From positions 1 to 64,000 of IMG/VR virus record IMGVR_UViG_3300032753_000003: a DNA stretch of 64,000 nucleotides; one strand, given 5' to 3'. The notes under the pieces were generated by a model that had not been told where the DNA came from, searched no databases, and saw nothing but the letters and a program-made list of their open reading frames with translations. The position numbers and the translations under genes were made by a program. Positions 1 to 64,000 of this stretch are shown here, one piece after another. The DNA comes from a virus. How positions within the stretch are numbered: the first letter of the stretch is position 1; every line of letters begins with the position of its first letter.

Positions 1-714
1 CACAACACCAGTTATCATACTAAATTTCCAGAATATATCCATCAGATGATTGGTCTGCCTGTCAATTGGGGATACGCATCTATGCGTTGGTTTCATAAAT
101 TCAGCACCAAAGTTCTTGTAACTACCGAGAGCATGCGAGAAGAATTAGCTGCTAGAGGATTTGAAAGATTGGCTGTATGGAGCAGAGGTGTTGATACTGA
201 CACGTTCAACCCTGATGCAGTCATAGGTGCTATGAGTATACCTAAACCAGTGTTGCTATGTGTTAGTCGAGCCAGTCAAGAGAAAGGTCTAGATGATTTC
301 TGTAAGCTGAAAACATCTGGAAGTAAGATCATGATAGGAGACGGTACATACCTAGATGAACTCAAACTCAAATATCCTGATGTGAGATTTTTAGGTTATA
401 AACACGGTAGAGTATTGGCACATTTTTATGCCAATGCAGATGTATTTGTATTTCCCAGCAAGACTGATACATTTGGGGTAGTTATGCTAGAAGCCAATGC
501 ATGTGGTACACCAGTAGCAGCTTACCCAGTAACAGGTCCAATTGATGTTATAACAGAAGGTGTCAATGGCAGCATGAACAAGGATTTGTCTGTTGCTGTG
601 AATAATGCTATAGAATGCGATAGATCAGTTGTAGCAGAATATGTTAAGAAATACAGTTGGAGAGCATGTACCGAAACATTTCTAGCCAATCTACCAATGA
701 TAGATCGCAACTAA
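1..714 (+). CDS. Glycosyltransferase family 4 (GT-B), 5'-truncated by window edge
   Basis: C-terminal 237 codons of a retaining GT-B glycosyltransferase. The frame is open to base 1 and reads SYHTKFPEY before the first internal ATG at 46, so that ATG is not the true start. The end of the N-terminal Rossmann domain (VLVTTESMREEL, WSRGVDTDTFNP) leads into the nucleotide-sugar-binding C-terminal domain with SRASQEKGLDDF and the donor-binding EX7E region (FPSKTDTFGVVMLEANACG). The closest known type is the plant SQD2/MgtA-like group of GT4. It probably transfers a sugar from an NDP-sugar to a glycan or protein. It may work with galE and the UDP-sugar dehydrogenase elsewhere in the window, but they are not adjacent. 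Acceptor unknown. Confidence 0.9.
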   Translation, partial: HNTSYHTKFPEYIHQMIGLPVNWGYASMRWFHKFSTKVLVTTESMREELAARGFERLAVWSRGVDTDTFNPDAVIGAMSIPKPVLLCVSRASQEKGLDDFCKLKTSGSKIMIGDGTYLDELKLKYPDVRFLGYKHGRVLAHFYANADVFVFPSKTDTFGVVMLEANACGTPVAAYPVTGPIDVITEGVNGSMNKDLSVAVNNAIECDRSVVAEYVKKYSWRACTETFLANLPMIDRN

Positions 715-719
715 CACAA

Positions 720-878
720 TCAATGATGCCAGTATGGTAACCAACTAGGCCAAGTTATCCAACCTTCATAGACTGCAAATATCAACGATAGATAGAATAT
801 AGCTTTGAGTGTATAGAATACTACAACTGCAATACCGCCTCGTTTTAACCATTTGTTGTGTTTTAGTTTGTACCACAT
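720..878 (-). CDS. Small membrane protein, 52 aa
   Basis: The ATG directly abuts the TAA of the gene before it (TAAATG), so it is probably translated by coupling. It begins MWYKLKHNKWLKRGG and has one hydrophobic segment (about residues 16-36), then an aromatic tail, GWITWPSWLPYWHH. The positive N-terminus and single helix predict an inner-membrane protein with its tail outside the cytoplasm. No family recognised. Its pairing with another small membrane protein suggests the two act together. Confidence 0.6.
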   Translation of the reverse strand: MWYKLKHNKWLKRGGIAVVVFYTLKAIFYLSLIFAVYEGWITWPSWLPYWHH

Positions 879-1064
879 TTATTGTTGTCCTAACCACCAT
901 ATGACTACTGTGTACATCATAGCTAATCCTAGAGTTATGTTTAACCAAATTGGCAAAGGAAATTCTTGACCAGCTGTAAGTACAAACAATAATGCTAGAA
1001 ATAACTTATGGTTTGTGAAAATATATACTATGCTATTACCAAAAGCTACCAACAATCTTTTCAT
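879..1064 (-). CDS. Small membrane protein, 61 aa
   Basis: Begins MKRLLVAFGNSIVY and is mostly hydrophobic, with two likely transmembrane segments (about residues 20-32 and 39-57) separated by GQEFPLP. It is first of a two-gene unit with the 52-residue membrane protein that directly follows. The octamer CATAAATA ends five bases before the ATG, so a late mRNA would be almost leaderless. Function unknown; no holin or transporter signature is visible. Confidence 0.6.
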   Translation of the reverse strand: MKRLLVAFGNSIVYIFTNHKLFLALLFVLTAGQEFPLPIWLNITLGLAMMYTVVIWWLGQQ

Positions 1065-1069
1065 AAGTT

Positions 1070-1077
1070 TATTTATG
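1070..1077 (-). promoter_or_regulatory. Late promoter octamer CATAAATA
   Basis: T4-type late promoter core on the minus strand, with five bases between its last A and the ATG at 1064. T4 late transcripts start about six bases after this octamer, so the transcript would begin at or next to the start codon. Confidence 0.5.
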
Positions 1078-1080
1078 GAT

Positions 1081-1107
1081 ACAAAAAGAGGTGCAAACGC
1101 ACCTCTT
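1081..1107 (-). terminator. Rho-independent terminator after the clamp gene
   Basis: Perfect 9-bp stem AAGAGGTGC/GCACCTCTT with a 4-base loop, followed on the minus strand by TTTTTGT. It ends leftward transcription of the polymerase and clamp genes. Confidence 0.85.
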
Positions 1108-1134
1108 AATGATCAATATATGTGAGTGATTGAG

Positions 1135-1872
1135 TTATCGTACTTTAGCAGGGAAGATGAACTTGTATACACCTACGCCTGTGCTAAGCTTCACTTGTAT
1201 AACACCCTTTGTACTGAAACTCATTTCACAATCTGCTGAATCAGCAAGCTTCAGCGCTGACTGTATATGAGAAATCTTCCAACGATGCTGGCTGTCAAAG
1301 GTAGAAGATAGTCCTGTAGCAAACACAGCGCCACCTCGCTGATTTGCTGCATTATCCTCGCCGATGTAGAACCGTAGTTCACCGTCCTGAATCTTTGGAA
1401 TAAAATAATGTTCATATGAACCTAGTCCATTAGCAGCCCATGCAAACTGCTGTATGTGATTCTTAGTTGGCTTGATTACTACATCCCAAACCGGCTCCTT
1501 GAATATAGGTTGATCTGGAACCAACTGCTTGCTCATAAACCTATATGTTACGAAGGTCTTTGACTTGTTTACATAGTTGAGCTCGATCGGAACATTTTCA
1601 TTGTTGCGATCCTCGTATATCACACTGAGCTTGCTGTCAGGACTGCTAAATTCCTGATCACTAATGATATGACCTAGCAATGACAAGTTGCTAAGACCAA
1701 ATTCTCCGTTTAACTCGCTAACTGGCTTGTTAAATGAACCTTTGAAGACTACTTCTTTGTCTTTTTCCATAGCTTCAATTAGTACACCCTTGGTATCAGC
1801 TGTAACTTTGATCTTCTCAAAAAATCCTGTGCTGATTACGTTCTTAACAATATCCTGAATATGATCTTTCAC
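1135..1872 (-). CDS. 45: DNA polymerase sliding clamp (T4 gp45-like)
   Basis: 245 residues, close to the 228 of T4 gp45, the trimeric ring that tethers the polymerase and in T4 also activates late transcription. The call rests on size, the adjacent gp43-type polymerase, and the clamp-like NLSLLGHIIS strand-helix in the first domain followed by a second domain with GGAVFATGLSSTF and KLSTGVGVYKF. Overall similarity to T4 gp45 is weak by eye. The polymerase C-terminus carries a matching clamp-binding peptide. The start overlaps the stop of the upstream 69-residue gene by four bases. A strong terminator follows. The T4-like late promoters in this window are consistent with a clamp-dependent late transcription system. 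Confidence 0.72.
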   Translation of the reverse strand: MKDHIQDIVKNVISTGFFEKIKVTADTKGVLIEAMEKDKEVVFKGSFNKPVSELNGEFGLSNLSLLGHIISDQEFSSPDSKLSVIYEDRNNENVPIELNYVNKSKTFVTYRFMSKQLVPDQPIFKEPVWDVVIKPTKNHIQQFAWAANGLGSYEHYFIPKIQDGELRFYIGEDNAANQRGGAVFATGLSSTFDSQHRWKISHIQSALKLADSADCEMSFSTKGVIQVKLSTGVGVYKFIFPAKVR

Positions 1873-2078
1873 TTGTATGCTCCTATCTTATCACCAACAC
1901 GTTCTTGTGATACTTCCTCTTGCCTAAGTTTAACGTTCTTAGATATCATATCATCGCTCCATCCTAGCAATTCTCCAATTATAAATCGCTTACTGAGATA
2001 GCTAGGTGCAATGCTCAAAGCTTCAAATACAGTTTTAAGCTCTGCAGGAGTATATGTTGTACTCTTGTTTGTTGCCAT
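1869..2078 (-). CDS. Hypothetical protein, 69 aa, clamp operon
   Basis: Begins MATNKSTTYTPAELKTVF. It is helical and charged, with a central GELLGWSDDMISKN segment that could be a small DNA- or protein-binding helix pair. A Shine-Dalgarno (AGGAGAA) precedes the ATG and its stop overlaps the clamp start (ATGA), so the two are co-translated. It is first behind the early promoter at 2098-2125. In T4 the clamp gene lies near clamp-loader and RNA-polymerase-binding genes, but no such similarity can be seen here. Function unknown. Confidence 0.6.
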   Translation of the reverse strand: MATNKSTTYTPAELKTVFEALSIAPSYLSKRFIIGELLGWSDDMISKNVKLRQEEVSQERVGDKIGAYK

Positions 2079-2097
2079 TTGATTCTCCTATACATAC

Positions 2098-2125
2098 AGT
2101 ATATTGTTCTTTAATGATGTGTCAA
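2098..2125 (-). promoter_or_regulatory. Early sigma70-type promoter, TTGACA-16-TATACT
   Basis: Minus-strand -35 TTGACA (2120-2125), a 16-bp spacer and -10 TATACT (2098-2103), placed between the polymerase C-half and the clamp operon. The same layout recurs at 35990, 36769, 37780 and 38105. Confidence 0.7.
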
Positions 2126-2134
2126 GTGCAACAT

Positions 2135-3382
2135 CTAGAAACTAAACAAGCTATCAAAGCTGCTGTCATTCTTGCTGGCTTTGAGATCCCACTTGAGAAC
2201 GCCTAATAGGTTGTCTATCTTTTTGTCAATCAAAGCTTCTTCCATTGCATCATGATCAAATGGCAGGTCCTTAAACCAATGAGGTAGTGTAAGCTGATCT
2301 ACAGGATATGCTACACTGGTAATACCAGACGGATTTGGTTTAAGTTTACAAACAATAACCTTAGCACCGTCGCTGATTTCCATGCTGTAATGATCGTTAT
2401 AGATCTTCTTGAGTTTGTTCCAATTTAAGCTGGCTAACACGTGACCCGGTAACATGGTCTTTTTGGTAACAATGTTACTGATAGTTGTACTCTCCATCTG
2501 TTTCTGTAAGTGACTGTAATGCGTCATTTTGTTAGCACGCTTTGGAGATCCTTTTAGCCATGGATCCCAACTTCTAAACTGTTGACGGAAGTCAGCTATC
2601 TGTTGTATAGCTTCAGATTCTGTAGCACCCGTTAGCACCTTAACAAGTACATCACTCAAGAAGTCTTGCACCGATTTAGGAGTGTCCGATCGCTTGAGAT
2701 CCAATCCCATAGCTTTGATCTCACCCGGCTTACCATTTTGATCCTTGCGCTTGCCTTCCTTGTCAAATATAAGAACTGCATATCTCTTCTTGGTGATGAA
2801 CAATCCTTTTAGAGCGCACAGTTCTCTAGCTGCTTTGATGATAGCACCATTTTCTGGCGGACATCCAAACGCACGACCCATGAAGTCTGAGAAGCTAGCA
2901 TTGGTTAAGTCTGCTATCTTGTCATAGAGGTCAATTACGTTTTCTTTAGACCATTCATAGTCTTTGAAGTCTTCTTGATCCTTCATTACAGGGTATGCGG
3001 AGAAATATTGACTGTCTGTATCGGAATAAATGCATGCATCGCCAACATGGTCGTATTTTCCTGTAATAATTTCATTAATTTTAGATCCCATATGCTTAAC
3101 AATGCAACGACCACTCAGAGTGGTGCTCTGCGCAATACGTTGGTCAAACCATCTACTTCCGGGGTTAGCAATGCTCCCGTAAAGCGAATTTAATTTGATT
3201 TTTTCAATAAGTTGCCTTTGATCATAAAAGTCTCGTTGATATGTATAATATTTTTTGTTATTTGGAACTATTTTTCCGTTTTCTAATTTCAGATCAAACT
3301 CTTCCATATAAGCTTTTAACCCTACATAATCTTCTTTATTTAAAAAATCTTTTATAATTTCAATATCGTATTCTTTATCCAT
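2135..3382 (-). CDS. 43: DNA polymerase family B, C-terminal half (gp43B)
   Basis: 415 residues holding the palm motif B (KIKLNSLYGSIANP), motif C with the catalytic aspartates (YSDTDSQYF), the KKRYA motif and the thumb. It ends SFDSLFSF, close to the clamp-binding tail of T4 gp43. It lacks the exonuclease domain and motif A, which are on the separate N-half at 4323-5990, so the active enzyme must form from two polypeptides. It has its own ATG and Shine-Dalgarno (AGGA, about 10 bases upstream). The first 45 residues and their AT-rich DNA look unlike the rest and may derive from the insertion. It ends in TAG, which is clearly a true stop here because the clamp peptide is complete. Confidence 0.93.
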   Translation of the reverse strand: MDKEYDIEIIKDFLNKEDYVGLKAYMEEFDLKLENGKIVPNNKKYYTYQRDFYDQRQLIEKIKLNSLYGSIANPGSRWFDQRIAQSTTLSGRCIVKHMGSKINEIITGKYDHVGDACIYSDTDSQYFSAYPVMKDQEDFKDYEWSKENVIDLYDKIADLTNASFSDFMGRAFGCPPENGAIIKAARELCALKGLFITKKRYAVLIFDKEGKRKDQNGKPGEIKAMGLDLKRSDTPKSVQDFLSDVLVKVLTGATESEAIQQIADFRQQFRSWDPWLKGSPKRANKMTHYSHLQKQMESTTISNIVTKKTMLPGHVLASLNWNKLKKIYNDHYSMEISDGAKVIVCKLKPNPSGITSVAYPVDQLTLPHWFKDLPFDHDAMEEALIDKKIDNLLGVLKWDLKASKNDSSFDSLFSF

Positions 3383-3425
3383 GTTAAATATTCCTATACA
3401 GCATTACGTAACTTAGGAGTGAGCA

Positions 3426-4336
3426 ATGAATGATATGGTAAAATGCGAAATTTGTCAAAATTTATTTAGGAGAATAACTCGAACACATTTAAACAAGCAT
3501 AACATAACCACAGCTGAATACATCCTCTTATACCCTAATAGTAACTTGATATGCGAAAGTTTACTATACGAAACTGGAAAATATTTTAGAGAAAATAATC
3601 CAATGAAGGTTGAAGAGTTAAAAGAAAAAGTTGCGTCAGTTCATAGAGGGAAACCAAAATCTGAAGAACATAAACGTAAACTCAGCGATTCTCAGGTGGG
3701 AGAAAAAAGCCATATGTGGGGAAAGAAAAGACCAGAACATTCTGCCCATATGAAAGAAATTATGCCAAATATTATGAGAGAATATTATTCTGATGGAAAA
3801 CCGGGTCATAATAAAGGTAAAAAACTTAATTTAACTAACGAACAACGACAGGAAATGTCTAATAGAAATAAAGGTAAACGTAAATGGCCAAACGGTAATC
3901 CAAACAAAGGTAAAAAGTTAAATCTAAGTGATGAACAAAGAAGAAATAGATCTATTAAAAGTTCTAACTGGCTAAAATCTAATAAAATGAAAAATCTTAT
4001 ACAAACATAGAAATTTTATTTAAATCTTGGTGCGAATCACAAAATTTAATATATGAACATCAGTATATTCTTAATACTCCAAAGAACGCATGGGTTTATG
4101 ATTTTTATATACCTTCATTGAATATGTTAGTTGAACTAGATGGAGAATTTTGGCATTCTAAGAAAAAACAGATAAATAGAGATATTTTAAAAACAAATGC
4201 AGCGTATGATCAAAAATTCTTATTTTGTAGACTTTCATCAGATGATTTAAATTTTAACATGATTTATAAATCATCTGAAGAATTAAAACTACATAATCAT
4301 AATATAATAAACAATAGGTTATCTAAACATTTGTAA
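3426..4336 (+). pseudogene. Vsr-like (EDxHD-type) homing endonuclease with a single frameshift
   Basis: Sits between the two DNA polymerase halves on the opposite strand. The first frame (3426-4010) has a zinc-finger-like N-terminus (CEICQNLF...HLNKH), then NUMOD3-type DNA-binding repeats (GKPKSEEHKRKLSDSQ, NKGKKLNLS). The nuclease domain is in the -1 frame: KSYTNIEILFKSWC, WVYDFYIPS, LVELDGEFWH. The two frames join at a run of five A at 3990-3994; six A would restore one reading frame of about 300 codons. It therefore looks like a recently inactivated gene, a -1 slippage site or a sequencing error. A good Shine-Dalgarno (AGGAGTGA) precedes the start. The 3' end overlaps the polymerase N-half by 14 bases. 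Confidence 0.82.
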
Positions 4337-5990
4337 GTTTGTCAATTTGTTCTTGTGTTAACGTAACTCCGTCTGCTAATGCAGCATATTTTCTCATTGT
4401 TTTTTGCATCTCCTTGCGTTCAGCATACCACCGAGACAACACGCTGGGGATCAATCCAGGTTTGCTATAGTCAAATATAGTACCATTAGCACTTAGCGTT
4501 AATTTCTTACCGCTCTTGAAGATGAGATCATATACTTCCTTAGCTGTTACTACCGCTTCTGAACCGTCTTCAAAGTCAATCTTGAGAGGAGTGTTATTCT
4601 TCTCCATAACAGCTTGATATTCTAAGCTACCAAACACACTATTCCATGCATCTGCAAAGCTTTTCTTTTCTTGCTGTACTTTGATCTTGATAAATTGGTC
4701 AGTCATATCTGGACGAATCTGTCCCACAATGGTTTCTGCACTCATGTTGAGCGCACGAATGGTGCTGGGATATAGACTGTTGATGTCAACACCGCCAATC
4801 CAATCGTGCATACCAGGTTTTGGATCTGCAACATATGCACCAACCACTGAGCCGCCCATTTCAGTTTCTTCTGCCCAACGAGCTTCCTTCTCTTCTTCAG
4901 TTTCTCGTATTCTGGTTGGTACCATTAGACCTAGATCATGTGCAGCATTTACAATTGCTTGATCAATTAGTGCAACAGCGCCCATAGTAGTCTGCAACAG
5001 AACACAATTGGTATGTGCGATGTTATTGGCTAGATCAATGAACTTTAGTTTGGCATCGATCTTTACCAACAGCAAAACGTCCTGTCGGTTATATTCTATG
5101 AACTTCTTAAAATCGCTGTTATACAGTTGATCTAGAGTGCCTTCATACTGCGTCTTCTTCTCCTTAACCTCATACTCGCCCACGAAGTCAAGTCTATAAC
5201 TATGCATCTCGTGGTAGGTATGCTTGCGATACAATTGCAAATAATCCAAGTGTACACGTCCAACTAGATCATATGTTACAGTCTCGCGACCATATGATTC
5301 ATATTCACGCTTCTTAGGATATTTGCCCCAAAGGCATAGCTTGCGAGTTTCGTCCTTGCCTAGCACCTCTACAATACGATTGTGAATGTAGGGAATATCA
5401 AAGCCCTCTGAGTTCCAACCTGACAATATGTCGCAGTCTTCAATCAATTCTAGAAACACGCTTAGCAACTGCTTTTCGTTATCGCAAAGGACTGTGTCCT
5501 CAAATTCATCAACAATGGCCTGTGCTGCGGCTTGACTCATAGCTTTTGGCTTAAGCACAAGCGTAAAATTACGCTCTAGCCAATTTAAGTACACGCTAAT
5601 TGCTGTTATAGGTGAGAATGCGTCATCGGGGCTGCTAAAACCTCTAGCCGGATCAAAATCCGTTTCAATATCGAAGAACCCTATGTGCAAATTGGGGCTT
5701 GGTTGATCTTTATAGTGATCATACAAGCATCTGAAGATAGGATTGATATCTGTTTCGTGTAGCTTACTCTTGGGTATGAGCCCAAGTTCGCGCTGGAACT
5801 CTTTAATCTTTGTAGTTTGAAATTTTTCTAGCTTAATTCCAAATATACTTGTAGCTTTGCCCTTTTCGCTGGGCCAATATGCTACGTATTTTGTTGGGTG
5901 TGTAACAAGTAATCTTTTACCGTTTTTATCTCGTTCAGCAACAAGAATAAGATTCTTCTCGCGTTCACAAATTGCATCCACATAACTCAT
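4323..5990 (-). CDS. 43: DNA polymerase family B, N-terminal half (gp43A)
   Basis: 555 residues with the N-terminal domain, the 3'-5' exonuclease (Exo I FFDIETDF, Exo II GWNSEGFDIPYI, Exo III YNRQDVLLL) and palm motif A (DINSLYPSTIRALNMS). It stops at LTQEQIDKLTNV in the fingers, before motif B, which is on the separate gene at 2135-3382. The break therefore lies between motifs A and B. T4-like Aeromonas phage 25 is known to have a gp43 split by a homing gene in a comparable way. No intein blocks are visible at either break, so the halves probably associate non-covalently. The start is the ATG after AAAAGGTAGTAAA. Confidence 0.95.
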   Translation of the reverse strand: MSYVDAICEREKNLILVAERDKNGKRLLVTHPTKYVAYWPSEKGKATSIFGIKLEKFQTTKIKEFQRELGLIPKSKLHETDINPIFRCLYDHYKDQPSPNLHIGFFDIETDFDPARGFSSPDDAFSPITAISVYLNWLERNFTLVLKPKAMSQAAAQAIVDEFEDTVLCDNEKQLLSVFLELIEDCDILSGWNSEGFDIPYIHNRIVEVLGKDETRKLCLWGKYPKKREYESYGRETVTYDLVGRVHLDYLQLYRKHTYHEMHSYRLDFVGEYEVKEKKTQYEGTLDQLYNSDFKKFIEYNRQDVLLLVKIDAKLKFIDLANNIAHTNCVLLQTTMGAVALIDQAIVNAAHDLGLMVPTRIRETEEEKEARWAEETEMGGSVVGAYVADPKPGMHDWIGGVDINSLYPSTIRALNMSAETIVGQIRPDMTDQFIKIKVQQEKKSFADAWNSVFGSLEYQAVMEKNNTPLKIDFEDGSEAVVTAKEVYDLIFKSGKKLTLSANGTIFDYSKPGLIPSVLSRWYAERKEMQKTMRKYAALADGVTLTQEQIDKLTNV

Positions 5991-6048
5991 TTTACTACCT
6001 TTTCTACCGCTTAATGGCCGGCTAACCTTACTACATACTAACTTTACG

Positions 6049-7041
6049 TTAGCGTTGCATATTTAAATATGCACTACTAGTATACCATTGATAAGCGTCA
6101 GAAACAACTTTATCAAGGTCATGTATTGGCGCCCAACCTAACTCTTTATGTATTTTAGTGACATCTGCTATACGCCACGCAGGGTCACCCGAGCGTCTTG
6201 GACCTTCAACAGTCTTTACCTTTTTACCAGTAACTCGTTCAACTGCTGACAGTATATCAAGCACACTATATCCTGAACCACTACCAATATTATACACATA
6301 ATGTCCAGGACTATTAATAAGCCAGGATATACCCATAACATGCGCTACAGCTATATCATTTACGTGTACGTAATCTCTTACACAGGTTCCGTCCTTAGTA
6401 GGCCAATCAGTACCGTTAATAACAAACTCTGTGTCTGCTAACAAACAATCCATAACCCTTGCAATAACGTGTGATGCGTTAGGCAACTGGCCTAAGTTCA
6501 ACTTTGGTGATGCTCCTACAGCATTGAAGTATCTAAATGCAATACTATTGATACCGTATGCTGTAAAGTAATCACCTAGTATCATTTCACCAGCTTGCTT
6601 AGTCCTACCATATGGACTGATAGGGTTAAGCAACTCTGTTTCATTTGACAGAGTTACACCATCGCCGTCTCCGTATACGCTGCTACTTGAACTAAAAATC
6701 ACATTGTTGTGCTTATTATCGCGCAAGTGATTCATAAATTTCAATAAGCTGCATACGTTGTTATCGTAATACTTTGCAGGATTGTTTACACTAGGCGTTA
6801 CAAGACTAGAAGCTGCGCAATGTATAATTGCAAGTGGCTTCACAACATCAATGACATCTAATGCTAACTTGCTTGCATAATCATCATTTACAATTTCATC
6901 TGCAAATGCGTGAGTATGCGGAGCTAATGCTGCATTTTGATCAATGACAAGCGTCTTGTACTTTGTGTCTCGCTTTAAGGAGGCTGCGATATGACTACCT
7001 ACGTATCCGGCGCCGCCTGTAACTACAATCCATTCACTCAT
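6049..7041 (-). CDS. galE: UDP-glucose 4-epimerase
   Basis: 330 residues of the extended short-chain dehydrogenase family, the usual GalE length. It shows the NAD-binding GGAGYVGSH, the catalytic Ser/Tyr/Lys set (SSSSSVYGD, SPYGRTKQAGE), RYFNAVGA and VRDYVHVNDIAVAH. It interconverts UDP-glucose and UDP-galactose (or N-acetyl forms) in the cytoplasm. The start overlaps the stop of the DsbA-like gene (ATGA). In a phage it most likely supplies sugars for the glycosyltransferases at 1-714 and possibly 11481-12317. Confidence 0.95.
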   Translation of the reverse strand: MSEWIVVTGGAGYVGSHIAASLKRDTKYKTLVIDQNAALAPHTHAFADEIVNDDYASKLALDVIDVVKPLAIIHCAASSLVTPSVNNPAKYYDNNVCSLLKFMNHLRDNKHNNVIFSSSSSVYGDGDGVTLSNETELLNPISPYGRTKQAGEMILGDYFTAYGINSIAFRYFNAVGASPKLNLGQLPNASHVIARVMDCLLADTEFVINGTDWPTKDGTCVRDYVHVNDIAVAHVMGISWLINSPGHYVYNIGSGSGYSVLDILSAVERVTGKKVKTVEGPRRSGDPAWRIADVTKIHKELGWAPIHDLDKVVSDAYQWYTSSAYLNMQR

Positions 7042-7313
7042 TTAGACTTGCCGACTGCCATCAAGACTTCTTCAACTGCGTCTAGCTCTTCACGACCTTC
7101 TTCAAGTTCGTCGCGGTTTTCGCCCATCTTAACAGCTACCTTGATAGCTTTTGTCAAGACGTTCTTTGGAATTTCCATCTCCTCACTGATAGCTGCAATG
7201 ACTTCTGCAAGACCTTCCTTGAGATTCTTGATATCGTTTGTGACCTGAACACCCTGATTGATTAGGTCCTTAAGCTTGACCTTGTCGCTTTCGCTAACTG
7301 CACCGATACCCAT
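7038..7313 (-). CDS. DsbA-like dsDNA-binding late transcription protein
   Basis: 91 residues, nearly the 89 of T4 DsbA, a small protein that binds late promoter DNA. It shares the layout of an N-terminal helix with a KDLINQG-like start, a central INKLKEG-type helix, the segment VLTKAIKVAVKMGENRDE matching the T4 region around LLALYHKDNRD, and a final acidic helix. A Shine-Dalgarno (AAGGAG) precedes the ATG and its stop overlaps the galE start. The promoter at 7345-7373 lies upstream. The homology is judged by eye and could be checked by profile search. Confidence 0.62.
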   Translation of the reverse strand: MGIGAVSESDKVKLKDLINQGVQVTNDIKNLKEGLAEVIAAISEEMEIPKNVLTKAIKVAVKMGENRDELEEGREELDAVEEVLMAVGKSK

Positions 7314-7344
7314 GTTGATGCTCCTTGTTTGTTGTTAATATAAC

Positions 7345-7373
7345 AGTTTATTTGTAGCTGCGGGTATTGTCAA
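7345..7373 (-). promoter_or_regulatory. Sigma70-type promoter, TTGACA-17-TAAACT
   Basis: Minus-strand -35 TTGACA at 7368-7373 and -10 TAAACT at 7345-7350, spacer 17, upstream of the DsbA-like gene and galE. The same -10 hexamer and spacing recur at 14951-14979. Confidence 0.5.
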
Positions 7374-7374
7374 C

Positions 7375-9495
7375 TCAAGGCAATATGGCAAAATCGTACA
7401 TTTGGATATTATTGTTTTGTCCAATCCATGTCACAGTATCAGTACTGGTGAAATAGGTATAGGTAGTTAACAAACTGCGTACACCTACTACCCAGTGATC
7501 TATGTACCATATAACACTTATGAACTGATAACCAGGAGCTTCAAATCTATTCCAGATAGCACCATCTAAGCTGTAATAGATTAATCCGCTGCTGACAGCA
7601 ACTATATGACCGCTGGGATTGGTAGCAATTTTGGTAAAATTTGGGCTTGCATAATTAGCAGTAACATAATCTGTACCGCCCCATTGAGGATTTATGAGAC
7701 TGGGAGTATACAAGATATAACCGTATGCTGCGATGTAAAAATTACTGTTGCTATATGTTATATCAAAGAACTGATTATTGTTAAAGATTTCTGGTACATT
7801 AACTCTATCCCAACTTGTACCATCATCTAAACTATACAATAGAACTGGATTACCATTAGATGATCCGCACACTACCCAAACATCTGGATAACTCCAATTG
7901 AACGTAGTAGTATCTGTTATAGCAAATGTTACATATCCTTGAATTTCAAACGTCCATGTGGTTCCGTTGTTTACAACTCCTATAATATTGAATGGTACAT
8001 TTGGCAAAGAGGAGAATGTTACAGTTCCAACTGATTGGCTGGGATTATTTGTGATCAAATCAGCTAATTCTGATAGAAACGGATTGCTAGATTGATCAAC
8101 AGTTACTTCATTTGTTCCTGAGCCTGATTGTATTGGATATGTAATTACCTGTGCTGGTAATATAGCGAATCTCTTAACTCCGTAGTATCTGCTATCGTTA
8201 CTGTTTTCTGCATATACCATAGTCCAACTATCTTCAAATCCTGGATCTGCAATGGTATCGCTGTCGCTGACAAATATTTGAGCTACCTCATCAAATTGAT
8301 TGTGACTGGGTTCATTATTAGCATATTTTTGGCTACCAACTATCATAAAAGTACTGTTATTGCCGTTTTGATTTGTACCTTGAGATATAGCATATGGAGA
8401 GAAATTACCAAATAATATGCTACCGTTAGACCATATTATGCCATCATAACTGCTGCTCACATATCCACTGTCAGATATAGCAGTTATGGTTTGTTGTACA
8501 GTATTAATAGTACTGGTTATGATAACACCACCGCTGCCTACTGCTACAAATGTATTGAAGTGCTTGTTGTATGCTACTCCGTTTAGATTTGCAACAAACC
8601 TAGTATTATCTTGATACCAAGATATTCCATCTTGACTTCTCAATATACTATTATTAAGGCCAACTGCGACTATCTCAGTTAATCCCCAAGTAACTGAAAG
8701 TAGATCTGTTGATATACCAGTAGCAGATATACTCCAATTAACGCCATCTAAACTGGTTATAGCTACACCAGCAGAGCCTACTGCTACATACCGTGTACCT
8801 GTCCAACAAATTCCATAAAGATTTGCAGTTGTTATTCCATTTTCATAACTAGACCAAGTTAATCCGTCTGTACTAGTGCAAATAGTTCCGTTGTTACCTA
8901 CTGCTAAAAATTCTGATCCATTCCATGTTACGGAATTTAAGCTGTATAGAGAGTTCGATGCGATAAATCTCCAATTTTCAGAATCCAACGATATAATTAA
9001 GATCCCATCTGTTCCCACTGCAACAAACATAGTTAACTCTGAAGACCAACACACACTTAGCAATCTCTCGCTTGATCTTAATGATATCAAATTCCAATTT
9101 ACAGCGTCTGTACTGTTTAATACTACACCTGAATCGGCTACAACAACATAATTGGTATTAGATGCAATTACAGAATTGAGATTATATAACACTCCGCTGG
9201 TTTGAGGTATCCAATCATTACCGTCTGTGCTGGTATATATGTATCCGTTTGAGCCAACAGCTATAAACCTATCATATGCCCATGCTACACCATTGAATGT
9301 TGTAACAGTTCCGTTTGACCTAACTATCCAAGGAATATCAGTAGCACACGCTATACCAACACCCTGTTGTCTAGGCAAGAAGGGTTGAGTTATAGCATCA
9401 GTTGAGCTCCACTCGTAACCATCGGGACTTGTTGTAAAGCCGCTCACAGTCACCATGCGATCGTATATTTGTCCTATAGCTAATAATGTGCTCAA
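7375..9495 (-). CDS. Beta-propeller-like repeat protein, candidate tail fibre or adhesin
   Basis: 706 residues built from at least seven degenerate repeats of about 40 residues with the core AVGSNGYIYTSTDGNDW (variants AVGTDGILIISLDSENW, AVGNNGTICTSTDGLTW, AVGSAGVAITSLDGVNW). These are BNR/Ycf48-like blades. Later parts (about 330-706) contain weaker blades, ending YTYFTSTDTVTWIGQN. It is rich in Asn, Ser, Thr and Tyr, has almost no Lys and has no signal peptide, as is typical of phage fibre or baseplate ornament proteins. Receptor or glycan binding is inferred from architecture only. A small gene (9500-9718) precedes it in the same orientation. Confidence 0.65.
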   Translation of the reverse strand: MSTLLAIGQIYDRMVTVSGFTTSPDGYEWSSTDAITQPFLPRQQGVGIACATDIPWIVRSNGTVTTFNGVAWAYDRFIAVGSNGYIYTSTDGNDWIPQTSGVLYNLNSVIASNTNYVVVADSGVVLNSTDAVNWNLISLRSSERLLSVCWSSELTMFVAVGTDGILIISLDSENWRFIASNSLYSLNSVTWNGSEFLAVGNNGTICTSTDGLTWSSYENGITTANLYGICWTGTRYVAVGSAGVAITSLDGVNWSISATGISTDLLSVTWGLTEIVAVGLNNSILRSQDGISWYQDNTRFVANLNGVAYNKHFNTFVAVGSGGVIITSTINTVQQTITAISDSGYVSSSYDGIIWSNGSILFGNFSPYAISQGTNQNGNNSTFMIVGSQKYANNEPSHNQFDEVAQIFVSDSDTIADPGFEDSWTMVYAENSNDSRYYGVKRFAILPAQVITYPIQSGSGTNEVTVDQSSNPFLSELADLITNNPSQSVGTVTFSSLPNVPFNIIGVVNNGTTWTFEIQGYVTFAITDTTTFNWSYPDVWVVCGSSNGNPVLLYSLDDGTSWDRVNVPEIFNNNQFFDITYSNSNFYIAAYGYILYTPSLINPQWGGTDYVTANYASPNFTKIATNPSGHIVAVSSGLIYYSLDGAIWNRFEAPGYQFISVIWYIDHWVVGVRSLLTTYTYFTSTDTVTWIGQNNNIQMYDFAILP

Positions 9496-9499
9496 TTTA

Positions 9500-9718
9500 T
9501 CACCTCGAATCTTGAGATTTTATAGGCAACATGTAGTTGGTGTTTTTACCATTGGTTAGATATGGTCTGCTGAACCACTTGTGAAAGAAGTCGGGATCCT
9601 CTTGCCATTCGTTGTTACCTTGAAATGTAAGAGGACTCTGCGTGCCATCTGTCTTTATACGTTCAGGTGCAGGTTTACCATACACTCCCCAATTGTCGAC
9701 AAACTCGTACAATCTCAT
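9500..9718 (-). CDS. Hypothetical protein, 72 aa, with MRLYEF start
   Basis: Start chosen at 9718 because AGAGGTAATTCT gives a Shine-Dalgarno; an upstream in-frame start exists but has none. The N-terminus MRLYEFVDN resembles the tag seen on many late genes here, although no [I/L]xE site follows. The rest is hydrophilic with KPAPERIKTDGTQSPL and DFFHKWFSRPYL. Function unknown. It lies just upstream of the propeller protein in the same direction. Confidence 0.55.
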   Translation of the reverse strand: MRLYEFVDNWGVYGKPAPERIKTDGTQSPLTFQGNNEWQEDPDFFHKWFSRPYLTNGKNTNYMLPIKSQDSR

Positions 9719-9810
9719 AGAATTACCTCTGTAGTATATGTTATTTACTCCGCAATGCTGTGATATTTTGAAGGTTAAATACTGTGTTATCAAACCATAA
9801 GGATATTAAT

Positions 9811-10623
9811 ATGATCAAGAAGTTGTTATTGTTATCGTTGTTTGCATTATTGCCTACACTGGCAATAGCTTGGGATCAAAAACCATTACTGCCGCTTAAT
9901 GCATGTTCTGCACAGATACCATATGGAATACCAGTATCCTCTAATCAAAATATGCCTGTTATTTGTAGATCTGCATATATTTTACAATATAATCAGTTAG
10001 CTAAACTCCCTATATGGGTATCGTATACATTAACACCTGAACACGCTATAGGTTGCTTGCCTAGGAGTAATGCGTTTGAAACTGACAGAAGTATTCAAAA
10101 TAGTGCCACTCCACAAGATTTTGATGCAAGCGGATATGATAAAGGACATATTGCTCCGGATGGCGATATGAGTTGGAATTCACAAGTTGAGCTAGAGAGT
10201 TTTTTGATGACTAATATGACAGCTCAACTTCCAGGCCTAAATAGAGCAACTTGGAAATTGCTAGAAACATCTATTAGAGATTGGGCATTTCAACTTAACC
10301 AGCCATTTACCATATATGCAGGGCCAATATACAACAATACAGATAAAACTATCGGAAATGGGGTTGTCGTACCACATGCATTTTATAAGATAGTAATTAA
10401 TGATATTACCGGAGAAGTAGCAGGATGGATTTTTCCTCAAGCTAATAATTTGGGAACCGATCTAACTAGATTTAGAGTTTCTGTAGTTCAAATAGAGCAG
10501 GCAGTTGGCATTAAATTTCAATTTCCAAACAATGCAAGAGAATTAAACCAAAACCAAATGTGGCCTATTGATTTTGGAAAAATGACAGAAGCTAAACGTC
10601 AAATTTGTCATATTAATCAATAA
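9811..10623 (+). CDS. Exported DNA/RNA non-specific endonuclease (beta-beta-alpha-Me)
   Basis: 270 residues. The start at 9811 follows AAGGAT and gives a clear signal peptide (MIKKLLLLSLFALLPTLAIA, cleavage near AIA/WD). The mature part has the catalytic motif GYDKGHIAPDGDMSW, a DRGH variant with the general-base His, and the metal-binding Asn region MTNMTAQLPGLNRATWK, as in Serratia nuclease and NUC1. It would act in the periplasm or outside the cell, where it could scavenge nucleotides from host or foreign DNA or hinder competitors; this role is inference. It is transcribed opposite to its neighbours and its 3' end overlaps the GIY-YIG gene by 11 bases, suggesting both came as a module. Confidence 0.9.
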   Translation: MIKKLLLLSLFALLPTLAIAWDQKPLLPLNACSAQIPYGIPVSSNQNMPVICRSAYILQYNQLAKLPIWVSYTLTPEHAIGCLPRSNAFETDRSIQNSATPQDFDASGYDKGHIAPDGDMSWNSQVELESFLMTNMTAQLPGLNRATWKLLETSIRDWAFQLNQPFTIYAGPIYNNTDKTIGNGVVVPHAFYKIVINDITGEVAGWIFPQANNLGTDLTRFRVSVVQIEQAVGIKFQFPNNARELNQNQMWPIDFGKMTEAKRQICHINQ

Positions 10624-11404
10624 TCTTCTTATGCTTACATTTATCAAAATGCCAACGTTTTGAATTACTAGAATCACTAACATTTCCGCAATGCGGACAT
10701 GTTAGTTTTTCTCTTGCTTTCTTATGTGGGCCAGTTTTAACTCTCATTTTTGCCAAAGACTCTTCAGTATGTTTTTTACCTAGCATGGTACCGGGTTTGC
10801 CGTATCTATGATTATTTTCTCCTATAGATGCAGCCGATTGTTTGGCTCTAATTTCTTTTGATCGCTCGTTACCGTATATTTCATCAAATGTTAATCCTAG
10901 ACGTTCTTCTTTGTGAGGAAATCGTCGTTGTTTTTTTGGATTTTTATTTTTCCATTTTTCTCGCATTGTATTTTTAAATTTTGATATCTTTTGTTTTGCT
11001 TTTTCTTCACCATATAATTCTTTGTAAGTTTTACCTTTATTAATAGATTTTTGACCTTTATATCTTGCGCTTGCTGCTCGTCTTTCTTCGTCTGTTACAA
11101 CTCGCCCAGCGCCTCCGTCTCCGCCTTTTGTCTGGTTATAGCCTTGTTCATAGCTATTATATAATTCTATATAAAATGGTTCCATTATATTTTTGCAGTA
11201 ATCTTTATCTGTAGATTCAAATATAATTTCTGTTGTAAATTTATCCCATCCATATTTTCTTATTGCTGCTTTAAGTCCTCTTAATTTAGTATTTGCTGGC
11301 AACTTTCTATGTTCTGAAATTCTTCGAAAATAATTTCCAGTAAATCCAATATATATTTTATTATTAACTGTATTTGTTATTTTATAAATGTAATATATTT
11401 TCAT
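10613..11404 (-). CDS. GIY-YIG homing endonuclease
   Basis: 263 residues: the GIY-YIG nuclease domain (YYIYKITNTVNNKIYIGFT, catalytic Arg in RRISEHR, Glu in the MEPFYIELYN region), then linker repeats and a NUMOD3-type DNA-binding segment (YGKPGTMLGKKHTEES), and a C-terminal zinc finger (CPHCGN...HFDKCKH). It is a free-standing intron-type nuclease like T4 Seg and I-TevI proteins that spreads itself between genomes. Expression seems restricted to late infection by a hairpin over its ribosome-binding site that contains a late promoter (11402-11438). Confidence 0.93.
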   Translation of the reverse strand: MKIYYIYKITNTVNNKIYIGFTGNYFRRISEHRKLPANTKLRGLKAAIRKYGWDKFTTEIIFESTDKDYCKNIMEPFYIELYNSYEQGYNQTKGGDGGAGRVVTDEERRAASARYKGQKSINKGKTYKELYGEEKAKQKISKFKNTMREKWKNKNPKKQRRFPHKEERLGLTFDEIYGNERSKEIRAKQSAASIGENNHRYGKPGTMLGKKHTEESLAKMRVKTGPHKKAREKLTCPHCGNVSDSSNSKRWHFDKCKHKKIID

Positions 11405-11438
11405 AGTTTACCTTAAAATAATATGTAAACTATTTATT
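11402..11438 (-). promoter_or_regulatory. RBS-masking hairpin with embedded late promoter
   Basis: On the minus strand ATAGTTTAC (11425-11433) pairs perfectly with GTAAACTAT (11403-11411). The second arm includes the first bases of the GIY-YIG start codon and touches the Shine-Dalgarno AAGG. The octamer AATAAATA (11431-11438) overlaps the first arm, so a late transcript would start inside that arm and lose the hairpin. This is the same logic as known for I-TevI in T4. Confidence 0.7.
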
Positions 11439-11480
11439 AATAAATTGCGGTATTTGGATTTATTTCAACAGAACTATTCA

Positions 11481-12317
11481 TTAGCTGAGAGAGTTAATAT
11501 ATTTCCTAATAGGATCATCTAGGTCTCGGTTGATCCTCTTGATGCTATATAGATGTCTACCAGGGAAAGGCACTTTATTGTAAACCCAATTATTAGGCTG
11601 CCAGAACACAACATCTTTATTGGCTCTGACGTCGTCTACATCTTGGGTATTATCTACATAGTGATTTTTGTGATGGAAACAACAATAGGGATGGCCAAAA
11701 GGCTGTCCCTTTGCTAAATGATGTCCTAATGTAGCAAAATAAACTTCTTCGCATGCATAAGGCCACAGCATCTGCATTATATCATAATGTGCTGCAGTCC
11801 ACTGATACATTTTTTCAAATAGCTCTCGTTTCCACCAATGACCTTCTATGAGATTTCCCACATAGTTACGAGGATCGCTGCCATCAAATAGGTCTTGAAA
11901 TATTCGATTGGTGTAGCTAACTTGAAACGGAGGCCAAATGCTAACCCTGGGCTGAGTGTCTTGATCAAACCACAAACTATATGCATAGTTCTTTATGTAA
12001 TCTTCCATACCCGGTTTGATAAACATTTCGCTAGTATGCAATACACAAACATAATCAAAGTCAATGTTATTGTCTACAGCATGCTTGTAGTTGGTAAAAT
12101 GCAAAGGTACATGACTGGTTTGACTGTGTACTGTAGCAAATTGAATTGGATTAATCAGCACATCCGGTGTATTGCCTATGCTGTAATCAAAATCTTTGAA
12201 GTTTGCAGACACATGGAGAACAAATACACAATTTGGATTGTATTTCCTAGCATTAGCTAGAGTATCTCGTATGTTATCATTATTTTCGTGAACTGGGGTG
12301 CTAAAAAGAATAGTCAT
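11481..12317 (-). CDS. Glycosyltransferase-like protein
   Basis: 278 residues. The N-terminus ILFSTPVHENNDNIRDTLAN, an alternating strand pattern, LHTSEMFIKPGMEDYI and EEVYFATLGHHLAKG resemble GT-A-type enzymes of the core-2/I-branching or related phage groups, with aromatic-rich loops (EGHWWKRELFEKMYQW). No clean DXD is visible: the SEMF stretch sits where DSD would be expected. The product could be a divergent or inactive transferase. It lies next to the GIY-YIG gene on the same strand, and further genes on both sides are hypothetical. Confidence 0.5.
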   Translation of the reverse strand: MTILFSTPVHENNDNIRDTLANARKYNPNCVFVLHVSANFKDFDYSIGNTPDVLINPIQFATVHSQTSHVPLHFTNYKHAVDNNIDFDYVCVLHTSEMFIKPGMEDYIKNYAYSLWFDQDTQPRVSIWPPFQVSYTNRIFQDLFDGSDPRNYVGNLIEGHWWKRELFEKMYQWTAAHYDIMQMLWPYACEEVYFATLGHHLAKGQPFGHPYCCFHHKNHYVDNTQDVDDVRANKDVVFWQPNNWVYNKVPFPGRHLYSIKRINRDLDDPIRKYINSLS

Positions 12318-12354
12318 AACTGCATTTTATCTATAGCTATGACTATATGCAATA

Positions 12355-12885
12355 TCAAGACGGCATATTGTAAGTCTGTTGGAATTCAGCATTGGCAATT
12401 CTATAATAACTGTTGTTGTCGTTTACCAAGAAATCACCTGGCTTGATTGCCATTGCCTCTCCCCAAGATGCTATGAAGTTTACGGCCGTAGTTCCGTTAT
12501 ATTGTGCTACAAGTCTTGGGCTTTGCTCCGGTGTAACAGTCTGCCCAACCGTACCAATATATAATTTTGAAAACTTAGCAGCATCTATAACATAATTTTC
12601 TCGGCTAGGCCCGCTCATAATGATATCGCCAGGTTGAGCCATTCTAGTAGTTTCGAAGCCGTCTGATGTATATGTAGTAACAGGTTGTAGTACTTGATTT
12701 TGCATATAGCTCAGAGCAGGCATAGATCCAAGTTGACCATTTTCTACATACTGATACTGTAGGTTTTTCTTAGTCACTGGTGTAAAATTAAGGTCAGCAG
12801 CAATTTTTTCGATATCTGATTGCTCTATGGAATTATTTTTTGATACAGCCATGTAAAAGCCAACATCACTTGAACCAGTATTCAT
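12355..12885 (-). CDS. Hypothetical protein, 176 aa
   Basis: Start supported by GGAGATAAAA. The sequence has no recognised domain. The middle (TRMAQPGDIIMSGPSRENYV) and end (AIKPGDFLVNDNNSYYRIAN) each contain a PGD turn followed by a strand pair, like small beta-barrel scaffolds, so it could be a virion or baseplate decoration protein. Function unknown. Confidence 0.55.
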   Translation of the reverse strand: MNTGSSDVGFYMAVSKNNSIEQSDIEKIAADLNFTPVTKKNLQYQYVENGQLGSMPALSYMQNQVLQPVTTYTSDGFETTRMAQPGDIIMSGPSRENYVIDAAKFSKLYIGTVGQTVTPEQSPRLVAQYNGTTAVNFIASWGEAMAIKPGDFLVNDNNSYYRIANAEFQQTYNMPS

Positions 12886-12930
12886 TTTTATCTCCTATTG
12901 TCGAGTGTATTATATTCTATGCTCGATTTG

Positions 12931-14385
12931 TCAATCTGGTTTCTTTGCTGTTCGTTTTTGTCTCGTGCTCTTTATGACATTTTTCAATGCATCAATAGAT
13001 AGCTGCCCAGTTGCATATTGCGCAAAATATTTCACGGTGTCGCTATCAGTTTTAACAGCTGATGCTAGTAGTTTGTATAACTTCTTAGCATATTCTGCCT
13101 TCTCGGCTTCTGGATCAGATGCAATAGCTATAGCTCTAACATATCTCAACATGGTGTTAATTATCTTGTTTTTATTTTCAAAATAATTGCCGCCAGCCGA
13201 ACGGAACTCTATATATTTTTCTTTCATATTGATAGATAGATATCTATCATATCCTGGATCTATGATGCGTTTTATAGCGTTATGTGCTAGGCTATTGATA
13301 CCTGCTTTGAGCGTTTTTATGTCTTTTTCTAAATCGCGATTGCGGATAGATTGCCGAGCTTTGGCAGTGTTTATCATCCAGTCAAGTGTGCTTTGTGCAT
13401 AGCTGTTGGCAGCGCGACCAAATGCTTGCAACACATGGTTATCACCAAGGAACAATATCAACTTGATTTTGTCTATGTTTTCGGTGCTTTGACTGGGTAG
13501 ACTAACCCCAACATGGAACCCACAAGATTGATTGGCAGTTATATTAGAAGATTCAGCCCAATCCCAAAATTTATCAAATGCTTCAAATGCTTGAGGTAAC
13601 TTCATTGGTGGTGATATTAATTCTACACCTCCACTACCCTCTCCAGACTCTATACTGCTATCTGGTTCAAATATCCAAAGTCCTGGTTGACGTTTAACAG
13701 AGTGATATTCTCTACCAACAGTAGATTTAAATCCAGTGTGTTGAACAAAGTCTTGTTCAAGATCTTCGTATGTTAACGAACCTCCGGTATTAAATGTGAT
13801 GTAGGGCCAAGTGATGTTATATTTCTCAGCAAAATCTTTAACAGTTTCGATGCCCTTATAACGCAAAAATTCGTCAAACAAATCAACGGTATTATAGTAA
13901 ATGCTTCTAACAGCGTCTAGCGCAGCCTCATATGTTGTATCTTGTGCATCTATTGCATCAGCTATTTCGTCTTCATCATTAGTGCCTAGGGCCTTGCCTA
14001 TTTCTTTGCGAAGTAATTCTCCGCCTTTGCCACCGTGTATATAATTGTAAAACTCTTCTTCAAGATAATCTAGGTATTCTTCATCCAATTTACCCAACCT
14101 AACTTCTATCCACCTACGGTTATCTGGCATGTCGCCGCTGGTGAGGAATTCAAAAACTTTCTCGTAATAATTTTTAGTTGGAAACGAGAAATCTTTACTG
14201 TAATCTGGTGCCCAATCAGTGTCGTTATGTTTTTCTAAATCGGGAACTACCATTTCGGCTTCAAAGCCCAATGACATATTTTGAGCTAATGGCGTCTTGG
14301 CAAAATCTTCAAGAGCACCCGGGCTCATACTGACTTCGGCTAGTTCTGCTGTATTTGAATGGTTGGTAAATTCTATTGCACGCAT
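12931..14385 (-). CDS. Amidoligase-family enzyme with capsid-targeting-like N-terminus
   Basis: 484 residues. Signatures of the COOH-NH2 ligase (amidoligase) group within the glutamine-synthetase-like fold are visible: GFEAEMVVPD, WIFEPDSSIE, GVELISPPMKLP, NQSCGFHVGVSLPS and YLSINMKEKYIEFRS. Family members join an amino group to a carboxyl using ATP, and phage examples are often thought to modify peptides or the cell wall. Residues 1-17 (MRAIEFTNHS...ELAE) fit the tag described for this block, with LAE as a possible prohead protease site. A late octamer lies four bases before the ATG. Substrate unknown. Confidence 0.7.
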   Translation of the reverse strand: MRAIEFTNHSNTAELAEVSMSPGALEDFAKTPLAQNMSLGFEAEMVVPDLEKHNDTDWAPDYSKDFSFPTKNYYEKVFEFLTSGDMPDNRRWIEVRLGKLDEEYLDYLEEEFYNYIHGGKGGELLRKEIGKALGTNDEDEIADAIDAQDTTYEAALDAVRSIYYNTVDLFDEFLRYKGIETVKDFAEKYNITWPYITFNTGGSLTYEDLEQDFVQHTGFKSTVGREYHSVKRQPGLWIFEPDSSIESGEGSGGVELISPPMKLPQAFEAFDKFWDWAESSNITANQSCGFHVGVSLPSQSTENIDKIKLILFLGDNHVLQAFGRAANSYAQSTLDWMINTAKARQSIRNRDLEKDIKTLKAGINSLAHNAIKRIIDPGYDRYLSINMKEKYIEFRSAGGNYFENKNKIINTMLRYVRAIAIASDPEAEKAEYAKKLYKLLASAVKTDSDTVKYFAQYATGQLSIDALKNVIKSTRQKRTAKKPD

Positions 14386-14389
14386 CTAT

Positions 14390-14397
14390 TATTTATT
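14390..14397 (-). promoter_or_regulatory. Late promoter octamer AATAAATA
   Basis: Minus strand, four bases before the amidoligase ATG (14385) and overlapping the stop region of the upstream nucleotidase gene. It predicts a leaderless late mRNA; no Shine-Dalgarno is visible. Confidence 0.55.
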
Positions 14398-14920
14398 GAT
14401 GCATTGCGTCCTTTAGCATAACCTTAAGTTCATCTAAACTGTTTTCGTCAGATTGAAACTTTATGCCAATACCGCCGTGTTGTCGCCACAAGCGTATGTT
14501 AACGCCGAAATCATCTATGAGAATATTGGGAGTACCATTTGATTGTGTAGCATAGATATATTTGTCGTGCTCGAATATTCGTCCACTATCTGGAACAGTG
14601 ATGTGCTTGTTGAGCCACTGCTGCTTGCCTCTAATGCTACCTTCTTTATCAAAATTGAGAGGACTACTCAATATCTTATAGCTGCCAAACATATCTACTA
14701 CCATCTGCAGCAATTTATTAGCAGTTGGAAATACAGGTAAGCTGGCAAACAAATGTTCGGCATTGGTATTCTGTAAGAAACTTTCCCATTCTGATTTAGT
14801 CATCATGTTGTAATGTTCTACATCATGTAATTCTGCTACATGGCCAAACAGGTTTGCCAAAACTCCATCGAGATCGATGTAAACTATTAGACGGTGTATG
14901 TTAATTTCTGCTGCCCTCAT
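14393..14920 (-). CDS. HAD-family 5'-nucleotidase-like phosphatase
   Basis: 175 residues with HAD motif I (VYIDLDGVLANLFG, two catalytic Asp), motif II Ser (KILSSPLNF), a Lys in the GKQQWLNKH region and motif IV (LIDDFGVN). This matches the 5'(3')-deoxyribonucleotidase NT5C type, which dephosphorylates (d)NMPs; it could recycle host nucleotides or regulate pools. The N-terminus MRAAEINIHR resembles the late-gene tag but runs straight into the first beta strand, so it may not be cleaved. A promoter with TTGACA lies upstream (14951-14979). Confidence 0.8.
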   Translation of the reverse strand: MRAAEINIHRLIVYIDLDGVLANLFGHVAELHDVEHYNMMTKSEWESFLQNTNAEHLFASLPVFPTANKLLQMVVDMFGSYKILSSPLNFDKEGSIRGKQQWLNKHITVPDSGRIFEHDKYIYATQSNGTPNILIDDFGVNIRLWRQHGGIGIKFQSDENSLDELKVMLKDAMHQ

Positions 14921-14950
14921 TAAAAATGGTAACCTTTCAATCCTTAATTA

Positions 14951-14979
14951 AGTTTACAGCTATATGTAAACTCTGTCAA
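14951..14979 (-). promoter_or_regulatory. Sigma70-type promoter, TTGACA-17-TAAACT
   Basis: Minus-strand -35 TTGACA (14974-14979) overlaps the stop of the upstream gene; -10 TAAACT at 14951-14956. It would drive the nucleotidase gene. Confidence 0.5.
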
Positions 14980-15431
14980 CTGGTTCGTTTGAAGTAATAG
15001 AACTTGTCTATTCCGTCAACACCAGAACATTCAAATTCAAAACCCGATATAAATTTACCTAAATTTTGGGCAATTCTATCGTATAGTTTTATTCTACTGG
15101 GTTCTGCAGTTTTACCCGTAAAAGTTAACGCATCAACTGTAACTTTGGTTTTGCTAAGGAATTCCTTAACTATTGCTGCAACCGTAGCAAATATTTTGAA
15201 TGCATCGCCCTTGCCTGTAGCTGCGGTTTTTATACCGTGTGGTGTTTGCTCAGCAAATGCTACTTCCACTCTCGTGTTGCCAGCTGATAGTTTTTCTAAT
15301 GCTAGGCTTACTACCATTTTGGTTCCAGAATCAGTTATGAATATGTATTGACTACCTTCTGATGTTTTTTTGGCTAACATATAACGGTAGGGTTGATCAG
15401 TTACTTCGTTTAACAATTCGATCAATTTCAT
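14976..15431 (-). CDS. Hypothetical late protein with tag MKLIELLNE, 151 aa
   Basis: Start taken at 15431, where ATGA overlaps the stop of the upstream gene; a longer reading frame begins upstream but lacks support. Residues 1-9, MKLIELLNE, fit the capsid-targeting-like tag with LNE as the cut site. The remaining alpha/beta domain has YRYMLAKKTSEGSQYIF, VEVAFAEQ, TGKGDAFKIFATVAAIV and ISGFEFECSGVDG. The order resembles small phage proteins with an acyltransferase-like layout, but no motif is conclusive. Function unknown. Confidence 0.65.
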   Translation of the reverse strand: MKLIELLNEVTDQPYRYMLAKKTSEGSQYIFITDSGTKMVVSLALEKLSAGNTRVEVAFAEQTPHGIKTAATGKGDAFKIFATVAAIVKEFLSKTKVTVDALTFTGKTAEPSRIKLYDRIAQNLGKFISGFEFECSGVDGIDKFYYFKRTS

Positions 15432-15973
15432 TTGCCAGCCTTTGCTTTGCCTCTGCGCATGTTTAGTTGCCAACGTGCCAATTGACCTTTGCGTCCAGGT
15501 GCCTTGGCTGCCTTCTCTAACTGTGCTATAGTAGCGTGCTTGGGTATACCATGTCGCTGGCTGTCACCTGGACGGCCTGGACCTTTACCATCTGCAAAGT
15601 TCTCTTCAACGCTTTCTTTGGGCACGCAGTTGTTCACCCGCACACCATTCTTGAGCTTAGTACCCTGCTTCTTATAGCCAGACCAGCACTTGCGGTCTAA
15701 ACGTTGCTTGGTTTCGGCAACCTTACCATCTGCAAAGTTCTCATCGACCTTGTTTGACTGTTTGTAATACCACAAATCCTTGCTGAGATTTTTTAATGCT
15801 GTATCGCGTGCTATCCTAAACTTTTTAGAATTTGGCAGTTCTGCCTTAATACCTTTTTTCAGTTCTATTTCAACCATCATGAGGCTGCATTTGTACTTTT
15901 CGGCTAGATCGCCTACAGTTGGTATCTTGTGTTTGACTATATTACTATCTTCTTTTATATCATGTAGACGCAT
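15428..15973 (-). CDS. Basic late protein with tag MRLHDIKE, 181 aa
   Basis: The N-terminus MRLHDIKE fits the tag, followed by a helix-turn-helix-like stretch (TVGDLAEKYKCSLMMVEIEL). ENFADGK occurs twice (about residues 78 and 123) around a Cys-rich block (KCWSGYKKQGTKLKNG, NCVPKES). The tail is very basic (GRKGQLARWQLNMRRGK) and could bind DNA in the capsid. The KCW...GYKK...NCVP block is common in hypothetical proteins of marine T4-like phages. Its stop overlaps the next start (ATGA). Confidence 0.65.
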   Translation of the reverse strand: MRLHDIKEDSNIVKHKIPTVGDLAEKYKCSLMMVEIELKKGIKAELPNSKKFRIARDTALKNLSKDLWYYKQSNKVDENFADGKVAETKQRLDRKCWSGYKKQGTKLKNGVRVNNCVPKESVEENFADGKGPGRPGDSQRHGIPKHATIAQLEKAAKAPGRKGQLARWQLNMRRGKAKAGK

Positions 15974-15976
15974 TTA

Positions 15977-17737
15977 TTAAACCTCAAATACCTGTTGTAT
16001 ATAACCTGATCTTAGTTCAGGATGGAATGTTGTCAAAACATACTTGTATGAATCATCTATCTGTTGTACTTTAGCTATAGCTAGAGCAGCTGGCTGAGTA
16101 CGGAATCGTACAACAAATGATTCTGAGCCAAGACCTGCTATCTTGTCTTTGTATTGCCTAACTGCCTTTGTTATGAGTTCAGACATTACAGTATTTGATA
16201 GTCCGCGTTCGTGCATCCTATCTACAAAATGTTTACTGATCTCTAATGGACCGTCTGGCATGATACCGTATTTGATGACTTTGTTAATTGGTTTTAACGA
16301 TTCGTTAACACGTTTAAACTCGTTCTTGTTTTGAACAGCACGATATTGTGCGGCCCTGGCCATCTTCTCTCGCTGTTCAGGTGTCTTGCCTGCAAACTTT
16401 GGGTGTGTGCTGGCTTTAAACACTGCAATCCATCGTTCAACAGGATCTGCGCTGGTTAATTTTTTGTTTTGTTCTAAAAGCCCCTCTGCTTTCATACTTT
16501 TCATAATAATTTCTAATTCTGGCCAATTGACATTCAGTCTTTTCAACAAATATAATATGCTTTTTACTATGAAACTTCTGTCAATTAAATTTTTGAGCAA
16601 TAATTTTATTATGTTGGTTTTATTATTTTCTATTATTATTTTTAGCTCAGGCCAATCAAACCCTAAGAATAACAGCAATGAAATAGTAGATATCCTTAAA
16701 TGAACAACACTTAACCCAATTTTTAATTTATTGAGGTCGTCTAACATTTCTAATTTGTATCTGTTAACTAACTTTTTAAATTCATCAGAATTATTATCTA
16801 CAGATAATATTTTCTTAGCATCGGGACTGTTTGGATTTAGTTTTAAGACCTTGATTATATAATCTTTTATCAATCCGGGACCATGAAACCGATCTAAAAG
16901 GTTTCCATAACTACTACCAGCTTCCTTTACTTTTATTTTTTTATTAATATTTCCTAATTTGTTTTTTTGATTTATATTCTCTTTGATTTCGTTTAAATTT
17001 AAGTGTTCGATGCTGTTCAGTACAGTATCAACTTCTGTCCACTTGCAGTCTAAATCTTTTAAACGATTTGATACAGAATATGCCAACGGTATATTTTCCA
17101 TTTTGATCAAAGTTAATATATATTTGATGATATCGTGTTTGTATTCCGTTAAGATATAATCTACTGCTTGCTTAGGAAGATTTGAGAATTTAAATTTGTC
17201 TCTTAAGAATTCCAATGCTTTGATGAACTCGCCAACTTTAATAAATTGATCAAATTTGTTAATGGTACTTTCATATCTATCGGGATCAAATCCTCTTTGA
17301 TTCTCTAGCCAAATGTTTTCTTCTAGATTGTCATAGTTTAGTTGTTCCAAAACATCGTCGTCTGTCTGCGCTCTTTCTGTGTCAATACTTTTTTTGATAA
17401 TGACAAGTTCTGGCCAATCTATACCCAACATTGTCAACGCCCTAACAGCCGGAGATACCACATACAACATGTTACCTGTTGGTAGAGTTTTTATACACGT
17501 TAATAGATGTTTTAGAATCTCACTTTTTCTTTTGTTGATTTCATCAATTAACAAACGTTTGTGTTTATCAACCAAAGCCTTTTCTCGAAAGACTGCATAA
17601 GTGATTTGATCAAGAGCACTGTCAATATATCTTGGATGATTTTGAAGATCGTCAACTATCCTATCTATGATTTGATCATCCTCAGTTAAGGTGTTGACAG
17701 CAGGAGTGGCTTCAGATATAATTTCTTTACAAAACAT
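15977..17737 (-). CDS. WPEL-repeat late protein with C-terminal toxin-like domain
   Basis: 586 residues from the ATG at 17737, chosen because AATAAATA ends four bases upstream and because the resulting MFCKEIISEA matches the T4 capsid-targeting pattern (ISE site). An in-frame ATG 21 bases upstream is less likely. Four copies of the helical module with GxDWPELxxIxxS occur near residues 85-125, 205-245, 330-370 and 375-410. After a linker (HPKFAGKTPEQREKMARAA), residues about 495-586 form a compact domain beginning LEISKHFVDRMHERGLS, with an H...R...ER pattern like DUF4258 or RelE-type nucleases. This could be the active cargo and the repeats a carrier or binding region; that is inference. Confidence 0.72.
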   Translation of the reverse strand: MFCKEIISEATPAVNTLTEDDQIIDRIVDDLQNHPRYIDSALDQITYAVFREKALVDKHKRLLIDEINKRKSEILKHLLTCIKTLPTGNMLYVVSPAVRALTMLGIDWPELVIIKKSIDTERAQTDDDVLEQLNYDNLEENIWLENQRGFDPDRYESTINKFDQFIKVGEFIKALEFLRDKFKFSNLPKQAVDYILTEYKHDIIKYILTLIKMENIPLAYSVSNRLKDLDCKWTEVDTVLNSIEHLNLNEIKENINQKNKLGNINKKIKVKEAGSSYGNLLDRFHGPGLIKDYIIKVLKLNPNSPDAKKILSVDNNSDEFKKLVNRYKLEMLDDLNKLKIGLSVVHLRISTISLLLFLGFDWPELKIIIENNKTNIIKLLLKNLIDRSFIVKSILYLLKRLNVNWPELEIIMKSMKAEGLLEQNKKLTSADPVERWIAVFKASTHPKFAGKTPEQREKMARAAQYRAVQNKNEFKRVNESLKPINKVIKYGIMPDGPLEISKHFVDRMHERGLSNTVMSELITKAVRQYKDKIAGLGSESFVVRFRTQPAALAIAKVQQIDDSYKYVLTTFHPELRSGYIQQVFEV

Positions 17738-17741
17738 GAAA

Positions 17742-17749
17742 TATTTATT
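17742..17749 (-). promoter_or_regulatory. Late promoter octamer AATAAATA
   Basis: Minus strand, four bases from the ATG at 17737. It supports that start over the one at 17758 and predicts a leaderless late mRNA. Confidence 0.55.
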
Positions 17750-17771
17750 AGATTTCATCTAACAAAAATTT

Positions 17772-17779
17772 CATAAATA
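17772..17779 (+). promoter_or_regulatory. Late promoter octamer CATAAATA for the speD transcript
   Basis: Plus strand. The tRNA-like element starts four bases after the octamer, so the late speD mRNA would begin exactly with that structure. Confidence 0.55.
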
Positions 17780-17783
17780 AATT

Positions 17784-17849
17784 TAAGATGTAGCTCAGGA
17801 TAGAGCGGCTGCTTGCAGTGGGTCATGGGTGTAAGTCTCATCGTCTTAT
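17784..17849 (+). ncRNA. tRNA-like cloverleaf lacking an anticodon loop, in the speD leader
   Basis: All four stems fold. Acceptor TAAGATG (17784-17790) with CGTCTTA (17842-17848) makes 7 pairs, one G-U. D stem GCTC/GAGC (17793-17796/17803-17806). Anticodon stem GCTGC/GCAGT (17808-17812/17815-17819) closes on only two bases, TT. Variable region GGGTC; T stem ATGGG/CTCAT (17825-17829/17837-17841) with a 7-base loop. Five anticodon-loop bases are missing and the T loop TGTAAGT lacks the usual TTC. It cannot decode. It may be a decayed tRNA or a structured 5' leader of the speD gene, whose Shine-Dalgarno lies 23 bases downstream. Confidence 0.65.
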
Positions 17850-17885
17850 GTCAACGTAAACCTGTTAACATGAGGAGTAATGCAA

Positions 17886-18260
17886 ATGTCAAACCAATGG
17901 GGATATCACTTGATTATCAATGCAGCCGGCGCTGATATGAGTTCTATTAGTAGTCACGATAATATAAAAGCTTTCGCACGAGATCTAGTAAAAAGAATAG
18001 ACATGGTTCCTTTTGGAGAACCACAGACTGTTAGATTTGGAGAAGGCAATAAGGCAGGTATCACTCTGATACAACTAATTGAGACATCCAACATCATGTG
18101 CCACTTTGTAGAAGAAGATATGGGCGACGGCACTGGTAGTTACTATATGGATGTGTTTTCTTGCAAGACATTCAATCAGGAAGATGTTATCAAGTGCTGC
18201 GAGGAATATTTTGGTAAAACACGTAACTCTGTTACGTTTTTAACTCGCCACGCATTTTGA
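17886..18260 (+). CDS. speD: SpeD-like pyruvoyl decarboxylase (AdoMet decarboxylase family)
   Basis: 124 residues, typical of class 1b SpeD. The start at 17886 is nine bases from GAGGAG; an ATG at 17880 is too close. Features: WGYHLIINAAGADMSSI at the N-terminus, the self-cleavage region LIETSNIMCHFVEE aligning with the family ESHxxxH (Ser kept, the following His replaced by Asn, second His kept) and YMDVFSCKTF. Bacterial SpeD makes decarboxylated AdoMet for spermidine; some SpeD homologues are known to have become arginine or ornithine decarboxylases, so the substrate is uncertain. speD is a recurrent auxiliary gene of marine T4-like phages. Confidence 0.82.
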   Translation: MSNQWGYHLIINAAGADMSSISSHDNIKAFARDLVKRIDMVPFGEPQTVRFGEGNKAGITLIQLIETSNIMCHFVEEDMGDGTGSYYMDVFSCKTFNQEDVIKCCEEYFGKTRNSVTFLTRHAF

Positions 18261-18266
18261 GAACAA

Positions 18267-18677
18267 TTATCTCTTTTTCAAGAGATCTGCAACTGTCTTT
18301 GATAGTTCTAGATCTCTTGGAGCATTTGGTAAGTCGCCCGCTTGTATCGGGCGATAGCTGAGTATCTCACCGCCGGAATATTCAAGTTCATTGCGCTCAA
18401 ATCTCTTTATAAAATCTTCAATTGGTGCAGGACCATCTGCATCAATCATTTTGTTATCTAATAATAGCACAGCATGTTGAGCTTTATCAGCACCATTTGG
18501 AACAGTGTGTCCAACTAGCACGTAAACTTCTCCGCCATATATTATCTGCAATGCTTGCGCAAATATAACACATCCGCCATCAAACGGTCCGCTGTCTATA
18601 GAGTTAACTAACAGATTATATATCTTGTTTTTGTTGCGCCAGTGCCATGCTTCGGATATTATATCTCGTGCTCTCAT
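18267..18677 (-). CDS. Cysteine-protease-like protein with tag MRARDIISEA
   Basis: 136 residues. MRARDIISEA aligns with the T4 internal-protein tag MKTYQEFIAEA nearly position by position, with ISE as the cut site. The body has a possible Cys-His-Asp triad: GGCVIFAQALQIIYGG, AQHAVLLLDNK and MIDADGPAP, the order found in papain-like and NlpC-like folds. The role is not known; it might process a host protein or peptide after injection. A late octamer lies four bases upstream of the ATG. Confidence 0.62.
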   Translation of the reverse strand: MRARDIISEAWHWRNKNKIYNLLVNSIDSGPFDGGCVIFAQALQIIYGGEVYVLVGHTVPNGADKAQHAVLLLDNKMIDADGPAPIEDFIKRFERNELEYSGGEILSYRPIQAGDLPNAPRDLELSKTVADLLKKR

Positions 18678-18681
18678 GAGA

Positions 18682-18689
18682 TATTTATT
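18682..18689 (-). promoter_or_regulatory. Late promoter octamer AATAAATA
   Basis: Minus strand, four bases before the ATG at 18677 and inside the last codons of the transporter gene upstream. Confidence 0.55.
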
Positions 18690-19296
18690 GTATCCTATGA
18701 TAGAGACTTGTCTTGCGTTCTAACCAATTCAGCAATATACCATATGCAGGAAGTACCATAATGCTGCTAACTACCATTTTGATTAATATTTGATTGGTAG
18801 CTACAGTTAACCAATGTGCAGACATATATGAATTGCTGCTACCAGCAAATGCTGATCCCAAGAACACATATTGTGCAAACGCTACTGTTATTAGAGTACT
18901 GACTGTTGGGGCTGTCCACCATGCTGCCCACTTGTCTCTAGACCATTGGAATACAAATACATCTAAACTAGCAGCCAATATATATGTAAATCCACTAGCA
19001 GCACCCACTCTTAATGCTAGAGCCCAATCGGATACAGCCAAGAATACTATGGGAACACTGATAATAGAGCTTGGTATAAAACTGAGTAATATTACTTGTC
19101 TTGCTAATTTCTTACCCATAAATCTCACAGTTAGATCGCTGGCTAGATACACAAGAGGCGATGTTAATGTGCTACAAGTAATAACAATACCGGCTGCATT
19201 TAATTTGTAATTTACCAGCCAGTTGCTTAAACAGATGATAATGGTATGCAATATCATCAGTTTCACTATCAGTAGTTGGTTCAGTTTTTCTGTCAA
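18685..19296 (-). CDS. yhhQ: YhhQ/QueT-type queuosine precursor transporter
   Basis: 203 residues with about six transmembrane segments. The family pattern SPLVYLASDLTVRFMGKKLA matches the VUT_1/YhhQ hallmark (P-x-x-Y/F-L-x-x-D...GKK-A-R), which imports 7-deazaguanine precursors such as preQ0 or preQ1. Some phages carry it to feed tRNA queuosine or 7-deazaguanine DNA modification. The reading frame begins with TTG at 19296; an internal ATG at 19257 is the alternative. No queuosine biosynthesis or DNA transglycosylase gene is visible in this window. Confidence 0.8.
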   Translation of the reverse strand: MTEKLNQLLIVKLMILHTIIICLSNWLVNYKLNAAGIVITCSTLTSPLVYLASDLTVRFMGKKLARQVILLSFIPSSIISVPIVFLAVSDWALALRVGAASGFTYILAASLDVFVFQWSRDKWAAWWTAPTVSTLITVAFAQYVFLGSAFAGSSNSYMSAHWLTVATNQILIKMVVSSIMVLPAYGILLNWLERKTSLYHRIQ

Positions 19297-19357
19297 GACG
19301 CTAGATCCACTTAAAAGTTTACTTTAAGTTAATCGATCAAACCAGTCAAAGTCTAGT

Positions 19358-22240
19358 TTATTTCTTCATCACAGCCATGTTATCGACCAAGTTGGGATAT
19401 GGTCTACCAGCAGCTTTGGCTCTGCGCTTGGCTTCTGCTTTCTGTGCAGGTGTCATGGTCTTGTGCTTTTTCTTGGGATTGGGTTTGTCCCAAACTTCAG
19501 CTTCTTCTACAGTCTTTAAGCCCATGTTCTTCTCTGCAATGTCCATGAGATGTTTGATCCATACGCGACCAAGCTTCTTTTCATCAAATCCCTTGCACCA
19601 TAGATTCAGTTTCTGTTCTTCAGTTGCATTTGGATCTTTGAGTATGTTCCTCAATTGAGTGAAGCTCATACCAGTTCCACCTTCTTCGGTACTGCGACCA
19701 GTTCTAACAGTCTCAAAGTCAACTTGATCCTGAGTGCCGCCAAATTTAGCTAGTGCTACTGGATCCTTCATGCGCTTCTCTAGAGTGTCCATCCACTTCT
19801 TGAAGCCTTCATAACGATCATCACCAACCATTAGTATAACCTTCTTGTATGGACTATCAGCAGGCAATACCAATTCTTTTTCAATCTTCTTGACTGGGGA
19901 CGGACTTGTGATGCCATCTGGAGATACTATTAGGTGGAATATATTGGCATGGGATGGATACAGTTTCTGCCAAGTCTCTAGTTTGGTCATTGGAGGTATT
20001 GGATCATCTGGACCAACTTTTGAACTGATGTACACATAGGGATCGCCGCCTAGTTCTGCTGCTTTCTTGAGAACCAAATTAACCAACTGTTCGTGACCCT
20101 TGTGCCCAACAAAGCTGCCTGCTGTGACCACTGCAGTCCTAGTTCTGTTATGTGCGGTCGATGTTGTGGCTTTCTTAGCAGCCATTTTGGCTTTCATCTC
20201 TGAACTGGTTACTTTAGCCAGCTGACCATTAGGCAAATTGATCACCAGACCTTCTATATTGCTACCCAGTTGATCTTTGCCTTTGATGTTGGGACTGTTT
20301 ATGATAACGTCACTTAGTGCTTTGCGAGCCTTGTTGAGTATTTCTTTAGCAGCGGCTTTGTTTGGATCATCTTTCTTTTTGGATGACAGCGCAGCTTTTA
20401 GATTTGACTGATTTTTTACAATTGGATCAACTATCTTGCTGACATCTACTCCACGTTGTGTGAGATGATTATCAACAAATTTGACCTCTGGACTACTGTA
20501 TGACATCAGTTTCTTTTTGACGGCCTGTGCATCGGGTAGTGCATCACCGGTGCTGTATTGTCTAAAACTGAATGGTACCAAAGTCATTTTGGTTCCCAGT
20601 TTCTTGGGATCATAGTCTATATTAACAAACTTATAACCGTCGTCGCTCTTCTGTGCCATTTCATTGAACAGTAACTCTGCTTGTACTATGCAGTCAGATG
20701 GTAGTGATTTTATGAAGTTGCTATTCGCAATTGCTGCTAGAGCATGATCATAAGCTTCTGTACGTTTAAGCTGCTCGCCTGTTTGTCCGTGTTCTTCGCC
20801 ATAGCGACGGAACATGCCAATGTCACTGGCATACATTGGTTTAGTAACTTTAGAAGTCATCATAAAAGGGCGACCGCTAGCATCCTTACCAAAGCGTATA
20901 CCAGCACCATCTACCTTTAGATTGACTTGTATACCGTCCAGTGTTCCGCCATTTTTAGCTATCTCATCACACATGGTAATAAAATCTAGATCCTTCATTT
21001 CAGTACTTGATCCAGGATTATATATGTGCTTGATACCCTGTCGCTTGTAATCAGGGGTGTCCGCTTCTGACAGAGATTCTGTCATCTTGTAGCTTGCTTT
21101 GTAGGTATCTATCTGTTGATCTAAATCAGCTGGTGCAGATACACCCAGCACATCTATCATCTTCTTTAGTGCAACTGACTTTTCTGCAATATCTCGTTCG
21201 GGATCGTTCTTATAGAGTCCCTGTGCGCCTGGACCAAACAGCTTCTTGATGAAGTTTTCAACCACAATGTTCTTTTCGCTGTCGTCTAACAATTCATTCA
21301 TGACATCTAGAAGACCAGTAAAACTCCAGAACTTCTTGCTCATTCGTTTGAAATTTTCAGGGGTTAATTTCTTGCCAAATAAGTTGGCAAATATGCTGGA
21401 CAGTGACTGGTCGTAGCCTTCTGTTGGTCTAGCTTTCAATACCTGCAAGCCATCTTTAATCAAAGGTTTACCTGCATCGTCTAGTACTGGTTCAAACTTC
21501 TGCCTTAGGCCGCCGCCTTCTTTGCTGCTGACAGCAAACGATACCATATTGTCTGTAGTGGACACATCTTGTTCAACTCGTGATTTGCCTCTACCAACCA
21601 TTTTTCTCAGAAGGAAGTCAGTTTTGGTTAAACTTGCAAAGCTTTGTATGATGTACTTGTGGAACACGCCCTTGATGCCAGACTGTATATCTTCCCAAGC
21701 GCTGCTGTGACTAAATGCAGACCAATCGGTAGGTTCGCCACCTTCATAATGCACAAACTCTAAATCTATTTGAATCTTAAGAGGTGGTTCAGACAATTCC
21801 CACAGACTACTGAATTGTTCGTTGCCTCTTTCATAGCCTAAGAACACTGCTGGACCTATCTTGCGACCTTTTATGCCCTGCAAGAATGTATCAAGATCAG
21901 CTGCTTTGTCTCTATCTACCTGTGTATCTATATCGCCTACTTTGGGTTTAACTTTGGCAAATTCTTCGTCGGGTATGTTGGTGTCAAAGAAGTGCAGAGA
22001 TGATCCGCTGAGGAACTTACCACTTTGTAACAATTCTGGTGACCACAATGGCACTTTATATTGTTTCTGATATGCTGTGTTTATAGCTGTCATCAGCTTC
22101 TTCAATATGGGAACTATATAAGATCTATCATGAACTCGCAGGTCAATATGCTGAGCACGATGTCCACCCGGTAATTCTAAGTTGCCGCCTTCCTTCAACA
22201 ATATTTTCACAGCGGGGGCAAATAATTCCTGTAATAACAT
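19358..22240 (-). CDS. Multi-domain nucleotidyltransferase (pol-beta-type, ligase-type and HIGH-type domains)
   Basis: 960 residues. Residues 1-17 (MLLQELFAP...LLKE) resemble the late tag. About 80-220: polymerase-beta-type nucleotidyltransferase (SGSSLHFF, VGDIDTQVD, third carboxylate in LKIQIDLEFVH). About 410-690: a covalent nucleotidyltransferase like ATP-dependent ligases, with motif I LKVDGAGIRFG, motif III QAELLF, motif IV EGLVINLP and motif V AKVTSS. About 695-850: a HIGH-type cytidylyltransferase-like Rossmann domain (VTAGSFVGHKGHEQLV). The tail is basic (KPNPKKKHKTMTPAQKAEAK). Related proteins in cyanophages are annotated as cytidylyltransferases. The substrate, possibly tRNA, NAD or DNA ends, is unknown; virion packaging is inferred. 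Confidence 0.75.
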   Translation of the reverse strand: MLLQELFAPAVKILLKEGGNLELPGGHRAQHIDLRVHDRSYIVPILKKLMTAINTAYQKQYKVPLWSPELLQSGKFLSGSSLHFFDTNIPDEEFAKVKPKVGDIDTQVDRDKAADLDTFLQGIKGRKIGPAVFLGYERGNEQFSSLWELSEPPLKIQIDLEFVHYEGGEPTDWSAFSHSSAWEDIQSGIKGVFHKYIIQSFASLTKTDFLLRKMVGRGKSRVEQDVSTTDNMVSFAVSSKEGGGLRQKFEPVLDDAGKPLIKDGLQVLKARPTEGYDQSLSSIFANLFGKKLTPENFKRMSKKFWSFTGLLDVMNELLDDSEKNIVVENFIKKLFGPGAQGLYKNDPERDIAEKSVALKKMIDVLGVSAPADLDQQIDTYKASYKMTESLSEADTPDYKRQGIKHIYNPGSSTEMKDLDFITMCDEIAKNGGTLDGIQVNLKVDGAGIRFGKDASGRPFMMTSKVTKPMYASDIGMFRRYGEEHGQTGEQLKRTEAYDHALAAIANSNFIKSLPSDCIVQAELLFNEMAQKSDDGYKFVNIDYDPKKLGTKMTLVPFSFRQYSTGDALPDAQAVKKKLMSYSSPEVKFVDNHLTQRGVDVSKIVDPIVKNQSNLKAALSSKKKDDPNKAAAKEILNKARKALSDVIINSPNIKGKDQLGSNIEGLVINLPNGQLAKVTSSEMKAKMAAKKATTSTAHNRTRTAVVTAGSFVGHKGHEQLVNLVLKKAAELGGDPYVYISSKVGPDDPIPPMTKLETWQKLYPSHANIFHLIVSPDGITSPSPVKKIEKELVLPADSPYKKVILMVGDDRYEGFKKWMDTLEKRMKDPVALAKFGGTQDQVDFETVRTGRSTEEGGTGMSFTQLRNILKDPNATEEQKLNLWCKGFDEKKLGRVWIKHLMDIAEKNMGLKTVEEAEVWDKPNPKKKHKTMTPAQKAEAKRRAKAAGRPYPNLVDNMAVMKK

Positions 22241-22254
22241 CCTTGTTTCCTTGA

Positions 22255-22674
22255 TTATTTGTCTATTGCTTCCAGCAACGCCTTCATGATGTCCATATGA
22301 CTCTCACTCATGTGGAATTTCATCACAGGACTCACAGTATTAACACCAGGCTGTTCTCGGCTTGCAGCAAAGGCTATTTCTTTTACTTCTTTACCCATGC
22401 GTTTTGCAACAGCTTTGATCATCTCGGCTTCTTGTGGGCTATATGCTGTTGCTATGGGAACGTCTCTTAGATTACGTTCGTGGTAGAATGATGGATCTAT
22501 TTCTGGGTGAGCTGCCATTGCTACCACAAACTTGTAGAACTCATAGTAGCCGTCCATGTCTGGGAATATGAAGGTATGAGGCAACGTGTGCCTTACACCT
22601 ATTGGAAGATCAGTTTCAGCATACTCATATGCTCTATCTGGATCTTTAGTTTCGTATAATTCTCTAAGTCTCAT
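22255..22674 (-). CDS. Conserved phage protein with tag MRLRELYE, 139 aa
   Basis: MRLRELYE ends in LYE, a good prohead protease site. The rest reads like a small alpha/beta protein: TFIFPDMDGYYEFYKFVVAMA, SPQEAEMIKAVAKRMGKE and SESHMDIMKALLEAIDK. Similar short proteins occur in marine T4-like phages without known function. It lies between two large tagged genes; the late octamer at 22693-22700 and a GGGTAGG ribosome site precede it. Confidence 0.62.
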   Translation of the reverse strand: MRLRELYETKDPDRAYEYAETDLPIGVRHTLPHTFIFPDMDGYYEFYKFVVAMAAHPEIDPSFYHERNLRDVPIATAYSPQEAEMIKAVAKRMGKEVKEIAFAASREQPGVNTVSPVMKFHMSESHMDIMKALLEAIDK

Positions 22675-22692
22675 GGTACCTACCCGTTGTTG

Positions 22693-22700
22693 TATTTATG
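22693..22700 (-). promoter_or_regulatory. Late promoter octamer CATAAATA
   Basis: Minus strand, 18 bases before the ATG at 22674, leaving room for a Shine-Dalgarno. Confidence 0.55.
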
Positions 22701-22709
22701 GCGTAGGTA

Positions 22710-25307
22710 TCACTTGCCTTTTAGTATCTTGCTAACTGGTTTGCTTGACCATAGTCTACATGACCAGTATGCAGCTTTGGTCCTGTCGCTTGCTCGAGAT
22801 GTTCCGCAACCATGACGTGCTCTGAAGCTCCTGCGTCTTGCAGGGTCATCTCGTTTGATCTCCATGTTCTTGTCGCCAAAGTTAACTTTCTTGATGTTGC
22901 CAGTCTTTGGATCTTTGAGAAAGACCTTAAACTTTTTCACATCGCCTCTCATAGGTTTGCCTAACTTGACTTCTCGGCCGTGATATTCTGCTTCTTCAAG
23001 TGGATATGTATTGCCTTCTAGCACAATAGTATCACCTTTGATCTCAGCTATCACACCAGCTATGGCAGATCTCTTGCCTTCGATCATCAGGAAGTCACCT
23101 GCTTGCATGCTTTCATTAGTGTTGTGATCTCGCAACACTTGGCATTCAACACCTATGTGATCCCATTCACGTTGAGCCCACTTTATAGCTTTGCTCAAAG
23201 CTTCACGTTCGTCATTGGCATAAAATACCTGAACGGTTTTGCTACCATCTTCTCCAACAATTCTAACTTTAAATTGCTTTCCAACATTTTCGTTGATATC
23301 AGATGGCCAATCTGCTCTGTCACCTATGATGCTGCTGTTTAGATGCAATGCATCAGGTGTGGTCAGTGCTCGAGCACGCTTTACTATTTCTAGATATTCT
23401 TTCTTGATGTTTCTATATGCTTGTTTAGCTTCATCATTAAAACTGTGGCCTACGTGTATTTTAAGAGGGAAGTAATCAGCATAAGCTGGACTAAACAGGT
23501 GTGCAGGATCCCAACCTTGGCTTTGGTGATACTTGATAGTGTCGTGCATCCACTGTTCTAGATCATCACCGTGACTTGGCCAACGTTTGGGTTTAACAAC
23601 TTGTTCCACAGGCGCTTTCTTTTTGAATGGCCACATTTCATTCAGCTTATTTGCTTCAATACTACGAACAATAACATCAAACTCTGGCCAATCGGCACCC
23701 ATATTCTTTAGTATCTTTATGACTTCTAGAATAGATTTTGTATTTCTTCCTGCTTTGTAAGCTGTGAGCAGCGCTTTTACGACTTCGTGTTTTTTTGTTA
23801 GAACTGTCTTTTTCACATTGTCGTCGTGACGCATTGAGCCTATTATAGCAAATGCCAAATTGTAATCATTTTTATCCAGTGCAGGTCCCAAATTGAAGGC
23901 AAATGGTTTGCCAGTATATGGATTGCTTCTTATTCCCATCTGCAACATCATTTCTGGCTGATCAGCAGCATAGTCGTCATACATATTGGCCATGTAACTG
24001 TTGAAGTCTTTTACACCAAGATGCTTTTTGGCAGCAGCAGCTAACCATTTGCTGATATCATAGGTATCTATACCCATTCTACGTAGTTTTGGACTCAATA
24101 TATCCCAGGGATCACCATCTGGGAATGCTTGCCCTGCTGCGTCTTGTATTGCATTAGCTATTGCAATCAGCATCTGTTCTTTAGATTCTCTCTTAGCAGC
24201 GGCGCTAGCACTGGGACCGCGGCTGCGATCCATAACCACTTGGCCTTTGAGTTTGGCCAATACATCCTTGACAAATTCTTTCCATGTGTTAGATTTGGGA
24301 TTGTTCTTGAATTGTAATTCGACAGGATTGATTTTGTATGCTGCAGACTCTATAGCCTGTGAGATTTCGTCTTTTTTCAGAGGCTCTCTCTGTGATTGAG
24401 CTATAACTGCATCGGCTACTGCTTGTACTCTATCATCGTATGCTTCGTTTATCTGTGCTGTGGGAGGTGTGTAATTAGACTTTGGATTTGGAAGATCAAC
24501 AACGTGCATTATTTTGCCAGGTCTCACATTATAAAAGATTTTAAAAAACACGTTATCAGCAACCGGAGCCGCAACACGCCTGACAGACTTGCTGCCCTTT
24601 TTCACACGCATTTGGTCAATGTCTGCGAGAACTTTGTCGTGATGGTCATTGACCCAGTCCATAGCATCTCTGCTGTTGTATACACCATCCATGCCCTTGT
24701 AAACTTTATACGGTACGGTTCTGTAGTCATAATGCTTGCCGTCGTACACATTGGCAGGTATTTCAACTAAAAATACTTCAAACTCTTGATAGTTGTTTGA
24801 GTTTTCTGCTAGAGGGTCAGTTGTGGATTTCTTGCTATTGACTGGATCATTTTCCATCATGGGATGGCTTCGTGCATTTGGCCCCGCCATTGGTTGGCCT
24901 GGTAATCCCTGTGGATCTAAATCATTGCCTTCTGCTCCTGTTGCAGGTTCAACTGCTACAGTTTCTGGTTGCAGTTTGCCTGCCTTTAGTTGATCAACTG
25001 TGTATCTAAACATAGGTACAATGTTCATCCCACGCTCATATGGGCTATGTATATTTCCAGTCTTTGGATCTACCACACTGTGTATGCGTATGTATTGCTG
25101 TTGGACTATCTTGCGACCAAAGTGGTCAAATGTGTGTTGCCCAACATGTTTGTAAACAGCATATGTGGATTTTCTAGCATCGCTATCACCATCATTTTCT
25201 GCACCTAGCACATACCCTTCATATTCTGAATTTGGTACTAGATCAAAGTCGCGACCTGCCACAAATCGTGTTGGTCTTCTATCTTCTAAAAGTTCAAAAA
25301 TATTCAT
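22710..25307 (-). CDS. Large tagged late protein with one WPEL module, 865 aa
   Basis: Starts MNIFELLED (site LLE). The N-terminal part (about 20-110) is a beta-rich domain with YVLGAENDGD and HTFDHFGRK. A WPEL-type module (GADWPEFDVIVRSIEANK) lies near residues 545-560. The C-terminus (about 775-865) carries KFKVFLKDPKTGNIKKVNFG, MEIKRDDPARRRSFRARHGC and KAAYWSCRLWSSKP, a module widespread in hypothetical marine phage proteins and probably zinc- or nucleic-acid-binding (two or three Cys, many Arg). It is likely a virion-associated protein. No enzyme motif recognised. Confidence 0.65.
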   Translation of the reverse strand: MNIFELLEDRRPTRFVAGRDFDLVPNSEYEGYVLGAENDGDSDARKSTYAVYKHVGQHTFDHFGRKIVQQQYIRIHSVVDPKTGNIHSPYERGMNIVPMFRYTVDQLKAGKLQPETVAVEPATGAEGNDLDPQGLPGQPMAGPNARSHPMMENDPVNSKKSTTDPLAENSNNYQEFEVFLVEIPANVYDGKHYDYRTVPYKVYKGMDGVYNSRDAMDWVNDHHDKVLADIDQMRVKKGSKSVRRVAAPVADNVFFKIFYNVRPGKIMHVVDLPNPKSNYTPPTAQINEAYDDRVQAVADAVIAQSQREPLKKDEISQAIESAAYKINPVELQFKNNPKSNTWKEFVKDVLAKLKGQVVMDRSRGPSASAAAKRESKEQMLIAIANAIQDAAGQAFPDGDPWDILSPKLRRMGIDTYDISKWLAAAAKKHLGVKDFNSYMANMYDDYAADQPEMMLQMGIRSNPYTGKPFAFNLGPALDKNDYNLAFAIIGSMRHDDNVKKTVLTKKHEVVKALLTAYKAGRNTKSILEVIKILKNMGADWPEFDVIVRSIEANKLNEMWPFKKKAPVEQVVKPKRWPSHGDDLEQWMHDTIKYHQSQGWDPAHLFSPAYADYFPLKIHVGHSFNDEAKQAYRNIKKEYLEIVKRARALTTPDALHLNSSIIGDRADWPSDINENVGKQFKVRIVGEDGSKTVQVFYANDEREALSKAIKWAQREWDHIGVECQVLRDHNTNESMQAGDFLMIEGKRSAIAGVIAEIKGDTIVLEGNTYPLEEAEYHGREVKLGKPMRGDVKKFKVFLKDPKTGNIKKVNFGDKNMEIKRDDPARRRSFRARHGCGTSRASDRTKAAYWSCRLWSSKPVSKILKGK

Positions 25308-25331
25308 GGCAGATCTCTTGTTGTTTATATG

Positions 25332-25487
25332 TTAATGTCCTATAAAATATTTCCAAATCAGCAGGGCTATTCCTACTAGCACTGCTAGTCCAAATGCTGT
25401 CTCAACTAGATTGAGCAGTTTGCCTAGCGCAAATCCGCCAATCAATATAAGAACAACTATCACCCAGGTATTCATATCAGTTAACAT
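25332..25487 (-). CDS. Small two-helix membrane protein, 51 aa
   Basis: Begins MLTDMNTWVIVVLILIGGFA and has a second hydrophobic stretch, FGLAVLVGIALLIWKYF. A very strong Shine-Dalgarno (AAGGGGGTGATG) precedes it. It lies in the 200-base gap between two tagged genes. No family recognised; it could be a small membrane effector or holin-like protein. Confidence 0.65.
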   Translation of the reverse strand: MLTDMNTWVIVVLILIGGFALGKLLNLVETAFGLAVLVGIALLIWKYFIGH

Positions 25488-25516
25488 ATCATCACCCCCT
25501 TCTGGAGTTTAGGTAT

Positions 25517-26002
25517 TTATTGCCTAGAAGTTACGTGATAATCTTTAGCCCACTGGTCTGGTGTCTTGTTGAATCTCTCGATAAACAAATCATGTAGAGA
25601 TTTGGGTTCGCACTTGTATTCTCCGCAGATATCATGCATGATACCGTCTATCTTGCTATATGATAGATCTGGATTTGATCCTACTGCCAACGCCCTCAAT
25701 CTCTTGCGTAGTTCCAATGCAGCAGCGTTTACTTGTTTGCTGGGACTGCTCAACAGTTCATTGAGTTTGCGTCCAAACAGTTGACCATACTGATCCTCTA
25801 GCTGGCCCAATGCAGACACAATTTCAGCCGATGCTAGCAATTGCTTGTTGATAGTTCTCAATGCATTGATATGATCTTCTACCATACTCTTGATTACCTG
25901 TACGTTAACAGGCTCTCTTTGCGGTCCAGGATCTATACTGGGTGTAGCCGATCGAGTTATGAGTATGTCTGCTTCGCCAATTTTAATGTCATTTATTCTC
26001 AT
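25517..26002 (-). CDS. Tagged late protein, mainly helical, 161 aa
   Basis: Start placed at 26002 (GAGAG about nine bases upstream); a TTG 15 bases earlier overlaps the previous stop and is the alternative. MRINDIKIGEA fits the tag with IGE as cut site. The body is mostly alpha-helical (SMVEDHINALRTINKQLL, LEDQYGQLFGRKLNELL) and ends with a small domain ICGEYKCEPKSLHDLFIERF. Function unknown. Confidence 0.6.
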   Translation of the reverse strand: MRINDIKIGEADILITRSATPSIDPGPQREPVNVQVIKSMVEDHINALRTINKQLLASAEIVSALGQLEDQYGQLFGRKLNELLSSPSKQVNAAALELRKRLRALAVGSNPDLSYSKIDGIMHDICGEYKCEPKSLHDLFIERFNKTPDQWAKDYHVTSRQ

Positions 26003-26013
26003 GTCATACTCTC

Positions 26014-26949
26014 TCAATAATCCGATAATTTAAATTTCAAAACTTTTTCCAATACATCATGGTAAGTGTTGTAATCAAATGCGTAGTAACTACCATTTAT
26101 CAAAATTTCAACACCATCCTTTAGACCTTTGCGAAGGTTCTTGTCAGTTGGTGCATATCGTTTCTTAAATTCTGCTAGATCAACTAAATCTTCTGCTTTT
26201 AACTTGCTTAGTACTGGATCTTTTGAGAAGTCTTTTTTGATATCTCTAATTGAAGATTCTAAATAGTCACTTGCTAGGTCATAATCGTCTGGGTCTCTGC
26301 CAGCCTTTTTAATCAGTTTGTTGATTACGTTGATTTTCTTTTCACTAACCAATTCGCTGGGATAATCAATCTGTACGTCTCCCTCAGAAGTGTAGCTAAA
26401 AATAAATCCGTTAGCAGGTATTATCACATACAAATCACCATAACTTTCTGCTTGTGATATTTTACTGCTTGTAAATATACTGTTGCTCCTGAGAGCTTTT
26501 ATTCCCAACTTTGTTAATGCAAAATCAAACATTATCTGCGATGTTGGATCAGAATCTTTAGTCATACGATTTAGTCTGCTTCTGCCCACAAATGCCTTGT
26601 GAGGTGCAACCTCGGTACCTCTGTATAGCACTCGTTTAACAGCTCTAAATTCTTTGAGAGCTTGACTGCAATTGGTTTCTACATTTTGGTTCCAGAAGCC
26701 GATAAATTTTTTATGAGAGGTTGTTTGATCTGCCGCTAGCTGTTTTTTTAGCTTTTCTATCTTGGCATTTACTGCGTTTACTAACGCAAATACCTCTGAT
26801 TTAAACTCTGGTGCCAGAACAGCTACAGATCCTATGGTATATTTCAAATGATCTATTTTTTCTTTGAGTTCACCTAGGCGGTGTAATTCAAGTTTAATTG
26901 CTTTTTTCTTGCCTGGAGCTAACTTTGGTACGTCTTCGTATAATCTCAT
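26014..26949 (-). CDS. ADP-ribosyltransferase-like protein, 311 aa
   Basis: MRLYEDVPKL resembles the late tag, without a clear cut site. After a coiled-coil-like stretch (residues 20-75), VLYRGTEVAPHKAF could supply the ART Arg, NSIFTSSKISQAESYG the Ser-Thr-Ser strand, and GVEILINGSYYAFDY the catalytic Glu strand, in the R-S-E order of mono-ADP-ribosyltransferases. T4 packages such an enzyme, Alt, in its head with a capsid-targeting sequence, which fits this context. The residue two before the putative catalytic Glu is Gly rather than Glu or Gln, so target choice or activity is uncertain. Confidence 0.5.
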   Translation of the reverse strand: MRLYEDVPKLAPGKKKAIKLELHRLGELKEKIDHLKYTIGSVAVLAPEFKSEVFALVNAVNAKIEKLKKQLAADQTTSHKKFIGFWNQNVETNCSQALKEFRAVKRVLYRGTEVAPHKAFVGRSRLNRMTKDSDPTSQIMFDFALTKLGIKALRSNSIFTSSKISQAESYGDLYVIIPANGFIFSYTSEGDVQIDYPSELVSEKKINVINKLIKKAGRDPDDYDLASDYLESSIRDIKKDFSKDPVLSKLKAEDLVDLAEFKKRYAPTDKNLRKGLKDGVEILINGSYYAFDYNTYHDVLEKVLKFKLSDY

Positions 26950-26999
26950 CGCTGTCCCTAATATATGCGTTGAGATATTTAGCGTTTATATGATAACAA

Positions 27000-28016
27000 T
27001 CAAAGATTGGTATAATATCTATATAAGGCAGTTGACGCTAGATTCTTGTGCTTGGCTTCAACTTGAATATCAAACTGAGGCAAGAAGCTCAATGCATAGT
27101 CGTTAACTGCGGTGTTCCACATCATGTCGCTATGTGCTCGCAGCTTCTGAATCTTGTGACCCTGACTCTTGAGTAGTTCGCGATTGGGCAACGTGTCAGT
27201 TGGATGCCCAATTAGTAGATCCTCGCGGCTAACACTGTAATGCAAAGTGGGCCTAGTTCCCCGCCAGCTGTTCACAATGCGCTGCACTCTGTCATCTTGT
27301 GTGTCTAGATAGCTAGCAGAATGCACCCAATGATGATGCAAATCCAATACCAATGCCACATGATTTTCCAAAGCTAAGATATTGTCAATGCCAGCAGTCA
27401 TCTCATCATTCTCGATAGTGATGAGATTGCGAGCTTCTGTAGACATACGACCAAGTGCATGGATTATGCCATCGGCACCACGACGTCCAGATAGATGCAC
27501 ATTGATCTTGAACCCATGGTCATGCCAAGTGGTACCATACCCCATCCACCTAGCCATGTCTACATGATATTCAAATTCGTCAATGCTTCTAGTTACAATA
27601 TCATCGCTAGCCGAAACCAATACGCAATATTGACCCGGGTGGAAGCTGAGCCTAACATCCAGCTTGCGTGCAAGTTCGCCTACTTTGGCTAATTCACGTT
27701 CTAAGAATGCAATAACATCTGCTCGGCGCCAGAAGTAGCTCCATGTGGGTTCAGTGTAAACTGGCAGCATGTCACTACCCAACCGCATCATGCGTAGACT
27801 GGGTTCCATACTGCCAACTTCGGTAACTACCCTAAATGTAGCGTGGACATTGTGTTCCATAATGTCCCAAAGACGCTGCTCGGCTACATCTTTGGATTGT
27901 CTATTCAGCCAAGCTACTGTAGTACCTCGATAGTTCTTATCAGGTACAGTTTCACCATTGCTGTCTAGATATTTGCAGCAGAAGCCAATGCGTTTGATTG
28001 CGGTATTCGCGGTCAT
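27000..28016 (-). CDS. uvsE: UV damage endonuclease UvdE/UvsE
   Basis: 338 residues of TIM-barrel type: RIGFCCKYLD at the N-terminus, metal and substrate residues in SFHPGQYCVL, INVHLSGRRGADG, TIENDEMT, VLDLHHHWVHS, THYSVS-like HYSVSREDLL and RAHSDMMW. It nicks DNA 5' to UV photoproducts and other lesions, starting alternative excision repair. This is a sensible function for a phage of sunlit surface water. It is preceded by a short gap with a TTGACG-type promoter-like sequence and followed by the FxLxW array on the same strand. Confidence 0.93.
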   Translation of the reverse strand: MTANTAIKRIGFCCKYLDSNGETVPDKNYRGTTVAWLNRQSKDVAEQRLWDIMEHNVHATFRVVTEVGSMEPSLRMMRLGSDMLPVYTEPTWSYFWRRADVIAFLERELAKVGELARKLDVRLSFHPGQYCVLVSASDDIVTRSIDEFEYHVDMARWMGYGTTWHDHGFKINVHLSGRRGADGIIHALGRMSTEARNLITIENDEMTAGIDNILALENHVALVLDLHHHWVHSASYLDTQDDRVQRIVNSWRGTRPTLHYSVSREDLLIGHPTDTLPNRELLKSQGHKIQKLRAHSDMMWNTAVNDYALSFLPQFDIQVEAKHKNLASTALYRYYTNL

Positions 28017-28068
28017 TTAGGTTTTCCTTTGTACAAACACACTAGCACAAATGTACAGGTGTCGTCAA

Positions 28069-28332
28069 TCAAATAAATCTCATGGAGAATGCTGTATAAT
28101 CTTCTTTGTTCTTAAAATAGAATACACCGAGGTATCCGTTATAATACCTGTCTCGACGTTTAGACCATTTGCTCACACAATTTGATTTGCACCAGTTGTA
28201 CATTTCATTAATTTTATTTTCCACATCACTGTCATGGTAATGGTCCAAATATTTTAGAACGCAAACTGGGTGCCACTTTGCTGCTATATTGGGATTGCAA
28301 ACACGTTCCAATCCAAATTTTTGAACTATCAC
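28069..28332 (-). CDS. FxLxW-family protein, 87 aa
   Basis: Last gene of the first array. It has MYNWCKSNCVSKW, then YLGVFYFKNKEDYTAFSMRF, a variant of the family ending (F-x-M-R-F). The only start in frame is GTG at 28332, five bases after the stop of the amber-interrupted gene upstream. Function unknown. Confidence 0.6.
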   Translation of the reverse strand: MIVQKFGLERVCNPNIAAKWHPVCVLKYLDHYHDSDVENKINEMYNWCKSNCVSKWSKRRDRYYNGYLGVFYFKNKEDYTAFSMRFI

Positions 28333-28336
28333 GACA

Positions 28337-28597
28337 TTATCCGTGATTCAAATACATAGACAGTGCATGGCGAGTTTTTCCTCGTCTAAAAATAATTGCC
28401 GCACAAAGATTGCTATTTTTGTCAAAACAAGGGTGCCAATACCAATCTATGTGTTGCATACCAACATTGGCTTCTAGCCACGGCTTCTAAAAATTGTTGA
28501 GATTGTCAGATGATGCATCATGCCAATCTAGATGAAGCGTATAACCGCTCATACACTTCCACCAAAGTCGATTGAATCGTTTGATCAACCAATTCAT
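28337..28597 (-). pseudogene. FxLxW-family gene interrupted by one in-frame TAG
   Basis: Reading from ATG 28597: MNWLIKRFNRLWWKCMSG..., 36 codons, then TAG (28487-28489), then 49 sense codons in the same frame, KPWLEANVGMQHIDWYW through AAIIFRRGKTRHALSMYL, to TAA. The part after the TAG holds the family middle (PWLEAN, compare EPWLIEN at 31451 and EPWLNAN at 62216) and end. No other lesion is visible. A CUA-anticodon tRNA is encoded at 46529, so read-through is possible. Confidence 0.65.
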
Positions 28598-28626
28598 AAT
28601 TTTAACTCCGTGCTAACAGACTATTG

Positions 28627-28842
28627 CTATTTCCATCTCAAACAAAATTCCATCATGCGTTCGGACGTGTCAAATGCCCATCCCTAGCTGGTATTGTCGT
28701 TAAAAGCTTGCCAATGTTTTCTTCCAAAAGTACGGGTGCACCACTCGTCGATTTCATCAACTTCTGCTATCGATATTTTGGTATCATTTGTTGCACGCCA
28801 TTTACATTTTCGATTGTGTTTTCTACGTTGATGACTGTTCAT
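28627..28842 (-). pseudogene. FxLxW-family gene interrupted by one in-frame TAG
   Basis: From ATG 28842, overlapping the previous stop as ATGA: basic start MNSHQRRKHNRKCKW, the family motif EWCTRTFGRKHWQAF, TAG at 28684-28686, then GWAFDTSERMMEFCLRWK and a final TAG. Both halves of the family signature are present on either side of the amber codon and the coupling to the upstream gene is intact. Confidence 0.68.
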
Positions 28843-29099
28843 GACCACGTCAACTTGAATAGCACAGCTTCGTCCGCAGATTCAAATACGCCTCGTCCAG
28901 GGAACAATCTCCATCCGTGCTGTATGTTAGACCGAATCCAATCATCTATTCCCCTTAGACTTATGTTATTGTCAAACGCAACCACAGTCCACCCTTCACT
29001 TACCAACTGAGCAATTCTTATCTCTGCGACAATCTCTTTGTCAATTTCTTCTCGCAGCATATCTGCTAACTGCTGAGCTAAATCGTTTTCTGTGTTCAT
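28839..29099 (-). CDS. FxLxW-family protein, 86 aa
   Basis: Starts at the ATG overlapping the previous stop (ATGA). The N-terminal half is helical and acidic (ADMLREEIDKEIVAEIRI), then DDWIRSNIQHGWRLFPG replaces the usual WC motif, then FESADEAVLFKLTWS. Confidence 0.65.
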   Translation of the reverse strand: MNTENDLAQQLADMLREEIDKEIVAEIRIAQLVSEGWTVVAFDNNISLRGIDDWIRSNIQHGWRLFPGRGVFESADEAVLFKLTWS

Positions 29100-29344
29100 G
29101 ACCAAGTCAACATGAATTCAGTATAATGTTCTGGCTTTTTAAAATAAACTCGTAAGGTCCATTCACGACCAGGTAGATCACTTAAATATGCCCATCCCCA
29201 CTGGTCGAAACCGCCGTAGCGATCATGTGCCCATAGTATAGAATCCCTGCTAATATCATGGGATGCAAACACACAATTGCCTATAAATTTGTAGCCTTTG
29301 TGCATGCGATCAAAAAAATCAGAATCGGATATATTGCCACTCAT
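29096..29344 (-). CDS. FxLxW-family protein, 82 aa
   Basis: ATGA-coupled start. ILWAHDRYGGFDQWGWAY stands at the WC position and LRVYFKKPEHYTEFMLTWS is the family end. Rich in Tyr, Trp and Asp. Confidence 0.65.
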   Translation of the reverse strand: MSGNISDSDFFDRMHKGYKFIGNCVFASHDISRDSILWAHDRYGGFDQWGWAYLSDLPGREWTLRVYFKKPEHYTEFMLTWS

Positions 29345-29562
29345 GCCCATGTCAACCTGAATAATACTGCATCTTGGTCTAACTCAAATCTACCAAACCC
29401 CATACCAATCCAGTACTTGCCCTGGCAGTTTTCATAGCACCAGTCAAACATGATATTTCTAGTTTCATTTCGTAATACTTGCCCGCCATCAACAGGATCT
29501 TTCACCCAGACATAATGACCGGATTCGTCATCATTTAACATAAATCTTTCTAGATCTATCAT
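29341..29562 (-). CDS. FxLxW-family protein, 73 aa
   Basis: ATGA-coupled start. It has the canonical core IMFDWCYENCQGKYWIG, then GRFELDQDAVLFRLTWA. Confidence 0.68.
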   Translation of the reverse strand: MIDLERFMLNDDESGHYVWVKDPVDGGQVLRNETRNIMFDWCYENCQGKYWIGMGFGRFELDQDAVLFRLTWA

Positions 29563-29783
29563 AACCACTCTAACTTGAATTTAACAACATCACTGCTATA
29601 TTCGCATGCCAATATCAATATGTGCTTGCCAGAACCACGCACGGCACAAGACCCACTGTCAGCAATTATATTCCATCCATAGTCCAAATTGTGCTCACAC
29701 CATTCCAGCAGTTGCTTAATACTAGCATCTACATTTGTGATGTCAAGCTCATTGTATATGTTGATCTTATGATCTCTCGGCAT
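29559..29783 (-). CDS. FxLxW-family protein, 74 aa
   Basis: Start ATG shares one base with the previous stop (TAATG). Core LLEWCEHNLDYGWNIIAD; the end ACEYSSDVVKFKLEWL carries an inserted strand (GSGKHILIL). Confidence 0.66.
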   Translation of the reverse strand: MPRDHKINIYNELDITNVDASIKQLLEWCEHNLDYGWNIIADSGSCAVRGSGKHILILACEYSSDVVKFKLEWL

Positions 29784-30046
29784 TATGTCCATCTCAATCT
29801 AAATGACAGCACATCTCGTTCGTCGCTGAGTGAGATAAACAACATTGGATCACCGCTGTTGAATCTAAATTCACAGTCGTGGTTGCCCATACAGTTTTCG
29901 TTTAACCAAGCGGTTACATCTTCAACTGTGGCGATCGAATTGGGTCTATAACTTATTCGCCATGCAGGATCTCTAGGTTCAGTCCACTGATCGATAGCAG
30001 ACATGTATTGTGGTTTGCCGTCGTCATAGTAGATGTACACTGTCAT
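29783..30046 (-). CDS. FxLxW-family protein, 87 aa
   Basis: ATGA-coupled start, MTVYIYYDDGKPQYMS. Core DVTAWLNENCMGNHDCEFRF, a WL-x-x-N-C variant, and end SLSDERDVLSFRLRWT. Confidence 0.66.
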   Translation of the reverse strand: MTVYIYYDDGKPQYMSAIDQWTEPRDPAWRISYRPNSIATVEDVTAWLNENCMGNHDCEFRFNSGDPMLFISLSDERDVLSFRLRWT

Positions 30047-30282
30047 CCAAACCTCAACTTGAATTGCGTCATGTCCTCTGAGTTCTTAAAATAGATATGA
30101 GTAGGGTCAAACGACCAACGTGGAAACGTTGTGCTATTGTAGTGTAAGTGTCCTAACTTGGTAACTGCTCTATATGCACCCGGGTGGTCGGTATTAAATT
30201 TAGCGAAATTGTCAATACAATATCGCAGCATCTCCATAGTTACATTTACATGTATCGTGTGCATTACTTGTATCGTGTGCAT
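30043..30282 (-). CDS. FxLxW-family protein, 79 aa, uncertain start
   Basis: Core MLRYCIDNFAKFNTDH and end IYFKNSEDMTQFKLRFG. The ATG that overlaps the previous stop opens only a nine-codon reading frame (MTKNIEIYK) that closes with TAATG at this start, so translation may reinitiate there. Two in-frame copies of an 18-base repeat give MHTIQVMHTIHV at the N-terminus; a start at M7 or M16 is also possible. Confidence 0.6.
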   Translation of the reverse strand: MHTIQVMHTIHVNVTMEMLRYCIDNFAKFNTDHPGAYRAVTKLGHLHYNSTTFPRWSFDPTHIYFKNSEDMTQFKLRFG

Positions 30283-30290
30283 TACTTGTA
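30251..30290 (-). repeat. 18-bp tandem repeat, two copies plus five bases
   Basis: TGTATCGTGTGCATTACT occurs at 30251-30268 and 30269-30286. It covers the start region of the gene ending at 30043 and duplicates its TAATG start site, giving two equivalent starts six codons apart. Confidence 0.9.
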
Positions 30291-30307
30291 TATCTCAATA
30301 TTTTTTG

Positions 30308-30580
30308 TCATCCAAACCTCAACGCAAATTCTATCTGCTGTTCTATAGTCCTAAACCACCACCTAGCATCGGCGCCCACCGTCCCTGGTGCCATAAAATC
30401 TACCATAGGGATCCAACCCTGTGTCTCGCACCATTCTCGCTTTTGATAGCGATCTAGACAAAGTACCTGGTATTCCTGGCTTGAACCTAATCCCTCTGTA
30501 CAGGGCTCTGGCACCTTGACTCCCATACCGTGAGCAGTGAAGATTACGTCTTTGGTAGCTGGATCTCGCAATGTTATCAT
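30308..30580 (-). CDS. FxLxW-family protein, 90 aa
   Basis: TGATG-coupled start. Core KREWCETQGWIPMVDFM, then ARWWFRTIEQQIEFALRFG. The N-terminal half (TLRDPATKDVIFTAHGMG, LCLDRY) looks like an added strand-rich domain. Confidence 0.66.
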   Translation of the reverse strand: MITLRDPATKDVIFTAHGMGVKVPEPCTEGLGSSQEYQVLCLDRYQKREWCETQGWIPMVDFMAPGTVGADARWWFRTIEQQIEFALRFG

Positions 30581-31044
30581 CACAGCCACCTCAGCTTGAA
30601 CAACATAGCATGTTCAGGTGTAAATGGCCAAGTGATATGGTTTTCGGCTAACCATTGTTCAACTGAATCAGTAATGTTGTTGTTATTGATCCACCACGCT
30701 AGACGGCCATCCGACCAAATAATTGCAGGTCCGTCGGCCCGATGGTGTTGACCATCGCAATACCATTCTTGTCGGCCGTTTTGGTAGATAACAGCAGGCC
30801 CGTCTGTGCGATGCAGCTGACCATTGCGATACCATCGCTGATCGACATTTGGATATATCATAGCAGGTCCGTCCTCGCGGTGCAGCTTGCCATCGTGATA
30901 CCATCCCTGATATCCATCTGGATATATGATCGCAGGTCCATCCTCGCGATGCAGCTGACCTGCACTATTGCGCCACTGACCCTCGGCGTTTTGCCACCTG
31001 TTGATGCCATTTTCTCCCACAACAAAGGTTGACTCGTCTGTCAT
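30580..31044 (-). CDS. LHREDGPA-repeat protein with FxLxW C-terminus, 154 aa
   Basis: ATGA-coupled start at 31044. It contains four MORN/YwqK-like repeats of about 22 residues (GQLHREDGPAIIYPDG, GKLHREDGPAMIYPN, GQLHRTDGPAVIYQNG, GQHHRADGPAIIWSDG) followed by VEQWLAENHITWPF and the family end TPEHAMLFKLRWL. It is thus a fusion of two modules. 115 bases of the repeat region are almost identical to DNA in the gene at 48690-49673. LHREDGPA repeats are known from bacteria, phages and giant viruses, without assigned function. Confidence 0.75.
   Translation of the reverse strand: MTDESTFVVGENGINRWQNAEGQWRNSAGQLHREDGPAIIYPDGYQGWYHDGKLHREDGPAMIYPNVDQRWYRNGQLHRTDGPAVIYQNGRQEWYCDGQHHRADGPAIIWSDGRLAWWINNNNITDSVEQWLAENHITWPFTPEHAMLFKLRWL
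30862..30976 (-). repeat. 115-bp inverted duplicate of 49256-49370
   Basis: The reverse complement of this segment matches 49256-49370 at 114 of 115 positions (one A/G difference). It encodes the first LHREDGPA repeats in both genes; identity stops abruptly on both sides. Confidence 0.9.
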
Positions 31045-31454
31045 AGCCACCTCAGCGTGAACAACATACAATCGTGATCATTTTTGAACCAAAGTATACC
31101 GTTATCAAATACGTATCCAGAGTTGCCAAACTGCTGATTACACCATGCGATACAATCCATATCTTGATCAAATGCGGTAAAATTACATGGCACATATGGA
31201 TATTTTGCTTGGAGAAAGTCATTAACAGTTTGACTCTTCTTGCGATTGTTCAAACGCAGAAACACTCGGTAATGCATCGCAGTCATCTTGATGCGCGGAT
31301 AGTACCTATACCTCATGAATGTAGATCCGCTAGGACCGATCATTGACTGTACGCCAATTATCGAATTGGCTATGATAGTGGGCATAACTTGCCTGATTAC
31401 AGGAATCAATACCGAGTTTGGAGGTATAGTACCAGATAATAAACCTGTTGTCAT
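31041..31454 (-). CDS. FxLxW-family protein with long N-terminal domain, 137 aa
   Basis: ATGA-coupled start at 31454. The N-terminal half contains YRVFLRLNNRKKSQTVNDFL, shared with the truncated gene at the right edge of the window (YKVFVRLNNRRKTQGIEDFI), so the two are direct paralogues. Then CIAWCNQQFGNSGYVFD and ILWFKNDHDCMLFTLRWL. Confidence 0.72.
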   Translation of the reverse strand: MTTGLLSGTIPPNSVLIPVIRQVMPTIIANSIIGVQSMIGPSGSTFMRYRYYPRIKMTAMHYRVFLRLNNRKKSQTVNDFLQAKYPYVPCNFTAFDQDMDCIAWCNQQFGNSGYVFDNGILWFKNDHDCMLFTLRWL

Positions 31455-31687
31455 GCCCATCTCAATTTAAACAGCACAGCATGGTCATGACTTTCAAACT
31501 CCCCTACTGTTGTAACTTTGGAGTTGGGATTTAGATCATTATACCACACTCGCCAATTGGGACCTATCAATCCAATTGGAAGATATCTGCCCATGATATC
31601 CAACTGCACCGGTCCTCCCATATTCTCAATTAACCAAGGTTCCATATGGTCGAGATGCGTGAACGGTATAACAACTTTATAAGTCAT
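31451..31687 (-). CDS. FxLxW-family protein, 78 aa
   Basis: ATGA-coupled start. MEPWLIENMGGPVQLD takes the place of the WC motif; the end is TTVGEFESHDHAVLFKLRWA. Confidence 0.68.
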   Translation of the reverse strand: MTYKVVIPFTHLDHMEPWLIENMGGPVQLDIMGRYLPIGLIGPNWRVWYNDLNPNSKVTTVGEFESHDHAVLFKLRWA

Positions 31688-31902
31688 AGCCATGTCAAGA
31701 TGAACTCAGTTTTGCAATTCGCGTGTCTGAATACGAATCCAGCTACAAGTAGATCCCATTCTCCATTTGGGTTAGTATTAGAGATAGCAGCGCCCCACTT
31801 CTCATGGCACCACAGGCGCATACGCATTAATGAGTGATAATCATCAAATGCACCTTGCACTAGATGTAATTCCTCGCCCCGATATGTGATTGTTGATCCC
31901 AT
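31684..31902 (-). CDS. FxLxW-family protein, 72 aa
   Basis: Core LMRMRLWCHEKWGAAISN, end AGFVFRHANCKTEFILTWL. The start ATG follows the previous stop by one base. Confidence 0.68.
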   Translation of the reverse strand: MGSTITYRGEELHLVQGAFDDYHSLMRMRLWCHEKWGAAISNTNPNGEWDLLVAGFVFRHANCKTEFILTWL

Positions 31903-31903
31903 A

Positions 31904-32098
31904 TTATACCCAAGCTAATTTAAACATCATAGCAAATTCGTAATCATAAAATTCAAAACACAATCTATTGCTCCAATAGAACCAATAGAAGTCAACGGTA
32001 TGAACAAGACCGCGGTCTTCGCACCAACAAGTTGCATCTACAGCCAATTGGTCTGTGATATTGCTTCTACCTCTGTGTTCAAACTTCACAACAACCAT
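31904..32098 (-). CDS. FxLxW-family protein, 64 aa
   Basis: Core VDATCWCEDRGLVHTVDFYW and end CFEFYDYEFAMMFKLAWV. First intact member of the array, downstream of the amber-interrupted copy at 32126-32287. Confidence 0.67.
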   Translation of the reverse strand: MVVVKFEHRGRSNITDQLAVDATCWCEDRGLVHTVDFYWFYWSNRLCFEFYDYEFAMMFKLAWV

Positions 32099-32125
32099 GT
32101 AAAATTCAATGCAACTACAATTCCT

Positions 32126-32287
32126 CTATGCCCATCTCATAATAAACGCGATACGATCCTCGTCAGTCTCAAAGATAAAATATGTTCCAACTCTTGTACA
32201 AGGTATACCCTCATCCTAACACCACTGTCGTATTTCTGCTAGTTGATAAACTAGATTGGGTGCATGGTATCTATAGTTGATATTCAA
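32126..32287 (-). pseudogene. FxLxW-family gene interrupted by one in-frame TAG
   Basis: From a possible TTG start at 32287: NINYRYHAPNLVYQL, AEIRQWC, TAG (32216-32218), DEGIPCTRVGTYFIFET, DEDRIAFIMRWA, TAG. The amber falls directly after the WC of the family core (compare WCEDRG in the next gene). It is the first member behind the -10 element at 32307. No ATG start is visible. The 317 bases 32099-32415 otherwise hold only this copy, the promoter and two hairpins. Confidence 0.6.
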
Positions 32288-32306
32288 AATTGATATCCAT
32301 ATTAAA

Positions 32307-32312
32307 ATTATA
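32307..32312 (-). promoter_or_regulatory. -10 element TATAAT for the FxLxW array
   Basis: Minus-strand TATAAT in TATGTATAATTTTAATATGG, about 20 bases before the first array gene. A -35 is only weakly visible (ATTACC at a spacing of 16). Confidence 0.45.
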
Positions 32313-32333
32313 CATAATATAAATATGTGGTAA

Positions 32334-32382
32334 TTGAAGATGTATCAGATCTTCAAAACACAGCACGGAGATACTGTGCTGT
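32334..32382. promoter_or_regulatory. Two hairpins between the array promoter and the homing endonuclease
   Basis: TTGAAGAT/ATCTTCAA (32334-32341/32349-32356) and ACAGCAC/GTGCTGT (32360-32366/32376-32382) are perfect stems. They could terminate transcription or structure the leader of the plus-strand endonuclease at 32416. Neither is followed by a long T run. Confidence 0.45.
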
Positions 32383-32415
32383 CCCACATTGTTAATATAT
32401 ACGGAGGAAATAATT

Positions 32416-33246
32416 ATGTCAATGATATTGTGTGCATATGGGTGTGGAAATGTTGCAATATATTTCAATCGGCAACAAGTAGGTAGATGTTCATTTAGGC
32501 CTAGCGTTTGTGAAGGTATACGCGCCCGCGCCAAACAATCTATCAAAAATAGATACGCATCAAAAACTGAAGAAGAGAAACAGTTAATTAAAAATCGCAG
32601 GTTAGCAACAAATATTAAAAAATATGGTGTTGCTAATGTATCTTCAGTTGAATCAGTTAAACTTAAAAAAGAACAAACTTTTTTAGACAAGTTTGGTACT
32701 ACTAACCCGTCCCAAAACACAGATATACGCGCAAAAATTAAAGATAAGATGCCTGTAGTTCTTAAGAAACGTAAAAAAACTAATTTAGATAGATATGGAG
32801 TTGAGCACTACTCTAGTACAGAGGAATTTAAATCTAGACGTAAAATAACCTGGACCAAAAGATACGGAGCAGATAATCCAAGTAAAAATAATAATATCAA
32901 AGACAAAATTATGAAAGGACAGGATCATAGAAGAACTAACAAGATAATTATTTTAAATGGACAAATTGTTAGAGTACAAGGTTATGAAGATCAAGTTATA
33001 CGAGATTTAATAAAATCTGGAATTTCAGAATCTGAGATAATATGTGATAGGGATAGGATACCAAAGATATCATATACCATAGATAATAAAGTTAGAACCT
33101 ATTACCCTGATATATATCTTCCTAGATATAACATTTTGATAGAAGTTAAATCGTTATACACTTGGAAGAAATATAAGGCTATTAATATTGCTAAAATTAG
33201 TTCTGCTAAACATGCAGGATATAATGTACGTGTGGCTATACGTTAG
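32416..33246 (+). CDS. PD-(D/E)XK-type homing endonuclease
   Basis: 276 residues; start at 32416 after GGAGGA. N-terminal Cys-containing segment (LCAYGCGN...GRCSF), then three or four repeated DNA-binding motifs of the type KKYGVANVSS, KFGTTNPSQN, RYGVEHYSS and RYGADNPSK, and a C-terminal PD-(D/E)XK nuclease (YYPDIYLPRYNILIEVKS). The KYGxxNPSQ repeats also occur in the ligase-intein endonuclease at 34189. It is encoded opposite to, and overlaps by four bases, the 3' end of the ligase C-part, so it seems to be inserted next to its presumed target. Confidence 0.85.
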   Translation: MSMILCAYGCGNVAIYFNRQQVGRCSFRPSVCEGIRARAKQSIKNRYASKTEEEKQLIKNRRLATNIKKYGVANVSSVESVKLKKEQTFLDKFGTTNPSQNTDIRAKIKDKMPVVLKKRKKTNLDRYGVEHYSSTEEFKSRRKITWTKRYGADNPSKNNNIKDKIMKGQDHRRTNKIIILNGQIVRVQGYEDQVIRDLIKSGISESEIICDRDRIPKISYTIDNKVRTYYPDIYLPRYNILIEVKSLYTWKKYKAINIAKISSAKHAGYNVRVAIR

Positions 33247-34187
33247 ATCTTTTGTCCCGGGTCAAATCCTCTAAATGCAACAAATACAGGAAACCTCAAA
33301 CTATACGTATCAGAGTTCTGATTCTGTGTGAGACAGTCTCCCTTAATTTCAACAATTTGGCCAATTACCTGATCTTGGTTGTTCCAGATCTGATCACGCA
33401 GCTCTTCAGTATAACCGCCACCTACAGTAACTTCAATGATCTTACCTTGATCTTCTCCTCGGCAGATTAGACCACCTAATGTATTTTTGAACTTACTCTC
33501 TGGTTTGCCAGGTTCAACTCCGATAACTTCTAAATCTACAGAATATACCGGTTTAATTTTCAACCAGGCATCTGTACGTTTAGTCTTATATGTGGCATTA
33601 GGGTCCTTGATCATAATTCCTTCTAGTCCTTGGCTTAACGTGTCGTTGTTGAATTCCTTGAACTGCTTCTGACCCTCAGGAGTCTCTAGATCCACAGCCA
33701 TCTTGGGAATAACATACACGCGCTCGCCACAATGCTCTGCCAGCAGCGGCACAAATCCAGTCAACACTTCATGCCGCTGAGTCTGAGTCAGCAGGCATTC
33801 ACCTGCAACAAAGTCCTTGAGCGGGACAATATCAAACAGTGCCAGCTTGGCATCGGAGGTGTCAACATCCTCTTTGCGATTCAGCTGCTTCATCAAAGAT
33901 TGGAAACTGCGGCTGACCATTTCGCCGTCAAACACCACGCTCTGTTTGAGCTTGGGTAGCAGCTTGGCCATTGATGCCGCAATAGTCTCAAAACGATCGT
34001 TCTGCCTACCATCGCGACTGTATTGAGTAACAGTGTTGTTCTCAACATCGAGGATGGTGATCATTCGGCAGTTGTGGACGAGCACATTGTTTGCAAAGAA
34101 ATTACTGACATCATCTACCTCCAGATCGTACCGATCGAGGTTGACATCTAACTCTTCAATCCTGGATATTGCCGCTATGTTTTTCAT
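33243..34187 (-). CDS. 30: DNA ligase C-terminal part with C-intein (split intein)
   Basis: 314 residues. Residues 1-39 are a C-terminal split intein (MKNIAAISRIEEL, RYDLEVDDVSNFFANNVLVHN with the terminal Asn), ending at the splice site HN/C. The C-extein begins CRMITILDV, i.e. directly after ligase motif I, and carries motif III (VVFDGEMVS), IIIa (LALFDIVPL), IV (EGIMIKDPN), V (DAWLKIKP) and the OB-fold region. Start taken at 34187, just behind the endonuclease stop. It needs the N-part at 35135-35968 to form a working ATP-dependent ligase of about 446 residues (T4 gp30: 487). Confidence 0.92.
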   Translation of the reverse strand: MKNIAAISRIEELDVNLDRYDLEVDDVSNFFANNVLVHNCRMITILDVENNTVTQYSRDGRQNDRFETIAASMAKLLPKLKQSVVFDGEMVSRSFQSLMKQLNRKEDVDTSDAKLALFDIVPLKDFVAGECLLTQTQRHEVLTGFVPLLAEHCGERVYVIPKMAVDLETPEGQKQFKEFNNDTLSQGLEGIMIKDPNATYKTKRTDAWLKIKPVYSVDLEVIGVEPGKPESKFKNTLGGLICRGEDQGKIIEVTVGGGYTEELRDQIWNNQDQVIGQIVEIKGDCLTQNQNSDTYSLRFPVFVAFRGFDPGQKI

Positions 34188-34188
34188 G

Positions 34189-35070
34189 TTACTCTGTCTT
34201 TCTGGTAAAGGTATTATATAACATCTTGGTGATGTCGTCAAACGATTTCTTTATATCATTCTCCCATAACACAATTACCTTTACACCAAATGATTCTATA
34301 TGAGATTGTCGATGACTATCAATGTCCCATATTTCTTGGGCGGTAGTTAGGCCAATGAACAGATGTATCACATCGCTAGCATAATATATGTTAGGGTTTG
34401 CGTGCCAATAATCCCCGTATATTTCAATCACTGTATTGTAAGCGTCTATCCAAATATCAACTATAGGCGAATATATGCGATTGTTAGCCGCAACAGGTTT
34501 AGGAAATAGGTTAGGCTTCTCGTTTTCATGTTCGATACCAACCGAGGTCAACCAGTTTGATATCTTTCTATGAGGTACAGACAGAGTTGTGTTGCCGCGA
34601 TACCTCGGAAGATATCTGGCATTGGTCACACCATAATTTATAAACATAGTGTCTTTAATTTTAGAAATAATTTCGGGTCTCTGGGATGGGTTATCGACAC
34701 CATATCGTTCTCGGCTGACCGATAGCTTTCTATCTTTAACATGTTGCGACTGCGATACATTGTCCACACCATACGTGTTTCTCACTGTTTCTTTATATTT
34801 CTGCCTTGTTTCCGGGGATCTTGCAGCATCCTTTATCGATAAAGTCTTTACGCCTCTGATTCTACACCAATCACGTAACCAGTCGCCGCTGATTTTCTGA
34901 CCAGCCCATTGTATGCTAGTTGTCTGCAAGCCATAAATGCTTCGACGCTCTATCATCAACCATTGTATCAGTTCTTTTTCAAATGGTTCCAGCTTTTTTT
35001 GGGCTTTCATAGTCCTGCATTCATGTGTGACACTGATGTTTGATTTCCGACAATAGATGCATTCTGTCAT
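34189..35070 (-). CDS. Vsr-like homing endonuclease between the ligase intein halves
   Basis: 293 residues from ATG 35070 (AGAGG upstream). A TTG start at 35163 inside the N-part is possible but less likely. N-terminal zinc finger (CIYCRKSNISVTHEC), repeats NTYGVDNVSQS, RYGVDNPSQR and NYGVTNARYL, then the nuclease core YSPIVDIWIDAYNTVIEIYGDYWHANP with the EDxHD-like IEIYGDYWH. Vsr-like enzymes in this position are known from fractured genes with split inteins in environmental phages. It lies between the N- and C-intein genes on the same strand, so all three are probably one transcript. Confidence 0.88.
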   Translation of the reverse strand: MTECIYCRKSNISVTHECRTMKAQKKLEPFEKELIQWLMIERRSIYGLQTTSIQWAGQKISGDWLRDWCRIRGVKTLSIKDAARSPETRQKYKETVRNTYGVDNVSQSQHVKDRKLSVSRERYGVDNPSQRPEIISKIKDTMFINYGVTNARYLPRYRGNTTLSVPHRKISNWLTSVGIEHENEKPNLFPKPVAANNRIYSPIVDIWIDAYNTVIEIYGDYWHANPNIYYASDVIHLFIGLTTAQEIWDIDSHRQSHIESFGVKVIVLWENDIKKSFDDITKMLYNTFTRKTE

Positions 35071-35134
35071 TGGCAACCTCTTGTAATTGACAAGAGTATT
35101 TATGCTAGATTCGAAACTAGACGGCGTATATCCA

Positions 35135-35968
35135 TCATGTATCTTGCAACAGTTTATCGCCAATCATCAATAAATCAACTCGTCTCCAACATTTTAATAG
35201 GGGTAACCAAACCAGATGATTTCCAGTCAAAGGTGGCAGCATATTCCCATTTTCAAGCGTTATTCTGTACCATTTAACCGATGTGTCGTTGATATCAGAA
35301 CCGTTCTTTGCCCAATTAAGTATCTTATTGTATTCTATTTTGCCGGTAGATGGATTAAATGATTTGATCCTACCTTCTATGCGGTTTTCAACTACTTCAG
35401 CGATAGTCACACGTCGACCGTCTTCAAACTCAATGGTCCAGCTTGCTGATAAACAGCCGTCCAGCTTGGGATCCAGCAGTTTGATACCAGACAACTTCTT
35501 GGGATGGTCCTCACCATTCTTGGCCAACTGGCAGCTGAATACAGGGATAATGTAATCAACCGCGCCAACCTTCTCGAGAATCTTGTTGATGGTTGCTTCA
35601 GTGACACCGCACTTGAGATCCTTGAGTAGAATTCTACGATACCAACTGTTCCAATCCTTGACTGAACTTGCGTCAGCAGCAGCACGCAGCACATCGCGGG
35701 CACTGTTACCAGTAAGCTCGCGATGCTGTAGCTTGTGAGCAATGTCCTTGAACTTGGTCCAATTCATAGTGGATTTGAAGTTGGGATCGTCAGCGCCTTC
35801 GATCAGCGGAACCTTCTTGACTCCAAATGTAACGAGAGCATCATAGGCCATCTTGGCGCCTTCAAAGAACTCTGTACAGCCTGCATCCCAGGCGGCACGG
35901 ATAATACTCTCCTTGTCCAAACGGCCGCTGGTAGATTCAAGTTTGGCAATGATGTCTGCGGGGGTCAT
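35135..35968 (-). CDS. 30: DNA ligase N-terminal part with N-intein (split intein)
   Basis: 277 residues. Residues 1-171 are the N-terminal domain of a T4-type ligase ending in the active-site motif I LLDPKLDG (catalytic Lys168). From Cys172 on, an N-intein of 106 residues follows: CLSASWTIEFEDGRR (block A) and LTGNHLVWLPLLKCW (block B-like with the conserved His). The extein break is therefore directly after KLDG, the most conserved point of the enzyme, as is usual for inteins. The N-part alone lacks catalysis, so trans-splicing is required. Confidence 0.92.
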   Translation of the reverse strand: MTPADIIAKLESTSGRLDKESIIRAAWDAGCTEFFEGAKMAYDALVTFGVKKVPLIEGADDPNFKSTMNWTKFKDIAHKLQHRELTGNSARDVLRAAADASSVKDWNSWYRRILLKDLKCGVTEATINKILEKVGAVDYIIPVFSCQLAKNGEDHPKKLSGIKLLDPKLDGCLSASWTIEFEDGRRVTIAEVVENRIEGRIKSFNPSTGKIEYNKILNWAKNGSDINDTSVKWYRITLENGNMLPPLTGNHLVWLPLLKCWRRVDLLMIGDKLLQDT

Positions 35969-35989
35969 GGGATCTCCTTTTGATGATGC

Positions 35990-36017
35990 ACTATAACATC
36001 TGTACTAGAGATGTCAA
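35990..36017 (-). promoter_or_regulatory. Early promoter, TTGACA-16-TATAGT
   Basis: Minus-strand TTGACA (36012-36017) and TATAGT (35990-35995), followed by AAGGAGATC before the ligase N-part. Confidence 0.75.
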
Positions 36018-36026
36018 CCAAGATGG

Positions 36027-36404
36027 TTATGCCGGCTGTGCTGAAATTACCAACCAGCTGCGCTCGCCAAAGCCGTCGTGGTCTTCAGTCACAGTTACCT
36101 TCAACCCATTGAGCTGCATTTTATAGAGGAAGTCAACCCAAACGGTAAGAAACTTGTTGCTCCGTTCAAACTGAACATCCCTGATCCACTTGATCGTATC
36201 ATAGTCATTGACTTTGATGCTGGGGATCTGTCCAGCTTCAATCGATTCTGTTATTTGGTAAGCTAGATCATTAACCAACCGTTGGACCTTCTTCATTTCT
36301 TTGTCCGATGCCCGTTGCTGAGCCTCTTCCTTGGCCTTTGCAGCACGAGCAGCAGATTCTTCTTTTTCCTGAATAATCAGTTTAAGCTTGTCACCGAGGT
36401 TCAT
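36027..36404 (-). CDS. Hypothetical protein, 125 aa
   Basis: Start at 36404 (AAGGAGTCAACT upstream); the longer upstream frame is not coding. An N-terminal basic-acidic coiled-coil-like helix (KLIIQEKEESAARAAKAKEE) precedes a compact domain with NDYDTIKWIRDVQF and KFLTVWVDFLYK. Function unknown. Adjacent early genes are small unknowns. Confidence 0.6.
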   Translation of the reverse strand: MNLGDKLKLIIQEKEESAARAAKAKEEAQQRASDKEMKKVQRLVNDLAYQITESIEAGQIPSIKVNDYDTIKWIRDVQFERSNKFLTVWVDFLYKMQLNGLKVTVTEDHDGFGERSWLVISAQPA

Positions 36405-36414
36405 AGTTGACTCC

Positions 36415-36741
36415 TTACGCTGCGATGAGATCAAAGCCAATGCTGGCCACAACGTGCCGCTGACCATTGGGGTCCTCAACAATGTCGCCAACTGAAACAC
36501 TGTGCATGCGACTGATGCGCGTGATCTTGTGTTCAGGGCCCATGTTGCCAATGTGGAACACACCCTCGAGATCGTTGGCTTCAATCTCTGCTACCTTGCG
36601 ATAGAGATCCATCTCAAGTCCCAGCCGCGGATTTCCCAACATGCTGGTCATCTTGGCATGAAATTCGGGTACTTCCTGACCAGCATTAACACGATCAATC
36701 TGGGTGTTGCTAAGCTGAATCTGGTAAATGGAATAGCGCAT
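36415..36741 (-). CDS. Conserved early phage protein, 108 aa
   Basis: Begins MRYSIYQIQLSNTQIDRVN and ends with a small beta barrel-like part (SVSVGDIVEDPNGQRHVVAS). Proteins of this layout appear in many phages with no function assigned. It is first behind the promoter at 36769-36796, with AAGGAG before the ATG. Confidence 0.65.
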   Translation of the reverse strand: MRYSIYQIQLSNTQIDRVNAGQEVPEFHAKMTSMLGNPRLGLEMDLYRKVAEIEANDLEGVFHIGNMGPEHKITRISRMHSVSVGDIVEDPNGQRHVVASIGFDLIAA

Positions 36742-36768
36742 GTTGCAACTCCTTGCGTTTGATGCTGT

Positions 36769-36796
36769 ACTATAGCATCTAAAACTCGCTTGTCAA
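36769..36796 (-). promoter_or_regulatory. Early promoter, TTGACA-16-TATAGT
   Basis: Minus-strand TTGACA at 36791-36796 and TATAGT at 36769-36774, identical in both hexamers and spacing to the ligase promoter. Confidence 0.75.
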
Positions 36797-37011
36797 CCAA
36801 AATCTACCAAAACTTTGTCTAATTCTACAGGAGTTATCTGTATAATAGTCCTAGGCTCAGCCAAACCCATAACATAGTGATATTGTGGAAATTGTGCGTA
36901 AAATTCTTTTGCACGCAATTCATCTGAGAATATAGCCAATATGGTTGTGTTGCTAGAACTCCATACATGCGGATTTGTGGTACGTTCAGCAATCCATACT
37001 GTACGGGTCAT
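36793..37011 (-). CDS. Hypothetical protein, 72 aa
   Basis: Start at 37011, one base after the previous stop. MTRTVWIAERTTNPHVW, then FSDELRAKEFYAQFPQYHYV, a short alpha/beta fold. It is coupled to the FxLxW gene upstream but lacks that ending. Confidence 0.58.
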   Translation of the reverse strand: MTRTVWIAERTTNPHVWSSSNTTILAIFSDELRAKEFYAQFPQYHYVMGLAEPRTIIQITPVELDKVLVDFG

Positions 37012-37012
37012 A

Positions 37013-37237
37013 TTATTGCCAAACCAACTTGAAGGCAACAAAATCGCTACGCTTTTCAAATCTCACAGTATATTTTCCTAACTTGTAACTGCCTGTACAA
37101 TTGCTATGGCACCAATTCATAGCTTGAGCACGACTATGGTCATCAGAGAAGTTTAAATATTCCACAAACGGCATTTCATGTGTGAGATTTGCATCTTGTA
37201 TAACTTCCAACACAGGACCTAAAATTGAGTATGTCAT
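37013..37237 (-). CDS. FxLxW-family protein, 74 aa, isolated copy
   Basis: TGATG-coupled start. Core AQAMNWCHSNCTGSYKLG, end YTVRFEKRSDFVAFKLVWQ. It lies outside the main array among early genes. Confidence 0.68.
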   Translation of the reverse strand: MTYSILGPVLEVIQDANLTHEMPFVEYLNFSDDHSRAQAMNWCHSNCTGSYKLGKYTVRFEKRSDFVAFKLVWQ

Positions 37238-37494
37238 CAATAAGGGCCCCAGCTGCGATCTGCTGCAATCTCTTCAAACGTAAACGATCCGCCTTGGCGA
37301 TCCACTTGTCCTGCCCAGCTAGAATTTGAACTTTTGAGCTTGGCAATCTCGTCCTTGAGAGCTGCAATCTCACGGTTCTTAGCGTCAAATGCCTGAGCGA
37401 TGATTTCAGCAACACGGTCATGACCATACAAGTCGCCGTGGATATCAGCGCGAATATCCTCTTGAATTAACTGTTGGATTTCAAATTGGTCCAT
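37237..37494 (-). CDS. Hypothetical coiled-coil protein, 85 aa
   Basis: MDQFEIQQLIQEDIRADIHG, then a heptad-like helix (AKNREIAALKDEIAKLKSS), then an acidic tail. Upstream AGGAGCAGGTA serves as ribosome site. Function unknown. Confidence 0.58.
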   Translation of the reverse strand: MDQFEIQQLIQEDIRADIHGDLYGHDRVAEIIAQAFDAKNREIAALKDEIAKLKSSNSSWAGQVDRQGGSFTFEEIAADRSWGPY

Positions 37495-37503
37495 TACCTG
37501 CTC

Positions 37504-37746
37504 CTAACTGTTGTCTGCACCGTTATCAATGCTGTTGGCCCAATCGATCAGTTCAGGGCCGCTCTTGTGTTTGAATTGATATTCGTTATACACATAACCA
37601 GTCTTGGTATCCAATACATGAACCCAGTCGGCACGCCCAATATTGACGATAGCATCGAGCATTGTTTCAAACTTGCCTCGGAAGTCGTGCATACCACCTT
37701 CGGGATAATAATTGTCGCCTGTAAAAAGCCAATAACGGTTGATCAT
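37504..37746 (-). CDS. Hypothetical protein, 80 aa
   Basis: MINRYWLFTGDNYYPEGGMHDF, then IGRADWVHVLDTKTGYVYNE: a compact aromatic-rich fold seen in other T4-like phages as an early unknown. It is first behind the promoter at 37780-37807. Confidence 0.6.
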   Translation of the reverse strand: MINRYWLFTGDNYYPEGGMHDFRGKFETMLDAIVNIGRADWVHVLDTKTGYVYNEYQFKHKSGPELIDWANSIDNGADNS

Positions 37747-37779
37747 GTGTCACATCATCTCAAGTTGGTTTATAGCTGC

Positions 37780-37807
37780 ACACTAACACCTATACACAAC
37801 ATGTCAA
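37780..37807 (-). promoter_or_regulatory. Early promoter, TTGACA-16-TAGTGT
   Basis: Minus-strand TTGACA (37802-37807) and TAGTGT (37780-37785), 16-bp spacer as in neighbouring early promoters. Confidence 0.6.
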
Positions 37808-37847
37808 CCAATAATTTATAGGTAATTTACAATAATTTTTGTAATGA

Positions 37848-38084
37848 TTACAACAGATTGCGTTCTTGTAATATACGGTATACAATACGCTCTGCTCTGT
37901 CTTCTATATAACGATTTAGAGCAGTTTTTATGTCCTCTCTAGCAGGACCTAAACGTGATTCTCGTATCAACGCCTTGTGATTGTAATTGCAACGATAGTT
38001 TTCTTCCCACATATCATCTTTGGCATCAATTATATTTTCAAGTGCGTTGATGATATCGTCTAGATAGTCAAAAGATTCAGCCAT
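37848..38084 (-). CDS. Hypothetical helical protein, 78 aa
   Basis: Acidic N-terminus (MAESFDYLDDIINALENIID) and a basic helix (YIEDRAERIVYRILQERNLL). The strong ribosome site TAGGAGGTAG and the promoter at 38105-38132 suggest high early expression. Function unknown. Confidence 0.6.
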   Translation of the reverse strand: MAESFDYLDDIINALENIIDAKDDMWEENYRCNYNHKALIRESRLGPAREDIKTALNRYIEDRAERIVYRILQERNLL

Positions 38085-38104
38085 GCTACTACCTCCTAGC
38101 TGGT

Positions 38105-38132
38105 ATTATATAGCATAGATAATCGCAGTCAA
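38105..38132 (-). promoter_or_regulatory. Early promoter, TTGACT-16-TATAAT
   Basis: Minus-strand TTGACT (38127-38132) and a perfect -10 TATAAT (38105-38110). Confidence 0.75.
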
Positions 38133-38143
38133 CAGATAATTTA

Positions 38144-38169
38144 TGATAGTGGGCTACTGCCCACTATCA
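38144..38169. terminator. Strong hairpin terminator
   Basis: Perfect 11-bp stem TGATAGTGGGC/GCCCACTATCA with loop TACT, directly after the gene ending at 38176 and before the early promoter. It separates late from early transcription units, though a T run is lacking. Confidence 0.7.
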
Positions 38170-38175
38170 ATTGTT

Positions 38176-39051
38176 TCAAGGTGTCCAACCAGGAGGAGGT
38201 TTACAACCTGTGGTATATCCAGGAAATGGCGATGCTGTACTGTTGTCGTACTTGTTTCTAGCCGTACGAATCTGGATGCCCATTTTCTGAAGATTCTTAG
38301 CAGTATTATAGTAGACTGCTAAAATTGCATCAGGGATATTGGGATTTGCTCTATTAAACACAACCTGAGAAGTGTTGAATTCAGTAGCATCTCCAAATCC
38401 AGTGCCAACATCTTGAGAAACAGTTGATGCTGATCTCACGACTGATGCAGTGGGTTGTACACTGGACAGCGACGACATTTGGTATATACCCATCGCAGCA
38501 GACGCTACAGCATTTTGAGGTGCTGCATTTAGCAATGCTGATGTAGGACTGTTGTACAATCCTGCTACAGGTATACTGCCGTTTGGTGGTGACAGTGTAG
38601 CACCAGAAGTGGTCCACTGTGGATACGCCGCAGCGGTATATTGTAGAGGTTCCTGATAGTAGAGTATTTCTCTGAATACCATAGCACCTATAACACCAGT
38701 GTTGCTGGTGCTGTTACCGCTAGTAGCCACATAACTGCGTCCTGCTTTGCTGAAATAAAATTCAGCGGCAGTTCCGCGGTCTAGAGTCCATCCAGGTACC
38801 TCTATGCTGCTGTTGGCATCAACCACATAGCCATCGCTGTTTGGGCCAGCAGGTTGACCCTTGATGGTATCTAATCCATCCACTGAGAATATCACCATAA
38901 CTCTATTTGGTGATCGATTGGTAAACTTGAGAGTGTACCTGCTGTTCTCTCGACCTTCTATCCAGATAGTGCCTTGATGCAGATATTCGTCTGCAGCTCG
39001 GCGACCATTTGGACAGACTTGTAGTTCAAATTGTGCGCTGGGATCAAACAT
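38176..39051 (-). CDS. Conserved phage structural-like protein, 291 aa
   Basis: Starts MFDPSAQFELQVCPNGR and continues with IWIEGRENSRYTLKFTNRSP, RVMVIFSVDGLDTIKGQPAG and SNTGVIGAMVFRE. The N-terminal 150 residues form a beta-rich domain conserved in many large phages, with no assigned function. The C-terminal half is Ala/Ser/Thr-rich and ends in a short basic segment and PGYTTGCKPPPGWTP. A virion-surface protein is plausible. The VWA gene lies directly upstream. Confidence 0.65.
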   Translation of the reverse strand: MFDPSAQFELQVCPNGRRAADEYLHQGTIWIEGRENSRYTLKFTNRSPNRVMVIFSVDGLDTIKGQPAGPNSDGYVVDANSSIEVPGWTLDRGTAAEFYFSKAGRSYVATSGNSTSNTGVIGAMVFREILYYQEPLQYTAAAYPQWTTSGATLSPPNGSIPVAGLYNSPTSALLNAAPQNAVASAAMGIYQMSSLSSVQPTASVVRSASTVSQDVGTGFGDATEFNTSQVVFNRANPNIPDAILAVYYNTAKNLQKMGIQIRTARNKYDNSTASPFPGYTTGCKPPPGWTP

Positions 39052-39059
39052 GGCTCACC

Positions 39060-39812
39060 TCACAACATGTTCTTTTTTTCGTCGTCCGAGAACATGGCAG
39101 TAGCATAGATATCCATTGTGCTTGTACCTGCAATCTTAGCGCTACGCATTCTAGTAGTTGTGGCATTGAGGCTGCTGTAGGTACCGCCCATGTTTGCAGT
39201 GCTGTAATTGACTGTGTTGCTGGCATTCATGCCAAATGTGCTGCCAACTGCAAAGCTGTCAATGTTGGCACCCATAATCACAAAGCTCCAGTCTGCCTTT
39301 TCAGCAGCAGCAACCATGGCTTTGATCTGCTCGTTGTTGTATTTGTTGCTGGCGTTTTCATAACCGTCTGTGGTAATAACTACAATTACTCCTGGACGTT
39401 CACTCTTCTTGCGTGCTGCCAATGCGGTATTGACACTTTCGATAGTATATCCGATAGCGTCTAGTAGATTGGTTCCGCCGTTTGGTGTATAGGTTTTGGT
39501 ATCCAGTGCCGGAACTTCTGCAATTGGACGATCGGCAAACACAGTCTTGATGTGAGGCGAATCAAACTTGATCAATGTCATGTATGCTGCTCCAGCATCT
39601 GCTGCGGCTTTCTGACCAGCTACATACTCGTTGAATCCAGCGATGGTAGCAGCTTGGGCATTGTGCATGCTGCCACTTTCATCTAGAATTACAGCGATTA
39701 GAGTACCTGCGGTACCTGCCTTCTTGAACTTGTATTTGGGAGTTAATGTTACCTTTGTGGTAACTTGCACTGCGGTCTGAATGCCAGCAGGAAACGGATT
39801 TGGTAAATTCAT
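39060..39812 (-). CDS. von Willebrand factor A domain protein
   Basis: 250 residues from ATG 39812 (GGAGAGAAAAT upstream). A complete MIDAS metal site is visible: DESGSMHNAQ, GGTNLLDAI and VITTDGYENAS. VWA domains bind protein ligands via a divalent metal. It neighbours a beta-rich structural-like gene, so it may be an assembly or adhesion factor. The late octamer at 39901 is the probable promoter. Confidence 0.85.
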   Translation of the reverse strand: MNLPNPFPAGIQTAVQVTTKVTLTPKYKFKKAGTAGTLIAVILDESGSMHNAQAATIAGFNEYVAGQKAAADAGAAYMTLIKFDSPHIKTVFADRPIAEVPALDTKTYTPNGGTNLLDAIGYTIESVNTALAARKKSERPGVIVVITTDGYENASNKYNNEQIKAMVAAAEKADWSFVIMGANIDSFAVGSTFGMNASNTVNYSTANMGGTYSSLNATTTRMRSAKIAGTSTMDIYATAMFSDDEKKNML

Positions 39813-39900
39813 ATTTTCTCTCCTGGGGTCTAACACTGCCGCGAATCACCTCGCGGACTTTACTGCCCCTGTGTGATACATGACTATCATGTATCATATA

Positions 39901-39908
39901 TATTTATG
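39901..39908 (-). promoter_or_regulatory. Late promoter octamer CATAAATA
   Basis: Minus strand, 88 bases before the VWA gene start. Confidence 0.45.
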
Positions 39909-39935
39909 TAGTGAGTTTATTGATCTGTCAATCTA

Positions 39936-40565
39936 TTATATCGTGGGGAATAGCACTTGAGTCACAAACTCAGTTGCACGCTGCTCACCTAGTAGATTCT
40001 TGATTGCCTTAACAGTATGCTCATTCTTGCGCTGTTGCAGACAATAATGGTTCTGAGCGTTTATAACTTCTTCATACTTTGGATGATAGCGTTTGGATAG
40101 AGATAGGTCATCCAAGTATGTGCGCAATACTCTCTGTACTTCTTCTGCAATGGTTATCATTTCTTCAGCATTGGGTCGGCAGGCTATCCAATGCTGAGAG
40201 AATATATCACCCCATTCTGGCCGCTCGCGCATCTTGCCAAAGTTGAGAGATGTAAATGGTTCAGTGTTATCAATTGTAGGCGACAGGTCCATGAATACAC
40301 CAGTGACCTTGCTTTCTCCGGCAATCACATCAAACCCAAAGATTGGACGAGGATCATATGCATGAGGGAACACACAGAGATGCACAACCATAAATCGATC
40401 TTGATTGAATATTTCCAAGTGTGCCATTCTAAAATGCGGACTGCGCCATCTGTGGTTTTCCCAACCATAGTCATCTGTGGGCACAGTCTCTACATCCGCT
40501 GTAGATTCAATTATGGCCTTAAGCTGGCGAGCTGTTTGGTCCAGAAGAGTAATGTAATTCGTCAT
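39936..40565 (-). CDS. Ferredoxin-dependent bilin reductase (PcyX/PebS-like)
   Basis: 209 residues. The FDBR fold is shown by WRSPHFRMAHLEIFNQ, FMVVHLCVFPHAYDPRPIFG and FDVIAGESKVTGVFMDLSP. These enzymes reduce biliverdin with electrons from ferredoxin to phytobilins. Oceanic phages are known to carry PebS (cyanophages) and PcyX (presumed alphaproteobacterial phages), both making phycoerythrobilin in four-electron steps. Given the window's other host signals PcyX is more likely, but subtype cannot be fixed by eye. The start overlaps the 3' end of the heme oxygenase by 47 bases, so the pair is co-expressed. Confidence 0.88.
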   Translation of the reverse strand: MTNYITLLDQTARQLKAIIESTADVETVPTDDYGWENHRWRSPHFRMAHLEIFNQDRFMVVHLCVFPHAYDPRPIFGFDVIAGESKVTGVFMDLSPTIDNTEPFTSLNFGKMRERPEWGDIFSQHWIACRPNAEEMITIAEEVQRVLRTYLDDLSLSKRYHPKYEEVINAQNHYCLQQRKNEHTVKAIKNLLGEQRATEFVTQVLFPTI

Positions 40566-41058
40566 AGATCTTGATTATCCATTCAAAGGCGTTGTTTGCT
40601 TCGGCAGGATCAACATCTGTTATGTTGGCCCTGATGTAATTGATGCATTGTTTTAGGTTGTCAAACTCTAGATGGCTATGCTGCCACGGAATCTTCTTGG
40701 CAAGTATTTGCCCGCCATACATATTGCCTAGATAATGTACATATGCATGTGCCCATGCTCTCTGAACATCTAGCTGATCTATATAGTCAACATATCTATT
40801 GGTGCTGTTGGTAGGTGTACCTGCACCTCGACCTAGAGCAGTTAAATCAGCCTTAAACTTGTCTGCACGCTTAACACTGTCTGGCATAAAATGCAATCGA
40901 CGTTCGATAGCACCGTATATTGCCAACATGTTGAATATAAAATTGTGATATTGCACCTCAGTTAGGGTGCTATTTATCATAGCCTGGGAGAATGCAGTCT
41001 TTTCTGCGGCTTTGTGGTTGTGTGATGTTGCTTCGCGCAGATCAATTGAATTGTTCAT
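40519..41058 (-). CDS. ho1: Heme oxygenase (biliverdin-forming)
   Basis: 179 residues from ATG 41058; an upstream TTG in frame is less likely. LREATSHNHKAAEKTAF contains the proximal heme-ligand His. The distal helix reads AYVHYLGNMYGGQILAKKI with the GG hinge. It opens heme to biliverdin IX-alpha, CO and iron, supplying the substrate of the bilin reductase that follows. Its length is shorter than cyanobacterial HO1 (about 240) but typical of phage forms. Confidence 0.93.
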   Translation of the reverse strand: MNNSIDLREATSHNHKAAEKTAFSQAMINSTLTEVQYHNFIFNMLAIYGAIERRLHFMPDSVKRADKFKADLTALGRGAGTPTNSTNRYVDYIDQLDVQRAWAHAYVHYLGNMYGGQILAKKIPWQHSHLEFDNLKQCINYIRANITDVDPAEANNAFEWIIKIYDELHYSSGPNSSPA

Positions 41059-41073
41059 AATCAAAGTATTTGG

Positions 41074-41643
41074 TCATCGGCGTACCAAATGCAAATTGAT
41101 TGATTCTAAAATAGACAACATCTTTCTGACTTTGGCAGTTTCAGTTGCTTTGGCTTTGGTGCTGAGTTGTTCCCAGGGTAACAATCTGGGATCCATGCGC
41201 AACACTCTATCTCTACGAGGACCATAATTCCAACCTTCTGCCACTCGAGAATTGACGTCGTCTGCATGCAATCTCTTGGCAACTTGTTCAGCTATCTCAT
41301 TGAGAATGTCTTCTTGCAATGCTGCTTTGACAATCTTGCTTTGTTGTGATTGACTGAAGTCAACGATAAAATCACCATCCGGGCAAGCTTTGTCCCAGGC
41401 CACTGCTATGAGACCGGCTTCGTCTTCTGTTAGATCTCTGGTTAATGGTACTACATATCCACCTCTGTTACCCAGCTTGGTAACATAAAACTCGCTTTGT
41501 TTGCGATGACCATTGCTGATGATGTTGGTGCTGCCCTGTACACCGTTGGGCAAATATTTCACCACAGTGTCTCGCCAGCGCTTGGCTAGATCTTTTTCAA
41601 GAGGTTCTGGTGTTATGAGAGTTATATGAGGATGCGTTGACAT
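41074..41643 (-). CDS. RyR-domain protein, 189 aa
   Basis: The C-terminal part (about 125-185), VAEGWNYGPRRDRVLRMDPR, LLPWEQLSTKAK, KVRKMLSILE, matches the ryanodine-receptor repeat domain also found in bacterial and phage proteins. The N-terminal part (HITLITPEPLEKDLAKRWR) is unassigned. RyR domains in microbes are suspected nucleotide or ligand binders. The late octamer lies five bases before the ATG. Confidence 0.7.
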   Translation of the reverse strand: MSTHPHITLITPEPLEKDLAKRWRDTVVKYLPNGVQGSTNIISNGHRKQSEFYVTKLGNRGGYVVPLTRDLTEDEAGLIAVAWDKACPDGDFIVDFSQSQQSKIVKAALQEDILNEIAEQVAKRLHADDVNSRVAEGWNYGPRRDRVLRMDPRLLPWEQLSTKAKATETAKVRKMLSILESINLHLVRR

Positions 41644-41648
41644 GCTGA

Positions 41649-41656
41649 TATTTATT
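41649..41656 (-). promoter_or_regulatory. Late promoter octamer AATAAATA
   Basis: Minus strand, five bases before the ATG at 41643, predicting a leaderless mRNA for the RyR protein and perhaps the ho1 pair downstream. Confidence 0.55.
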
Positions 41657-41718
41657 GCAAATGATATTAAACTAATCCGGCTGACTTTAGATCTCCATCC
41701 ATTTCATGTGCCATTAAT

Positions 41719-41748
41719 AACTATGAATTTAATGAAGCTTTCATAGTT
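41719..41748. promoter_or_regulatory. 9-bp inverted repeat
   Basis: AACTATGAA/TTCATAGTT with a 12-base loop, touching the stop of the small gene 41747-41911. It may end its transcript; no T run is visible. Confidence 0.4.
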
Positions 41749-41911
41749 AATATAAACGGCATGATTTTATCAAAGCTTCAAATTTAGCAAAGTCTCGAAT
41801 GCATTCTTCATCAAATTCTATCCATTGCTTGGCAAATTCTTCTGACACTTCTATCCAACCGTCTCCGGGGCATGTTGGAGATCTAACTATTTTCAACTTG
41901 CTGTGTTGCAT
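41747..41911 (-). CDS. Small acidic protein, 54 aa
   Basis: MQHSKLKIVRSPTCPGDGWI, then VSEEFAKQWIEFDEECIRDF, a charged helical tail and a final CRLY. The compact reading frame fills most of the 300-base gap between the RyR and Pth2 genes and ends at an inverted repeat. Function unknown. Confidence 0.5.
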   Translation of the reverse strand: MQHSKLKIVRSPTCPGDGWIEVSEEFAKQWIEFDEECIRDFAKFEALIKSCRLY

Positions 41912-41947
41912 TGCATAATTTCCAGTATGTTATTATCGTGATATTTA

Positions 41948-42328
41948 TTAGAACAGCTTTAGATGTCCAGTCACAGCATCTATCTTGTCTGCACTGTCTG
42001 GACCAACTGCCACCGTGGTTAGAGTTGGCACTCCGTTAAATTCAGTAAGACCGCTATCTCGGATGATACTGCAGATCAAACCAGCAGCTTGTGCTTTGGC
42101 ATAAATGTCAAGAAGTTCTTGTTCGCTGTCTACGCTAACACAAATCTTCTTGAACAAGCCTGTGATCCACGGCTTCAATCTATCGTCCATGTGCAAGGTT
42201 AGCGTATCACCGTGTACTTCACATTGATCCAATATGGCTTTGAGGCTGGCATGCGCCAACTGGGCCATCATTTTGCCTTTTCGACATTTTAAATCTTTTC
42301 TGACAACTATTACTTGTTTGTGATTCAT
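41948..42328 (-). CDS. pth2: Peptidyl-tRNA hydrolase, Pth2 type
   Basis: 126 residues from ATG 42328 (GAGGAATATT upstream). Pth2 signatures are KQVIVVRKDLKCRKGKMMAQ, AQLAHASLKA, IRDSGLTEFNGVPTLTTVAV and the C-terminal HLKLF. It frees tRNA from peptidyl-tRNA after premature release. Pth2 is typical of archaea and eukaryotes and found sporadically in phages. Rescue of stalled tRNA could matter in a phage with amber codons and a suppressor tRNA, but that link is speculation. Confidence 0.92.
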   Translation of the reverse strand: MNHKQVIVVRKDLKCRKGKMMAQLAHASLKAILDQCEVHGDTLTLHMDDRLKPWITGLFKKICVSVDSEQELLDIYAKAQAAGLICSIIRDSGLTEFNGVPTLTTVAVGPDSADKIDAVTGHLKLF

Positions 42329-42353
42329 AATATTCCTCAATTATCTAGTTATA

Positions 42354-42770
42354 TCACTCAGGTATAATTCTATACGGAACATTTCCGCCATATTTTGTAA
42401 ACATCAATATCTCTGATTTGGGATATCCATTCTCCACTAGCCATTCCTCAATCCTATCCATTTGATCATCGGGTATTGGTTTGGGAAATCCCCATTTCCA
42501 ACCTCCCGGAGGATCTATCAAGGTGCGAGGACCTTTGCCGTTCCAGGTTAGATTAAACACAGTAGCATCTTGTTGATTACTGAACAACCATGTACTAAAA
42601 TCTCTGTCTGTTACATGCGGCGAACCTGTTAAGGCTGGTCGCCAAGTTATACCACTGTTGTCTATGCCAAACTGATCTATACACCATCCCATGATGTCTC
42701 GATGATGTTCAAGCTCGTACCACCTGCTGATGGTTACACGATAGGGGAATTGTTCATCTAACTTAGCCAT
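42354..42770 (-). CDS. FxLxW-family protein with C-terminal extension, 138 aa
   Basis: Core RDIMGWCIDQFGIDNSG and STWLFSNQQDATVFNLTWNG, then an extra 55 residues (PPGGWKWGFPKPIPDDQ, IEEWLVENGYPKSEILMF) not found in array members. The start follows the previous stop without a gap (TAAATG). Confidence 0.68.
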   Translation of the reverse strand: MAKLDEQFPYRVTISRWYELEHHRDIMGWCIDQFGIDNSGITWRPALTGSPHVTDRDFSTWLFSNQQDATVFNLTWNGKGPRTLIDPPGGWKWGFPKPIPDDQMDRIEEWLVENGYPKSEILMFTKYGGNVPYRIIPE

Positions 42771-43043
42771 TTATATTTGCTCTATATCCACGCTGCTCAA
42801 TATAACCCATGTTAACCATTCGGGGTCAATTGGATCAGCATTGTTACCTGTGCTCCTGTTCTTTACGTAACGATATCCGTCACAGTCGGATTGAATTATA
42901 TAATCACAGAGGTTAAACAATTGATACCAATTTCTAGTGTTATATGACGAATCTACATAAGTGCTGGGCACCAAGATGTATTTGTGATTGATGTGATTAT
43001 GCCGTGCGGCGCTATCATTCAAAACGCAATAGAATTGAATCAT
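42771..43043 (-). CDS. Hypothetical protein, 90 aa
   Basis: ATGA-coupled start at 43043. MIQFYCVLNDSAARHNHI, then TRNWYQLFNLCDYIIQ, DPEWLTWVILSSVDIEQI. No FxLxW end, but similar size, coupling and aromatic content. Function unknown. Confidence 0.58.
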   Translation of the reverse strand: MIQFYCVLNDSAARHNHINHKYILVPSTYVDSSYNTRNWYQLFNLCDYIIQSDCDGYRYVKNRSTGNNADPIDPEWLTWVILSSVDIEQI

Positions 43044-43222
43044 AATACTTTTATCCCATAACAATCGTCAAATATATCAACAACAAGTGTAGGATGATGG
43101 TCTTGATTAACATAAAACCATTCTACTATCTTACCTTTGGTATATCCTACACGGCTGAAATCAATTAACCATAGTTGTATGTCTAGGGTATCTGATGTAG
43201 TGTGTACCTTTAACCTCTTCAT
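43040..43222 (-). CDS. Hypothetical protein, 60 aa
   Basis: MKRLKVHTTSDTLDIQLWL, then KIVEWFYVNQDHHPTLVVDI: a compact basic beta-type protein coupled to the next gene by ATGA. Function unknown. Confidence 0.5.
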   Translation of the reverse strand: MKRLKVHTTSDTLDIQLWLIDFSRVGYTKGKIVEWFYVNQDHHPTLVVDIFDDCYGIKVL

Positions 43223-43229
43223 TATTAAT

Positions 43230-43601
43230 TTAACCCCAAGCTAACAAGAATTCTGTTGCATGTTTGCTATCATCGATTCCGACACATACTACCATAAATG
43301 CTCGAGATATAGTCTTACCGTAAGTTGTATCAGAATCTCCGCTTTGTACACCCAACCATTTGATATCGCGTTCTCGCAACCACGAGTCCATATCAGGATA
43401 ATATTTTTCTAGCCAACAATGTATAGCTGCATCATGATGATTGCGATATCCTAGTGCATATAGACCTTCGTAATCATCAGGATAATCAAACTCGTGTCTG
43501 TAATCCCACTCAACTTCAGCCACTACAAAATTGTGCCCACAAAAGTAATTTGGTAGCTTTTTAACCGTATCATATAGTCTGTGATACTTATGAATGGTCA
43601 T
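43230..43601 (-). CDS. FxLxW-like protein, 123 aa
   Basis: Ends VVCVGIDDSKHATEFLLAWG, a clear variant of the family ending. The N-terminal two thirds (LPNYFCGHNFVVAEVEWDY, AIHCWLEKYYPDMDSWL) are longer than in array members. It shares direction and spacing with the two small genes downstream. Confidence 0.6.
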   Translation of the reverse strand: MTIHKYHRLYDTVKKLPNYFCGHNFVVAEVEWDYRHEFDYPDDYEGLYALGYRNHHDAAIHCWLEKYYPDMDSWLRERDIKWLGVQSGDSDTTYGKTISRAFMVVCVGIDDSKHATEFLLAWG

Positions 43602-43603
43602 AA

Positions 43604-44080
43604 TCAGTCGCTGCTAGAGCTACCACTGTCATAACTGCTAGAGCTACCACTATCCCACGAGCTTGAACTATGGCTGCTGTCATAGCTGCTATGTGAACTA
43701 GAACTTGAATCATAGCTGCTGTCATAGCTGCTATGTGAACTAGAACTTGAATCATAGCTGCTATGTGAGCTAGAACTTGAATCATGGTTGCTGTGCGAGC
43801 CAGCGCTAGAGTGTGCAGTTGAACTATCAGACGAATAATCTACAGAAGTGCCGGCTCCGCCACTGGATCCGCCGTGTCCGGTAAAAGTATCAGTATGATT
43901 GCTGCTAGACTTGCTGGTCATCATGTCATATAGCAACATGTTGTTTACAATTGCAGGCGTATCGGTACTATCATCCGAACTCTTAGTATAAGAGCTACGA
44001 GTGGATACAGTTGAAGTCTTGCGTAGTTCCTCTGGCTTCTTGCCCTTCAATCTATCCCAAACCCATTTAAAACTGTTCAT
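43604..44080 (-). CDS. Ser-rich low-complexity protein, 158 aa
   Basis: Basic start MNSFKWVWDRLKGKKPEEL, then Ser/Thr-rich sequence with repeats of SSSSSHSSYDS in the last 60 residues (more than half Ser). The DNA under it is a 30/42-bp tandem repeat. No signal peptide. It is disordered; it could be a scaffold or a phosphorylation substrate. An early promoter and GGAGGT precede it. Confidence 0.6.
   Translation of the reverse strand: MNSFKWVWDRLKGKKPEELRKTSTVSTRSSYTKSSDDSTDTPAIVNNMLLYDMMTSKSSSNHTDTFTGHGGSSGGAGTSVDYSSDSSTAHSSAGSHSNHDSSSSSHSSYDSSSSSHSSYDSSYDSSSSSHSSYDSSHSSSSWDSGSSSSYDSGSSSSD
43681..43782 (-). repeat. Tandem repeats of 30 and 42 bp in the Ser-rich gene
   Basis: CATAGCTGCTATGTGAACTA plus GAACTTGAAT recurs at 43681, 43723 and (variant) 43753. 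The in-frame units encode SSSSSHSSYDS blocks. Confidence 0.85.
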
Positions 44081-44103
44081 ATTGACCTCCTATGTCAATA
44101 GCA

Positions 44104-44132
44104 TTGATAGCATCTTCAGTAAACGCTGTCAA
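44104..44132 (-). promoter_or_regulatory. Sigma70-type promoter, TTGACA-17-TATCAA
   Basis: Minus-strand TTGACA (44127-44132) and TATCAA (44104-44109) ahead of the Ser-rich gene. The 186 bases between 44081 and 44266 hold this promoter and the opposing late promoter, nothing else recognised. Confidence 0.5.
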
Positions 44133-44235
44133 CCATATGTTTCTTGATACTGCTAAAATATAGTAGAAACCATTTATTAGTGATAACCATATAGATGTCT
44201 CGTCAATACCCGCAGTGAAATATACGCTAAACCAT

Positions 44236-44243
44236 TATAAATA
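44236..44243 (+). promoter_or_regulatory. Late promoter octamer TATAAATA (exact T4 consensus)
   Basis: Plus strand, 23 bases before the GTG start of the Ntn hydrolase, with AGAGGTG between. Confidence 0.65.
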
Positions 44244-44266
44244 ATATCAATCATAGAGGTGATACC

Positions 44267-45157
44267 GTGTGTATAGTAGCTGCCAAATATTTTCCTGAGA
44301 CAGGTTGGACAATAGTTAAGAACCGCGACAGGAATTATATTCCAGAAATAAGTTTCAAGCAGACAACTGCAGACGGAGTTGAGATACTCGTGTTCTGGGA
44401 CGATATCACTCAGTACTGCGAGGGAATGAACAGTGGCGGCGTCTGCATATTGAGTGCAAGTTTGATGGTCAAGGACGATGAGAAGGAAATAACCGTCCGC
44501 AGCAAGACCCCCAGCAAGGATGGTGTTAAACTCAAGAAAGCTCTGCGTTTCCCCAATGTCAAAGCCGCTGCTATGAGCCTCATCAAAGCCAAACTACCCG
44601 GTAACACACTCATAGCAGACAAAGAGACTTGCTATCTACTAGAAGGTTGCTGGAAACCAGGTGGATATGATTCCAAAGAATGCGCCTACAAGATCCGTGA
44701 AATACCACATGATGAAACTGTAGTACGTACCAATCACGGTGTATGGTTAGATTGGGCTGGGTATCAGCGTGTTGATGACAACGAGAATCAAACTATGAGC
44801 CGCATAAGCTCAGAGAGTCGCAAGGCCATAGCAGAACGTGTAGTAGAGAAAGCCAAAACTCCAGACGAGATGATCGATGGGTTGGCAGGCACATACATAG
44901 ATAATCCTCAGCTCAATTGTTTACGTACAACTGACAAAAAGAAGATGATGAGGACTACCAGTCAAATCATGATGATTCCCGGTGAGGACACTATGTTTAT
45001 TCGCCCAGTTCAAAGTCATATGACTTTTAACTTCTGGGAACTTAACGATCCAAAACACAAGTTGTGGTTAGAAATATTGGGCAACAGAGTCTTGTACAAG
45101 CGCAAACAGGAAGGCGAGAAAATGCCATTCCCCAAGATGAACCACAAGGCGGATTGA
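44267..45157 (+). CDS. Ntn hydrolase (choloylglycine hydrolase/C45-like)
   Basis: 296 residues. It starts with GTG so that Cys2 (MCIVAAKYFP) becomes the N-terminal nucleophile after Met removal. KNRDRNYIPEISF fits the family (R...D) and VVRTNHGVWLDW supplies the later TNH motif. Such enzymes cleave or transfer amide-linked acyl groups (bile salts, acyl-homoserine lactones, penicillins); the phage substrate is unknown. Quorum-signal degradation is one possibility, only as a guess. The WPEL protein follows after four bases. Confidence 0.78.
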   Translation: MCIVAAKYFPETGWTIVKNRDRNYIPEISFKQTTADGVEILVFWDDITQYCEGMNSGGVCILSASLMVKDDEKEITVRSKTPSKDGVKLKKALRFPNVKAAAMSLIKAKLPGNTLIADKETCYLLEGCWKPGGYDSKECAYKIREIPHDETVVRTNHGVWLDWAGYQRVDDNENQTMSRISSESRKAIAERVVEKAKTPDEMIDGLAGTYIDNPQLNCLRTTDKKKMMRTTSQIMMIPGEDTMFIRPVQSHMTFNFWELNDPKHKLWLEILGNRVLYKRKQEGEKMPFPKMNHKAD

Positions 45158-45161
45158 TCAT

Positions 45162-45674
45162 ATGAAACTCATAGATCTGTTGATTGAGACATCTGATCAT
45201 CGTGCAGAATTAGATCAGCTAACAGTTGATCTCAAACGCGGCATGAGCACTAGAGATCCAAATCCTGTTAGGATATTCATAACAGACGCCCTTAGAGCTA
45301 AATTAAATCATTTGGAAATAAAAGCAGTACTAGAGTCTATGAAACCTGAAATATTGGAATGGTTGAGATCTTTTATTTCAGTTAGGAAGAAATATCTCAG
45401 CAATGTGGCTGCACACTTTGTACTGAACATAAAATATTTGCAAAAATCAGCAGGCATCAACTGGAATGAGCTAGATGCAATTGTAGAAGACAACAAATTT
45501 GATATTGTTAAGTATTTGTTGACGTTATTCAAAACCGAACATTATAAATTTGCATTAGAGTTGATCAAGGATATACATACACTGGGGTTTGACTGGGATG
45601 AGCTTTATACCATTAAGAATAGTATAGATTCAATTGTGTCTGGTAAAATTGATCACCATCGCCAGACCCACTGA
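45162..45674 (+). CDS. WPEL-repeat late protein with tag MKLIDLLIE, 170 aa
   Basis: The tag MKLIDLLIE has the site LIE. Two helical modules: AGINWNELDAIVEDN (about 105-120) and LGFDWDELYTIKNSID (about 145-160), both divergent from WPEL. The 3' end overlaps the opposing methyltransferase by 22 bases. Function unknown. Confidence 0.65.
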   Translation: MKLIDLLIETSDHRAELDQLTVDLKRGMSTRDPNPVRIFITDALRAKLNHLEIKAVLESMKPEILEWLRSFISVRKKYLSNVAAHFVLNIKYLQKSAGINWNELDAIVEDNKFDIVKYLLTLFKTEHYKFALELIKDIHTLGFDWDELYTIKNSIDSIVSGKIDHHRQTH

Positions 45675-46240
45675 TACCCTTGATAGATCATTTCTTTGCC
45701 CATCATAGCCATAACTTCTGCTACATATGTTCCTTTGCCAACGTGTTTGCCTTCGATAATGAGATTGTCGTCAACACACACCAGGGTTCCTGGACGCAAC
45801 GCACCTTTGATAGCTAAAAGCTCATAGATATGATGCTGCGCACTAGGGTGCCAATTGTTGATATCGAGATCATAACTGTCCAAGTAGAGCAAGTCAATCT
45901 TGCGATCTAGCTTATCATATTCTTTCTCTTTGGTAGACAAAAACGCAACACTATCTCCACAATAGATCATAGTGCGATTACTGGTACGAGACGAAGTGAA
46001 GCTACACGCTTCTTGACTGAGATCTACGCTTTGCACAGTGCCATCTAGTTCATTGGCAACTGCATCCCAGATCAGCGAACTCATACCATCTCCAAACCAA
46101 TTGTTCTCCTGACGACTGACACCAGTTTCAACCACAAGTGGATATTTGCAAGTACGCAAGTGATCAACCATCAACCTAAATGCAGGTTCTCTCTTGTCAG
46201 TCTTTGACAGCATCTCTTCTAGAGTTAACTTGTTAATCAT
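45653..46240 (-). CDS. SAM-dependent methyltransferase-like protein
   Basis: 195 residues of class I Rossmann layout: VVETGVSRQENNWFGDGMSS (AdoMet loop position), GTVQSVDLSQEACSF (acidic end of strand 2), CGDSVAFL, KIDLLYLDSYD and LRPGTLVCVDDN. It is closest to the class that methylates sugars or small molecules (Methyltransf_24 type). The start overlaps the upstream gene and follows GGAGAG. Substrate unknown; glycan methylation would fit the sugar genes. Confidence 0.75.
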   Translation of the reverse strand: MINKLTLEEMLSKTDKREPAFRLMVDHLRTCKYPLVVETGVSRQENNWFGDGMSSLIWDAVANELDGTVQSVDLSQEACSFTSSRTSNRTMIYCGDSVAFLSTKEKEYDKLDRKIDLLYLDSYDLDINNWHPSAQHHIYELLAIKGALRPGTLVCVDDNLIIEGKHVGKGTYVAEVMAMMGKEMIYQGYQWVWRW

Positions 46241-46451
46241 GCATACTCTCCTGTTGAGTGTCTTGTGATTCTGTATCTAAAAATTGCACTATATATTGTT
46301 CTGTATAGATAGCTTTGCGATCTGGTATAAACCCTCGTTTAGCTGCCGACCAAAGTTTGAACGCTTCCCACAATGGCGGATTGATTTCCCAACAGGGCCT
46401 ATCTCTAGGTTGATCTATAGTGTACCAAAATCTATTGTCTCTATTGCTCAT
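46233..46451 (-). CDS. Hypothetical protein, 72 aa
   Basis: MSNRDNRFWYTIDQPRDRPC, then PPLWEAFKLWSAAKRGFIPD: a Trp-rich small protein, coupled to the methyltransferase by an eight-base overlap. It may be an accessory of that enzyme. Function unknown. Confidence 0.55.
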   Translation of the reverse strand: MSNRDNRFWYTIDQPRDRPCWEINPPLWEAFKLWSAAKRGFIPDRKAIYTEQYIVQFLDTESQDTQQESMHD

Positions 46452-46490
46452 AACTAAATGATAAGGGTATTACACTATATGTCAATGGTC

Positions 46491-46520
46491 TTGACAAATT
46501 CATTAGCTGCATCTTAATAT
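46491..46520 (+). promoter_or_regulatory. Promoter of the suppressor tRNA, TTGACA-18-TAATAT
   Basis: Plus-strand TTGACA at 46491-46496 and TAATAT at 46515-46520 (TATAAT at 46518 with a long spacer is the alternative). The tRNA starts nine bases after the -10, so the primary transcript would begin at the tRNA 5' end. Confidence 0.6.
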
Positions 46521-46528
46521 AATAACAT

Positions 46529-46604
46529 GCGCCGTTGGGCCAGATGGATGGCCGGTCAACTCTAAATCGACACAAGGTAGGTTCGATACCTACACGGCGC
46601 ACCA
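46529..46604 (+). tRNA. tRNA with CUA anticodon (amber suppressor), CCA encoded
   Basis: Full cloverleaf. Acceptor GCGCCGT/ACGGCGC, 7 of 7 pairs. D stem GGCC/GGCC with loop AGATGGAT. Anticodon stem GTCAA/TCGAC with one A-C mismatch, loop CTCTAAA (46560-46566). T stem GTAGG/CCTAC with loop TTCGATA. Discriminator A, then CCA. With U33 at 46561 the anticodon is CTA (46562-46564), which reads UAG. Class I, five-base variable loop. Charging identity cannot be fixed by eye: A20 recalls arginine tRNAs but C35 is missing. Three genes in the window carry in-frame UAG codons. Confidence 0.9.
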
Positions 46605-46607
46605 ACA

Positions 46608-47357
46608 TTATTTGCGTTTCAGTTGACCTTTGACCCATCCAGTTGGGCAAACATCGGATAAACAATTATTAACTCCGTTGTTATACCACTTTAGACCTTT
46701 AGTGCTTTTACATTTAAGTTGTCCAGATTTCCAACCATCTGGACAACTTTGTGACATCATACTTTCGATGCCATTGTTATACCATTTCCATCCAATTGGC
46801 TTTCCGGTTTGACCTTTGAGTCGTCCGGGCACCCATCCCGGAGGACATTCTAGTAATTGTTTTGCTTTAATTCCATTATTATAGAACTTTTTACCAGGTA
46901 ATCTTCCATTTACCCATCCAGCTGGACATTCGCTGCACCAGCGCTCCTCAAGTCCATTATTGTACCATGTATGGTGTTGTTTAGTGATACTATAAGCCAA
47001 TTTAATTCTAGAATAATTTCTTGAATTAAGTTGGCGTAGTTGATTACTGCTCGAACGATTAAACGCAATTAATGCATATTCCATTTTTATACGGTAAGAA
47101 CTATTTTTACTCACCATCTTTGGTAATAAGAGATGAAAAATGAAGTGTTCTCGAGCAGTTAATAATACACAATTCCATGGGTGTACAGTTAAGTTTTTAT
47201 ATTCAGGGAATAATGATTCAGGTAGAATATGATGTCTCTCATAATAAACACCTTTACCTTTTGATCTCAATTCTACTAGAGCAGAATTAATAATATTATA
47301 ATACCATCTAGTATATTTGTTATCAGAAAACACGCCATTATGGCTATAAATATTCAT
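46608..47357 (-). CDS. HNH homing endonuclease
   Basis: 249 residues from ATG 47357 (GGGGAGC upstream). HNH domain: YYERHHILPESLFPEYKNLT, VHPWNCVLLTAREHFIFHLL. The C-terminal half has four repeats of the form WYNNGxxxxxxxxCPxGWxxGRLKG, probably DNA-binding. It sits next to the suppressor tRNA and could have brought it or use the site as target. The leader contains a late octamer and a hairpin over the ribosome site. Confidence 0.9.
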   Translation of the reverse strand: MNIYSHNGVFSDNKYTRWYYNIINSALVELRSKGKGVYYERHHILPESLFPEYKNLTVHPWNCVLLTAREHFIFHLLLPKMVSKNSSYRIKMEYALIAFNRSSSNQLRQLNSRNYSRIKLAYSITKQHHTWYNNGLEERWCSECPAGWVNGRLPGKKFYNNGIKAKQLLECPPGWVPGRLKGQTGKPIGWKWYNNGIESMMSQSCPDGWKSGQLKCKSTKGLKWYNNGVNNCLSDVCPTGWVKGQLKRK

Positions 47358-47359
47358 GC

Positions 47360-47422
47360 TGTTGCTCCCCAAAGCGATAGAGTAGTTGGGGCGACCAACC
47401 CGCGAACTACATGTTATTTATG
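47360..47422 (-). promoter_or_regulatory. Late promoter and RBS-masking hairpin of the HNH gene
   Basis: Minus strand: CATAAATA (47415-47422); then GTAGTT can pair with AACTAC, and the overlapping CCCCAA can instead pair with TTGGGG, which contains the Shine-Dalgarno. The two pairings exclude each other, so the leader may act as a switch. Confidence 0.45.
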
Positions 47423-47457
47423 TTACATATCAAGTGTAGTTAATTCGTCTAACTGCT

Positions 47458-47465
47458 AATAAATA
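47458..47465 (+). promoter_or_regulatory. Late promoter octamer AATAAATA
   Basis: Plus strand, 31 bases before the gene at 47497, with AATAGG between. It probably drives the whole block to 51335 or beyond. Confidence 0.55.
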
Positions 47466-47496
47466 CACGATATCTTTGTAATAATAGGTACGTGTT

Positions 47497-48339
47497 ATGA
47501 AAATTACAGAATTGAATTATAAATTAGATGAAGATGTAGAAGGTCAAATAGCAGCTAGAGCTAAATTTATTAAAGATAAATTTGGATCACAGTGGCATGG
47601 TGTATCTGGTTATGAAGATATTGATAAATTCATAGAAAAATTGATTCAAGTTGATCCAAGCCTCAAAAAGATTTACATTCCTTGGATGGCTAGGTTGATC
47701 ATCACCAAACCAACTGAGAACCGTGCAGAAGACCTAGACAGAGTAGGACAGGACCTGCAGGCATTTGAAGCCAACAAAGCCAAGATTGCCAACAAAGACA
47801 TCAACTCTTACAAGAGCTTCCAAGATCTATTTGATGTCATAGCTCCATTCCTAGCACCAAAAAAGAAAACTAAAGATGAATTAGCCAAGGAAAAAGAAAA
47901 GGCTGCTCTTGAGAAGGTCAAAGCAGACATCATAACTGTATATCAGGGTCCAGAAGGTTGGATAAGAATTCCAACCACCCAGGCTGCTGCTACATTCCTC
48001 GGACAGGGTACACGTTGGTGTACAGCCGCACAAAAGAACAACATGTTCAGCCATTACGCTAAAGATGATAACCTATTTGTGGTTTATGACAAGACTTCAA
48101 AAGAGCGCTTTCAGTTGCACATACAAAGTGGCCAATTTGCTAGCGAAGATGATCGCAACGAGGGACTTGGTGCAGTTCCAGAATGGGCTGGTAAGATAAT
48201 ATTGGATTATTATCAAAAGCACAATCCCAAATTGACCATGAAGCAACTTATGGCGTTGCAGGGATTTACTAAAGACAATTTGGCTGCGGGAACCGAGCAC
48301 GAAGGACTATTTGATCTTTTTAAACAATATGGAATTTAA
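47497..48339 (+). CDS. Conserved phage protein with TRWCTAA motif, 280 aa
   Basis: The N-terminus MKITELNYKLDE fits the tag (site LDE). Residues about 155-225 hold GWIRIPTTQAAATFLGQG, TRWCTAAQKNNMFSHYA, LFVVYDKTSKERFQLHIQSG and QFASEDDRN, a domain widespread in T4-like phages and similar to part of PcfJ-type proteins. The role is unknown. First gene of a compact plus-strand unit with the WPEL genes. Confidence 0.68.
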   Translation: MKITELNYKLDEDVEGQIAARAKFIKDKFGSQWHGVSGYEDIDKFIEKLIQVDPSLKKIYIPWMARLIITKPTENRAEDLDRVGQDLQAFEANKAKIANKDINSYKSFQDLFDVIAPFLAPKKKTKDELAKEKEKAALEKVKADIITVYQGPEGWIRIPTTQAAATFLGQGTRWCTAAQKNNMFSHYAKDDNLFVVYDKTSKERFQLHIQSGQFASEDDRNEGLGAVPEWAGKIILDYYQKHNPKLTMKQLMALQGFTKDNLAAGTEHEGLFDLFKQYGI

Positions 48340-48342
48340 TCC

Positions 48343-48693
48343 ATGCGGTTAAATGACATCTTCGAGTATGAGGCCAAACCTATAAATGAAGAGGCTGATG
48401 CAAAACTTGATAAAATAAGCAGCGAATTTACAGACATGTCTGTAATTGGACCTATGACCAAATTGCAAAAATACTATAACCACAATTACAACGTATCGGT
48501 ATCAAGTATACGTACTGTACTTGAGAACAATAAAAACTCCATAATTAAATTTATGTTGTCACATATAAAAATATTCGATAAAAATTCGGTTAGAATGGTA
48601 TTGGTTGATCTTCGCAACTTTGATATAGAATGGCCAGAACTTGATATCATACAAAAAGGTTTAGAAACTATGAATAAAAAGGCAGGACAATGA
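48343..48693 (+). CDS. WPEL-repeat late protein with tag MRLNDIFE, 116 aa
   Basis: MRLNDIFE carries the site IFE. One module near the C-terminus, FDIEWPELDIIQKGLE. Helical throughout. Starts three bases after the previous stop and overlaps the next gene by four bases. Confidence 0.68.
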   Translation: MRLNDIFEYEAKPINEEADAKLDKISSEFTDMSVIGPMTKLQKYYNHNYNVSVSSIRTVLENNKNSIIKFMLSHIKIFDKNSVRMVLVDLRNFDIEWPELDIIQKGLETMNKKAGQ

Positions 48694-49673
48694 AAATATT
48701 GGATATTTTTAAACCAATAGCAGTCCGTACCAAACCAAACACTGTGGCAGCAAATTGGATAAGCGAAAATGAAAATACTCAATCGCAACTTGAGGATTTG
48801 GTAGCCAGTAAATTTGAGGAAATACGACGTTCTAGAGTAACACTTGCATTGAGAGGCCTGTTGGAGACCTTTGTAAGAAACAACCTCAATACCAGTGAAA
48901 TGCGCAGACTACTGGCTCCCTATAATTTGGATATTGTAAAAAAGATTGATGGGGATTTGAGTGGTAGAGCTATAACAATAGGTGTAAGAGATCTTTGGAA
49001 TTTGCACAAATTAGAATTAGTTACGCCTGAGATGATAAACGCTGTAAACAAAAACAAAGTAACGATTATTAGAGAATTATTGACTGTAATAAAAGATACT
49101 GGTTCTCCGCTTAGTGTCATGGGACTGGTTAGAAATCTCAAAAACGTAGGTATTGATTGGCCAGAACTTGATATTATAGAAAACAGTACAAAACCTAGGT
49201 TAGAAGAGTCTGGTGACGAGTCAACTATGACTGTTGAATCAGATGGAGACAAATTGTGGCGCAATAGTGCAGGTCAGCTGCATCGCGAGGATGGACCTGC
49301 GATCATATATCCAGATGGATATCAGGGATGGTATCACGATGGCAAGCTGCACCGCGAGGACGGGCCTGCTGTGACTGAGCCAGATGGTTCACAATATTGG
49401 TATCAAAATGACCGTCTGCATCGAGAAGATGGGCCTGCGGTTGTTTGGCCATCTGGCACTATGGAATGGTGGCACAATGGCAAAAATATAACAAAAGTAG
49501 CACTGATCGAGTTAGCCCGGGCAGGTGACAAAGCTACCGTGTTAAAACAATTGTTGATACCAATTAAAAAGTATATGTCATTTGATCAATCACTTAAATT
49601 AATAAAATTATTAAAAAATGCAGGTATCGATTGGCCAGAGTTTGCAGCTATAGAAAAGAGTGCAAAAAAATGA
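48690..49673 (+). CDS. WPEL and LHREDGPA fusion protein, 327 aa
   Basis: MKILDIFKPIAV resembles the tag. A WPEL module (VGIDWPELDIIENS, about 155-168) is followed by three LHREDGPA repeats (GQLHREDGPAIIYPDG, GKLHREDGPAVTEPDG, DRLHREDGPAVVWPSG) and a terminal WPEL module (AGIDWPEFAAIEKS). The repeat DNA is nearly identical to the gene at 30580-31044. It is ATGA-coupled on both sides. Confidence 0.7.
   Translation: MKILDIFKPIAVRTKPNTVAANWISENENTQSQLEDLVASKFEEIRRSRVTLALRGLLETFVRNNLNTSEMRRLLAPYNLDIVKKIDGDLSGRAITIGVRDLWNLHKLELVTPEMINAVNKNKVTIIRELLTVIKDTGSPLSVMGLVRNLKNVGIDWPELDIIENSTKPRLEESGDESTMTVESDGDKLWRNSAGQLHREDGPAIIYPDGYQGWYHDGKLHREDGPAVTEPDGSQYWYQNDRLHREDGPAVVWPSGTMEWWHNGKNITKVALIELARAGDKATVLKQLLIPIKKYMSFDQSLKLIKLLKNAGIDWPEFAAIEKSAKK
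49256..49370 (+). repeat. 115-bp inverted duplicate of 30862-30976
   Basis: 114 of 115 bases equal the reverse complement of 30862-30976; sequences diverge directly outside. It links two genes of otherwise different families. Confidence 0.9.
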
Positions 49674-50071
49674 AGATAAATGAAATAGTTGAAAATGCCA
49701 AGAAGAAACTTAATCCCGAGCAAGCCGAAATGCTGTTGGATATTGTCAACCATAAAATAAAAAGAGCCGGTATCTTTATAGCATTATATGACATTGACAC
49801 TTGGGGTCTAACTGTATCTATACTTCCTGAACTAGAACAAATATTAGATGCACACAAAGAATTAATCATCAAGCGCATGCTAAAAAGCATAAAAGCAAAC
49901 GACCACGGGTTAGAAGATACAGAACAAGTGTTGTCTAGGTTAGAACATACTGGTATCAATTGGCTAGAATTGGCAATCATACGACGTAGTTTGGATATCG
50001 AACAAGGCAAGAACATCAATCGCATCAACGAAGCATCAATAGTAAATACTATACTTAAAAAAGGTAATTAA
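49670..50071 (+). CDS. WPEL-type late protein with tag MKINEIVE, 133 aa
   Basis: ATGA-coupled start at 49670. MKINEIVE has the site IVE. One module, TGINWLELAIIRRSLD, in which WPEL has become WLEL. Helical; function unknown. Confidence 0.66.
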   Translation: MKINEIVENAKKKLNPEQAEMLLDIVNHKIKRAGIFIALYDIDTWGLTVSILPELEQILDAHKELIIKRMLKSIKANDHGLEDTEQVLSRLEHTGINWLELAIIRRSLDIEQGKNINRINEASIVNTILKKGN

Positions 50072-50072
50072 C

Positions 50073-51335
50073 ATGAAAATGTCCGACGTGATAGTCCTAG
50101 AGGAACAACAAAATATCATCAATGAAAATCTTGGTAATTTGGCACAGCTTCATGTTGGTCCTCTTATCAATGTCTTGAAGCAGACAGGCTATCAGGGTGG
50201 TAAGCGTGGTGGTACAATCATATACCCTGCTGGTGAGAAATTTGCCAAATCTTATGGATATCAAATAGGCAGCACAAGTGAGATTGTGAACATTGGTGTT
50301 CTCAAAGATGGTATCAAAACCCTGCGCAAAGCATTCAAGACGCACGAAGGCGCGCGGGGATTTGCTGTATATATTGGCGATCAAGCTGTGATGTTTGGTA
50401 CTACTGATTCAGGAACACTAGCAGGTGCAAGTAGGTCTGGCAAGTTAGCATACGATCTTACTCCATTTGAAGAAAAGTGGAAAGAATTGCATGTCAAAGG
50501 TTATAAAGGTTGGGGAGAACTCCGTATACCGCCAACTACTACTATAAAAGATCGAGAATCATCTGAATGGGAAGGTAGCAAAAGCATTACCAAAGTTAGA
50601 AAATATTACGGTGATATGATTGACACTGCTACACTGGCAGGAATATTAGACAAAATTGTTACTATTGGTAAAGAACTTAACTTGCCTGTAACAGCCAAGC
50701 TGGTTATGGGAGATGTGATAGGGTATGAAAAACGCAAAGAGCGTTACAGTTTAGCTCAAATTGGTGCAGGTGCTAAAGATCTCAGAACTAGACTGGCTAT
50801 CTACAAAAATCAAAAAAATCCAACTGTGGATACAATAGAAGACTTTGTCAAAATGAGTCTTGAGAACCCAGGTAAGAGCGTGCAGTTTGCAGGTACTACT
50901 TACAAATTGGTCCAGGCGTCATATGACAAAATTGGTGTAATTGATCTGCTCAGCGGCAAATCATTTACTACAGATTACAAGAGCGTTGACCCAGGATCAA
51001 CAGATAGTTTGACCATGACCTATAGATATGATAGATCAAGCAATCAACTTGTACCAATCAAGGCCACATGGTATGATAGGAGAGATCCCGCTAACAAGTA
51101 CAAGAGACAGGAAACGGTCCTCGATGCTAAAGGTTATTTAATAAATGAAATTGGTATACGTAAGTTAGACAAGTCAGTTGTAATACCCAAACTATTAGAG
51201 CTCTTCAAAGCTTCTCAATATGAGAGACTCAAGTTGGCAATAGGTTCTCTAAAAAAGATGGGTGCAGATTGGCCAGAACTTGATACTATACAAAATAGTG
51301 TTAATGTAGAGCTAGCCAAGAAAAACGCTACCTGA
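50073..51335 (+). CDS. Tagged late protein with C-terminal WPEL module, 420 aa
   Basis: MKMSDVIVLEE resembles the tag (site LEE). Residues about 25-210 form a beta-rich domain (GGTIIYPAGEKFAKSYGY, RGFAVYIGDQAVMFGTTDSG, GWGELRIPP). Then comes a helical part and a strand-rich region (YKLVQASYDKIGVIDLL), and the C-terminal module MGADWPELDTIQNSVN. No known enzyme motif. Confidence 0.65.
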   Translation: MKMSDVIVLEEQQNIINENLGNLAQLHVGPLINVLKQTGYQGGKRGGTIIYPAGEKFAKSYGYQIGSTSEIVNIGVLKDGIKTLRKAFKTHEGARGFAVYIGDQAVMFGTTDSGTLAGASRSGKLAYDLTPFEEKWKELHVKGYKGWGELRIPPTTTIKDRESSEWEGSKSITKVRKYYGDMIDTATLAGILDKIVTIGKELNLPVTAKLVMGDVIGYEKRKERYSLAQIGAGAKDLRTRLAIYKNQKNPTVDTIEDFVKMSLENPGKSVQFAGTTYKLVQASYDKIGVIDLLSGKSFTTDYKSVDPGSTDSLTMTYRYDRSSNQLVPIKATWYDRRDPANKYKRQETVLDAKGYLINEIGIRKLDKSVVIPKLLELFKASQYERLKLAIGSLKKMGADWPELDTIQNSVNVELAKKNAT

Positions 51336-51336
51336 T

Positions 51337-52566
51337 ATGTCAGCTAAGTCACTACCTTGTTCCCAAATGTGGGAGAAGTTTATGATAAATGCCATAGAAG
51401 GTTATATCAGAACTTGTTGGGATAGAGACAACTCATATGTTACAGTTGACGAGATACGGCACTTGGGTCCCGATCTCTTCACCAAGCATCCTGATATCAT
51501 CAATGATCGTGAATGTTTCATAGATAAAAATAAATTACCATACAAGTGTAAAATATGTATTAACAATTACGGTAATACTAAAGATAACCTACATAACTTA
51601 TGGAAGAATGATGTATTTGATGAAAATAAATTAGATTCGTTACGAGAAGCTGACCTCATTGATAAGATTGACTTTTACTTAGATAGGACCTGTAACCAAA
51701 CATGTTTATATTGTAACAAGGAACATAGCACAGACTGGGCTAGTTTATTAGGTGAGAAAACTTCTAATAAAAATGTAAATCAAGAATGGCACGACGCTAT
51801 ATTAGATGCATTTTATGCATATATAAAGAGGCGGTTGAGCAGTAACAATGCACCTATAGAATATGGATTTGCAGGCGGAGAACCATTTTTAAATTTAAAT
51901 CTTCCTGATATCATAAACAAGATAATAGATCTACATAGAGTCTACGGTAGAGATACTAAATGCGGATTTGAGTTTACAACCAATCTCAATGTCAAACCGT
52001 TGTTAATTGACAGATTTATTGCAATAGCAAATAAAAATCCTAAATTTGATTGGAAAATATCATGCAGCCTCGATGCCCCTGGTCGAGTAGGTGAGGAGAT
52101 ACGGTCTGGTCTAAATTTCAAAGTTTTTGATGCTAATTTTAGGAAATTACTAAAAGAAACAGACATGCATATAGATATATTACCGTCTATTAGTAACGTC
52201 AGCGTGTCTTCAATGCCATCATTACTTACATACATTATAGAAACTATGGAAGAGTATCAAATACCCGATAATAGATGGAACCTCGGTGCAAATTTGATTA
52301 ACCATCCAACCGCTATGCATGTTAGTACATTACCGATCAGTTATAAACATTACATCGATTTATCTATTAAGCTGGTAGAGGGATCTCATATTGACTATTA
52401 TTTCATACCCTATCTCATGAAGATACACCAATTGATCGGCACTAGGCGAGATAAAGATAGTATAACCAATGTCAAAGAGTTCTTTGAATATAATGGTCGT
52501 TTGAGAGGCAAAGATTATTGGTGTATATTTGAGTCGTTGTCAGATATAGTCTCAGAGAATGCATAG
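51337..52566 (+). CDS. Radical SAM protein, 409 aa
   Basis: The [4Fe-4S] cluster motif CNQTCLYC sits in YLDRTCNQTCLYCNKEHS (about 115-130), followed by FAGGEPFLNL, the AdoMet GGE motif, and CSLDAPGR. Extra Cys residues precede the core (YKCKICINNYG). Similar radical SAM proteins are scattered in marine T4-like phages near sugar and peptide genes. The reaction is unknown. Two bases separate it from the WPEL gene before it. Confidence 0.85.
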   Translation: MSAKSLPCSQMWEKFMINAIEGYIRTCWDRDNSYVTVDEIRHLGPDLFTKHPDIINDRECFIDKNKLPYKCKICINNYGNTKDNLHNLWKNDVFDENKLDSLREADLIDKIDFYLDRTCNQTCLYCNKEHSTDWASLLGEKTSNKNVNQEWHDAILDAFYAYIKRRLSSNNAPIEYGFAGGEPFLNLNLPDIINKIIDLHRVYGRDTKCGFEFTTNLNVKPLLIDRFIAIANKNPKFDWKISCSLDAPGRVGEEIRSGLNFKVFDANFRKLLKETDMHIDILPSISNVSVSSMPSLLTYIIETMEEYQIPDNRWNLGANLINHPTAMHVSTLPISYKHYIDLSIKLVEGSHIDYYFIPYLMKIHQLIGTRRDKDSITNVKEFFEYNGRLRGKDYWCIFESLSDIVSENA

Positions 52567-52575
52567 TTGGGCTAC

Positions 52576-52583
52576 CATAAATA
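52576..52583 (+). promoter_or_regulatory. Late promoter octamer CATAAATA
   Basis: Plus strand, 17 bases before the DUF1003 gene with AAAAAGGAT between. Confidence 0.55.
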
Positions 52584-52600
52584 TTTAAAAAGGATCAGCC

Positions 52601-53023
52601 ATGAAAGACCATAAAACAAGTCCAAGACTACGTAATCCTCATAAGGAAGTGCGTGCCAACCTCAGCCTAAGTGATAAAGTGGCTATGTGGATCACCGAAA
52701 AAGTTGGTACCATGGGATTCTTTGGTATAATATTTGGGTGGACAGTGCTGTGGCTAAGTTGGAATATGTTTGCTCCTGCAGCATATCAATTTGATCCTTA
52801 CCCTGCATTTGTTCTATGGTTGTTCATTAGCAATCTTATACAAATACTGCTAATGCCTTTGATCATGGTTGGGCAGAATGTGCAAGGACAACATAGCGAA
52901 GCTAGAGCACAACATGATTTAGAAGTCAATGTCAAAGCTGAAGAAGAAATACGTACCATACTCGAGCATCTAGAGAAACAGAACGAGATGCTGATAACGT
53001 TGGTAAAGAAACTAGGCGATTAA
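52601..53023 (+). CDS. DUF1003 membrane protein
   Basis: 140 residues: LSLSDKVAMWITEKVGTMGF, two transmembrane segments (GIIFGWTVLWLSWNMF, FVLWLFISNLIQILLMPLI), then the DUF1003 pattern (MVGQNVQGQHSEARAQHDLE) and a coiled coil. The function of DUF1003 is not established; in phages it may alter the host envelope. Confidence 0.88.
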   Translation: MKDHKTSPRLRNPHKEVRANLSLSDKVAMWITEKVGTMGFFGIIFGWTVLWLSWNMFAPAAYQFDPYPAFVLWLFISNLIQILLMPLIMVGQNVQGQHSEARAQHDLEVNVKAEEEIRTILEHLEKQNEMLITLVKKLGD

Positions 53024-53107
53024 TAATCTTGCATCAATTAAAAACAGAATGTATATTGTAAACATGAGCTACTAGGTTTCAACCACTAACTTTCGCAAAC
53101 ATAGCGT

Positions 53108-53156
53108 AACCCAGGACGCTGAGATACATTGTGATCTCAGGCCTGGGTTTCTTTTT
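53108..53156 (+). terminator. Bipartite rho-independent terminator
   Basis: Outer stem AACCCAGG/CCTGGGTT and inner stem CTGAGAT/ATCTCAG (8-base loop), followed by TCTTTTT. It ends the unit finishing at 53023. The rest of the gap 53024-53191 shows nothing recognisable. Confidence 0.85.
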
Positions 53157-53191
53157 GACTCAACGCTAACAATCACACAAGGAGAATCACT

Positions 53192-53779
53192 ATGATAGAA
53201 TTAGCATGTCGCGAAGCAGTATTCCATTTCAACAAGCATCACTTAATTGATCCAACAACTCCCATGTGGGTTGTTAAAACAAAAGGCAAGACCTATATGG
53301 TCAACCATGTTACTGCTACTGTACCGTGGAGTACCAAAGAAACACCAGACAACAATCATACCAAAGGTGCTATCAAATTAAAGAATGCACTGCTAACCAT
53401 TGACGATGACAACTGTGCTGTTCTTTTGGCTCTTAGTAAAAATGATATACTGCGCCTCAAAGCTAAGAAGTGGACCAGAATATTGTTTACTGGCAGTTGG
53501 AAAGACAAGATGGTAGAGTTCTTTCAGGAGCAAAGCATCAAGTTTACACCGTTTAAAAGCGTAAGTGGCGGCTGTGGCAGAACCTATTACATATGCGATA
53601 TAAAAGATTCCAATGACATCGCGCTAATGAAACTGAGCTTTGACCAATCAGCATTTAGAATATTACAAGAAAATGAAGCATATTACAAAGCATATGATAA
53701 TGACAAGTTAAGAAATAGCCTAGATGCAGACGAGGTCGATTATTTTGACTTATATGAAGATGATGAGGATGACCAATAA
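53192..53779 (+). CDS. Hypothetical protein with acidic tail, 195 aa
   Basis: MIELACREAVFHFNKHHLID, then an alpha/beta body (MWVVKTKGKTYMVNHVTATV, WTRILFTGSWKDKMVEFFQ, GGCGRTYYICDIKDS). It ends in a strongly acidic stretch (DADEVDYFDLYEDDEDD) resembling DNA-mimic or chaperone-binding tails. AAGGAG precedes the ATG. Function unknown. Confidence 0.6.
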   Translation: MIELACREAVFHFNKHHLIDPTTPMWVVKTKGKTYMVNHVTATVPWSTKETPDNNHTKGAIKLKNALLTIDDDNCAVLLALSKNDILRLKAKKWTRILFTGSWKDKMVEFFQEQSIKFTPFKSVSGGCGRTYYICDIKDSNDIALMKLSFDQSAFRILQENEAYYKAYDNDKLRNSLDADEVDYFDLYEDDEDDQ

Positions 53780-53782
53780 ATA
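53775..53782 (+). promoter_or_regulatory. Late promoter octamer AATAAATA
   Basis: Plus strand, across the stop of the gene before; 26 bases to the next ATG, with AAAAGGAGAA between. Confidence 0.55.
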
Positions 53783-53808
53783 TTTGCTATAACAAAAGGA
53801 GAAATGAT

Positions 53809-54036
53809 ATGTTATATTCTTTAGTAGTCGTAGTTAGCATGCATTGGGGTGCTGTACCAACTCAAAGCCATGTTATTACACACAATGATGTAAGTTTGTC
53901 ACAGTGCCAAGCTGAAACTACCAGCTGGATAAATTGGCAGAATGAACTTCGCAAGAAGATGAACGGTAAAGGTGATGTTGCAGTTTATCCAAGTTGCCTA
54001 CCAGAAGGAAGTGGCACCAATTGGTGGAATTGGTAA
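53809..54036 (+). CDS. Small probably exported protein, 75 aa
   Basis: MLYSLVVVVSMHWGAVPTQS could be a signal peptide or anchor. Two Cys (SLSQCQAE, YPSCLPEG) suggest a disulfide in the periplasm. Ends GTNWWNW. Function unknown. Confidence 0.52.
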   Translation: MLYSLVVVVSMHWGAVPTQSHVITHNDVSLSQCQAETTSWINWQNELRKKMNGKGDVAVYPSCLPEGSGTNWWNW

Positions 54037-54042
54037 TAGTTT

Positions 54043-54067
54043 AAAGGGCTCTTAGGAGCCCTTTTTT
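54043..54067. terminator. Terminator between convergent genes
   Basis: Stem AAAGGGCTC/GAGCCCTTT with loop TTAG and flanking T and A runs, usable from both strands. Confidence 0.9.
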
Positions 54068-54071
54068 ATTA

Positions 54072-54470
54072 TCAAGTTCGATTTGCTATCATGTGATACC
54101 CCACTCTAGTAGGATGCACATGATCTGGTCCTCGTGGTATGTTTACTAGATCTATCATACCGTCGCCGTGTTTGGCAGCAACATCTTTAACTACTTGTCG
54201 TATAGTTGGTTTGATAGCCGGTATCAACCATATTACACGATTGGCTTTTATACTACCTCTAAGTTTCTCTATTTCTTCTCTAGTGATGTTGGGATTCCAA
54301 TCGTTCGATCCAAGGCTTATAATGACTTTGTTAGCACTCATAGTATGAGTTAACCAGCGACGATTCCAATCTCTACTGTTAATTCCAACTTTGGCGTGAA
54401 CTTCGCAGTGCGGCTTGTACCACGACGTTCCAACTGCTATGCTATCTCCCAGTACAAGACATTCTAACAT
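54072..54470 (-). CDS. SGNH-type hydrolase
   Basis: 132 residues with block I VLGDSIAVG (catalytic Ser), block III SLGSND and block V DHVHPTRVGYH (Asp-His). No signal peptide. The family acts as esterase, lipase or acetyl-hydrolase; in phages it often trims glycans or peptidoglycan. It is shorter than typical (about 180), with block II reduced (VGINSRDW). Confidence 0.85.
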   Translation of the reverse strand: MLECLVLGDSIAVGTSWYKPHCEVHAKVGINSRDWNRRWLTHTMSANKVIISLGSNDWNPNITREEIEKLRGSIKANRVIWLIPAIKPTIRQVVKDVAAKHGDGMIDLVNIPRGPDHVHPTRVGYHMIANRT

Positions 54471-54581
54471 TTGTGTTCTCCTGTGTTAACTATAATTATA
54501 CATTTTTATATGAACAGTCAATTATGCATTTGACGCAGGGCTGCTCTGGTACATTGGCTATTGCTGATTGTTGCAATGCAA

Positions 54582-54589
54582 CATAAATA
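54582..54589 (+). promoter_or_regulatory. Late promoter octamer CATAAATA
   Basis: Plus strand, 28 bases before the DUF1127 gene with AGAGGAGAAT between. Confidence 0.55.
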
Positions 54590-54617
54590 TTGCATAGCAA
54601 TAAAGAGGAGAATAAAA

Positions 54618-54794
54618 ATGATAAGACTGTTATCAAAGATATATGTTATGTTTGAAGGATATAATGCCTATCGCAAGGCCATGATCGAGTTGCAGCGTCT
54701 GTCTGACAGAGATTTAGCTGACATTGGAATTTCTCGCTGCGATATCAAATCAATTGCTAAAAACGCCTGCAATAACAAACTAGCTACTGTTTGA
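54618..54794 (+). CDS. DUF1127 (YjiS-like) protein, 58 aa
   Basis: Start at 54618 after GAGGAG. AYRKAMIELQRLSDRDLADI, then GISRCDIKSIAKN is the DUF1127 signature, a short Arg-rich helix pair common in alphaproteobacteria, where some members bind RNA or regulate metabolism. It is rare in phages and a hint of host origin. Confidence 0.85.
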   Translation: MIRLLSKIYVMFEGYNAYRKAMIELQRLSDRDLADIGISRCDIKSIAKNACNNKLATV

Positions 54795-54852
54795 TTAATT
54801 GATAGACATCTGCTAGATCTTTCTGTAATAATAATGAATAGTGAGGAAGATC

Positions 54853-55098
54853 ATGGCAGATTTAATACAAATACAATCAACCAATCCGTATATATTTGAT
54901 ATTACTCAAGTTGATGGTTATGGTGGAAAAACATATTTGATTTCAGCTTCTGATGATTTACAAGAAATGCTGATTTGGTACAACAAATATAAAGATCAGA
55001 TGATCAAGGAAAGCAAAGCTAGAGAGCGATTTGAATCAGTTGCCATTGCATATGAGCAATATCAAATGACTCTCAAGCTAGTCCTTGATCAGATCTGA
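54853..55098 (+). CDS. Hypothetical protein, 81 aa
   Basis: Start at 54853 after GAGGAAG. MADLIQIQSTNPYIFDITQV, GGKTYLISASDDLQEM and a long charged helix (KDQMIKESKARERFESVAIA). Function unknown. Confidence 0.58.
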   Translation: MADLIQIQSTNPYIFDITQVDGYGGKTYLISASDDLQEMLIWYNKYKDQMIKESKARERFESVAIAYEQYQMTLKLVLDQI

Positions 55099-55168
55099 TA
55101 GCAACGTTAAACCTATGTAATCCAATGAAATCTATTTAGATAAATTTGTACATCTAATTTATAATGTA

Positions 55169-55176
55169 AATAAATA
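55169..55176 (+). promoter_or_regulatory. Late promoter octamer AATAAATA
   Basis: Plus strand, 23 bases before the ATG at 55200, followed by ACGGAGAAAT. Confidence 0.55.
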
Positions 55177-55199
55177 TAGATATATTACGGAGAAATGCA

Positions 55200-55463
55200 A
55201 TGAACGGAAAGAAGATTTTATCTTTGGCGGTAGCAACATCAATAGTATCTATGCTACAGCTTTCGAGTGCAACAGCGTTTGATAGGTACCATTCTCGAAA
55301 CAACGGTAATTGGGTTGCTCCTGTAATAGGCGGTTTGATCGTTGGTGGTATTATAGCAGGTAGCATGTATGATCCAAATTACGGATATTATAGAACCTGC
55401 AATCAGGTACCAACTTATGATCAGTGGGGGCGGTTTATTTCGTATCAAACTGTTTGTAACTAA
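55200..55463 (+). CDS. Exported glycine-rich membrane protein, 87 aa
   Basis: Signal peptide MNGKKILSLAVATSIVSMLQ...SATA, then a glycine-zipper segment (VIGGLIVGGIIAGSMYD) and a Tyr-rich tail with two Cys (YYRTCNQVPTYDQWG, YQTVC). It resembles bacterial outer-membrane lipoprotein-like small proteins of unknown role. It lies just before the spanin genes and may be part of lysis. Confidence 0.6.
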   Translation: MNGKKILSLAVATSIVSMLQLSSATAFDRYHSRNNGNWVAPVIGGLIVGGIIAGSMYDPNYGYYRTCNQVPTYDQWGRFISYQTVCN

Positions 55464-55491
55464 GACCAAATAATTTGTATTTGGAGATTGG

Positions 55492-55965
55492 ATGTGTATG
55501 TCAATTATTAAAACTTCGTTATTATTCTTACTAGTAATAGGATTAATGACAGGTGCATTCTATTGGTATTTCCGATACAGCCAAAACAAGATACAAATAT
55601 TAGAAGAAAACAATGCCAAATTAACCGTAGCAGTGCAAGTTCAAACTGAAACTATTAAAGCTCAAGAAGAATTCAATAAGAAACAGAATCAAAACATATC
55701 CGACCTACAGAATGGATTGCAAAAAGCTTATAGTGATAAGGATGCACTAGTGAGTAAATTGTTCAATACTGATCTAAACTCGCAAGCTCAAAAGAATGCA
55801 AAGGCTGTTGAAAATAAGATAAACGCAGATACATCTAAGTTATTTGATGAATTAGAAGCATTAACTGGTTCTAAAACAGTTAACAAATGTAATTCAACGC
55901 ATACTATAAGATGCAAAAAATCTGCCAAAGTTCCAGATTCAACTACTCAGAGGAATCACCAATGA
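55492..55965 (+). CDS. Inner-membrane spanin (Rz-like)
   Basis: 157 residues: N-terminal transmembrane helix (SLLFLLVIGLMTGAFYWYF), then a periplasmic coiled coil (QNKIQILEENNAKLTVAVQV to about 90) and a Cys-containing tail. The next gene is a lipoprotein whose ATG overlaps the stop, the usual i-spanin/o-spanin pair. Spanins fuse inner and outer membranes in the last step of lysis. Confidence 0.75.
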   Translation: MCMSIIKTSLLFLLVIGLMTGAFYWYFRYSQNKIQILEENNAKLTVAVQVQTETIKAQEEFNKKQNQNISDLQNGLQKAYSDKDALVSKLFNTDLNSQAQKNAKAVENKINADTSKLFDELEALTGSKTVNKCNSTHTIRCKKSAKVPDSTTQRNHQ

Positions 55966-56330
55966 CCATTATACGCATCCTACCATTACTAACAGCATCT
56001 GTATTAGGTCTATCGGCTTGCAGTAGCGACACTCCTATCGACGTAACATATACGCCTGCACAGATGGTAATTGAGCAACCTCCAGATCCAGCACCTCTAG
56101 AGTTAAATCGTATCAATTTTCATGTTGTTACTAGAGATAACTTTCAAAAATTTGTCAAAGATCAAACTAAAGTCCAAGGTAGTAAGAATCCTGTATTTGT
56201 TGTCATAAACATGAACGGCTATAAATCTATGAGTTTAGATTTAGCCGAGCTAAAACGCTACATTGAACAACAGCAAAAGATTATCGTGTATTATAAAAAC
56301 TCTACTACTGCCACTACACCTACCGAGTAA
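55962..56330 (+). CDS. Outer-membrane spanin-like lipoprotein (Rz1-like)
   Basis: Start at 55962 (ATGA overlap with the i-spanin). Signal MTIIRILPLLTASVLGLSAC with lipobox LSAC gives a lipoprotein of about 104 residues, Pro-rich after the Cys (IEQPPDPAPLELN), as in o-spanins. It is longer than typical Rz1 and the C-terminal half (VFVVINMNGYKSMSL) is folded-looking. Confidence 0.68.
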   Translation: MTIIRILPLLTASVLGLSACSSDTPIDVTYTPAQMVIEQPPDPAPLELNRINFHVVTRDNFQKFVKDQTKVQGSKNPVFVVINMNGYKSMSLDLAELKRYIEQQQKIIVYYKNSTTATTPTE

Positions 56331-56347
56331 AATAAAAATCCTCTACC

Positions 56348-56355
56348 AATAAATA
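56348..56355 (+). promoter_or_regulatory. Late promoter octamer AATAAATA
   Basis: Plus strand, 29 bases before the holin-like gene. Confidence 0.5.
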
Positions 56356-56384
56356 TATACATAGAATGTGGTTGAGGATTTCCT

Positions 56385-57113
56385 ATGGTAGAAGACAATT
56401 TTTCCCCGCCGCCGGGTGTCCCCGTAAATGAAGTAATCATTTCGCCACCTCTTAACCAAATTCCTAAACCAGGCATTTCTACCGATAAAATATCCATAGC
56501 TGATTCTAGTAGTCCAATTGTACAAAATGCAGAAGCTACTCTAATAGATAGCACTGCTAACAGTGTCAGTGTTGACGACAAGATGGCTGAAAGAAAGCAG
56601 CATCTAGAAGAACTTAAATTCAAACTGGAAGAACGTAAAGTCGTTCACGACATGAAAGTTGAAATGCGCAAAATAGACTTTGCTGAAAGAGAACAACTCA
56701 AACAGGATAAATTAGTTGGCGCTGGCAATGATCATTGGTTGAAGACCTATTGGCGACCTGCTATGGCATGGCTATATGCTATTATATGTACCTGCGACTT
56801 CGTTGTATTTCCAGTATTATGGAATATGATACAGATATATAACAAACAACCAAATGTAACAGCTTGGGCCCCGCTTACTTTACAGGGCAGTGGGTTCGTT
56901 CACGTGGCATTTGGAGCTATATTAGGCGTGTCGGCATGGTCAAGAGGCAGAGAAACAACTACGGCTATGACAAACACCTATAGTAGTTTTCCAATTGGAA
57001 CTAGTTCTATGAGTTCTATAAGCCCTATGAGTTCCATAGGTGGTAACTATGGTAGCAATTATAGCAGTAGTAATAATAGCTACGGCAATTCATATAGCGG
57101 TTTACCTAGATAA
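56385..57113 (+). CDS. Holin (3-TM GTA-type)
   Basis: 242 residues. Cytoplasmic N-terminus with a charged coiled coil (MAERKQHLEELKFKLEERK), then YWRPAMAWLYAIICTCDFVV, APLTLQGSGFVHVAFGAIL and GVSAWSRGRETT, the pattern of the gene-transfer-agent/phage 3-TM holin family. The tail is Ser/Asn-rich. It forms the membrane lesion that starts lysis; the spanin genes lie directly upstream. No endolysin is visible nearby. Confidence 0.8.
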   Translation: MVEDNFSPPPGVPVNEVIISPPLNQIPKPGISTDKISIADSSSPIVQNAEATLIDSTANSVSVDDKMAERKQHLEELKFKLEERKVVHDMKVEMRKIDFAEREQLKQDKLVGAGNDHWLKTYWRPAMAWLYAIICTCDFVVFPVLWNMIQIYNKQPNVTAWAPLTLQGSGFVHVAFGAILGVSAWSRGRETTTAMTNTYSSFPIGTSSMSSISPMSSIGGNYGSNYSSSNNSYGNSYSGLPR

Positions 57114-58280
57114 GTTAGTTGCATTACGCCGAGTATTACCCCATTGTATAATAGAAACACTGTCTGTTGGTAATAATTTTCGCCACGGGTATATCACAAC
57201 TGATCCTTTAGCCATCTGTTCTAATTTATTACTATTATCAACGTCATGTGCAAGCAGATAAACAGCAGGGTTGTCTAAGATTGTATCGTAAGTTACTGTT
57301 GATCCATGCTCTATACAGTAATGTCCAACCAACTTGCTATAGCTTCCATCTGTGTACGGTACTCCTGGTTTGAAGCTCTCGCCTAGTATTACGATAGGTA
57401 AACCAACCTTAACCAACGCTTTGGCTATGTGTTCGGCTTGTACTTCTCTAGCGCGCATAATAGCATCAAACAGGTCGTACCCTAGATCCAATTCAGAAGC
57501 TAACCATCTCAATGCAATATTATCCCTGGGATGACAGGGACCACCGTCTCCCATCCCCGGTCTCATATATGAAGGTCCCATAATCCTCTTGGTACTATTA
57601 GCTAATGCATCTGCTACTATGTCTACGTTTATGTTGCCGATCTTCTCTGCAACATCTTGTATCATGTTAACCAAACCTAATTTAGCCGATATAAACGTAT
57701 TATAGAATATCTTTGTGCATTCCATCTCTTCCCAGGTTCCAACAATTATCCTAGGATTGTTTTCCGTAAGAGTTTTATAAAATCCAATCAAATTGTTGAT
57801 TTTATCATCTATAATACCCGACTCGTTACCTATCATTATCATTTCTGGATTTACCATGTCATATTCGACACTTCCCATAGCAATCAAGTAAGGGTTATAA
57901 ACAAAATACGAGTTTGGTATGATATTACTCAATTCTCTGCGAGTAGTACCCGGTAACACTGTGCTGATCAAAACAACTGTTTGATCTACAGTTAAAAGAT
58001 GGCTGATACTGTGTAATACATCTTTTACATAACTATAATCAAAATCTTTGTTTTCTAGATGGCTGCTAGGTTTGCTACCATCATATCGCGGATCGTGAGG
58101 CGTTTGCACAGCTATGAATATTATATCAGTATCTTTTACAACATCATCTAAACTATCAACAATAACAATTTGGTCACTTGTTACAGGTTTTATATCATAC
58201 CCTTTGACAGGATAATTTTTGGACATACATTCTGCTACTATTAACCCAAGTTTACCTAAACCTATAAATCCAATATTCAC
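57102..58280 (-). CDS. ugd: UDP-glucose/GDP-mannose dehydrogenase family
   Basis: 392 residues, usual length. NAD-binding GFIGLGKLGLIVAECM, catalytic Lys region ECTKIFYNTFISAKLG, nucleophile Cys in GGPCHPRDN, C-terminal UDP-binding domain (ILGESFKPGVPYTDGS). It oxidises a UDP- or GDP-sugar twice to the uronic acid. The start is GTG at 58280. The 3' end overlaps the holin gene by 12 bases. It probably belongs to the same glycan route as galE. Confidence 0.9.
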   Translation of the reverse strand: MNIGFIGLGKLGLIVAECMSKNYPVKGYDIKPVTSDQIVIVDSLDDVVKDTDIIFIAVQTPHDPRYDGSKPSSHLENKDFDYSYVKDVLHSISHLLTVDQTVVLISTVLPGTTRRELSNIIPNSYFVYNPYLIAMGSVEYDMVNPEMIMIGNESGIIDDKINNLIGFYKTLTENNPRIIVGTWEEMECTKIFYNTFISAKLGLVNMIQDVAEKIGNINVDIVADALANSTKRIMGPSYMRPGMGDGGPCHPRDNIALRWLASELDLGYDLFDAIMRAREVQAEHIAKALVKVGLPIVILGESFKPGVPYTDGSYSKLVGHYCIEHGSTVTYDTILDNPAVYLLAHDVDNSNKLEQMAKGSVVIYPWRKLLPTDSVSIIQWGNTRRNATNLSR

Positions 58281-58393
58281 GTTGATCTCCTAATAAATCA
58301 TGCAAACGACATTATGTGTTGTATAAGACAATTCATTTGGAGAATATCTCCCCAAATATCAAATTCACATAATATTTAATAGATATGAAAGTT

Positions 58394-59444
58394 TTATAAA
58401 AGGTCTGCAATCTTTTGGGCATCAGCTAATAATCTAGCCTTAACTTCCTCTGCTCTAGCTTTGGCTTGAGGAGTCTCAGCTTTTTCAAATTTCTTAGCAT
58501 TAGCTGCACCTGTCATCCTAGCTAGATAACTGTTTTTGAACTTTGTTATAAATGCATCGTAATTGGGAATGTCTTTTAGGTTTCGGTAACCAAATAGATC
58601 ATTAGCCTCGAAGCTCTTAGCCAACCCTCTAATTGAAGCCACAAGGTTTTCGGGAGTTATAGCGTCTGGGTCAATGCCCGGATGCGATGCTAATTCTGGA
58701 TCTATCTCAAGTTTGGCAGTTGGATGGATATTCTTTACCATATACTTTAGCAGATCTAGAGCAAAATTATGTATGTCTGTAGTGATAGTTTCTACTTTAT
58801 CTGGATTTCGTTCTTTGGCAAATTCAACTGGTTCGCCATCCTTAATTTTTATCTGCACTCCTGCTCCATATATACTCAAGTGCAGCATTTGTCCGAGTGT
58901 ACTAAACAGATTTCCATATGCAGATCCCTTAACTCCTTGGGCAGGTGTCATTCTGTACCTCTGCCAGTTAGCCAGTTTAGGTTCTGTCCATACTAGATCA
59001 ATTTGCACATATATACCGTTACCAATTGAAACTATAATATGGCCGCCAGATGGTTTGCCAGTATTATAGATTTACATCGCGTATAAATTGGTCTAATAGT
59101 TTATTGATACGACTGGATATTTGCGTCGCAGTTAACCCATCTTCTGGTGGAGACACTACTAACATTTGAAGATCTATATCACCATATGTCTTGTCGTTTG
59201 AATCGGATTTATACCAAGCTGTACTGCCCAATGGATGTCCAACTTGTATTGATATTTCTGTGCCTGATTTCTGTAGATAAGAATTGAAATCTTTAGAGAA
59301 TTTATTAGCTATTGCAAGAGCGGCAGACACTACACCGGGTGTAATGACTGTTTTCTGGGTGATAGGATCTTCCCAACCACCTTCGTTGAATATGAATAAA
59401 GGTAATCTTTGGTTTGGTGTTTCAAATATATCTATCAAACGCAT
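58394..59444 (-). pseudogene. Tagged pol-beta-type nucleotidyltransferase, broken by a +1 frameshift
   Basis: Part 1 (59444-59064): MRLIDIFE tag (site IFE), then the nucleotidyltransferase core VGHPLGSTAWYKS, YGDIDLQMLV (GS and DxD). It stops at RDVNL. Part 2 continues in the +1 frame from 59068: YNTGKPSGGHIIVSI, VQIDLVWTEPKLANW, which holds the third carboxylate, then helices to the TAG near 58394. Skipping C59069 restores one 349-codon frame. The same core order occurs in the 960-residue protein at 19358. A GTG at 59008 could start part 2 alone. It may be a mutation, a programmed shift at CTA-TAA or a sequencing error. Confidence 0.78.
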
Positions 59445-59448
59445 AGAT

Positions 59449-59456
59449 TATTTATC
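59449..59456 (-). promoter_or_regulatory. Late promoter octamer GATAAATA
   Basis: Minus strand, four bases before the ATG at 59444; a leaderless late mRNA is predicted. Confidence 0.55.
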
Positions 59457-59526
59457 GAATGGTTGCCTATTGATATTTGAGAAATCAGTGCATATATAAT
59501 ATTGTAAATGATAGATATATTTTCAC

Positions 59527-59555
59527 TTGACAGCACGACTACGGTATGTTAGTCT
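59527..59555 (+). promoter_or_regulatory. Sigma70-type promoter, TTGACA-17-TAGTCT
   Basis: Plus-strand consensus -35 TTGACA (59527-59532) and a weak -10 TAGTCT (59550-59555) in front of the sigma factor gene. It suggests early expression by host RNA polymerase. Confidence 0.5.
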
Positions 59556-59611
59556 TTGATCTACCAATGAGTAAAATCTAGTTTGGTATAACAATGGAGA
59601 TGGAGAACGTC

Positions 59612-61090
59612 ATGAAAACAGCTTCAAAGAACATTAAGAAAACATCTAATAAAAGTCCCGCTGTTACTACTAACAAGACAACCAAACAGTTGGATCCAGT
59701 AAAGTTGTATCTTCGAGATGTTAGCAAAGCTCCTCTACTCAACCACGCTAGAGAGATTGAGCTTAGTCAGACCATTGAGAATTCTAAGCAAACCATAATG
59801 GATACGTTGTTTGCTGTACCGCTCACAATCAAAACTGTATCACAGTGGATTGGCGAGATATCAGCTGGTTCTAAACCAGCAACTGACGTATTTGACGTTG
59901 AACTCGATGATGAAGATCTAATTACCGATAAATTCCGCGAACAACTTAATAAGTTTAATGTACTATGCGGTAGATATCTTGCAGATCTGGATATCAAGAG
60001 CGCCAAAGCTGAGCTAATTGCTGCATTTAATGATCTTCATCTAAACACAGCAGCAATGGGCAAACTTTTGAAAGATATCCAGGATCTTAACAAGAAAGTT
60101 ACTGCATGTGACGGACGCATGCTCAAATTGGCTACAGAATGCGGAATATCCAGAGAAGACTTCATTCAGGCGTATGTTGGCAATGAGCATATGCGTTGGC
60201 TACAGAGTATGAAGGGCAAGTCTTGGCAGAAGTTTGCCAACAAGCATAATGAGATCTTTGATATCGTAGGAGAAATGCAGAAATATGCAGATGATGCCGG
60301 GTTGGGTGTAACAGAACTACGCACAGCGGTTAAAGTTCTAACACAACAGGCGCGTGCAAAGGAAACAGCTATCAATGAAATGGTTACAGCCAATTTGCGA
60401 TTGGTAGTATCTGTTGCAAAGAAGTACAATCAGCAGAATAACAATCAGATATTGGATTTGGTACAGGAAGGTAATATTGGACTGATCAAAGCTGTAGAGA
60501 AATTCAAGTGGCAATTGGGTTATCGATTCAGTACATATGCTACATGGTGGATCCGACAGGCTATCATCAAAGCTGTAAATGAGCAGAACAAGACCATACG
60601 TATTCCAAGCCATGTTATGGATGCTGTCAAAAAGATCAACAAGGCTATCAAGGATCACGTTAACGCTACGGGACATGAACCAACCAATGCCGAAGTTGGT
60701 GTAATGTTGGGCATGTCTGAGGACAAAGTTGCTCGCATGTTGCGAGTAGCCAAAGATCCAATATCTCTAGAAACTCCTGTTGGAGATGAGGACAATGGTA
60801 CTCTAGGCAGCTACATCGAAGACACTGAAAGCGAGAATGCATTTGATCAGATCGCCAAAGCAGATGTCAACAAGGTTGTGGCAGATACGTTGTCTGGTCT
60901 TAGCAGCAGGGAAGAACGTGTGCTGCGTATGAGGTTTGGCATTGGCACAATGGAAGAATATACCCTTGAGGAAATTGGCAATAAGTTTAAAGTAACTCGA
61001 GAACGTGTTAGGCAGATTGAAAGCAAGGCGCTGAGTCGCTTGCGTAGTCCGCAGCGTGCCAAAGATTTGCAAAACGCAATCAACGATTAA
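59612..61090 (+). CDS. rpoD: Full-length RpoD-like primary sigma factor
   Basis: 492 residues from ATG 59612 (GGAGA six bases upstream; earlier ATGs at 59594 and 59600 lack one). Region 1.2: DPVKLYLRDVSKAPLLNHAR; a non-conserved insert of about 200 residues; region 2: TANLRLVVSVAKKYN, LDLVQEGNIGLIKAVEKF, YRFSTYATWWIRQAI; region 3: IRIPSHVMDAVKKINK; region 4.2: TLEEIGNKFKVTRERVRQIE. It would direct RNA polymerase to -35/-10 promoters. T4 phages normally have only the short gp55. Region 1.1 is short. Two terminators follow. Confidence 0.95.
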   Translation: MKTASKNIKKTSNKSPAVTTNKTTKQLDPVKLYLRDVSKAPLLNHAREIELSQTIENSKQTIMDTLFAVPLTIKTVSQWIGEISAGSKPATDVFDVELDDEDLITDKFREQLNKFNVLCGRYLADLDIKSAKAELIAAFNDLHLNTAAMGKLLKDIQDLNKKVTACDGRMLKLATECGISREDFIQAYVGNEHMRWLQSMKGKSWQKFANKHNEIFDIVGEMQKYADDAGLGVTELRTAVKVLTQQARAKETAINEMVTANLRLVVSVAKKYNQQNNNQILDLVQEGNIGLIKAVEKFKWQLGYRFSTYATWWIRQAIIKAVNEQNKTIRIPSHVMDAVKKINKAIKDHVNATGHEPTNAEVGVMLGMSEDKVARMLRVAKDPISLETPVGDEDNGTLGSYIEDTESENAFDQIAKADVNKVVADTLSGLSSREERVLRMRFGIGTMEEYTLEEIGNKFKVTRERVRQIESKALSRLRSPQRAKDLQNAIND

Positions 61091-61097
61091 TAACAAT

Positions 61098-61123
61098 AGG
61101 TGCAAGGTAACACACTTGCACCT
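61098..61123 (+). terminator. Hairpin after the sigma gene
   Basis: AGGTGCAAG/CTTGCACCT with an 8-base loop; weak T run (ATATTTC). First of two terminators. Confidence 0.65.
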
Positions 61124-61156
61124 ATATTTCTATACAAATTGAATTGTATAGTCAGA

Positions 61157-61183
61157 AGAAAAGGGCGACAAGCGCCCTTTTCT
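61157..61183. terminator. Strong bidirectional terminator
   Basis: AGAAAAGGGCG/CGCCCTTTTCT, 11 perfect pairs, 5-base loop, between the convergent rpoD and glycine-zipper genes. Confidence 0.88.
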
Positions 61184-61203
61184 AAATATCAGTTGATCAA
61201 TAA

Positions 61204-61485
61204 TCAACGATGTGTATTCTGATCAACCACAAAATATCCAGTAGCAGCGCCAACGCCACCACCAATGATAGCAGTGCCAGCAACCGTTCCTTCAACTGTG
61301 GTGGTACCAAGACCAGTAGCTAGAGCTGATCCAGTTCCTGCTGCTGCGCCAATTGCGCCACCAGCGAGAGTACCAACGCCAGCGAGCTGGAGAGTTGTTC
61401 CAAGCTTAGGCTGAGTTGGCTTAACAGCCGTTCCAGTTCCAAATAGTCCTGCAGCAATAATTGCTACTACAACGAGAGGTGCCAT
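61204..61485 (-). CDS. Glycine-zipper membrane protein, 93 aa
   Basis: Start at 61485 (GAAAGGAAAA upstream). MAPLVVVAIIAAGLFGTGTA, then long Gly/Ala/Thr-rich hydrophobic stretches (LAGGAIGAAAGTGSALATG, AIIGGGVGAATGYFVV) that form glycine zippers. Could be a pore-like or virion membrane-active protein. A hairpin lies upstream in its leader. Confidence 0.65.
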   Translation of the reverse strand: MAPLVVVAIIAAGLFGTGTAVKPTQPKLGTTLQLAGVGTLAGGAIGAAAGTGSALATGLGTTTVEGTVAGTAIIGGGVGAATGYFVVDQNTHR

Positions 61486-61522
61486 GTTTATTTTCCTTTC
61501 ATGTTTCCTAATGTTAATTACA

Positions 61523-61568
61523 ACAAAAACTTCTAACTGCAATATCTTAAATAAGATTGTGTTAGAAG
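61523..61568 (-). terminator. Leader hairpin or attenuator upstream of the glycine-zipper gene
   Basis: On the minus strand CTTCTAAC pairs with GTTAGAAG, with an inner TCTTA/TAAGA pair, followed by TTTTTG. It lies 38 bases upstream of the gene start, so it may be an attenuator rather than an end-of-gene terminator. The gap 61543-61722 shows only this and the promoter. Confidence 0.5.
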
Positions 61569-61686
61569 AACACTGTTATATTACTGATCATTAGAGCAAA
61601 GGTCAATATATGACCGCCGCATATGTTGCATCGCATGATCTCACAGTATTCGCATATACTTAGTCCAGATGTTAAACAAATGCATC

Positions 61687-61715
61687 TTTACAGACAAATT
61701 TATGTGTAGTATATT
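61687..61715 (+). promoter_or_regulatory. Early promoter, TTTACA-17-TATATT
   Basis: Plus-strand -35 TTTACA (61687-61692), 17-bp spacer, -10 TATATT (61710-61715). The first array gene starts at 61723, so the mRNA would have almost no leader. Confidence 0.7.
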
Positions 61716-61722
61716 TTAAATT

Positions 61723-61980
61723 ATGGGTATTGTGAACACAGAATTTAAGAGGCTAACTGTTAGAGAAGTTATGATATGGGGCACCGTTGTGTTTCCAAAC
61801 GCAACTACATATGACAATTGGCCGCAAGTAGATTGTTCATTTAACTCTTTGTCACAACTGGAAGAAATAGTATCGTGGTGCGATTTGCAGTTTGGACACG
61901 ACAATTGGTTTAGAATTGGTAAAGATTGGTTATTCACAGACACCAACGCTGCAACGTTGTTTAAATTAACATGGACATGA
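61723..61980 (+). CDS. FxLxW-family protein, 85 aa
   Basis: Core LEEIVSWCDLQFGHDNWFRI and end WLFTDTNAATLFKLTWT. First gene of the second array; no Shine-Dalgarno, in line with the leaderless promoter. The third gene of this array is the closest parallel to the EPWL type. Confidence 0.72.
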   Translation: MGIVNTEFKRLTVREVMIWGTVVFPNATTYDNWPQVDCSFNSLSQLEEIVSWCDLQFGHDNWFRIGKDWLFTDTNAATLFKLTWT

Positions 61981-62219
61981 GAAAAGAAAGGATGCTATCT
62001 AATTTCCCCAAGTTAGATGCCAACCGTAATATAACAGCACAATCATTTAAGGATGCTGGATATTATGGTGTAGAATGGGTTAACGTAGATGTTAGAGTAT
62101 TTGTTAATGCTATAACATGGTGCGACGACAACATGAAAGATCGTTATGATTTTGTTGATCGTTATTTTTGGTTTACAACAATAGAAGATGCAACACATTT
62201 TAGGTTAGTGTTCACATGA
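61977..62219 (+). CDS. FxLxW-family protein, 80 aa
   Basis: ATGA-coupled start at 61977, MRKERMLSNFPKLDANRNI. Core NAITWCDDNMKDRYDFVDR, end FTTIEDATHFRLVFT. Confidence 0.7.
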   Translation: MRKERMLSNFPKLDANRNITAQSFKDAGYYGVEWVNVDVRVFVNAITWCDDNMKDRYDFVDRYFWFTTIEDATHFRLVFT

Positions 62220-62476
62220 CTGATATTCCAGAGGTTCTATACGGTATACCAATTACCAACATGAGCGATCAACAGATTTACAAAGCAATGAACTTTTCTA
62301 TGACTGTTGAACCATGGTTGAACGCTAACATTGGCGAGTTTGGTAAGGATTGGTTTGTCGAACTAGATAAAGAATTTAACAGTTTAAGATTGTATTTTAA
62401 AGACAACGAAACAGAAGTATATTTTAAACTGGCTTGGTTACACGGAGCAAAGGAAGATTATGAAGTGGAGAGCTAG
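62216..62476 (+). CDS. FxLxW-family protein, 86 aa
   Basis: ATGA-coupled. VEPWLNANIGEFGKDWF replaces the WC core, as in the gene at 31451; LYFKDNETEVYFKLAWLHGA carries a short extension after the family end. Confidence 0.7.
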   Translation: MTDIPEVLYGIPITNMSDQQIYKAMNFSMTVEPWLNANIGEFGKDWFVELDKEFNSLRLYFKDNETEVYFKLAWLHGAKEDYEVES

Positions 62477-62753
62477 GAAGATTGATAATCGCAATCAAAT
62501 GTTTGGATATATGGATTATCAGGTAATCTGTAGCTTGCCCGAATTTTTTGATGCTAGAGATTGGTGCTGGGAACAATGGGGTCCGGGTATCGAATATGAG
62601 CATTTCCGCAATCATATGAATTATACAGGTCAAACAAAATATTGGGTATGGGATTGCACTAAGTATCAAGGGTCTAGCATAAACAATGGTAAGATATATC
62701 TCAAAGACGAACATGCTATGACATTATTCAAATTGAGATGGACTGAGGATTAA
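62460..62753 (+). CDS. FxLxW-family protein, 97 aa
   Basis: Overlaps the previous gene by 17 bases with AAAGGAAG as ribosome site. Core FDARDWCWEQWGPGIEYEH and end IYLKDEHAMTLFKLRWTED. Confidence 0.7.
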   Translation: MKWRARKIDNRNQMFGYMDYQVICSLPEFFDARDWCWEQWGPGIEYEHFRNHMNYTGQTKYWVWDCTKYQGSSINNGKIYLKDEHAMTLFKLRWTED

Positions 62754-62756
62754 CAA

Positions 62757-63692
62757 ATGGTAGATAGAATTACAAATGATAAACCCAACAGTTTAAACGT
62801 ATGTTGGGAACCTACCAGCACTTGCAATTATTCATGCTGGTATTGTCCAGAAGAACTGCATGACGGAAAATATAGATGGCCCGATTTAGATACAGCACTT
62901 TCATTCTTCAAAAATATTGCAGCTAAACGTGATACTGTACACATTGATATGGTTGGGGGTGAGCCAACGTTGTGGCCGGATATAGATGAGTTTCTAGATA
63001 AGAAGCCAGACAATGTTCATGTGGAAATCAGCAGCAATGGCGCAAGGACTGTTAGATGGTGGCGTCAAAATTTCTCTAAGATGGCAGGTGCTACGTTAAC
63101 CTTCCATCCCAACTCTGCCGATCCTGATCATTTTTATGACTTATGCGAAGCATTACATGATATGGATAAAGAACTGCATGTATTCATAATGGCAGTTAAG
63201 AGCAAGATTGATGTTTGTCAGTCGCTATTCACTAGGCTCAAAGAGTCTGGATTTAAGATCAGTGTAAGTACCAAGATGCTAGATGTACGACATGACGATG
63301 CTAGAATGCCAATAGCTGAAATAAATTCAGATGCAGACATAGTACATTTACTTAAAACCAATAGATTCAATAGACGCAAACACGGCAAATATGTTAGTAA
63401 GCCTAACATATCGTATTTGAACGGCGAAGAATTTGACCATCTGCTAGCACCTTTGCATAAGAAAAATTTATTCAAAGGTTGGACTTGCTGGGCAGGTGTT
63501 ACTAGATTATATATTAAACCAAACGGAGACATATATAGGGGATCTTGTCGCAACGGTGGTGTAATAGGTAATATCAACAACAATTTAGACATATTAGATA
63601 TTAAACCTGAGATTTGCCAACTAGCACAATGTAACTGTATTGATGAGATATTGATAGAAAAACATTATCCACTAAATGAGAATGAATCATGA
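62757..63692 (+). CDS. Radical SAM protein with C-terminal Cys cluster (SPASM/twitch-like)
   Basis: 311 residues. WEPTSTCNYSCWYCPEELHD carries CxxxCxxC; MVGGEPTLWPD is the AdoMet GGE motif. The last 75 residues hold a further Cys set (GWTCWAGVTRL, IYRGSCRNGGVIG, ICQLAQCNCIDE) that could bind an auxiliary cluster, as in SPASM/twitch peptide- or sugar-modifying enzymes. It is placed between FxLxW genes with a three-base gap before and ATGA overlap after, so it is translated with them. Substrate unknown. Confidence 0.85.
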   Translation: MVDRITNDKPNSLNVCWEPTSTCNYSCWYCPEELHDGKYRWPDLDTALSFFKNIAAKRDTVHIDMVGGEPTLWPDIDEFLDKKPDNVHVEISSNGARTVRWWRQNFSKMAGATLTFHPNSADPDHFYDLCEALHDMDKELHVFIMAVKSKIDVCQSLFTRLKESGFKISVSTKMLDVRHDDARMPIAEINSDADIVHLLKTNRFNRRKHGKYVSKPNISYLNGEEFDHLLAPLHKKNLFKGWTCWAGVTRLYIKPNGDIYRGSCRNGGVIGNINNNLDILDIKPEICQLAQCNCIDEILIEKHYPLNENES

Positions 63693-64000
63693 CTGCTGCG
63701 GTTCACCCGGTTATCGTATCAATGATGAATAATATAATATACAATAGTGGAATGATTATTGATCAAAGATCTAGTCATGTAATAGAAAATTGGTATCGCT
63801 GTCGTACCCGTGTAAGTTCAGCAATTTATAAAGTATTTGTGAGGCTCAATAACCGTCGCAAAACACAAGGAATTGAGGATTTTATATCCGCTGAATATCC
63901 AACTTATAAAAGTGAACAGTTTCTTTTGAAATTGTCTGAATGTACAGAATGGTGTAATGACCAATTTGGTAAAAATGGTTATTTTAGAATTGGTAAAGAA
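63689..64000 (+). CDS. FxLxW-family protein, 3'-truncated by window edge
   Basis: ATGA-coupled to the radical SAM gene; 104 codons visible. IYKVFVRLNNRRKTQGIEDF and TEWCNDQFGKNGYFRIGKE align with the 137-residue protein at 31041, so the missing end should be the FxLxW motif. Confidence 0.75.
   Translation, partial: MTAAVHPVIVSMMNNIIYNSGMIIDQRSSHVIENWYRCRTRVSSAIYKVFVRLNNRRKTQGIEDFISAEYPTYKSEQFLLKLSECTEWCNDQFGKNGYFRIGKE

Follow-up and report, generated by a model that had tools for sequence, protein, structure and literature searches.

A family B DNA polymerase (PolB) gene of this virus lies in two pieces on one strand, with a homing endonuclease gene between them on the other, which raises the questions of whether the two pieces still make one enzyme and how the gene came to be broken. 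The window analyzed here comprised positions 1–64,000 of a virus record of 199,865 bp, which is itself a fragment of the genome. The reading that we favor, and hold to be highly probable, is that of a bipartite (43A/43B-like) replicative polymerase, fractured at the fingers tip by a recombination-borne homing cassette whose nuclease has since decayed.

The N-half (4323–5990, minus strand, 555 aa) and the C-half (2135–3382, minus strand, 415 aa) are both open from ATG to TAG, and a stop, a ribosome site, and a start are all present at the break. The N-half contains the exonuclease, the palm with motif A (DINSLYPS), the first fingers helix, and the N-terminal part of a fingers-tip module, and it matched the Pfam exonuclease domain and positions 11–150 of DNA_pol_B. 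The C-half contains the C-terminal part of the module, the second fingers helix, motifs B (KIKLNSLYG) and C (YSDTDS), and the thumb, and it matched DNA_pol_B from position 145 onward. The Pfam ranges and motif positions agree with an earlier note on this DNA, which had claimed that the gene is split between motifs A and B, that each half has its own start and stop, and that the exonuclease and polymerase motifs are shared out over the two. Among the PHROGs, the full-length polymerase corresponds to family 262, and the half-length families 2062 and 1918 match the two pieces. The window thus has the arrangement of a bipartite polymerase of the gp43A/gp43B type: adjacent cistrons, with the exonuclease and motif A in the first and motifs B and C in the second, and with the break located between motifs A and B, at the tip of the fingers. 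A tRNA with a CUA anticodon hinted at amber (TAG) recoding, which was rejected; reading TAG as sense barely shifted the coding density (from 0.919 to 0.926), and read-through would add only 8 residues to the C-half and 23 to the N-half.

A candidate sigma70-like promoter (TTGACA-17-TATCAT, 11/12 match) is located at 3430–3458 on the minus strand, within the 5' end of the endonuclease gene and directed into the C-half, which is probably transcribed from this promoter of its own. Two related loci with an opposing endonuclease of the same kind, L008 and L111, showed 10/12 matches upstream of the C-half, and L008 had an additional 12/12 match further upstream; matches of promoter quality numbered 10 in the 64 kb versus 2–6 in shuffled sequences, and they also arise by chance.

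A gene in this condition might be a decaying pseudogene with one half or neither functional, as the frameshifted endonuclease between the halves could suggest. However, neither half is truncated and no motif is missing, and comparison with the L008 halves revealed 83–84% amino acid identity (83% for the N-half) alongside saturated synonymous sites, indicating strong amino acid constraint. The halves are also the sole PolB found in the 199,865-bp genome fragment, in which neither a second PolB nor a PolA was found; outside this fragment, the genome may encode another polymerase. We regard a pseudogene as very unlikely and continue with the bipartite polymerase.

The earlier note had correctly recognized an endonuclease on the opposite strand between the halves, but its frameshift had gone unnoticed. 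The 5' part (3426–4010, plus strand) encodes a zinc knuckle and NUMOD3, and a TAG ends its frame ahead of the nuclease domain; the 3' part (3986–4336, plus strand) continues in another frame with a Vsr/EDxHD-like nuclease domain (VELDGEFWH), and its end overlaps the N-half stop. With its reading frame broken around 3986–4010, the window endonuclease is probably inactive now. The nuclease domain showed 40% amino acid identity to the L008 endonuclease, which is intact and likewise opposes the polymerase. The Pfam Vsr score was 11.9 bits in the window, below the 27-bit cut-off, and 27.0 bits in L008, at the cut-off, and the assignment to the Vsr/EDxHD class (a Vsr-like nuclease with NUMOD3 or a zinc knuckle) is made through the L008 homologue. 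A search for a recent donor of the window cassette with both endonuclease parts found no close relative.

A single-chain polymerase could still result if the intervening DNA were an intron or if the halves were joined by a split intein, and such elements do occur in the polymerase genes of relatives, with a group I intron at motif B in L006, L007, and L008 and a split intein at motif C in L008 and L112. The stop, ribosome site, and start at the window break argue against this explanation, as do the 14–18-nt gaps of L006, L136, and Agrobacterium phage Atu_ph07, which are too short to hold an intron. The Rfam scan of the window gave no family at threshold, a lax RNA-family scan of 3100–4600 gave nothing beyond one chance match, and no group I intron was found in the 199,865-bp record, including the window C-half, where phage 25 has one. 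Removal of the intergenic region from the mRNA as an intron, named in the earlier note as evidence that would count against two chains, thus found no support in the RNA-family scans, and its statement that the break is intein-less held, since Pfam detected no intein domain or splicing blocks in either polymerase half. The DNA ligase gene of the same window (35968–33243, minus strand) served as a positive control. It is a fractured gene with a split intein and an EDxHD-type endonuclease between the halves; at the end of the ligase N-half, KLDG precedes an N-intein-like stretch, and the C-half begins with a C-intein ending in VLVHN, followed by CRM. Because the same tools detected this split intein, an intein at the polymerase break would have been detected, and the phage therefore holds both kinds of broken gene, the ligase fractured with a split intein and the polymerase without. 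The intron and split-intein explanation is already largely refuted, and we give it next to no credence.

With two separate chains as the preferred reading, the position of the break becomes informative. Alignment with unsplit homologues, by which the earlier note had suggested that the break be mapped, placed it inside a module of about 70–87 residues between two long fingers helices. In the window, the N-terminal part of this module (N-tail; 4326–4391, minus strand, about 22 codons, GC 33%) was delimited by alignment and composition, and the C-terminal part (3230–3382, minus strand, 51 codons, GC 23.5%) by alignment, composition, and a structural model. The module is present and unsplit in the jumbo phages Sinorhizobium Phosso, Salmonella Munch, Klebsiella K64-1, Serratia BF, and Escherichia 121Q and in the metagenomic loci L137, L140, L142, L143, L146, and L147; it is missing from L001, L004, L005, L017, L027, L032, and a larger set of unsplit relatives. 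The AlphaFold2 model of the unsplit L142 polymerase matched RB69 gp43 (Z 37.7, rmsd 3.5, 774 aligned) and placed the module at 557–620, between fingers helices 527–556 and 621–652, with low confidence. In the model of the window C-half, the C-part of the module (pLDDT about 85) is predicted to form two helices (7–15 and 19–28) and a hairpin (31–40), followed by the second fingers helix; confidence in the rest of the C-half was moderate (mean 68).

The earlier note had described the start of the C-half as AT-rich, which was confirmed (GC 23.5% over 51 codons versus 41% in the polymerase core), and had suggested that this stretch, AT-rich as the endonuclease is, may be an acquired linker. A linker derived from the endonuclease is rejected on the alignment of the module with unsplit jumbo-phage polymerases. 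On the strength of that homology and of the predicted fold, the 51 codons that open the C-half are polymerase sequence and would belong to a small folded tip module. The idea of acquisition failed for a linker but stood in another form, as part of a cassette that is set apart by composition and that moves jointly in relatives.

Both parts of the window module together showed a GC content of 26.5% and a GC3 of 16.4%, compared with 41.2% and 40.2% for the polymerase core, and GC as low as that of the module occurred in 0 of 2000 core segments. Module composition was lowered in all seven of the endonuclease-bearing split loci measured (z −1.9 to −5.7), whereas the contrast was mostly weaker in endonuclease-less splits and unsplit polymerases. 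The value for L138 is an approximation to which no weight is given. By this measure, the module, the break, and the endonuclease constitute a compositional island in this clade. The AT-richness of the module could alternatively stem from relaxed constraint in the tip.

The site occurs in a range of states among relatives. An opposing Vsr-type endonuclease is present at the break in the window, L008, and L111; a co-directional endonuclease of the same Vsr-type family in L112 and L113; a 400-aa HNH-type endonuclease in L007, L009, L135, and L141; a different opposing endonuclease in L133; and an HNH-type remnant in L138. Only 14–18 bases, with no endonuclease, separate the halves in L006, L136, and Atu_ph07. 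About 28 bases upstream of the L006 C-half match the sequence that encodes the endonuclease end in L007, suggesting that the L006 gap is the product of nuclease deletion, a direction of change that we infer. Because splits persist with a decayed endonuclease or with none, the break can be said to outlive the endonuclease in these loci, and the window, in which the nuclease is frameshifted, resembles an intermediate state.

The divergence of module and core was compared by identity at third codon positions. The N-half cores of L008 and L111, both with the opposing Vsr-type endonuclease, showed 81% protein identity and 58% identity at third positions, versus 98% and 97%, respectively, for their modules, and the synonymous sites of the N-tail were identical (dS zero). 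The L111 polymerase core was nearest to that of L005, which is unsplit and module-less (90% amino acid identity; grouping support 99/98). Sliding DNA comparison between L008 and L111 revealed identities mostly of 70–85% in the N-half, stepping to 97–100% at the start of the module; identity was 89–100%, mostly above 90%, through the endonuclease, the C-part, and the group I intron, and it dropped again within some tens of bases past the intron. L006 and L007 showed a similar pattern, with third-position identities of 47% in the N core and 94% in the module and with 99–100% identity across the C-part, the intron, and about 110 bases of exon. On the N-core tree, the split state requires nine changes, at least six of which are forced by well-supported branches. 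Judging from these comparisons, the cassette that is transferred as a unit in relatives comprises the module, the break, and the endonuclease, often with a group I intron, and this break has been passed on several times among related phages.

The same data bear on the alternative of an old, vertically inherited split, in which endonucleases came and went and repeated deletion and re-fusion gave rise to the unsplit relatives that lack the module. The module is unsplit in jumbo phages too and is thus probably old in the family, and two split polymerases, those of Atu_ph07 and L136, have no endonuclease and little composition contrast, as such a history would allow. Its key prediction, that module and core trees agree, already fails for L111, however, whose core is sister to unsplit L005 and yet whose module is 97% identical to that of L008 at third positions. 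The abrupt changes of identity at the cassette edges, seen likewise in L006 and L007, and the low GC3 that the module has in loci with an endonuclease also speak against it, and we consider an old vertical split unlikely. For the fracture by a mobile cassette in the window itself, composition and position suggest that the cassette arrived by the same route as in the relatives. The window module is only 24% identical to the L008 module, from which it follows that the source of the window cassette, as far as the comparison reaches, is different from that of L008, or older.

The mechanism that we propose would begin with a homing endonuclease at the fingers tip that spreads by cutting cassette-free polymerase genes. 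Repair would copy the nuclease together with flanking polymerase sequence, so that a recipient would gain the break along with the tip module; in this cassette, one part of the module would lie on each side of the endonuclease gene. Each half would be translated separately, and the two chains would associate non-covalently via the palm, the fingers, and the tip module to give a single functional PolB, an assembly from two chains that the earlier note had likewise proposed. In the window, the endonuclease has since decayed by a frameshift and the break has stayed.

All of the split polymerases found in the family have the tip module and all are broken inside it, and none of the module-less polymerases in the sample is split, which suggests that the module is what makes the break tolerable. 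A further step, which we offer tentatively and rate as possible at somewhat less than even chances, is that the mobile element uses the tip module as one of its own functional components, a self-folding, tolerant tip that lets the broken polymerase reassemble. If this were true, it would constitute a third, splicing-free route, besides introns and inteins, by which endonuclease invasion of an essential gene is made harmless.

What seems to be new is that the break is repeatedly found with a tip module that moves along with an endonuclease. The present data show that the gp43 split of two Aeromonas phages is not a curiosity, and that the split state recurs among replicative polymerases of phages and is transmissible. 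The natural pairs with and without the cassette (L111 versus L005, L141 versus L027, and L006 and L007 versus L017) allow testing of how an essential enzyme withstands division into two pieces, and the cultured phage Atu_ph07, which has the same split, makes the question testable.

Several known systems share parts of this arrangement. In Aeromonas phage Aeh1, nrdA is split by the mobE endonuclease (PMC2988022); there too, endonuclease insertion led to two chains that need reassembly without splicing, although both the enzyme and the endonuclease differ from those of the window. Pseudomonas phage MIJ3 has a related jumbo-phage PolB with a tip module and a break that holds an endonuclease (PMC6892783), but that break lies at motif C with a split intein, and the fingers tip is unsplit. 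For Atu_ph07, gp276 and gp277 were published as DNA polymerases, in a main text that does not use the word "split" (PMC6102473). Our alignment revealed that these adjacent genes are two halves of one polymerase, of the same family as that of the window and split at the same place, but with an 18-nt gap that contains no endonuclease and with no clear composition island. Fractured genes with split inteins were reportedly described by Dassa and colleagues in 2009. The window ligase is such a case, and the polymerase gene resembles these genes in that it is essential to a phage and is interrupted by an endonuclease of the EDxHD type; unlike them, it is broken without an intein, and its chains are not ligatable by protein splicing.

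The known system closest to that of the window is gp43 of Aeromonas phages 25 and 44RR, which is split into 43A and 43B (Petrov, Ratnayaka and Karam 2010, via PMC2988022, PMC2993671). The co-purified gp43A and gp43B chains of phage 25 have polymerase activity (PMC2988022). A seg-type endonuclease lies between the phage 25 halves on the same strand, none is present in 44RR, the phage 25 43B gene contains a group I intron without an endonuclease, and the endonuclease may have entered a gp43 gene that was already split (PMC2988022, PMC2993671). As in these phages, the window has a T4-family PolB in two cistrons with the break between motifs A and B, and our alignment revealed that it falls at the same tip of the fingers. 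Like phage 25, the relatives L006–L008 have a group I intron in the C-half; none was found in the window. The window polymerase belongs to a different clade, in which the module and the endonuclease form a compositional island, and its endonuclease differs from that of phage 25 in belonging to the Vsr/EDxHD type, in opposing the polymerase, and in being frameshifted. Petrov and colleagues reportedly proposed in 2010 that elements of this sort come together as a single system for the lateral transfer of polB, and the present data support lateral transfer by converging elements in a different polymerase clade.

In two relatives, invasion of the polymerase gene was not limited to a single site. 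One polymerase gene (L008:1266-6912, a relative's split-polymerase locus) carried three invasions. Its fingers tip, the break site between motifs A and B, held an opposing endonuclease, motif B was interrupted by a group I intron, and motif C by a split intein accompanied by an EDxHD-type endonuclease. In the distant relative L112:2211-7549, the fingers tip was occupied by a Vsr-type endonuclease in co-directional orientation, and motif C by a split intein together with an endonuclease.

TAG was a rare stop codon in the window, ending 6 of 66 long ORFs; three of these six were the N- and C-halves of the polymerase and the frame of the endonuclease between them. A tRNA with the anticodon CUA, which would read amber, was located at 46529-46604 (+), and no sign of TAG use as a sense codon was observed in the window. 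A GIY-YIG homing endonuclease with NUMOD3 (10613-11404, -) overlapped the end of a DNA/RNA non-specific endonuclease gene on the opposing strand (9784-10623).

Elsewhere, a stand-alone 173-aa protein (G000:C1:190666-190896; L207:1213-1734) matched part of DNA polymerase III alpha and was adjoined by a helicase-like gene; a polymerase III alpha-like gene has also been reported in Agrobacterium phage Atu_ph07. At L202:2369-4862, a split intein fractured an IMP dehydrogenase-like gene into two parts separated by an endonuclease, an arrangement resembling the IMPDH fractured gene that Dassa et al. reportedly described in 2009.

The window containing the split polymerase also holds a DNA ligase gene (33243-35968, -) fractured by a split intein at the KLDG active-site motif. 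Adjoining its C-part on the opposite strand, a 285-aa reading frame (32389-33246, +) with a nuclease-like end, YPDIYLPRYNILIEVKS, is possibly another opposing endonuclease. With an EDxHD-type endonuclease (34189-35163) between the N-part (35135-35968, -) and the C-part (33243-34241, -), which carries VLVHN/C, the ligase is a fractured gene of the Dassa type.

Follow-up and report, generated by a model that had tools for sequence, protein, structure and literature searches.

The window analyzed here (the whole stretch of 64,000 nucleotides, positions 1-64000 of the 199,865-base virus record IMGVR_UViG_3300032753_000003) contains an array of small minus-strand genes whose products belong to a previously undescribed family of phage proteins with a C-terminal domain ending FKLxW. 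The family is highly amplified in some genomes, its genes are commonly translationally coupled, and short motifs of the capsid protein gp23 recur on a subset of its members, one of these, motif A, being conserved at the protein level. It is possible, although short of probable, that these are diversified, phage-only intracellular binding proteins, a subset of which mimics gp23. The record covers part of a large phage that carries tail genes, inteins, and about 37 tRNA genes; a profile search of its 199,865 bases found no full-length gp23, probably because the record is incomplete.

The whole array (28069-32287) comprises 13 intact and three stop-interrupted genes sharing the C-terminal domain (Table 1). 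The original prediction of a tandem minus-strand array of genes with F-x-[LM]-x-[WF] ends holds for 13 consecutive intact ORFs (28069-32098), and such an end, with 0-3 residues after the motif, is found in 18 of the 193 window ORFs of at least 60 codons, whereas each shuffled window has 0-1 and the remainder of the record has 2 among 358 ORFs. That the copies form a single, very diverse family, as had been proposed, is supported by the C-terminal domain that is shared by the members recovered with one profile; profile searches did not divide this domain among several known unrelated families, and some variable parts of the members do derive from known proteins, namely gp23 capsid pieces and DUF6745 repeats. 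The W-C...G core described for most of the copies is present in the majority, but WL or WA is often found instead and the spacing is variable. Among the outlying members proposed, those at 37013, 42354, and 61723-62753 are recovered by the profile, whereas 43230 has the tail motif only. The earlier picture of the array did not include the recurrent capsid motifs, the size that the family reaches, or the three copies interrupted by amber codons.

Table 1. Positions of the family members and of the candidate array promoter
Positions	Strand	Feature	Basis
28069..28332	−	Family member of 87 aa, closing the array	Domain profile 8e-17; ORF call
28337..28597	−	Family-like member, in-frame TAG at 28487-28489	Frame by eye; below profile threshold
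28627..28842	−	Family member, in-frame TAG at 28684-28686, end CLRWK	Profile with one TAG, E 0.0014
28839..29105	−	Family member, N-terminal capsid motif B (LAQQLADMLREEIDKEIV)	Gp23 profile 168-212
29096..29350	−	Family member	Domain profile
29341..29568	−	Family member, sequence behind the structure model	Domain profile 3.7e-17
29559..29792	−	Family member, divergent	E 0.04 with first profile; tail motif, coupling
29783..30046	−	Family member; counterpart L014:7140-7403 in related phage	Profile, comparison with L014
30043..30282	−	Family member	Domain profile
30308..30589	−	Family member, divergent	Tail motif and array position; profile not significant
30580..31071	−	Family tail fused to LHREDGPA repeats	DUF6745 E 2e-9
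31041..31460	−	Family member, N-terminal capsid motif A (SVLIPVIRQVMPTIIANSIIGVQSMIGPSGSTF)	Pfam Gp23 E 3.5e-8
31451..31693	−	Family member	Domain profile
31684..31902	−	Family member	Domain profile
31904..32098	−	Family member, divergent	Tail motif and coupling position
32126..32287	−	Start of the array, TTG-initiated gene with TAG in frame behind WC, end FIMRWA	Profile with one TAG, E 5.7e-5
32394..32422	−	Sigma-70-like promoter TTGACA-17-TATATT (11/12)	About 110 bp upstream of array
37013..37240	−	Lone family member	Domain profile 2.1e-17
42354..42770	−	Family member with C-terminal extension	Domain profile 4e-10
61723..61980	+	Second array, first member	Domain profile 1.7e-14
61971..62219	+	Second array member	Domain profile 3.5e-14
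62216..62476	+	Second array member	Domain profile 5e-10
62460..62753	+	Second array member	Domain profile 1.4e-4
63689..64000	+	Paralogue of 31041-31460, runs on to record position 64060	Domain profile 2.7e-9
Record positions 168876-169139		Further family member	Profile

The DUF6745 match is confined to one member (30580-31071), in which the repeats are N-terminal; these are 62% identical over 98 residues to a longer protein of the same phage (ORF 48690-49673). The paralogue at 63689-64060 is 40% identical to 31041-31460 over 120 residues, and its capsid-like N terminus is no longer recognized by Pfam; a search of viral contigs found no close relatives of 31041-31460, and a subfamily related to 28839-29105 is present in L122, L129, L139, and L182. 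Elsewhere in the window, intein-like insertions, with a homing endonuclease, appear to split the DNA ligase gene (33243-35968), an arrangement shared with L014.

The signature of the domain is WC..N.G...F.F..e.DAxLFKLxW, and the consensus of the members is DEIEEWCKENLGGYDWRVDYDRGGDGGITFYFKDEEDAMLFKLRW. A first profile, from the array copies and the loci of four relatives, recovers members at E-values down to 1e-17, and a wider collection, gathered with degenerate DNA patterns in viral contigs followed by an iterated profile, contains 713 ORFs (659 distinct) in 151 viral loci. Of 69 pattern matches in viral contigs, 66 are genuine members, whereas the 22 matches to this pattern in 257 Gb of genomes from bacteria and archaea include none; the distribution of the family is phage-only. 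At an E-value of 1e-5, this record has 16 copies, a 561-kb phage at least 122, and other records 66, 60, 53, 48, 39, 37, 33 (Phosso), 20, 13, 4, and 3. Among cultured phages, members are present in Sinorhizobium phage Phosso and in PA5oct and MIJ3 of Pseudomonas. The family is amplified in huge gp23-type phages and, with at least 122 copies in a genome and no Pfam or PHROG entry, is possibly among the largest paralogous families of any phage. Amplification of small proteins specific to a lineage is also seen in the huge Bacillus phage G, whose approximately 35 zinc ribbons were described as an "unprecedented" expansion in a comparison of 224 jumbo phages (PMC7824862), but these are unrelated in sequence, and the FKLxW family is both larger and distributed across many phages.

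As originally predicted, the domain belongs to no described family, having no relatives in Pfam, PHROGs, or the PDB. An AlphaFold2 model of moderate quality (29341-29568, 120 sequences; mean pLDDT 72, pTM 0.55) predicts a beta-alpha-beta-beta-alpha arrangement in which the helices would be formed by the WC and the DAxxFKLxW segments. Searches with this model found no match among PDB folds and, among viral folds, only uncharacterized phage proteins with E-values above 0.02.

The overlaps between neighboring genes (ATGA, TAATG, or TGATG) were correctly predicted for most boundaries but are missing at both ends of the array and around 30282-30308; in related phages, such junctions occur in 231 of 360 adjacent member pairs. 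At most junctions the codon of the terminal Trp does, as had been noted, literally form part of the coupling site, but the Trp is equally conserved in members without coupling and is therefore probably kept for the protein. Sites of the kind found upstream of the array number 23 in the record, as compared with 7-11 in shuffled sequences, and the single 11/12 match suggests that the array may be transcribed early by host sigma-70. Among 716 domains scored by the profile, 715 are free of stops. The three stop-interrupted members of this genome, the only ones, are each broken by TAG (28487-28489, 28684-28686, and approximately 32216), and the same genome encodes a well formed tRNA with a CUA anticodon and encoded CCA (46529-46604, plus strand). 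Two of the three also end in TAG, and they are located at the array edges, so that decay is an alternative to amber readthrough. Genome-wide recoding of TAG is unsupported; TAG terminates 28 of 280 long ORFs, and long extensions are not in excess.

The member at 31041-31460 matches the Pfam Gp23 profile (PF07068) with 33.7 bits (cut-off, 24.4), over profile positions 6-46 only, and phrog_138 with an E-value of 3e-7; its motif A aligns weakly (E 0.13-0.15) with T4 gp23 residues 84-133. This motif lies at approximately these residues, in what would be the neighborhood of Gol. Motif B is an EEIDxEI helix and motif C is FYAPYIPL; for the motif B carrier of the array (28839-29105), the Gp23 profile match is below the cut-off (E 0.016-0.03), and the best match is to phrog_138 (0.08). 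In scans of 148 long members drawn from many phages, gp23 is the sole recurring Pfam family (five members, best E 1.3e-8), and the recurring PHROGs families are all gp23-type head families (best E 2e-11). In 44 array-bearing records, the Gp23 profile detects 12 full-length capsid genes and about 20 short one-piece ORFs, as compared with no extra pieces in a sheath control and two weak ones, of a single motif, in a portal control (24 records each); an HMM from the phages' own gp23 genes alone recovers the same carriers. The pieces cluster unevenly along the profile, at positions 3-62 (A), 164-212 (B), and about 270-354 (C), with one ORF at 202-311.

Although they share motif A, B, or C with gp23 (PF07068, phrog_138), the carriers, which are 52-228 residues in length with one gp23 segment each, fall short of a full-length HK97-fold protein (about 400-520 residues). 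They lack the HK97 capsid fold and display only 30-110 residues of gp23 on an unrelated small domain, and many of the same phages separately encode an intact gp23. In seven phages, motif A is located behind the domain, and in others it precedes it; motif B precedes it or, in L279, lies inside it, and motif C is found on either side. Masking the motifs sorts the 31 carriers into 20 groups, but because divergence is fast it is uncertain how many captures were independent. Small ORFs with motif A are family members in four of six cases and those with motif B in six of seven, by text patterns chosen partly after the matches had been seen, whereas the family makes up 5.5% of such ORFs. No domain is recognizable in two carriers of motif A or C and two of motif B, and in most family members a capsid motif is absent. 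Taken singly, the short motifs B and C give weak E-values (1e-5 to above 1). A match of 31041-31460 to a sialyltransferase sequence in the PDB (E 0.002) was judged to be due to chance, and likenesses of some variable parts, seen by eye, to the motif KKIALNSQYG of DNA polymerase, to ribonucleotide reductase, and to the terminase Walker motif GRQMGKT were unconfirmed by profile or genome searches.

In an orthologous group from seven phages, which include one near-identical pair, identity is 47-74% in motif A as compared with 26-53% in the carrier, and synonymous sites are saturated. Because the motif is better conserved than the domain that carries it in spite of this saturation, selection on its protein sequence is well supported by these comparisons; for motifs B and C, selection is suggested by recurrence. 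The carried motif A is 32-58% identical to the gp23s of the array phages, which are mutually mostly 66-95% identical, and is therefore not a recent copy; the conservation and saturated synonymous change likewise rule out recent copying.

We propose that the members would be small intracellular binding proteins, built on the predicted beta-alpha-beta-beta-alpha domain, that have been amplified to tens or more than 100 diverged copies and would be produced together from polycistronic, translationally coupled arrays, each copy most likely binding a different host or rival-phage protein in host takeover or counter-defense. Such an effector or anti-defense reading fits the phage-only distribution, the amplification, and the near-consensus sigma-70 promoter. 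The recurrent subset with conserved gp23 motifs would act as a mimic without being a capsid protein, by occupying a recognizer of gp23, whether an immune protein that senses capsids, EF-Tu (through the Gol site), or the capsid subunits themselves; the case for mimicry is good for motif A and weaker for B and C. PMC3014915 and PMC9712102 describe the activation of bacterial immunity by gp23 and other capsid proteins, in CapRel and, through Gol, in Lit, and describe Gol as the most conserved part of gp23 and as an EF-Tu binder. Since capsid proteins trigger CapRel and Lit, and Gol is conserved and binds EF-Tu, a stand-alone peptide from the Gol region is most simply read as a mimic for some gp23 recognizer. 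In the Gol/Lit system of Escherichia coli e14 and phage T4, Lit is triggered by Gol as a segment within gp23, whereas here motif A, apparently from the gp23 region that holds Gol, stands on another protein.

A more specific version of this mimicry, that huge phages show gp23 motifs on a private amplified scaffold as decoys that blind capsid-sensing immunity, is unlikely on present evidence; if true, it would be pattern mimicry of a form not described in phages. Several immune systems of bacteria respond to capsid proteins, the Gol region being a textbook case. Against mimicry in either version, the known triggers activate immunity, so that faithful mimicry could be harmful to the phage unless it blocked without activating. 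Selected stand-alone capsid motifs give a handle on mimicry against capsid sensing as opposed to weapons against rivals. That they are such weapons, the gp23 pieces co-assembling with the gp23 of T4-type phages that infect the same cell and poisoning their heads (superinfection exclusion), is unlikely, although several regions of gp23 are represented among the pieces, the N-terminal precursor region (in the L211 carrier) among them, and one carried motif A is 61-63% identical to the gp23s of other T4-type phages (cyanophages) but 53% identical to that of its own phage; another carrier reaches 73% identity to RaK2-like capsids. By analogy only, the viruses, folds, and gene layout being different, capsid-derived pieces may act on capsids in truncated Gag restriction, where the truncated capsid-like protein RTL8 is reported to antagonize PEG10 particles. 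The yeast Ty1 p22 protein is a truncated Gag restriction factor. However, the motifs are short (30-55 residues), the precursor region has decayed while motif A was retained in three related carriers (L169 and L113 among them), and the G024 carrier is equally close to its own gp23 and to those of others, which would put its own capsids at risk.

Control of the phage's own capsid, with carriers binding gp23, its chaperone, or EF-Tu and so timing folding and assembly, is decidedly unlikely. The EF-Tu-binding Gol region has been suggested to play a role when gp23 is translated or folded (PMC3014915), and carriers are retained in phages with intact gp23, but the dozens of motif-free copies would be unexplained and normal-sized T4-type phages manage without them. 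It is very unlikely that a fast-recombining family simply picks up functionless fragments of abundant phage genes. The fusion of same-genome DUF6745 repeats to one member is of the kind expected, and the differences between two near-identical arrays are clustered, mainly in short patches, one inside motif A and one, almost wholly synonymous, in another member, which suggests short-patch recombination; such neutral mosaics are nevertheless disfavored by the conservation of motif A over six lineages with saturated synonymous change, the near absence of sheath and portal pieces, and the rarity of stops. One such patch (L156:809-858 versus L157) has about 15 differences in 50 bases, nearly all synonymous, in arrays otherwise about 98% identical. 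Equally improbable is the packaging and injection of members as virion cargo with capsid pieces as targeting tags; such pieces could steer packaging, but they are absent from most members, and the two PA5oct members gp209 and gp210, annotated close to each other, have no mass-spectrometry tag, whereas their neighbors do. Conserved motifs are frequent target sites of homing endonucleases, and this phage is rich in these and in inteins, but the idea that capsid-coding stretches are DNA decoys luring such enzymes is effectively refuted by conservation of protein while nucleotides are saturated and by retained stretches of >100 bases, longer than homing endonuclease sites.

A second, unrelated C-terminal tail (NPALQEAWDNYQVLLRLT-like) is present on three small proteins (L262:293-625, L264:376-1056, and L291:3330-3845); gp23 motif A or B is present on two of them. 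The portal motif VDVGNLP occurs on two small phage proteins (L286:273-497 and L287:223-471), which match Pfam Portal_T4 (E 5e-4 and 3e-3) and also phrog_23805; one of the two genes overlaps that of a family member. Mimicry may thus extend to portal motifs.

What the first reader, a model, noticed from the sequence alone, without database searches (positions are those of the whole stretch)
33243..35968. DNA ligase broken by a split intein exactly after the catalytic KLDG, with a Vsr-like endonuclease between
The N-part ends its ligase sequence at KLDG and continues as an N-intein starting with Cys. The C-part starts with a 39-residue C-intein ending VHN and continues CRMITILDV. A Vsr-like homing endonuclease gene lies between. 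This is the fractured-gene layout known from environmental phage sequences for helicase, NrdA/NrdJ and IMPDH genes; a ligase example may be new. The enzyme would be inactive until trans-splicing, tying ligation to protein splicing. The very short C-intein would be of practical interest as a fast split intein.
Basis: partly seen in the sequence, partly recalled or inferred. Interest (0 to 1): 0.85.

Follow-up and report, generated by a model that had tools for sequence, protein, structure and literature searches.

The report
Mobile split-intein cassette in phage ligase
In this bacterial virus the gene for DNA ligase is cut in two, exactly at the active site, by a mobile element that encodes a split intein (predicted to join the two protein halves again) and a DNA-cutting enzyme that spreads it; near-identical copies in otherwise different viruses show that the whole element has jumped recently.

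Summary
On the minus strand an ATP-dependent DNA ligase is encoded in two ORFs broken after the catalytic KLDG. The N half continues into a 106-aa Int-N, a 293-aa Vsr/EDxHD-type endonuclease gene follows, and the C half starts with a 39-aa Int-C ending VHN|C. All class-1 intein residues are present; the predicted product is 446 aa. Of 77 related intact ligases, 76 read KLDG-V and one KLDG-A; all ten fractured ones read KLDG-C. The window's 1,385-bp cassette is 99.7% identical to one in another virus whose ligase exteins are only 66-76% identical. A second such group exists, and the ligase tree forces at least six gains or losses. The unit moves as one piece between phages. New here: the endonuclease carries a T4-late-promoter-like box and, in every cassette lineage, an inverted repeat at its start, as in T4 I-TevI. 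It is a member of the known 'fractured gene' class; I could not establish whether a ligase was among the enzyme types of the 2009 survey. A 39-aa Int-C is ordinary, not 'very short'. Splicing itself remains untested. The same virus has a clamp loader in three pieces with two split inteins.

The parts
35456..35968 (-). DNA ligase N-extein, 171 aa, from MTPADII to the adenylation motif I KLDG
   Evidence: phrog_114 E=2e-21; 60-79% aa identity to near relatives, alignment ending at the same residue
35135..35455 (-). Int-N, 106 aa plus stop; Cys1, block B TGNH
   Evidence: TIGR01445; model's Foldseek matches led by Npu DnaE split intein, probability 1.00
35096..35104 (-). T4-late-promoter-like box CATAAATAC upstream of the endonuclease
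   Evidence: TAAATA 16-28 nt before the endonuclease ATG in 7 of 7 cassettes examined, ATAAATA in 6 of 7; not enriched across the window
35078..35096 (-). [quoted passage not shown]
   Evidence: inverted repeats at this start in six cassette lineages, different sequences, combined p=1e-6; control starts p=0.94
34189..35070 (-). homing endonuclease, 293 aa: Cys-bearing N-terminus, DUF7487-type repeats, C-terminal Vsr/EDxHD nuclease domain
   Evidence: PF24308; AlphaFold model pLDDT 81; VIA-align Z 12.5 to Vsr 1cw0, 11.2 to I-Bth0305I 3r3p
34071..34187 (-). Int-C, 39 aa, blocks F and G, ending VHN
   Evidence: TIGR01443 over cut-off; alignment of 8
33243..34070 (-). DNA ligase C-extein, 275 aa plus stop, beginning with the +1 Cys; carries motifs III (FDGE), IV (EGIMIK) and V (WLKIK)
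   Evidence: PF01068 E=1.7e-16, DNA_ligase_OB_2; phrog_114 E=1e-57; alignment of 14

Best explanation
A phage ATP-dependent DNA ligase gene has been invaded, immediately after the nucleophile motif KLDG, by a 1.385-kb mobile cassette made of Int-N, a free-standing Vsr/EDxHD homing endonuclease gene and Int-C. Proposed working: (1) the two halves are translated as separate proteins (shown by ORFs); (2) Int-N and Int-C associate and, by the class-1 pathway (Cys1, TxxH, HN, Cys+1), excise themselves and join the exteins into a 446-aa ligase reading KLDGCR (inferred from complete residues and long conservation); (3) the endonuclease cuts uninterrupted ligase alleles near the KLDG codons during mixed infection and repair copies in the whole cassette with short flanks, including the +1 Cys codon (transfer shown by sequence; cutting inferred); (4) the endonuclease is held back in read-through messages by a hairpin at its ribosome-binding site and made from its own late-type promoter (inferred from anatomy, as in T4 I-TevI). 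The element is chiefly selfish and persists because only precise loss restores the ligase.
For: Layout and residues. Empty sites: 76 of 77 intact ligases KLDG-V, one KLDG-A, versus Cys in 10 of 10 fractured. Transfer: the cassette of window and L027 is 1381/1385 identical while exteins are 76.4% and 66.4%, flanks are unrelated and L027 extein G+C is 0.61-0.63 against 0.39-0.42 in the cassette. L028 versus L029: cassette 99.9%, exteins 70-71%; versus L030-L032: 98%, exteins 70-73%. Identity extends 24 nt upstream and 17 nt downstream of the insertion in window/L027, and about 50 nt downstream in L028/L029. The ligase tree forces at least six changes of state. Function kept: window/L027 exteins dN 0.14-0.18 with dS above 1.2 or saturated; L034 and L137 are both fractured, with exteins (58-62% aa) and cassette (54-76% aa) diverged together while all frames stay open. 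No other ligase detected in the 199,865-base record. Folds. Control elements.
Against: No splicing, cleavage or expression data exist. The Int-N profile match is below its curated cut-off and the Int-N model is only moderate (pLDDT 69). A T4-type late box is not enriched in the window, so it may not be a promoter in this phage; two of the six hairpins (L028, L033) do not make the start site clearly more open in the late message. The virus record may be incomplete, so a second ligase cannot be excluded.
Confidence: 0.9

Rival explanations
1. The halves are not joined covalently: they assemble as two subunits, as the split NrdA of phage Aeh1 and the split DNA polymerase gp43 of phage 25 do.
For: Phages do tolerate split enzymes without splicing (PMC2988022); this very virus has a DNA polymerase in two ORFs with no intein found.
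Against: All splice residues are conserved in nine aligned Int-N and eight aligned Int-C sequences down to 58% and 44% identity, which non-covalent assembly would not require; the break lies next to the nucleophile Lys.
Confidence: 0.05
2. A recently broken, non-functional ligase or an assembly artefact.
For: Only one ligase was found and the record is a virus record assembled from environmental DNA.
Against: Same layout in 11 other contigs from other samples; strong purifying selection and open frames; catalytic motifs I, III, IV, V intact.
Confidence: 0.02
3. The split is mainly a control device: the ligase is inactive until the halves meet, and the late promoter inside the cassette times production of the C half.
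For: The C-part ATG is 1 nt behind the endonuclease stop, so a late message from the box would also carry the C half.
Against: Patchy presence among close relatives and cassette exchange fit a selfish element; nothing shows that splicing is conditional.
Confidence: 0.1
4. The interruption is a group I intron carrying an EDxHD endonuclease, removed from RNA.
For: EDxHD endonucleases do live in group I introns (own knowledge of the 2009 survey; related ones in group II introns, PMC12350094).
Against: No group I or II intron match by Rfam; protein intein motifs on both sides in frame.
Confidence: 0.01

Closest known systems
Fractured genes of Dassa et al. 2009 (gp41 helicase, NrdA, NrdJ, IMPDH and others; doi 10.1093/nar/gkp095)
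   Same: Enzyme of DNA metabolism broken by a split intein, free-standing Vsr-type endonuclease gene in between, in phage-like DNA (from own knowledge of the abstract)
   Different: Host gene and site: ATP-dependent DNA ligase after KxDG. Recent whole-cassette transfer between diverged phages is shown here by sequence. I could not read the paper to see whether a ligase is listed.
AceL NrdHF split class 3 intein (PMC7891396)
   Same: Fractured-gene layout with endonuclease between the halves; Int-N 98 aa and Int-C 48 aa against 106 and 39 here
   Different: Class 3 and GIY-YIG endonuclease there; class 1 and Vsr/EDxHD endonuclease here
PolB split intein of Pseudomonas phage MIJ3 (PMC6892783)
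   Same: Split intein with endonuclease gene in a phage replication gene
   Different: DNA polymerase B and HNH endonuclease
I-Bth0305I / E. coli Vsr endonuclease (3r3p, 1cw0)
   Same: Predicted nuclease domain superposes: Z 11.2 and 12.5
   Different: N-terminal part with DUF7487-type repeats; target not determined
T4 I-TevI and Aeh1 MobE expression control (PMC2988022)
   Same: Late-type promoter next to the endonuclease plus RNA hairpin at its start
   Different: Endonuclease of another family, inside a split-intein gap; promoter and hairpin only predicted
Haloarchaeal ATP-dependent DNA ligase intein (PMC4071816)
   Same: Intein in an ATP-dependent DNA ligase gene
   Different: Found there in one halobacterial genome and not described as split in the passages read; insertion site not compared here

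Membership tests
Fractured gene (split-intein locus with free-standing endonuclease) | One enzyme in two ORFs, each ending or starting in the matching intein half | tested here: met
Fractured gene (split-intein locus with free-standing endonuclease) | Separate endonuclease gene between the halves | tested here: met
   in all fractured loci examined
Fractured gene (split-intein locus with free-standing endonuclease) | Uninterrupted homologues with the exact empty site | tested here: met
Class 1 split intein | Cys1, block B TxxH, C-terminal HN, Cys/Ser/Thr at +1 | tested here: met
   C1, T77-G-N-H80, H38-N39, C+1 invariant
Class 1 split intein | HINT fold | tested here: met
   Foldseek best matches all inteins, Npu DnaE probability 1.00, E 5e-4; the superposition is good only over residues 1-48, Z 6.5; sequence match of the joined halves to the Spl DnaX mini-intein E=5e-6
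Class 1 split intein | Trans-splicing activity | not testable with these tools
   needs co-expression
EDxHD/Vsr-type homing endonuclease | Vsr-like nuclease fold | tested here: met
EDxHD/Vsr-type homing endonuclease | Conserved acidic and His residues of the nuclease domain | tested here: met
   D205, E216, W222-H223, R254, E270, D272 invariant in 8
EDxHD/Vsr-type homing endonuclease | Cuts the empty allele | not testable with these tools
   needs purified enzyme
Mobile (homing) cassette | Near-identical element at the same site of diverged host genes, ends at the junction, flanking co-conversion | tested here: met
ATP-dependent DNA ligase | Motif I KxDG plus motifs III-V and OB domain in the joined product | tested here: met
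I-TevI-like late control of the endonuclease | Late promoter whose message lacks an RNA hairpin covering the start site | tested here: inconclusive
   box 7 of 7, inverted repeats p=1e-6; gain in openness of the start in the late message computed for 4 of 6 lineages; no expression data

The most novel reading that the evidence does not exclude
A first fractured DNA ligase, and a self-contained mobile unit that brings its own late promoter and RNA hairpin switch. Every phage it invades then makes the endonuclease, and much of the ligase C half, late; ligase assembly becomes timed by the parasite and depends on protein splicing.
Probability: 0.25. Interest if true: 0.68.

Novelty: new member of a known kind. 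Interest (0 to 1): 0.56.

Why it matters
It gives a very clear natural record of homing by a split-intein cassette: nearly the same 1.4 kb in phages whose ligase genes otherwise share about 70% of bases, with conversion tracts readable to the base. It places a split intein directly behind a catalytic lysine, so splicing can be read out by ligase activity. It supplies six natural Int-N/Int-C lineages at one site for split-intein engineering. With the clamp loader of the same virus (one intein continuous in a relative, split here) it bears on how split inteins arise.

Tried and rejected
Group I/II intron: no Rfam match. Contiguous intein at the same ligase site: none among 77 intact and 10 fractured sequences; apparent extension of phage Sundance and Lumi ligase hits into Int-C proved to be ordinary intact ligases of 434 and 413 aa. 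Cassette in cultured phages: Int-N only 27-35% to inteins in UvsX, DNA polymerase and RNA ligase genes, of which two looked at (UvsX, RNA ligase) are single ORFs. Cassette in bacterial or archaeal genomes: none. Global enrichment of the late box in the window: none, 33 found against 32 expected. dS is saturated for most pairs, so only dN and the relative divergence were used. Literature: no paper found in the library describes a split-intein DNA ligase, but the library holds only open-licence papers and lacks the key 2009 survey.

Full report
OBSERVATION. The window is bases 1-64000 of a 199,865-base virus record. On the minus strand three ORFs follow each other closely: 35968-35135, 35070-34189 and 34187-33243. 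The first encodes 171 aa of ligase ending LLDPKLDG and goes on as CLSASWTIEFEDG... for 106 aa. The last begins with a 39-aa segment ending ANNVLVHN and goes on as CRMITILDV... to the end of a ligase. The joined exteins are 446 aa and match a solved ATP-dependent DNA ligase (6rau) almost from end to end, E=3e-105. Motifs I (KLDG), III (FDGE), IV (EGIMIK) and V (WLKIK) are intact.

INTEIN. Int-C passes the curated intein C-terminal model and Int-N matches the N-terminal model below cut-off. The joined halves match the Spl DnaX mini-intein (E=5e-6) and NrdJ-1 (E=0.005) among solved structures. Across nine aligned Int-N and eight aligned Int-C sequences, Cys1, block B TGNH, the final His-Asn and the +1 Cys are invariant. 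An AlphaFold model of Int-N (pLDDT 69) has inteins as all its best Foldseek matches, led by the Npu DnaE split intein; the superposition is good over residues 1-48. Int-C of 38-40 aa is the rule here, so it is not unusually short.

ENDONUCLEASE. The middle gene gives a model of pLDDT 81. Its C-terminal domain superposes on Vsr (Z 12.5, 2.8 A over 113 residues) and on the homing endonuclease I-Bth0305I (Z 11.2) (Foldseek). The N-terminal part has DUF7487-type repeats. Conserved acidic and histidine residues are kept in eight aligned copies.

EMPTY SITES AND RELATIVES. Scans of viral contigs gave 77 distinct intact ligases in which the alignment runs through the site without an insert; +1 is Val in 76 and Ala in one, while ten distinct fractured ligases (window included) have Cys. 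The fractured layout was found in 11 further contigs, always with the endonuclease, never as a continuous intein. The intact set is the nearest part of a larger family, not a census.

MOBILITY. Window and L027 share 1381 of 1385 cassette bases; the exteins on either side are 76.4% and 66.4% identical and the flanking genes are unrelated. L027's exteins are 61-63% G+C, the cassette 39-42%. Identity runs 24 nt into the N-extein and 17 nt into the C-extein, counted from the insertion. L028 and L029 share a 99.9% identical cassette with 70-71% exteins, and about 50 nt of downstream identity; both are 98% identical in the cassette to L030-L032 with 70-73% exteins. In a tree of 87 ligases the fractured state needs at least six changes on well-supported branches. 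The unit moves as a whole and recently. The +1 Cys codon travels with it, which explains why every host has Cys there.

FUNCTION KEPT. The exteins of window and L027 show dN 0.14-0.18 against dS above 1.2 or saturated. L034 and L137, both fractured, have diverged in exteins and cassette alike with all frames open. No second ATP- or NAD-dependent ligase was detected in the record, though the record may be incomplete. These facts favour working trans-splicing; splicing itself was not tested.

CONTROL ELEMENTS. Near the Int-N stop and before the endonuclease ATG, TAAATA occurs 16-28 nt before the ATG in all seven cassettes examined and ATAAATA in six, like the T4 late promoter TATAAATA (own knowledge). 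At the same place lies an inverted repeat, different in sequence in each of six cassette lineages, whose 3' arm covers or adjoins the ribosome-binding site or start codon. Against dinucleotide shuffles the combined p is 1e-6, while ten other gene starts of the same loci give 0.94; the motif and region were chosen after seeing the sequences, so these numbers are indicative. In most lineages a message starting just after the box would lose the 5' arm. T4 I-TevI, SegB and Aeh1 MobE are arranged like this (PMC2988022). Folding gives a gain in start-site openness for window, L034, L035 and L137, not for L028 and little for L033. I treat this as likely but unproven.

WHAT IT IS. A member of the fractured-gene class in a DNA ligase, with new evidence of current mobility. 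Whether ligase is among the published types could not be checked. Regulation of ligase by splicing is possible but not supported by evidence beyond the layout.

ELSEWHERE IN THE SAME VIRUS. A clamp-loader ATPase lies in three ORFs with two split inteins at Walker A (GIGK|T) and Walker B (LDE|C), with an endonuclease gene in each gap. In relative L147 the Walker A intein is continuous while the Walker B one is split: one intein, continuous in one phage and split by an endonuclease gene in another. The DNA polymerase is also in two ORFs, with no intein found.

Noticed in passing
L049 (G000:C1:188000-199865), 4326-8779, outside the window: Clamp-loader ATPase (gp44/RFC-like, phrog_168) in three ORFs: 4326-4586 with a 33-aa short Int-N after GIGK, 6073-6987 with a long Int-C and a second Int-N after VMLDE, 8045-8779 with Int-C ending LLTHN. 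Endonuclease genes of 500 and 337 aa fill the two gaps.
   Followed up: partly
L147 3794-4903 against L049 4326-6987: The Walker A clamp-loader intein is continuous (160 aa, cis) in L147 but split by an endonuclease gene in the window's virus: a direct before/after pair for the origin of an atypical split intein (short Int-N, long Int-C).
   Followed up: partly
window 2135-3382 and 4323-5990 (-): Family B DNA polymerase encoded in two ORFs with no intein motifs found; remnants of an endonuclease gene lie between on the other strand (3426-4010, 4118-4336 +), similar to split gene 43 of Aeromonas phages.
   Followed up: partly
window 32389-33246 (+): A second DUF7487-type endonuclease (PF24308 E=8e-43) converges on the ligase; its stop overlaps the ligase stop by 4 bases.
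   Followed up: no
window 30580-32098 (-), 37013-37240 (-): A series of short ORFs ending in similar tails (..LFKLRWL..LFTLRWL..FKLVWQ); one (31041-31460) carries a 40-residue piece of the T4 major capsid family Gp23 (PF07068 E=7e-9), the only Gp23 match in the record.
   Followed up: no
L035 4362-4664 and 4677-5324 (-): A partial second copy of the ligase N-extein lies about 1 kb upstream of the fractured ligase, next to an ORF on the other strand that looks like a GIY-YIG endonuclease.
   Followed up: no
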